From Nanobdellota archaeon (lineage in GTDB: Archaea > Nanobdellota > Nanobdellia > Woesearchaeales > JAGLGH01): a DNA stretch of 8,666 nucleotides. The position numbers and the translations under genes were made by a program. This document shows, one piece after another, positions 1 to 8,666 of the stretch. Every line of letters begins with the position of its first letter. Positions within the stretch are counted from its first letter, which is position 1. The DNA lies in NCBI GenBank assembly GCA_023144115.1, contig JAGLGH010000123.1, forward strand, positions 1 to 8,666. The letters run 5' to 3'. The notes under the pieces were generated by a model that saw only the letters and a program-made list of their open reading frames with translations, had not been told where the DNA came from and did not search any database.

Positions 1-40
1 GAAAGCGCAGCGTCCCCAAGCGACTGAAAGGAGCGCAGAG
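1..40 (+). repeat. Partial cassette-joining site (site 0), right part only
   Basis: The window opens inside a joining site. The visible part GAAAGCGCAGCGTCCCC (1-17) recurs almost exactly in site 7 (4518-4534) and in diverged form in site 11, and it ends in GCGCAGAGT like sites 1 and 12. The palindromic core and left half lie outside the window. Everything to its right up to 704 is cassette 1. Confidence 0.6.
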
Positions 41-90
41 TTTTTATATTTGAGAAATAAAATAAATTTCTAACGAAGTGAGTCAATAAT

Positions 91-104
91 TAAGAAAAAG
101 AAAA
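91..104 (-). terminator. Possible T-rich archaeal-type terminator of gene 1
   Basis: Read on the - strand, the bases just after the stop codon are TTTTCTTTTTCTT, a T-rich stretch of the kind that can terminate archaeal transcription without a hairpin. It is also the inner cassette arm, so both roles are possible. Confidence 0.35.
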
Positions 105-107
105 GCC

Positions 108-620
108 CTACATCCACTTACCCAAAAAATGTTGTTCTACTCCTTGATGAGTTCTTGTCCCAAGAGGTTGTGCACCACTTAATGAACAATATTTTTCTCC
201 CAATATTTGTCTTGAAGTATCATTAGGCATGTTTTTTGATGGTGCAGTATATCCAAAAAAGAAATCACAATTTTTTTTGGTTTCTTCTTGAGCTGTCATA
301 AGCAATATTTTTAATGCAGTTGGATTTCCAGTTGATGCTAATCTATGAACACCTTTTATTCTTAGACTTGGAGAATACCCTTCAATTAATTTATCTAAAC
401 CAAATTGATGGTGAACATCTGGATATTGAGTATAATCACCAACAGATACAAAACCTAAAGGAGTTTCGCCATCAAATACTCCAAAGTGTTCGCATAAAGA
501 ATCAAATTGCCAAAAAACCATTTGTTCTTCAGAAGAAAATTCAGAAAATTGTTTTCTTCTCAAATCATACATTGGTCTTTGTAATTTTCTATCTGCACCA
601 TAAAAATGTTCGAGAATCAT
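108..620 (-). CDS. Uncharacterised protein, 170 aa
   Basis: I do not recognise this family with confidence. It is a soluble-looking protein of 170 residues with no signal peptide or membrane segment. The stretch around residues 45-60 (FGVFDGETPLGFVSVGD) looks like the central strands of a GNAT acetyltransferase, and the later TGNPTALKILLMTAQEE is helical, but the acetyl-CoA loop is not clear, so a GNAT-like fold is only a guess. I place the start at ATG 618-620 rather than the ATG at 624-626 because the TATA box TTTATATA then sits at -23 to -30, the spacing seen across the window. The stop codon overlaps the end of the inner cassette arm (93-109). It is the only gene of cassette 1. Confidence 0.75.
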   Translation of the reverse strand: MILEHFYGADRKLQRPMYDLRRKQFSEFSSEEQMVFWQFDSLCEHFGVFDGETPLGFVSVGDYTQYPDVHHQFGLDKLIEGYSPSLRIKGVHRLASTGNPTALKILLMTAQEETKKNCDFFFGYTAPSKNMPNDTSRQILGEKYCSLSGAQPLGTRTHQGVEQHFLGKWM

Positions 621-642
621 AACCATCGTAACTATAATGTAG

Positions 643-650
643 TATATAAA
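643..650 (-). promoter_or_regulatory. TATA box of gene 1
   Basis: TTTATATA on the - strand, 23 to 30 nt upstream of the ATG at 620, fitting a leaderless archaeal transcript. Relative to the upstream ATG (626) it would lie too close, which favours the downstream start. Confidence 0.65.
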
Positions 651-691
651 ACTATCGAGGGCTTTTCTTTTTCTCTTTTCTCAAATATAAA

Positions 692-780
692 AATTGTATT
701 TAACCCTTGTTAAATGAGGGTGAGCGAAGCGAAAGGCTGCAAGCGGTCCCAGAGGATTTGCTGAAAGCAAACCGCAGAGT
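692..780 (+). repeat. Cassette-joining site 1
   Basis: AATTG (692-696) is followed by the core ATTTAAC-CCTT-GTTAAAT (698-715), a perfect 7-bp palindrome around the 4-nt spacer. Then come small hairpins: GCT-GCA-AGC (736-744) and TTTGC-TGAAA-GCAAA (757-771), the latter extended by GG/CC around a bulged A756. The site ends GCAGAGT. The last hairpin and end are shared with site 12. Confidence 0.8.
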
Positions 781-796
781 AATATTTTAGTGTGCG

Positions 797-1294
797 TTAC
801 TTAAGAATTCTGTAATGTAATTGTATTGTATTTTTTGAAAGTTGTTTTGTTTCTAATAATTCTAATTTTGTTTCAAATTCATTGTCTGCAAAAAGTTTGA
901 TCCCTTTTCCAAATAGAAAAGGTTCAACATCTAAGTATATTTCATCAACTAAACCTTTTTGCATAAATGATGAATTTAGCATTCCTCCTCCTGCGACAAG
1001 AATTTCTGAAAACCCTTTTTCTTCTAATAACTTAATTGCTTGTTCAGGAGAATTTACAAAATTAGAATTATTATTTTCTTTGTTTGATACTATGACTGTA
1101 AATGGATTTCCAATTTGTTGAAACTCATCATCTTGGTTCATAATTTCAAAAGTTTTTCTTCCTATAACTAAATTGCCAATTTTTTTAGCAATATTGGAAA
1201 AACTGTCCCATTCTTCATCGGACCAAGGAGTTTCATCATTTTCTTTAGCAATATATCCATTTGCAGTTATTGCCATGTATAAAACAACTTTCAT
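797..1294 (-). CDS. RibD C-terminal / dihydrofolate reductase-family protein
   Basis: At 165 aa this matches the usual length of stand-alone RibD_C (DHFR-like fold) proteins, annotated as 'dihydrofolate reductase family protein'. Visible family features are the N-terminal strand VVLYMAITANGYIA (residues 3-16), the GNLVIGRKTFE segment (40-50), a central TVIVSNK strand (66-72), the glycine-rich nucleotide-binding turn AGGG (101-104) followed by a helix, and the C-terminal part with DEIYLDVEPFLFGKGIKLF. The family binds NAD(P)H and reduces pteridine or pyrimidine-type substrates; the substrate of this copy cannot be read from the sequence. It is cytosolic. The start at ATG 1294 is supported by TTTAATAA at -23 to -30. 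It need not be involved in folate metabolism or trimethoprim resistance. Confidence 0.9.
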   Translation of the reverse strand: MKVVLYMAITANGYIAKENDETPWSDEEWDSFSNIAKKIGNLVIGRKTFEIMNQDDEFQQIGNPFTVIVSNKENNNSNFVNSPEQAIKLLEEKGFSEILVAGGGMLNSSFMQKGLVDEIYLDVEPFLFGKGIKLFADNEFETKLELLETKQLSKNTIQLHYRILK

Positions 1295-1316
1295 ACTTTA
1301 TTACAATTACTTGATA

Positions 1317-1324
1317 TTATTAAA
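1317..1324 (-). promoter_or_regulatory. TATA box of gene 2
   Basis: TTTAATAA on the - strand at -23 to -30 from ATG 1294; the same variant occurs before gene 8. Confidence 0.55.
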
Positions 1325-1351
1325 GATTTGCATTGAGCACACTAAAATATT

Positions 1352-1434
1352 ATTTCATTTAATTCCTGTTAGTTTCGTCTGACCAACGGGAAGACCTAAA
1401 ATTTAGTGCAACGTTCCGAAGGAAAATTTTAGAG
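1352..1434 (+). repeat. Cassette-joining site 2
   Basis: ATTTC (1352-1356), then the core ATTTAAT-TCCT-GTTAGTT (1357-1374), whose two halves are not complementary to each other. A long hairpin follows: outer stem CTAAAATTT (1396-1404) with AAATTTTAG (1424-1432), inner stem TTCC-GAA-GGAA (1414-1424). The 42 bases from 1396 differ from site 6 at one position. The site ends in AGAGTT. Confidence 0.78.
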
Positions 1435-1448
1435 TTTTTGAGTCAGCC

Positions 1449-1484
1449 GTACATCTAGAACGAAGTTCAATAAAATAAAAGAAT
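1449..1484 (+). repeat. Block shared by cassettes 3 and 8 (copy 1)
   Basis: Thirty-six bases starting GTACATC and ending AAATAAAAGAAT match 4551-4586 at 33 positions. Both copies lie between the left outer arm and the 3' end of unrelated genes. The block is non-coding in both places. Confidence 0.7.
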
Positions 1485-1497
1485 GAAGAGCAAGAAT

Positions 1498-1710
1498 TTA
1501 GTTAATTAATGATTCTAAACCTTTAATGGCTGCGAAACATATTGCTGAAGTATATGCTGCATGATAGATTGAAAATAATGTAGCTTGAACATACATTTTT
1601 TTTGATGAATAATCTCTTGTTTCTACAGAGTTTCTTTCTGAAGCAGTTACTATTCCCATAGTAGGCAAATAAAAATCCTTTGCTTTAAATTCTAAAGGTT
1701 TAGTTTCCAT
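1498..1710 (-). CDS. Uncharacterised small protein, 70 aa
   Basis: I do not recognise this protein. It has a charged N-terminal part (METKPLEFKAKDFYLPTMG), a Ser/Thr-rich middle with basic residues, and a C-terminal helix-forming stretch from about residue 42 (ATLFSIYHAAYTSAICFAAIKG). That stretch is rich in Ala, Ile and Tyr and could be amphipathic or membrane-associated. No catalytic motif is visible. Evidence that it is real: an intact frame, a good TATA box (TTTATATA) at -25 to -32 from ATG 1710, and its position as the sole gene between the arms of cassette 3, with the inner arm reaching the stop codon as in other cassettes. Confidence 0.65.
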   Translation of the reverse strand: METKPLEFKAKDFYLPTMGIVTASERNSVETRDYSSKKMYVQATLFSIYHAAYTSAICFAAIKGLESLIN

Positions 1711-1734
1711 ATTCTATTTGTAACTCAGCAGGAG

Positions 1735-1742
1735 TATATAAA
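1735..1742 (-). promoter_or_regulatory. TATA box of gene 3
   Basis: TTTATATA on the - strand at -25 to -32 from ATG 1710, preceded by AAAGA as a plausible BRE-like purine stretch. Confidence 0.65.
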
Positions 1743-1788
1743 TCTTTCGATTGAATTCTTACCTAACTGCTAAATAGGCTGACTCAAA

Positions 1789-1866
1789 AATTGCAACTAA
1801 TTTCTGTTAGTTGGGGAGACTGCAAGTCGACCGACTGGAAAAATCTTTGATTTAGTAAGGACAGTT
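1789..1866 (+). repeat. Cassette-joining site 3
   Basis: AATTGC (1789-1794), core AACTAAT-TTCT-GTTAGTT (1795-1812), then hairpin GACT-GCA-AGTC (1818-1828). The site ends ACAGTT. The hairpin has the same loop and a compensatory A-T for G-C change relative to site 4. Confidence 0.78.
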
Positions 1867-1914
1867 TTTAAGTTTCTTCGAACCGAAGGTGAGACAAATT
1901 TTAAGCGCCCGTTT

Positions 1915-2289
1915 TTAAGAATTAAGCCAATCTATTGCTTCATGTTCTGAAGAAAACGATTTTGTTACAAAAGTATTATCAGGATTATCTTGATTAACAG
2001 TTGGTTTATCACTTATAAAAGCAAACTTTTCAACTTTAATTTTGTTATAAATTGAAATTATATTTTCATTTCTCCAACTGATTAAACCATCACTTAAATT
2101 ATATGAAAATTTTCTCATATCTACTATAATTTTCAAGCTATATTGTTTTTGAACTACATCAATAAATTTAAGTGCTTCTTCTTTAAAATCTGTATCAGTA
2201 AAGTTTGCTGTATTTTCTTTCCAACAAAGAGTTAGAATATCATTATCTTTAGAAACTAACATATATTGATCATCGATAAATTGTTCCAT
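1915..2289 (-). CDS. SpoIIAA-like / STAS-type domain protein
   Basis: A 124-aa soluble protein with the look of the SpoIIAA-like/STAS family. It has alternating beta strands in the N-terminal third (ILTLCWKENTANFTDTDF), a helix (FKEEALKFIDVVQKQYSL), then a strand with conserved acidic turn (KIIVDMRKFSYN, with DMRKF in the place of the usual D(L/M)R(K/G)F), a second helix with KVEKFAFISDKP, and the typical end (FSSEHEAIDWL). Members are small anti-anti-sigma-like or lipid-binding-like domains of mostly unknown role. A frame extension to ATG 2328 exists, but it adds residues unlike the family and swallows the TATA box. With ATG 2287-2289 the box TATTTAAA lies at -23 to -30, so I take this start. 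Confidence 0.72.
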   Translation of the reverse strand: MEQFIDDQYMLVSKDNDILTLCWKENTANFTDTDFKEEALKFIDVVQKQYSLKIIVDMRKFSYNLSDGLISWRNENIISIYNKIKVEKFAFISDKPTVNQDNPDNTFVTKSFSSEHEAIDWLNS

Positions 2290-2311
2290 AGAAAATATAA
2301 TCCTAATAATC

Positions 2312-2319
2312 TTTAAATA
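2312..2319 (-). promoter_or_regulatory. TATA box of gene 4
   Basis: TATTTAAA on the - strand at -23 to -30 from ATG 2289. It decides the start codon, since it would lie inside the coding region if translation began at 2328. Confidence 0.55.
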
Positions 2320-2360
2320 GGTTTCCATTAAGGGGGCGTTTTTTGTTTTAGAAACTTAAA

Positions 2361-2420
2361 AATTGCAACTAATCGCTGTTATGTGGGGAGGCTGCAAGCC
2401 GACCGACCGAAGGGACAGTT
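2361..2420 (+). repeat. Cassette-joining site 4
   Basis: AATTGC (2361-2366), core AACTAAT-CGCT-GTTATGT (2367-2384), whose halves do not pair with each other. Hairpin GGCT-GCA-AGCC (2390-2400) follows, and the site ends GGGACAGTT. It is the shortest and cleanest GC-rich version of the site. Confidence 0.8.
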
Positions 2421-2432
2421 CAGAAAAAGTCC

Positions 2433-2762
2433 TTAATAGATTAAATCATCTGGATCAAATTTAGGATTAGTAACGACAACTAATTCAATTGTTTCTTCAA
2501 CATCTTGAATGTTGTGATACTCATTCCTTGGAATCGAAAAAACATCTCCTGCTTCAATTGTGAAAATTTTATCTCCAACTTTAAGTCTGGCTTTTCCTTT
2601 CACAATGAAGTAAACTTCTTCCATTTTTTGATGCTTGTGGGGCTTAGAACTACCAGTTATAACAGAATATGACACACTTAAATTATCAGAATTATATAAT
2701 TCTTGCAATTTGCCACAAGCATCTTCTATTGGTTTGATGTTTTTTCGATTTACTATCTTCAT
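2433..2762 (-). CDS. Small cupin-2 domain protein
   Basis: A 109-aa single-domain cupin. Cupin motif 1 is seen as H42-K-H44-(x3)-E48 followed by VYFIVKG, and motif 2 as GDVFSIPRNEYHN with the fourth ligand H83. H42, H44, E48 and H83 make a complete metal site, so the barrel should bind a divalent metal such as Fe, Mn or Zn. Family members range from isomerases and dioxygenases to sugar-binding proteins, and this sequence does not say which. It is cytosolic, without signal peptide. The start at ATG 2762 has TTTATATA at -23 to -30. Confidence 0.9.
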   Translation of the reverse strand: MKIVNRKNIKPIEDACGKLQELYNSDNLSVSYSVITGSSKPHKHQKMEEVYFIVKGKARLKVGDKIFTIEAGDVFSIPRNEYHNIQDVEETIELVVVTNPKFDPDDLIY

Positions 2763-2784
2763 ATAAGTTACTAATCCTACATGA

Positions 2785-2792
2785 TATATAAA
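2785..2792 (-). promoter_or_regulatory. TATA box of gene 5
   Basis: TTTATATA on the - strand at -23 to -30 from ATG 2762. Confidence 0.65.
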
Positions 2793-2810
2793 GTTGTTGG
2801 ACTTTTTCTG

Positions 2811-2892
2811 AATTGCACATAACCCTTGTTATGTCTGGTGAGCCGTAGGCGAAAGGCTGTAAGCCGGCCCGACGACCAAAGGGAGGAGAGTT
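2811..2892 (+). repeat. Cassette-joining site 5
   Basis: AATTGC (2811-2816), core ACATAAC-CCTT-GTTATGT (2817-2834), perfectly palindromic. Hairpins: GCC-GTA-GGC (about 2842-2850) and GGCT-GTA-AGCC (2855-2865). It ends in a GC-rich tail and AGAGTT. Confidence 0.8.
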
Positions 2893-2899
2893 TCTAAAT

Positions 2900-2920
2900 C
2901 TCGTCCGAGCCAAAGACGAG
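2900..2920 (+). repeat. Side hairpin inside cassette 6
   Basis: CTCGTC (2900-2905) pairs perfectly with GACGAG (2915-2920) around a 9-nt loop. It lies between outer and inner left arms, the same place where cassettes 4 and 13 have a smaller hairpin. Confidence 0.55.
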
Positions 2921-2969
2921 ACTAACATTAAAGGGGCTTTTTTATTTAAATTCTTTTGAGGTTTTTCTT

Positions 2970-3740
2970 TTACTTTTTATTTGTAACAATAATTAAATCA
3001 TCTTTAAAATCTAAACAATCGTTATGCTGAAATTTCTTTATTTTACTTAAGAATTTCTTTGCATCTGAATCTGAAGGATAAATGTTAGTATTATGAATAA
3101 ATCTATAAAAAGATTTTAATTCAAAAATTTTTTTTGTTGACAAAATATCACCAACATACATTCTCATTTTAAACCTTTTTACTTTTACATCAAACCCTTT
3201 TTGCTTATAATAATATATCATATATTTAGAATAATTAAATTTTGGATAAACTTGCTTTATCATTACATTATAATGGTCGCTTTCTTCTGGCAAAGTTAAA
3301 ATCATTACTTTTCCATCTTTTTTTATCATATTCATTAATTTGTCTAAATGTTTGTTAAAACCTTTTTCATTAAAAGCCCAATAATAATTTGTGTGTATTG
3401 TGTAGGCCGCATCATATTTTTTTTTTGGTTCAAATAAATCTAGAGTTTTTACATAACAATTTTTAATATCATTTTCTGAAAATAAAAAAGCTTCTCCATT
3501 AGCTAATGCAGCTTTATCTGGCTCTAATAAATCACATCCATACTTGCTTTCAATTCTATCCAAAATTTGCTTTGTAGTATGTCCTTCTCCACATCCTATA
3601 TCTATTATTTCTTTATGATCAATTAATTCATTAGAAATATATTTTACAATTTTGAACCAATCTTCCATAAAGGTTCTTATATATATATTTTCATAAACAT
3701 CTGCAAAGCGTTTCTCTCCCCAAAAATGCCATTCTGTCAT
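2970..3740 (-). CDS. Class I SAM-dependent methyltransferase
   Basis: A 256-aa cytosolic protein with a Rossmann-type methyltransferase core. Motif I is IIDIGCGEG (residues 45-53), the glycine-rich loop that holds S-adenosylmethionine. YGCDLLEPDKAAL follows as the acidic strand that binds the ribose, then a strand with AAYTIHTNYYWAF in the motif IV region and KKDGKVMILTLP, typical of the post-motif strand. The C-terminal third (from about residue 170) is Lys/Tyr-rich and probably forms the substrate-binding cap. The acceptor, which could be a small molecule, tRNA or protein, cannot be told. The start at ATG 3740 has TTAATATA at -25 to -32. The stop codon meets the inner arm of the cassette. 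Confidence 0.88.
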   Translation of the reverse strand: MTEWHFWGEKRFADVYENIYIRTFMEDWFKIVKYISNELIDHKEIIDIGCGEGHTTKQILDRIESKYGCDLLEPDKAALANGEAFLFSENDIKNCYVKTLDLFEPKKKYDAAYTIHTNYYWAFNEKGFNKHLDKLMNMIKKDGKVMILTLPEESDHYNVMIKQVYPKFNYSKYMIYYYKQKGFDVKVKRFKMRMYVGDILSTKKIFELKSFYRFIHNTNIYPSDSDAKKFLSKIKKFQHNDCLDFKDDLIIVTNKK

Positions 3741-3764
3741 AAATTGATATATTTAATTAAGACA

Positions 3765-3772
3765 TATATTAA
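3765..3772 (-). promoter_or_regulatory. TATA box of gene 6
   Basis: TTAATATA on the - strand at -25 to -32 from ATG 3740. A second A/T run nearer the gene (about 3747-3754) is too close to serve. Confidence 0.5.
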
Positions 3773-3844
3773 TCTTTCTAAACATTTCAAAGAAAAAACC
3801 TCAATTTAATTTTAAAGCCCCGTTTTTATTTTTAGAGACCTAGA

Positions 3845-3920
3845 AATTAGACATAATCCTTGTTATATTCCCCGAAGGGCTAAAATTTAGTGCAATGTTC
3901 CGAAGGAAAATTTTAGAGTT
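3845..3920 (+). repeat. Cassette-joining site 6
   Basis: AATTAG, core ACATAAT-CCTT-GTTATAT (3851-3868), hairpin CCC-GAA-GGG (3871-3879). Then comes the long hairpin with outer stem CTAAAATTT (3880-3888) and AAATTTTAG (3908-3916) and inner TTCC-GAA-GGAA (3898-3908). The long hairpin is shared with site 2 (41 of 42 bases). The site ends AGAGTT. Confidence 0.78.
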
Positions 3921-3967
3921 TGTCCCCGAACGTTTTTTAATAACAAAAAAGTGCCAACCATTGATTT

Positions 3968-4396
3968 TTATTTGGAATGTATGGTTTGATTATATTTCCA
4001 ATCATTAAGCATTATAGTAAATTGGCGTTGATTATCATCTCTTTGAAGCGTTATAGAAAAACAGCCATCACATTCTAATTCTTTTACTTCAAGAACTGTT
4101 GTAGGATAACTTAAATGAGCAGTAGCTATTTCAACAGCCGTTTTTTGATTTTCAGTTAATTCGTGGGTTCTTAGTTTTTCAAAACTCTTACCGGTCCACA
4201 GTGTACATTTTTTCTCTGGACCTTCATGCTGACGATCTGTATAATCATAAAATGTTAAGCTACGAAGAAGCCATGAATTTTCGCATTCTTCAAAATTGGT
4301 TATTTTGGCATTTGAATATCCAACTATCCCGGAGATTGAACCAACGATAAAAACCAGTAAAAAAATTAAAACCCTTTTTTTAATATTATTTGTCAT
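3968..4396 (-). CDS. Membrane-anchored extracytoplasmic protein with Cys pairs
   Basis: A 142-aa protein with a basic N-terminus and one hydrophobic segment (about residues 9-27, VLIFLLVFIVGSISGIVGY), a signal anchor that should place the rest outside the cytoplasm. After it comes NFEEC (34-38) and, 26 residues on, C64-TLWTGKSFE. This recalls the 'FEEC...PxxC..DGK.F' module of many small archaeal and bacterial exported proteins, though the middle differs. The C-terminal part has ECDGC (C109, C112) in a strand-rich region (SITLQRDDNQRQFTIML). The four cysteines could form two disulfides. A frame extension to GTG 4450 runs into the cassette arm. ATG 4394-4396 has TTTAAATA at -24 to -31 and is preferred. 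Confidence 0.7.
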   Translation of the reverse strand: MTNNIKKRVLIFLLVFIVGSISGIVGYSNAKITNFEECENSWLLRSLTFYDYTDRQHEGPEKKCTLWTGKSFEKLRTHELTENQKTAVEIATAHLSYPTTVLEVKELECDGCFSITLQRDDNQRQFTIMLNDWKYNQTIHSK

Positions 4397-4419
4397 AAAT
4401 TTAGTATTATTAATTAAAG

Positions 4420-4427
4420 TATTTAAA
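4420..4427 (-). promoter_or_regulatory. TATA box of gene 7
   Basis: TTTAAATA on the - strand at -24 to -31 from ATG 4396. It argues against the upstream GTG at 4450. Confidence 0.55.
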
Positions 4428-4473
4428 TGATTGTTTTTAATGGCTGGCACTTTTCTTTTTTAGTGAGGAGGGA

Positions 4474-4541
4474 AATTGAATATAATCCCTGTTATGTCTC
4501 CCGACGACTGAAAGGGTGAAAGCGCAGCGTCCCCTTGAGTT
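4474..4541 (+). repeat. Cassette-joining site 7
   Basis: AATTGA, core ATATAAT-CCCT-GTTATGT (4480-4497), halves not fully complementary. A GC-rich segment follows, with GACG (4503-4506) pairing CGTC (4528-4531). It ends CCCCTTGAGTT as in site 11. GAAAGCGCAGCGTCCCC matches the start of the window. Confidence 0.75.
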
Positions 4542-4550
4542 GAAAAAAGC

Positions 4551-4586
4551 GTACATCGAGAACGAAGGTCAATCAAATAAAAGAAT
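4551..4586 (+). repeat. Block shared by cassettes 3 and 8 (copy 2)
   Basis: It matches 1449-1484 at 33 of 36 positions and sits in the same place between the outer and inner left arms. Confidence 0.7.
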
Positions 4587-4590
4587 TGAG

Positions 4591-4602
4591 ACAAAAACAA
4601 AA
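4591..4602 (-). terminator. Possible T-rich terminator of gene 8
   Basis: On the - strand the bases after the stop read TTTTGTTTTTGT, a candidate archaeal terminator. It coincides with the inner arm of the cassette, so its conservation may have another cause. Confidence 0.3.
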
Positions 4603-4603
4603 C

Positions 4604-5089
4604 TTACTCAAATTCATCCCAACTAACTTCTCTGCCAGGATATGCAACTTTCTTAAATGGCCATTTATCTTGAATCCATTTTTTAACAGAAGAAAAAAGA
4701 ATTTCATCTAATTCATTTGCTACTTCACTTTGCCTAACCCACATCATAATTATTGCATCATAATTTGGATTGTCAGAAGGATAAATATACACGCAACCAA
4801 GACATTCAGTTTCATCCAAATTCATAACCGTAAAGGCAAAGGAAGATCTTTTTTGAAATTCTTTTTGATGCCATCCAAGATCAATCAAATCTTGTTCATA
4901 AGGTAAATCTTTTGTTGGCCATTTATGATTAGGTCCAAAAGGTTTCGTTTTCTGTAAATGTTCAATGCTGGTCATAACAGCATCATAATCTTTCTTAACA
5001 TCATTTACAGTAATCATTCTCAAACGAAACCTGTCAGTTTCTAATACTTCAGGAATTTTAAAATCTGTTGGGATGAATTTCTTTGTCAT
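4604..5089 (-). CDS. GNAT family N-acetyltransferase
   Basis: A 161-aa protein that I recognise as a GNAT-family subfamily with a characteristic layout. It starts with LETDRFRLRMITVNDVKKDYDAVMTSIEHL (about residues 16-45), followed by GPNHKWPTKDLPYEQDLIDLGWHQKEF and the central strands SFAFTVMNLDETECLGCVYIYPSDNPNYDA. The C-terminal segment is MMWVRQSEVANELDEILFSSVKKWI, ending in WPFKKVAYPGREVSWDEFE. These proteins transfer an acetyl group from acetyl-CoA to an amine; the acceptor is unknown. The length is normal for the group, so the gene looks intact. It is cytosolic. ATG 5089 has TTTAATAA at -25 to -32. The stop codon overlaps the inner arm by one base. Confidence 0.87.
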   Translation of the reverse strand: MTKKFIPTDFKIPEVLETDRFRLRMITVNDVKKDYDAVMTSIEHLQKTKPFGPNHKWPTKDLPYEQDLIDLGWHQKEFQKRSSFAFTVMNLDETECLGCVYIYPSDNPNYDAIIMMWVRQSEVANELDEILFSSVKKWIQDKWPFKKVAYPGREVSWDEFE

Positions 5090-5113
5090 ATTAATAATGA
5101 TAATTATTGAGTA

Positions 5114-5121
5114 TTATTAAA
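5114..5121 (-). promoter_or_regulatory. TATA box of gene 8
   Basis: TTTAATAA on the - strand at -25 to -32 from ATG 5089. It abuts the inner right arm (5121-5135). Confidence 0.5.
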
Positions 5122-5157
5122 GTTTTGTTTTTGTCCTTCCACATTCTAGCTTTTTTC

Positions 5158-5217
5158 AATTTCGTATAACCCTTATTATACGTTTTTTCTGCAAGAAAAA
5201 AAGCCGAAGGCTCAGTT
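5158..5217 (+). repeat. Cassette-joining site 8
   Basis: AATTTC, core GTATAAC-CCTT-ATTATAC (5164-5181), the only site with A instead of G after the spacer. Hairpins TTTTTTCT-GCA-AGAAAAAA (5183-5201) and AGCC-GAA-GGCT (5202-5212) follow, then CAGTT. The part from 5175 is almost identical to sites 9 and 10. Confidence 0.82.
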
Positions 5218-5228
5218 GAATATTTGCA

Positions 5229-5600
5229 CTATTCAATGAACAATTTTACTGAAGGATGTAATTCAAAACTTTTCATTTCTTTCTTTGATAGCCATTTGAA
5301 ATCAGAATGATCGGGACTTAAAGTTAAATCTCCAGAAAGTATTTTTGGAGTGAAATAATGAAACAACAAGTCATGTTTTTTATCGTGATATTCTTCAGTT
5401 CTGATTTCAATTCCTGGTTCGATATCATAAGAAGTTTCTTCTTTTGTCTCCCTAATGGCTGCTTCTTCAGGAGTTTCTCCAGGGTCGTGTTTGCCTCCTG
5501 CAAAATCCCACATATCTGGATAACTTTTAGAATGTGAAGCTCTTTTCAAAAGAAGAAACTTACTATCTTTTTGAATTACAGATTTTGAAATTTCAATCAT
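5229..5600 (-). CDS. Nudix hydrolase
   Basis: A 123-aa single-domain Nudix protein. The Nudix box is seen at residues 36-58: G36-(x5)-E42-(x7)-R50-E51-T-K-E54-E55-T-S57. The acidic residues that bind Mg2+ are all present; the usual Gly near the end of the box is Ser57. Upstream, SKFLLLKRA and YPDMWDFAGGK are typical of the MutT-like fold that hydrolyses nucleoside diphosphates linked to another group, such as oxidised dNTPs or nucleotide sugars. The substrate is not evident. The frame extends to a TTG at 5648 inside the cassette arm, but ATG 5598-5600 has TTTTATAT at -22 to -29 and begins the family's first strand (MIEISKSVIQKD). Confidence 0.92.
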   Translation of the reverse strand: MIEISKSVIQKDSKFLLLKRASHSKSYPDMWDFAGGKHDPGETPEEAAIRETKEETSYDIEPGIEIRTEEYHDKKHDLLFHYFTPKILSGDLTLSPDHSDFKWLSKKEMKSFELHPSVKLFIE

Positions 5601-5621
5601 AATATTAGTAAAATTGTTAGA

Positions 5622-5629
5622 ATATAAAA
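5622..5629 (-). promoter_or_regulatory. TATA box of gene 9
   Basis: TTTTATAT on the - strand at -22 to -29 from ATG 5600; it supports that start over the longer frame. Confidence 0.55.
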
Positions 5630-5646
5630 GTTTTGTGCAAATATTC

Positions 5647-5706
5647 AATTTCGTATAATCCTTGTTATATGTTTTTTCTGCAAGAAAAAAAGCCGAAGGC
5701 TCAGTT
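5647..5706 (+). repeat. Cassette-joining site 9
   Basis: AATTTC, core GTATAAT-CCTT-GTTATAT (5653-5670), hairpins TTTTTTCT-GCA-AGAAAAAA (5672-5690) and AGCC-GAA-GGCT (5691-5701), then CAGTT. The right part is nearly identical to sites 8 and 10. Confidence 0.82.
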
Positions 5707-5733
5707 TAAATTTTGGCATTTGATTAGCAAACA

Positions 5734-5741
5734 TTTATATT
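5734..5741 (+). promoter_or_regulatory. TATA box of gene 10
   Basis: TTTATATT on the + strand at -23 to -30 from ATG 5764, preceded by AAACA. Confidence 0.6.
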
Positions 5742-5763
5742 AAGCCAGTTCTTTTCTTATTAT

Positions 5764-6366
5764 ATGATAAAATGGATTTTATTTGATCAAGTAAGAGTGC
5801 AAACTTATGATGTATTTAGTCGAAAGGATTTTTATTCAATCAATGGAAAACAATTTTCTGCTAAAAAATTAAAATCAATTTTTTACATCCCAGAATATCG
5901 AAAATTTAGTATTGGAGAAATTAATGAAATAGAATTGATTTCTACTTTTCTTGAAAAAAGCGATATAGATTTGGATGTAGAAGATTATATTAAAATTTTT
6001 AAGATAGGAATTGAATCAATTGAAGGAATGGCTGAAATATTAAAATTCTTATCTGAAAAGTATTTCTTGGCAACTTTAATCAATGAAGGTTATGAATGGG
6101 CTAATTACAAATTAGATGTTTCAGGTTTTAGAAAATTTTTCAAAGAAAATTTTATTTCAGGAGATTTAAAAGTTGCAAAACCTGATTTTGAGATATATCA
6201 AATTGCTTTGAATAAACTAAATGTAAAACCTGAAGAATGTATTTTCATTGATGACCAGAAAAAAAATTGTGAAGCAGCGGAAAAATTAGGAATAAAATCC
6301 ATTGTTTTTGAAAATCCAATTCAATTAAAAAAAGAACTGGCTACATTCTCAATCAACATAAATTAA
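5764..6366 (+). CDS. HAD-superfamily protein with altered motif I
   Basis: A 200-aa protein with the layout of a HAD-IA hydrolase. The N-terminal strand ends in LFD (D8, the place of the nucleophile), followed by a helical cap (about 25-95), the motif III region K139-P140 in LKVAKPDFEIYQIAL, and motif IV IFIDD (D163, D164) followed by NCEAAEKLG. Motif I reads D8-Q-V10 where phosphatases have DxD, so the usual acid/base Asp is missing. In the motif II region (ATLINEG, 103-109) the Ser/Thr before Asn is Ile. HAD members without the second Asp include haloacid dehalogenases and inactive forms, so this may be a non-phosphatase or a non-catalytic binder. The start at ATG 5764 is supported by the TATA box. 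Confidence 0.85.
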   Translation: MIKWILFDQVRVQTYDVFSRKDFYSINGKQFSAKKLKSIFYIPEYRKFSIGEINEIELISTFLEKSDIDLDVEDYIKIFKIGIESIEGMAEILKFLSEKYFLATLINEGYEWANYKLDVSGFRKFFKENFISGDLKVAKPDFEIYQIALNKLNVKPEECIFIDDQKKNCEAAEKLGIKSIVFENPIQLKKELATFSININ

Positions 6367-6377
6367 GCCAAAATTTA

Positions 6378-6437
6378 AATTGCACATAATCCTTGTTATA
6401 CGTTTTTTCTGCAAGAAAAAATGCCGAAGGCTCAGTT
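6378..6437 (+). repeat. Cassette-joining site 10
   Basis: AATTGC, core ACATAAT-CCTT-GTTATAC (6384-6401), hairpins TTTTTTCT-GCA-AGAAAAAA (6403-6421) and GCC-GAA-GGC (6423-6431), then CAGTT. It differs from sites 8 and 9 on the right side at only a few positions. Confidence 0.82.
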
Positions 6438-6533
6438 GAGTTTGAGAGGCGTTCTATTCAATGAGCAAATGCGATACATTAAGAACAAGTATCAAAGGGG
6501 ACAATTTTTAATAACTCTCAGATTAATCACAAA

Positions 6534-6545
6534 TTATATATATAT
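6534..6545 (+). promoter_or_regulatory. TATA-like A/T run upstream of gene 11
   Basis: TTATATATATAT lies 33 to 44 nt before ATG 6578, further away than in the other cassettes. This implies a transcript with a short leader of roughly a dozen bases. Confidence 0.45.
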
Positions 6546-6566
6546 CAAATACATATGTTATAATTA

Positions 6567-6572
6567 GGGTGG
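6567..6572 (+). promoter_or_regulatory. Shine-Dalgarno-like site of gene 11
   Basis: GGGTGG ends 5 nt before ATG 6578. It selects that ATG over the in-frame GTG at 6569, which would overlap it. No other gene in the window has a comparable site. Confidence 0.55.
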
Positions 6573-6577
6573 TTTTT

Positions 6578-7096
6578 ATGAAATATATATCTCTAATAGG
6601 ATTAATCTTAATGTTATTTGTATCAGGTTGTGCAAATCAAACAAATAATCAACAATCAGAACAAAATTCAAATGAGGCATTAGATAATTTTCCAACAGAG
6701 AAACTCTCTAGTGCGGAGTTAGAAGCATTAAGCTTAACTTTAAATGATGAATATAAAGCTGAAGCGATTTATCAAAAAGTTCTTGATAAATTTGGAGATA
6801 TAAGTCCATTCAATAATATTATTAATGCAGAACAAAAACATAGTGATTCACTAATACAACTTTATGAAAAATTTAACTTAAATGTACCTGAAAACGATTG
6901 GTATGATAAAGTACCAGAATATGATTCAGTACAAGAAGCCTGTGAGGCTGGTGTAGAAGCTGAAATTGAAAACATAGCATTATATGATGAATTGTTTTTA
7001 AAAGTCGACAACCAAGATATCATAATAGTATTTACATCATTAAGAGATGCTTCTAAAGATAAACATTTACCTGCTTTTCAGAGATGTGCTAAATAA
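6578..7096 (+). CDS. DUF2202 ferritin-like lipoprotein
   Basis: A 172-aa exported protein. Residues 1-17 form a lipoprotein signal peptide (basic start, hydrophobic core GLILMLFV) ending in the lipobox V-S-G-C18. A Gln/Asn-rich linker (about 19-40) leads to a helical domain from about 45 to the end with the signature of DUF2202: LTLNDEYKAEAIYQKV, then FNNIINAEQKHSDSLIQLYEKF, a linker with NDW, EAGVEAEIENIALYDEL and TSLRDASKDKHLPAFQRC. The regularly spaced Glu and His residues (AEA.Y, AEQKH, EAEIEN, DKH) are those expected for a di-metal site of the ferritin-like four-helix fold. The role of the family is unknown; metal or oxygen chemistry at the cell surface is an inference. Confidence 0.88.
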   Translation: MKYISLIGLILMLFVSGCANQTNNQQSEQNSNEALDNFPTEKLSSAELEALSLTLNDEYKAEAIYQKVLDKFGDISPFNNIINAEQKHSDSLIQLYEKFNLNVPENDWYDKVPEYDSVQEACEAGVEAEIENIALYDELFLKVDNQDIIIVFTSLRDASKDKHLPAFQRCAK

Positions 7097-7124
7097 AATA
7101 TTATTAACAGTTTAAATTATCCCC

Positions 7125-7139
7125 TTCTTTTCTTTTTTT
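7125..7139 (+). terminator. Pyrimidine/T-rich terminator candidate of gene 11
   Basis: The run TTCTTTTCTTTTTTT begins 29 nt after the stop codon of gene 11, on the coding strand, just before the right arm of the cassette. It resembles archaeal T-tract terminators. Confidence 0.45.
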
Positions 7140-7153
7140 AGCCTCTCAAACTC

Positions 7154-7218
7154 AATTGCACATAATCGCTGTTAAATGAGGGTGAGCCGAAAGCGAAAGT
7201 GCAACGTCCCCTTGAGTT
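7154..7218 (+). repeat. Cassette-joining site 11
   Basis: AATTGC, core ACATAAT-CGCT-GTTAAAT (7160-7177), halves not complementary. The following GAGGGTGAGC stretch matches site 1, and the CAACGTCCCCTTGAGTT end resembles site 7. It looks like a mosaic of site variants. Confidence 0.76.
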
Positions 7219-7239
7219 TTTAAAAGCCCCCGTAAGAAG

Positions 7240-7611
7240 TTATGCTAATTTAAAAGGTACTTCATAATCTTTTTCAGGATGAACATCTTTTCCTTTATAA
7301 TGTGTAATAATATATTCAACAGATAATGCTAGGTCTGCAGTTAAACCAAAAGGTAATATTAATCCAGTTCCAATACCTTTAACAATTTGATCAAGAGTAC
7401 TCCTTTCTTTAGGAGTATCAGTTGAAACATTATTAGCATTATCAAAGACTCCATATCTATCTGCGGAATATCCTATTAGATAATCTCTATCTCGATTCAA
7501 ATAAGAATCAGTATTCTTAACAATATGATGAAATACAAAACTAATTGGATTAAATCCTGTATAGATTCCATCTACAAAATTTTGACCTAACTTTTTTACT
7601 TTCGGATTCAT
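7240..7611 (-). CDS. Uncharacterised protein, 123 aa
   Basis: I do not recognise this family. The N-terminal half (VDGIYTGFNPISFVFHHIVKNTDSYLNRDRDYLIGYSADRYG) is rich in aromatic residues and has a His-His pair. From about residue 80 there is a hydrophobic, Gly-containing stretch (IVKGIGTGLILPFGLTADLALSVEYI) that could span or lie on a membrane, followed by a charged end (GKDVHPEKDYEVP). No signal peptide precedes it. Support for a real gene: an intact frame, CTTATATA at -24 to -31 from ATG 7611, and its place as the only gene between the arms of cassette 12. Confidence 0.65.
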   Translation of the reverse strand: MNPKVKKLGQNFVDGIYTGFNPISFVFHHIVKNTDSYLNRDRDYLIGYSADRYGVFDNANNVSTDTPKERSTLDQIVKGIGTGLILPFGLTADLALSVEYIITHYKGKDVHPEKDYEVPFKLA

Positions 7612-7634
7612 ATATTTATTAGAATTAAAAGAGG

Positions 7635-7642
7635 TATATAAG
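7635..7642 (-). promoter_or_regulatory. TATA box of gene 12
   Basis: CTTATATA on the - strand at -24 to -31 from ATG 7611. Confidence 0.6.
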
Positions 7643-7668
7643 TTTTATTGTTTTAGAGGGCTTTTAAA

Positions 7669-7720
7669 AATTTCATTTAACCTTTGTTAAATGAGGATTT
7701 GCGAAGCAAACCGCAGAGTT
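7669..7720 (+). repeat. Cassette-joining site 12
   Basis: AATTTC, core ATTTAAC-CTTT-GTTAAAT (7675-7692), perfectly palindromic. A single hairpin follows: TTTGC-GAA-GCAAA (7698-7710), extended by GG/CC around a bulged A7697. The site ends GCAGAGTT. It is the most compact site in the window. Confidence 0.82.
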
Positions 7721-7777
7721 GATAATTAGTCCGTTCAAGTGCAAAGCACCTTCGAATAAAACTATCAAAGGGCAAAA

Positions 7778-8530
7778 TTAACGTTCAAGATGTTTGATAA
7801 ACCATTCATTGGTCAGTTTAACTATTTCTTCGACATGCTCAGTAAAATCGTGATCTGCATTTTCAACGATTGCTAATTGAGATTCATCGGGCAATAACTT
7901 TATTGCATTTTCTGAATCTTCTATTGGAATACTTGTATCTTTTGTTCCTTGTATTATTAATACTGGACAAATTATATCTTGCAGTAATTTCTTTTGGTCA
8001 ACAGATTCTCTTTCTTTTAACATTTGTTTATCAATTTGATATATTTCTCTGATTGCGTTTTTTCTTGTTCTAGTAAAATATCCTTTTTCACTTAGTTCTT
8101 GAAGTTGTTCTTTAGAAAGTTTATCTTCCCATTGATATTTTACTTTATTTGTTACTGGCGACCATAAGACCATTGTCTTAATTTCTTGAGAATATGCTTT
8201 TAGCGAAACAAGGCATCCTACGCTATGCCCAAATAGTGCGATTTTTTCAAATCCTTTTGTTTTTGCAAATTCAATTGCGGATTTTAAATCATCAACCTGT
8301 TTCTCCACAGTTAACGTATCATCATCGCTTTCGCCGCATCCGCTAAAATCAAAAGCGAGAGTATTAAAGCCTGAATTGTTTAGTTTATTCGCTACGGCAT
8401 CTAATTTACCACGTTCAGATTTATCATTTGCTAAAGCATGAGATAAGATGATGATTGACTTGGATTTTAAAGATGATAAATTACCAATTAATGTTTTATT
8501 TCGAGAATTCTTAAAAGTAATTTTATCCAT
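7778..8530 (-). CDS. Alpha/beta hydrolase
   Basis: A 250-aa cytosolic alpha/beta-fold hydrolase. The catalytic triad can be read: nucleophile S103 in GHSVG (101-105), D198 in IQGTKDTSIP, and H227 in ENADHDF. The early strand SIIILSHALANDKSERG (25-41) supplies the oxyanion turn, and FDFSGCGES (60-68) is the usual segment before the nucleophile elbow, as in acyl-esterase and serine-aminopeptidase-like hydrolases. A Lys/Gln/Glu-rich cap lies between about 128 and 185. Substrate unknown; an ester or acyl-thioester is likely. The length is typical, so it appears intact. ATG 8530 has TTTATATA at -23 to -30. Confidence 0.92.
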   Translation of the reverse strand: MDKITFKNSRNKTLIGNLSSLKSKSIIILSHALANDKSERGKLDAVANKLNNSGFNTLAFDFSGCGESDDDTLTVEKQVDDLKSAIEFAKTKGFEKIALFGHSVGCLVSLKAYSQEIKTMVLWSPVTNKVKYQWEDKLSKEQLQELSEKGYFTRTRKNAIREIYQIDKQMLKERESVDQKKLLQDIICPVLIIQGTKDTSIPIEDSENAIKLLPDESQLAIVENADHDFTEHVEEIVKLTNEWFIKHLER

Positions 8531-8552
8531 ATATCTTTAAACTTCTTTGTAA

Positions 8553-8560
8553 TATATAAA
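8553..8560 (-). promoter_or_regulatory. TATA box of gene 13
   Basis: TTTATATA on the - strand at -23 to -30 from ATG 8530, lying between the gene and the inner right arm. Confidence 0.65.
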
Positions 8561-8606
8561 CTTTAAGTTAATTTTGCCCCTTCAAAAATATTAAGGACTA
8601 ATTATC

Positions 8607-8666
8607 AATTTCATTTAATCCTTGTTATATTCGTTTCCAGTTACAAAGTTCTGGAAACCTGCGTCC
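8607..8666 (+). repeat. Cassette-joining site 13 and start of cassette 14
   Basis: AATTTC, core ATTTAAT-CCTT-GTTATAT (8613-8630), then an 8-bp perfect hairpin GTTTCCAG (8633-8640) with CTGGAAAC (8651-8658). The window ends within this site, so the arm and gene of cassette 14 are not visible. Confidence 0.76.

Follow-up and report, generated by a model that had tools for sequence, protein, structure and literature searches.

The window, i.e., the whole stretch of 8,666 nucleotides that was analyzed, consists of 13 single-gene units which mostly have mutually complementary ends and are likely mobile cassettes. A XerA-like tyrosine recombinase would insert and remove them at an attI-like site next to the gene that encodes it, and judging from sequence comparison we put the probability of this reading at about 0.78. 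The best description is a cassette system that resembles integrons but has a separate origin, and whose recombination we infer.

Sites and genes of the array

The plus strand of the window holds 13 copies of a strict structured element and the minus strand none; in 300 dinucleotide shuffles the element occurred 0.02 times on average and at most once, both strands summed. The sites are all on the plus strand and lie at 692–781 (site 1, core 701–712), 1351–1436 (site 2, core 1360–1371), 1789–1866 (site 3, core 1798–1809), 2361–2420 (site 4, core 2370–2381), 2811–2892 (site 5, core 2820–2831), 3845–3920 (site 6, core 3854–3865), 4474–4541 (site 7, core 4483–4494), 5158–5217 (site 8, core 5167–5178), 5647–5706 (site 9, core 5656–5667), 6378–6437 (site 10, core 6387–6398), 7154–7218 (site 11, core 7163–7174), 7669–7720 (site 12, core 7678–7689) and 8607–8666 (site 13, core 8616–8627, cut by the contig end). 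The hairpin blocks of sites 2 and 6 belong to family T3, those of sites 8, 9 and 10 to family T1. The 3′ part of a further plus-strand site, comprising the end of a hairpin block and AGTT, is cut by the contig start (1–42) and resembles the site blocks at 4518 and 7195.

One main open reading frame (ORF) is present in each interval between sites, 11 of the 13 on the minus strand and two, those of units 10 and 11, on the plus strand. This bears out the tandem array of single-gene cassettes, with one site orientation and genes on both strands, that the initial annotation had proposed. Its site design held insofar as the structured site does recur 13 times, but the spacer, given there as 4 nt, is better described as 6 nt (TAA-YNNYTG-TTA), with core arms of about 7–8 nt.

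Seven of the 13 ORFs have a Pfam match: RibD_C/DHFR-like in unit 2 (797–1294), cupin in unit 5 (2433–2762), methyltransferase in unit 6 (2970–3740), NUDIX in unit 9 (5229–5648), HAD hydrolase in unit 10 (5764–6366), DUF2202 in unit 11 (6569–7096) and alpha/beta hydrolase in unit 13 (7778–8530). The ORFs of units 1 (108–626), 3 (1498–1710), 4 (1915–2328), 7 (3968–4450), 8 (4604–5089) and 12 (7240–7611) have none at 1e-3. Of the cargo claimed originally, the DHFR-like, cupin, methyltransferase, Nudix and HAD proteins are supported by Pfam; the GNAT protein could not be confirmed because of these six ORFs without a match. A separate promoter had also been claimed for every gene. By a simple regular expression, counted without shuffle control, 10 of the 13 genes have a TATA-like box 22–44 nt upstream. 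It seems that each cassette gene carries its own promoter.

The hairpins of the sites show covariation. GNA triloops occur 19 times against 0.5 expected, TNC loops not at all, and the excess is found on one strand, which suggests single-stranded DNA. GNA triloops are stable in DNA; a literature search on such loops returned nothing pertinent. Compared with viral contigs, the T1 block gave no exact match.

Complementary ends of the units

The two ends of one unit pair with each other and not with the neighbor across the junction. This feature was absent from the initial annotation; every unit is bounded by inverted repeats (IR) of its own. Among 67 units the core arms are complementary at 3.07 of 4 positions on average, compared with 2.03 at the junctions and 2.01 for other pairs within the arrays. 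The match is perfect in 38 of the 67 units, a number reached by none of 10,000 permutations, and 18 units have at most two matching arm letters. An additional inverted repeat, about 15 bp long and of almost any sequence, is present in 39/67 units versus 2/670 controls, with 20 of the 67 units scoring below 10/16. Some of the units scoring low for arms or end repeat are probably wrong site calls. At positions 5–15 of the end repeat all four pair types occur (47 best units); the repeat sequence differs from unit to unit, and no terminal repeat is common to the copies. There is also a gene-less cassette of 76 bp, in which a loop of 4 nt closes the stem.

Since the ends match within a unit, the unit spans from core spacer to core spacer. 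In the window these are unit 1 (39–695, IR 39–66/668–695, its left core lying outside the contig), unit 2 (704–1362, IR 778–795/1337–1354), unit 3 (1363–1800, IR 1433–1448/1777–1792), unit 4 (1801–2372, IR 1862–1877/2350–2365), unit 5 (2373–2822, IR 2416–2432/2799–2815), unit 6 (2823–3856, with a weak IR 2889–2902/3835–3848), unit 7 (3857–4485, IR 3930–3964/4437–4471, not directly at AGTT), unit 8 (4486–5169, IR 4538–4550/5149–5161, core arms unmatched with 1/4), unit 9 (5170–5658, IR 5214–5229/5635–5650), unit 10 (5659–6389, IR 5702–5717/6367–6382), unit 11 (6390–7165, IR 6433–6450/7141–7158, core arms matching at 2/4), unit 12 (7166–7680, IR 7215–7252/7635–7672) and unit 13 (7681–8618, IR 7717–7732/8595–8610). 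The cognate partner is the best match of an end repeat in 11 of the 13 units; it is tied in one and beaten in one.

Related arrays, recombinases and shared units

The initial annotation had proposed looking in related genomes for the same sites and for a tyrosine recombinase at an array end, and both were found. It had also proposed comparing related strains for gain, loss or reordering of whole cassettes; the comparison covered other families and orders, in which whole units stand in different neighborhoods. By pattern search, the sites recur in arrays of other families and orders, two of them on single-contig chromosomes (G118 and G370). Tyrosine recombinase genes lie at array ends in related genomes, beside an attI-like site, and fall into two clades. 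Clade-A genes are transcribed away from an array of one orientation with the attI-like site adjoining: near 39 such genes all 40 sites with a PWM score of at least 15, and 54 of 58 with at least 11, lie upstream and on the recombinase strand. Twelve of the 39 loci show no site scoring at least 15 in upstream sequence longer than 1.3 kb; in one of the twelve, G118, the sites lie past the contig end. Clade-B genes also have attI beside them, and in the congener G001 a site, a unit, attI and the clade-B gene lie in one stretch. Within 1.5 kb of the 23 clade-B loci only three site matches occur, each of them at attI or next to it, and the tie between clade B and the arrays therefore rests on attI and on G001. 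Among the attI-like junctions 21 of 27 rows have C following TAA (two rows that have A there were judged chance matches), as compared with 11 of 90 array sites, and between related attI regions similarity begins at the core.

According to Pfam the genome of the window has one tyrosine recombinase. Its gene belongs to clade B and lies on contig C364, separate from the array contig, with an attI-like junction about 85–106 nt upstream. The window array itself is not joined to a recombinase gene, and the C364 enzyme is the candidate for it by inference. Its assignment as the dimer resolvase of the host (XerA) was dropped in view of the attI-like junction and the clade-B relatives.

In an alignment of 16 recombinase sequences the catalytic residues are invariant and no insertion corresponding to the additional domain of IntI is seen. 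IntI forms a clade of its own in two trees (20 rows, 100/100; 12 rows, 100/99), with clades A and B outside. By sequence both clades are XerA-like; clade A is graded no further because its position within archaeal Xer is supported in one tree and the backbone of the second is unresolved. The closest solved relatives include IntI4, and the Tn1549 integrase was also part of the comparison. Genomes with an array-end recombinase often have a second XerA-type gene. In the order sample clade-A genes are present in 85 of 352 genomes (matches down to E 1.6e-66; this count rests on match score, with tree placement for part of them) and clade-B genes in 23 of 352 (E ≤ 1e-75). The 80 best loci among the matches listed, including a clade-A relative from Aenigmatarchaeota, showed no array and just five single weak site matches, in four loci.

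Three units are common to different families or orders, in unlike neighborhoods, and similarity stops at or in the core spacer. One of them is NUDIX unit 9, which is 89% identical to a unit of G098, a member of another family; in one of the three both arms have changed together. The left spacers of the NUDIX unit are unlike and the right spacers equal, which would assign the spacer to the left cassette, whereas the attI comparison and the other two units indicate the opposite. In a fourth common unit (G098/G135, same genus) similarity is lost about 5 nt before the core.

Proposed mechanism, alternatives and comparison with known systems

A cassette would leave the array as a circle in which the arms rejoin as the palindrome NNNNTAA-6 nt-TTANNNN, with the hairpin block and the stem of about 15 bp on its flanks. 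The recombinase would read palindrome, block and stem largely by their folded shape, probably on single-stranded DNA, namely the strand bearing the GNA-loop hairpins. The circle would then be joined to attI by an exchange of strands at or in the 6-nt spacer, so that the cassettes closest to the recombinase would be the newer ones. An array junction would be a hybrid of two cassettes, and the folded site would be whole only in the circle or with the gene looped out between its ends. Since the spacers vary from site to site, a match between recombining spacers may be unnecessary. The odds seem about even for a wider proposal, namely that the capture of genes by way of folded single-stranded DNA arose twice in evolution. 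Woesearchaeota and their kin would then use XerA-type integrases on cassettes whose gene occupies the loop of a long hairpin; the stem and the core arms, of almost any sequence, would be kept self-complementary probably by copying via a hairpin intermediate, with the 76-bp gene-less cassette as the bare element.

It is hardly probable that the elements serve transcription, as terminators or regulatory RNA, or are remnants of inverted-repeat transposons in an old and static gene order. Hairpins do lie between the genes, and one block recurs, unaccompanied by the NUDIX gene, in nine other genomes, but site orientation follows the recombinase and not the gene strand, no Rfam match reached the gathering score, and the loops are GNA triloops, GNRA accounting for only one of the 16 four-base loops on stems of at least 4. 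Moreover, the pairing spans genes and is unit-specific, which leaves a transposase no terminal repeat common to the units. Units moved as Xer/dif modules by the host XerA, like pdif of Acinetobacter plasmids, with the adjoining recombinase being incidental, are also improbable. The dif-like sites of pdif modules alternate in orientation, whereas all 13 sites of the window and all 40 near clade-A genes point one way, and neither hairpin blocks nor long end repeats are known from dif. Dedicated recombinases and attI-like sites at the array ends, often together with a second XerA-type gene, likewise argue against such modules, even though the genome of the window has a single tyrosine recombinase by Pfam and the core, with its arms and 6-nt spacer, resembles archaeal dif as given in the accessible part of PMC2958812.

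Archaeal integrons with IntI and attC have already been reported (Ghaly et al. 2022, PMC9668308, accessible part), and the same plan of array, attI-like site and tyrosine recombinase transcribed away, with IntI4 among the closest solved relatives, would fit a divergent form of such an integron or CALIN. We consider this no more probable than the Xer/dif modules. With the integron-integrase model TIGR02249 three clade-A proteins score 190, 208 and 185 bits and the clade-B protein of the window genome 179 bits, each in two stretches and below the cut-off of 265. A bacterial integron, held to be unlikely in the initial annotation on account of archaeal-style TATA boxes, is also made unlikely by integrases that fall into other clades and have no IntI domain. 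The site also differs from a canonical attC, as had been noted: the array junctions do not bring complementary boxes together (2.03/4 versus 2.01 for other pairs), whereas those of attC lie within one site (PMC8946536, accessible part).

The openly accessible papers that we searched contain no description of this cassette system. If the integron-like reading of separate origin is true, the Woesearchaeota group of uncultured archaea would have a counterpart of the bacterial integron, a second one that arose independently, by which DPANN archaea with very small genomes store and exchange single accessory genes in a widespread manner, using a recombinase that differs from that of integrons. As a case of convergence it would allow one to test why folded sites of single-stranded DNA are suited to capturing genes, and it would open a route to reading the pool of mobile genes in uncultured archaea; contig breaks at such sites may be explained.

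Transposons of the Tn916/CTnDOT type have coupling sequences, and in the present arrays, too, the spacers between the arms vary by site; these transposons, however, form no arrays and have no attI-anchored storage of single genes. With Acinetobacter pdif, as far as the accessible sources describe it, the arrays share modules of accessory genes between sites. Archaeal XerA/dif (PMC2958812, accessible part), where dif is built as 11-6-11, shares with them a Xer-type recombinase and two inverted arms around a 6-nt spacer. Unlike in Xer/dif, the arms here are shorter and cassette-specific, and the array comes with attI, a dedicated recombinase, a hairpin block, a long end repeat and a single site orientation. 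The likeness to integrons, as described in the accessible part of PMC9668308, comprises mostly single-gene cassettes in an array with one site orientation, an end recombinase transcribed away from it with an adjoining attI-like site, and structured sites with strand bias. In contrast to integrons, the archaeal recombinases lack the additional domain of IntI and belong to other clades, the genes seem to have their own promoters and lie on both strands, the sites combine a stem of about 15 bp of free sequence with hairpin blocks, and the complementary boxes are the two ends of one cassette, split between neighboring junctions.

Sites and units of the array

The array is real. In the window 13 sites follow one another in a single orientation at a mean interval of 660 bp, and the other strand carries none (0.02 expected from shuffles). 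Each interval holds one main gene, 11 of them on the minus strand and 2 on the plus strand, so that the initial annotation was right at all 13 sites in describing one-way sites with a single gene per unit and genes on both strands. The window is a complete contig of 8,666 bp (G000:C28), and the assembly comprises 1.72 Mb in 408 contigs with 87% completeness. Contig edges at or near a site were seen at the window end, the starts of G090:C19 and G140:C6 and the ends of G095:C42 and G116:C70, and array lengths are therefore lower bounds.

A site consists of AATT(G/T), NNNNTAA, a 6-nt spacer (mostly YNNYTG), TTANNNN, a block of at least one hairpin, and AGT(T). A wider set, assembled from 19 loci of 18 genomes, comprised 90 called sites and 67 intervals (80-3,500 bp); the site matrix (PWM) was trained on 38 sites from six loci. 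The NNNN letters of the two core arms of a unit (the right arm of the site at its start, the left arm of the site at its end) were on average complementary at 3.07 of 4 positions and perfectly so in 38 of 67 units, compared with 2.03 of 4 (perfect in 13 of 90) for the arms meeting at one junction and 2.01 of 4 for other arm pairs in the array. The observed arm sum exceeded that of all 10,000 within-array permutations. Since the complementarity resides within units and not at junctions, the unit spans core spacer to core spacer, and a full palindrome would arise only when both ends of one unit come together. In a unit common to two orders the arms, about 500 bp apart, have altered jointly from AATG/CATT to TGTG/CACA.

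A unit-specific inverted repeat is found directly 3′ of AGT and directly 5′ of ATT. In the window the cognate partner ranked top in 11 of 13 units, with a tie in unit 6 and one other end beating unit 4. The cognate ends formed 12 or more of 16 Watson-Crick pairs in 39 of 67 units, a level reached by 2 of 670 controls of equal freedom. All four pair types occur at positions 5-15 in the 47 best units, which were chosen for at least 10 pairs and whose AGT and ATT letters are fixed by the search pattern itself. The end repeat of unit 5 (window 2416-2432 / 2799-2815) is one compensated base pair apart from that of a unit with a different gene in the congener G001 (L071). Units 3 and 8 have in common a stretch of 42 nt that follows the end repeat (window 1433-1498 and 4550-4591, 88%), and the stretch of unit 3 recurs before different cargo in G133 (L046 9028-9093, 88% over 66 nt). 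This looks like reuse of entire unit ends.

Related arrays, shared units and hairpin blocks

Matches to the site pattern occur in 59 of 145 genomes, the window genome included, and are mostly lone and chance-like; clusters on contigs were found in G098, G135, G143, G133 and G116. The matrix scan added sites in these five genomes and in G108. Contamination would be an alternative source of such arrays, and two of them argue against it by lying on single-contig chromosomes: that of G118 (1.16 Mb), where the sites span the contig ends, and that of G370 (829 kb, another order), with two sites. One unit (L044 10302-11096) holds an APH-family phosphotransferase-like gene (Pfam APH).

The units look mobile. 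The NUDIX unit, unit 9 of the window, is also present in G098, a genome of a different family, with 89% identity over 516 nt. Among 352 genomes it is nearly whole only in these two, and elsewhere there is one partial match at 68%; its hairpin block without the rest occurs in nine other genomes at 93-100% identity. A unit encoding a 122-aa protein is shared by G098 and G389 (another order, 83%) and a third unit by G297 and G370 (another order, 78%). For these three units the similarity stops within the core spacer or beside it. In a fourth, which two genomes of one genus share (G098 and G135, 93% over 588 nt), it stops about 5 nt before the core. Ownership of the spacer by the hairpin side fits two units and the attI-like junction; the NUDIX unit does not fit. 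The small protein of the unit common to the two congeners (L043 7356-7640, L044 9044-9325) has a RelE-like appearance.

Within the T3 family of hairpin blocks (12 sequences, hand-chosen and hand-trimmed) 95.1% of the cells pair, and there are 13 double changes versus 4.9 in shuffles, a number reached in 0 of 500. The stem of T3 blocks covaries, but their unpaired part keeps a near-invariant motif, AGTGCAACG (for example at window 1351-1436 and 3845-3920); this motif is a possible protein contact. In single-stranded DNA, GNA triloops are highly stable. In a non-redundant set of 51 of the 84 blocks, hairpins that combine a triloop with a stem of at least 4 bp had 19 GNA loops, with 0.5 expected from mononucleotide shuffles, and none of the complementary TNC type; GNRA made up 1 of 16 four-base loops. 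The excess of GNA, the lack of TNC and the scarcity of GNRA point to DNA hairpins of the strand as written; in the reading direction that starts at the recombinase, this is the array's bottom strand.

Gene-less 76-bp units stand in tandem on the minus strand of L267 (G389:C9) at about 2448-2620, with a further copy, also on the minus strand, next to attI at about 1410-1490. They are composed of hairpin block, AGT, a short stem capped by a 4-nt loop, and core arm, and it looks as though other cassettes had received their gene in that loop.

Recombinases beside the arrays

The tyrosine recombinase that the initial annotation had thought of at an array end was found in related arrays: a clade-A gene lies directly past the last site. 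At PWM >= 15, 18 of 39 clade-A loci have at least one site, and all 40 of these sites lie upstream of the gene on its own strand, with none on the opposite strand or downstream in 253 kb of upstream and 71 kb of downstream sequence of these 39 loci. Lowering the threshold to PWM >= 11 gives 54 of 58; the remaining four sites are weak or, in L147, close to attI. Upstream sequence is shorter than 420 bp in nine of the 21 loci without a site and longer in the other 12; these 12 include G118 because its sites fall past the contig end.

The attI-like junction is a unit end followed by TAAC and a right half such as NNNNTATATGCGAA. It is located about 130-290 nt upstream of the gene in most clade-A loci and at 58 nt in one. 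TAA is followed by C in 21 of the 27 rows of the stricter list, by T in 4 and by A in 2 that were judged chance matches; among array sites, 11 of 90 have C at this position. As C is frequent at attI and rare in arrays, this base seems to be attI's own, with strand exchange at or right of TAA. In a comparison of G133 with its relatives G210 and G221 the similarity begins at the attI core.

The catalytic residues R130, K155, H220, R223, H246 and Y255 are invariant in an alignment of 16 recombinase sequences. Clade A extends past the order: in a sample of 371 phylum genomes, 77 match it (E <= 1e-65), 23 of these belonging to other orders of the class.

The only PF00589 protein of the window genome, encoded on contig C364, belongs to clade B, which 23 of the 352 genomes sampled from the order carry. 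In the window genome its gene neighbors those of the archaeal proteins OapB and OapC. An attI-like junction lies about 70-115 nt upstream of the clade-B gene in 18 of 23 loci, L286 being counted solely via a repeat beside attI. Array sites within 1.5 kb of these genes amount to 3 matches in the 23 loci, all at or beside attI. The link of clade B to the arrays is drawn from one stretch of the congener G001, which combines a T3-block site, attI and a clade-B gene with a unit whose arms and stem are perfect. In several genomes (L281-L299, about 70-115 nt before the genes) the right half of the clade-B attI has a long inverted repeat, TTAAGCGTA...TACGCTTAA.

Comparison with known systems

Clade A groups with one Aenigmatarchaeota protein (support 100/100), and IntI forms a separate clade (100/100 in one tree, 100/99 in another). 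The first of these trees joins clade A to archaeal Xer rows (95/87); the second leaves the backbone open. Three clade-A proteins scored 190, 208 and 185 bits against the integron-integrase model (cut-off 265), each in two stretches, and 220, 234 and 193 bits against the archaeal XerA model (cut-off 220). Solved relatives of the recombinase are IntI4 and XerA; the predicted model has a mean pLDDT of 83.7 and a pTM of 0.60. The site design is new and the recombinases are XerA-like.

Archaeal integrons with an IntI domain and attC are already known (PMC9668308). The open literature on DPANN or Woesearchaeota integrons, cassettes and integron-like archaeal Xer proteins, as far as accessible and with preprints and most subscription papers outside this scope, yielded no description of the present system, and the accessible part of a review of archaeal tyrosine recombinases mentions neither DPANN nor cassettes (PMC8371274). 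In integrons the active attC strand is the bottom strand (PMC8946536). The candidate cassette array is like an integron in its general plan, yet it is set apart by the features tested; we therefore regard the system as integron-like but not as an integron, with movement of units and single-strand recognition as its predicted properties.
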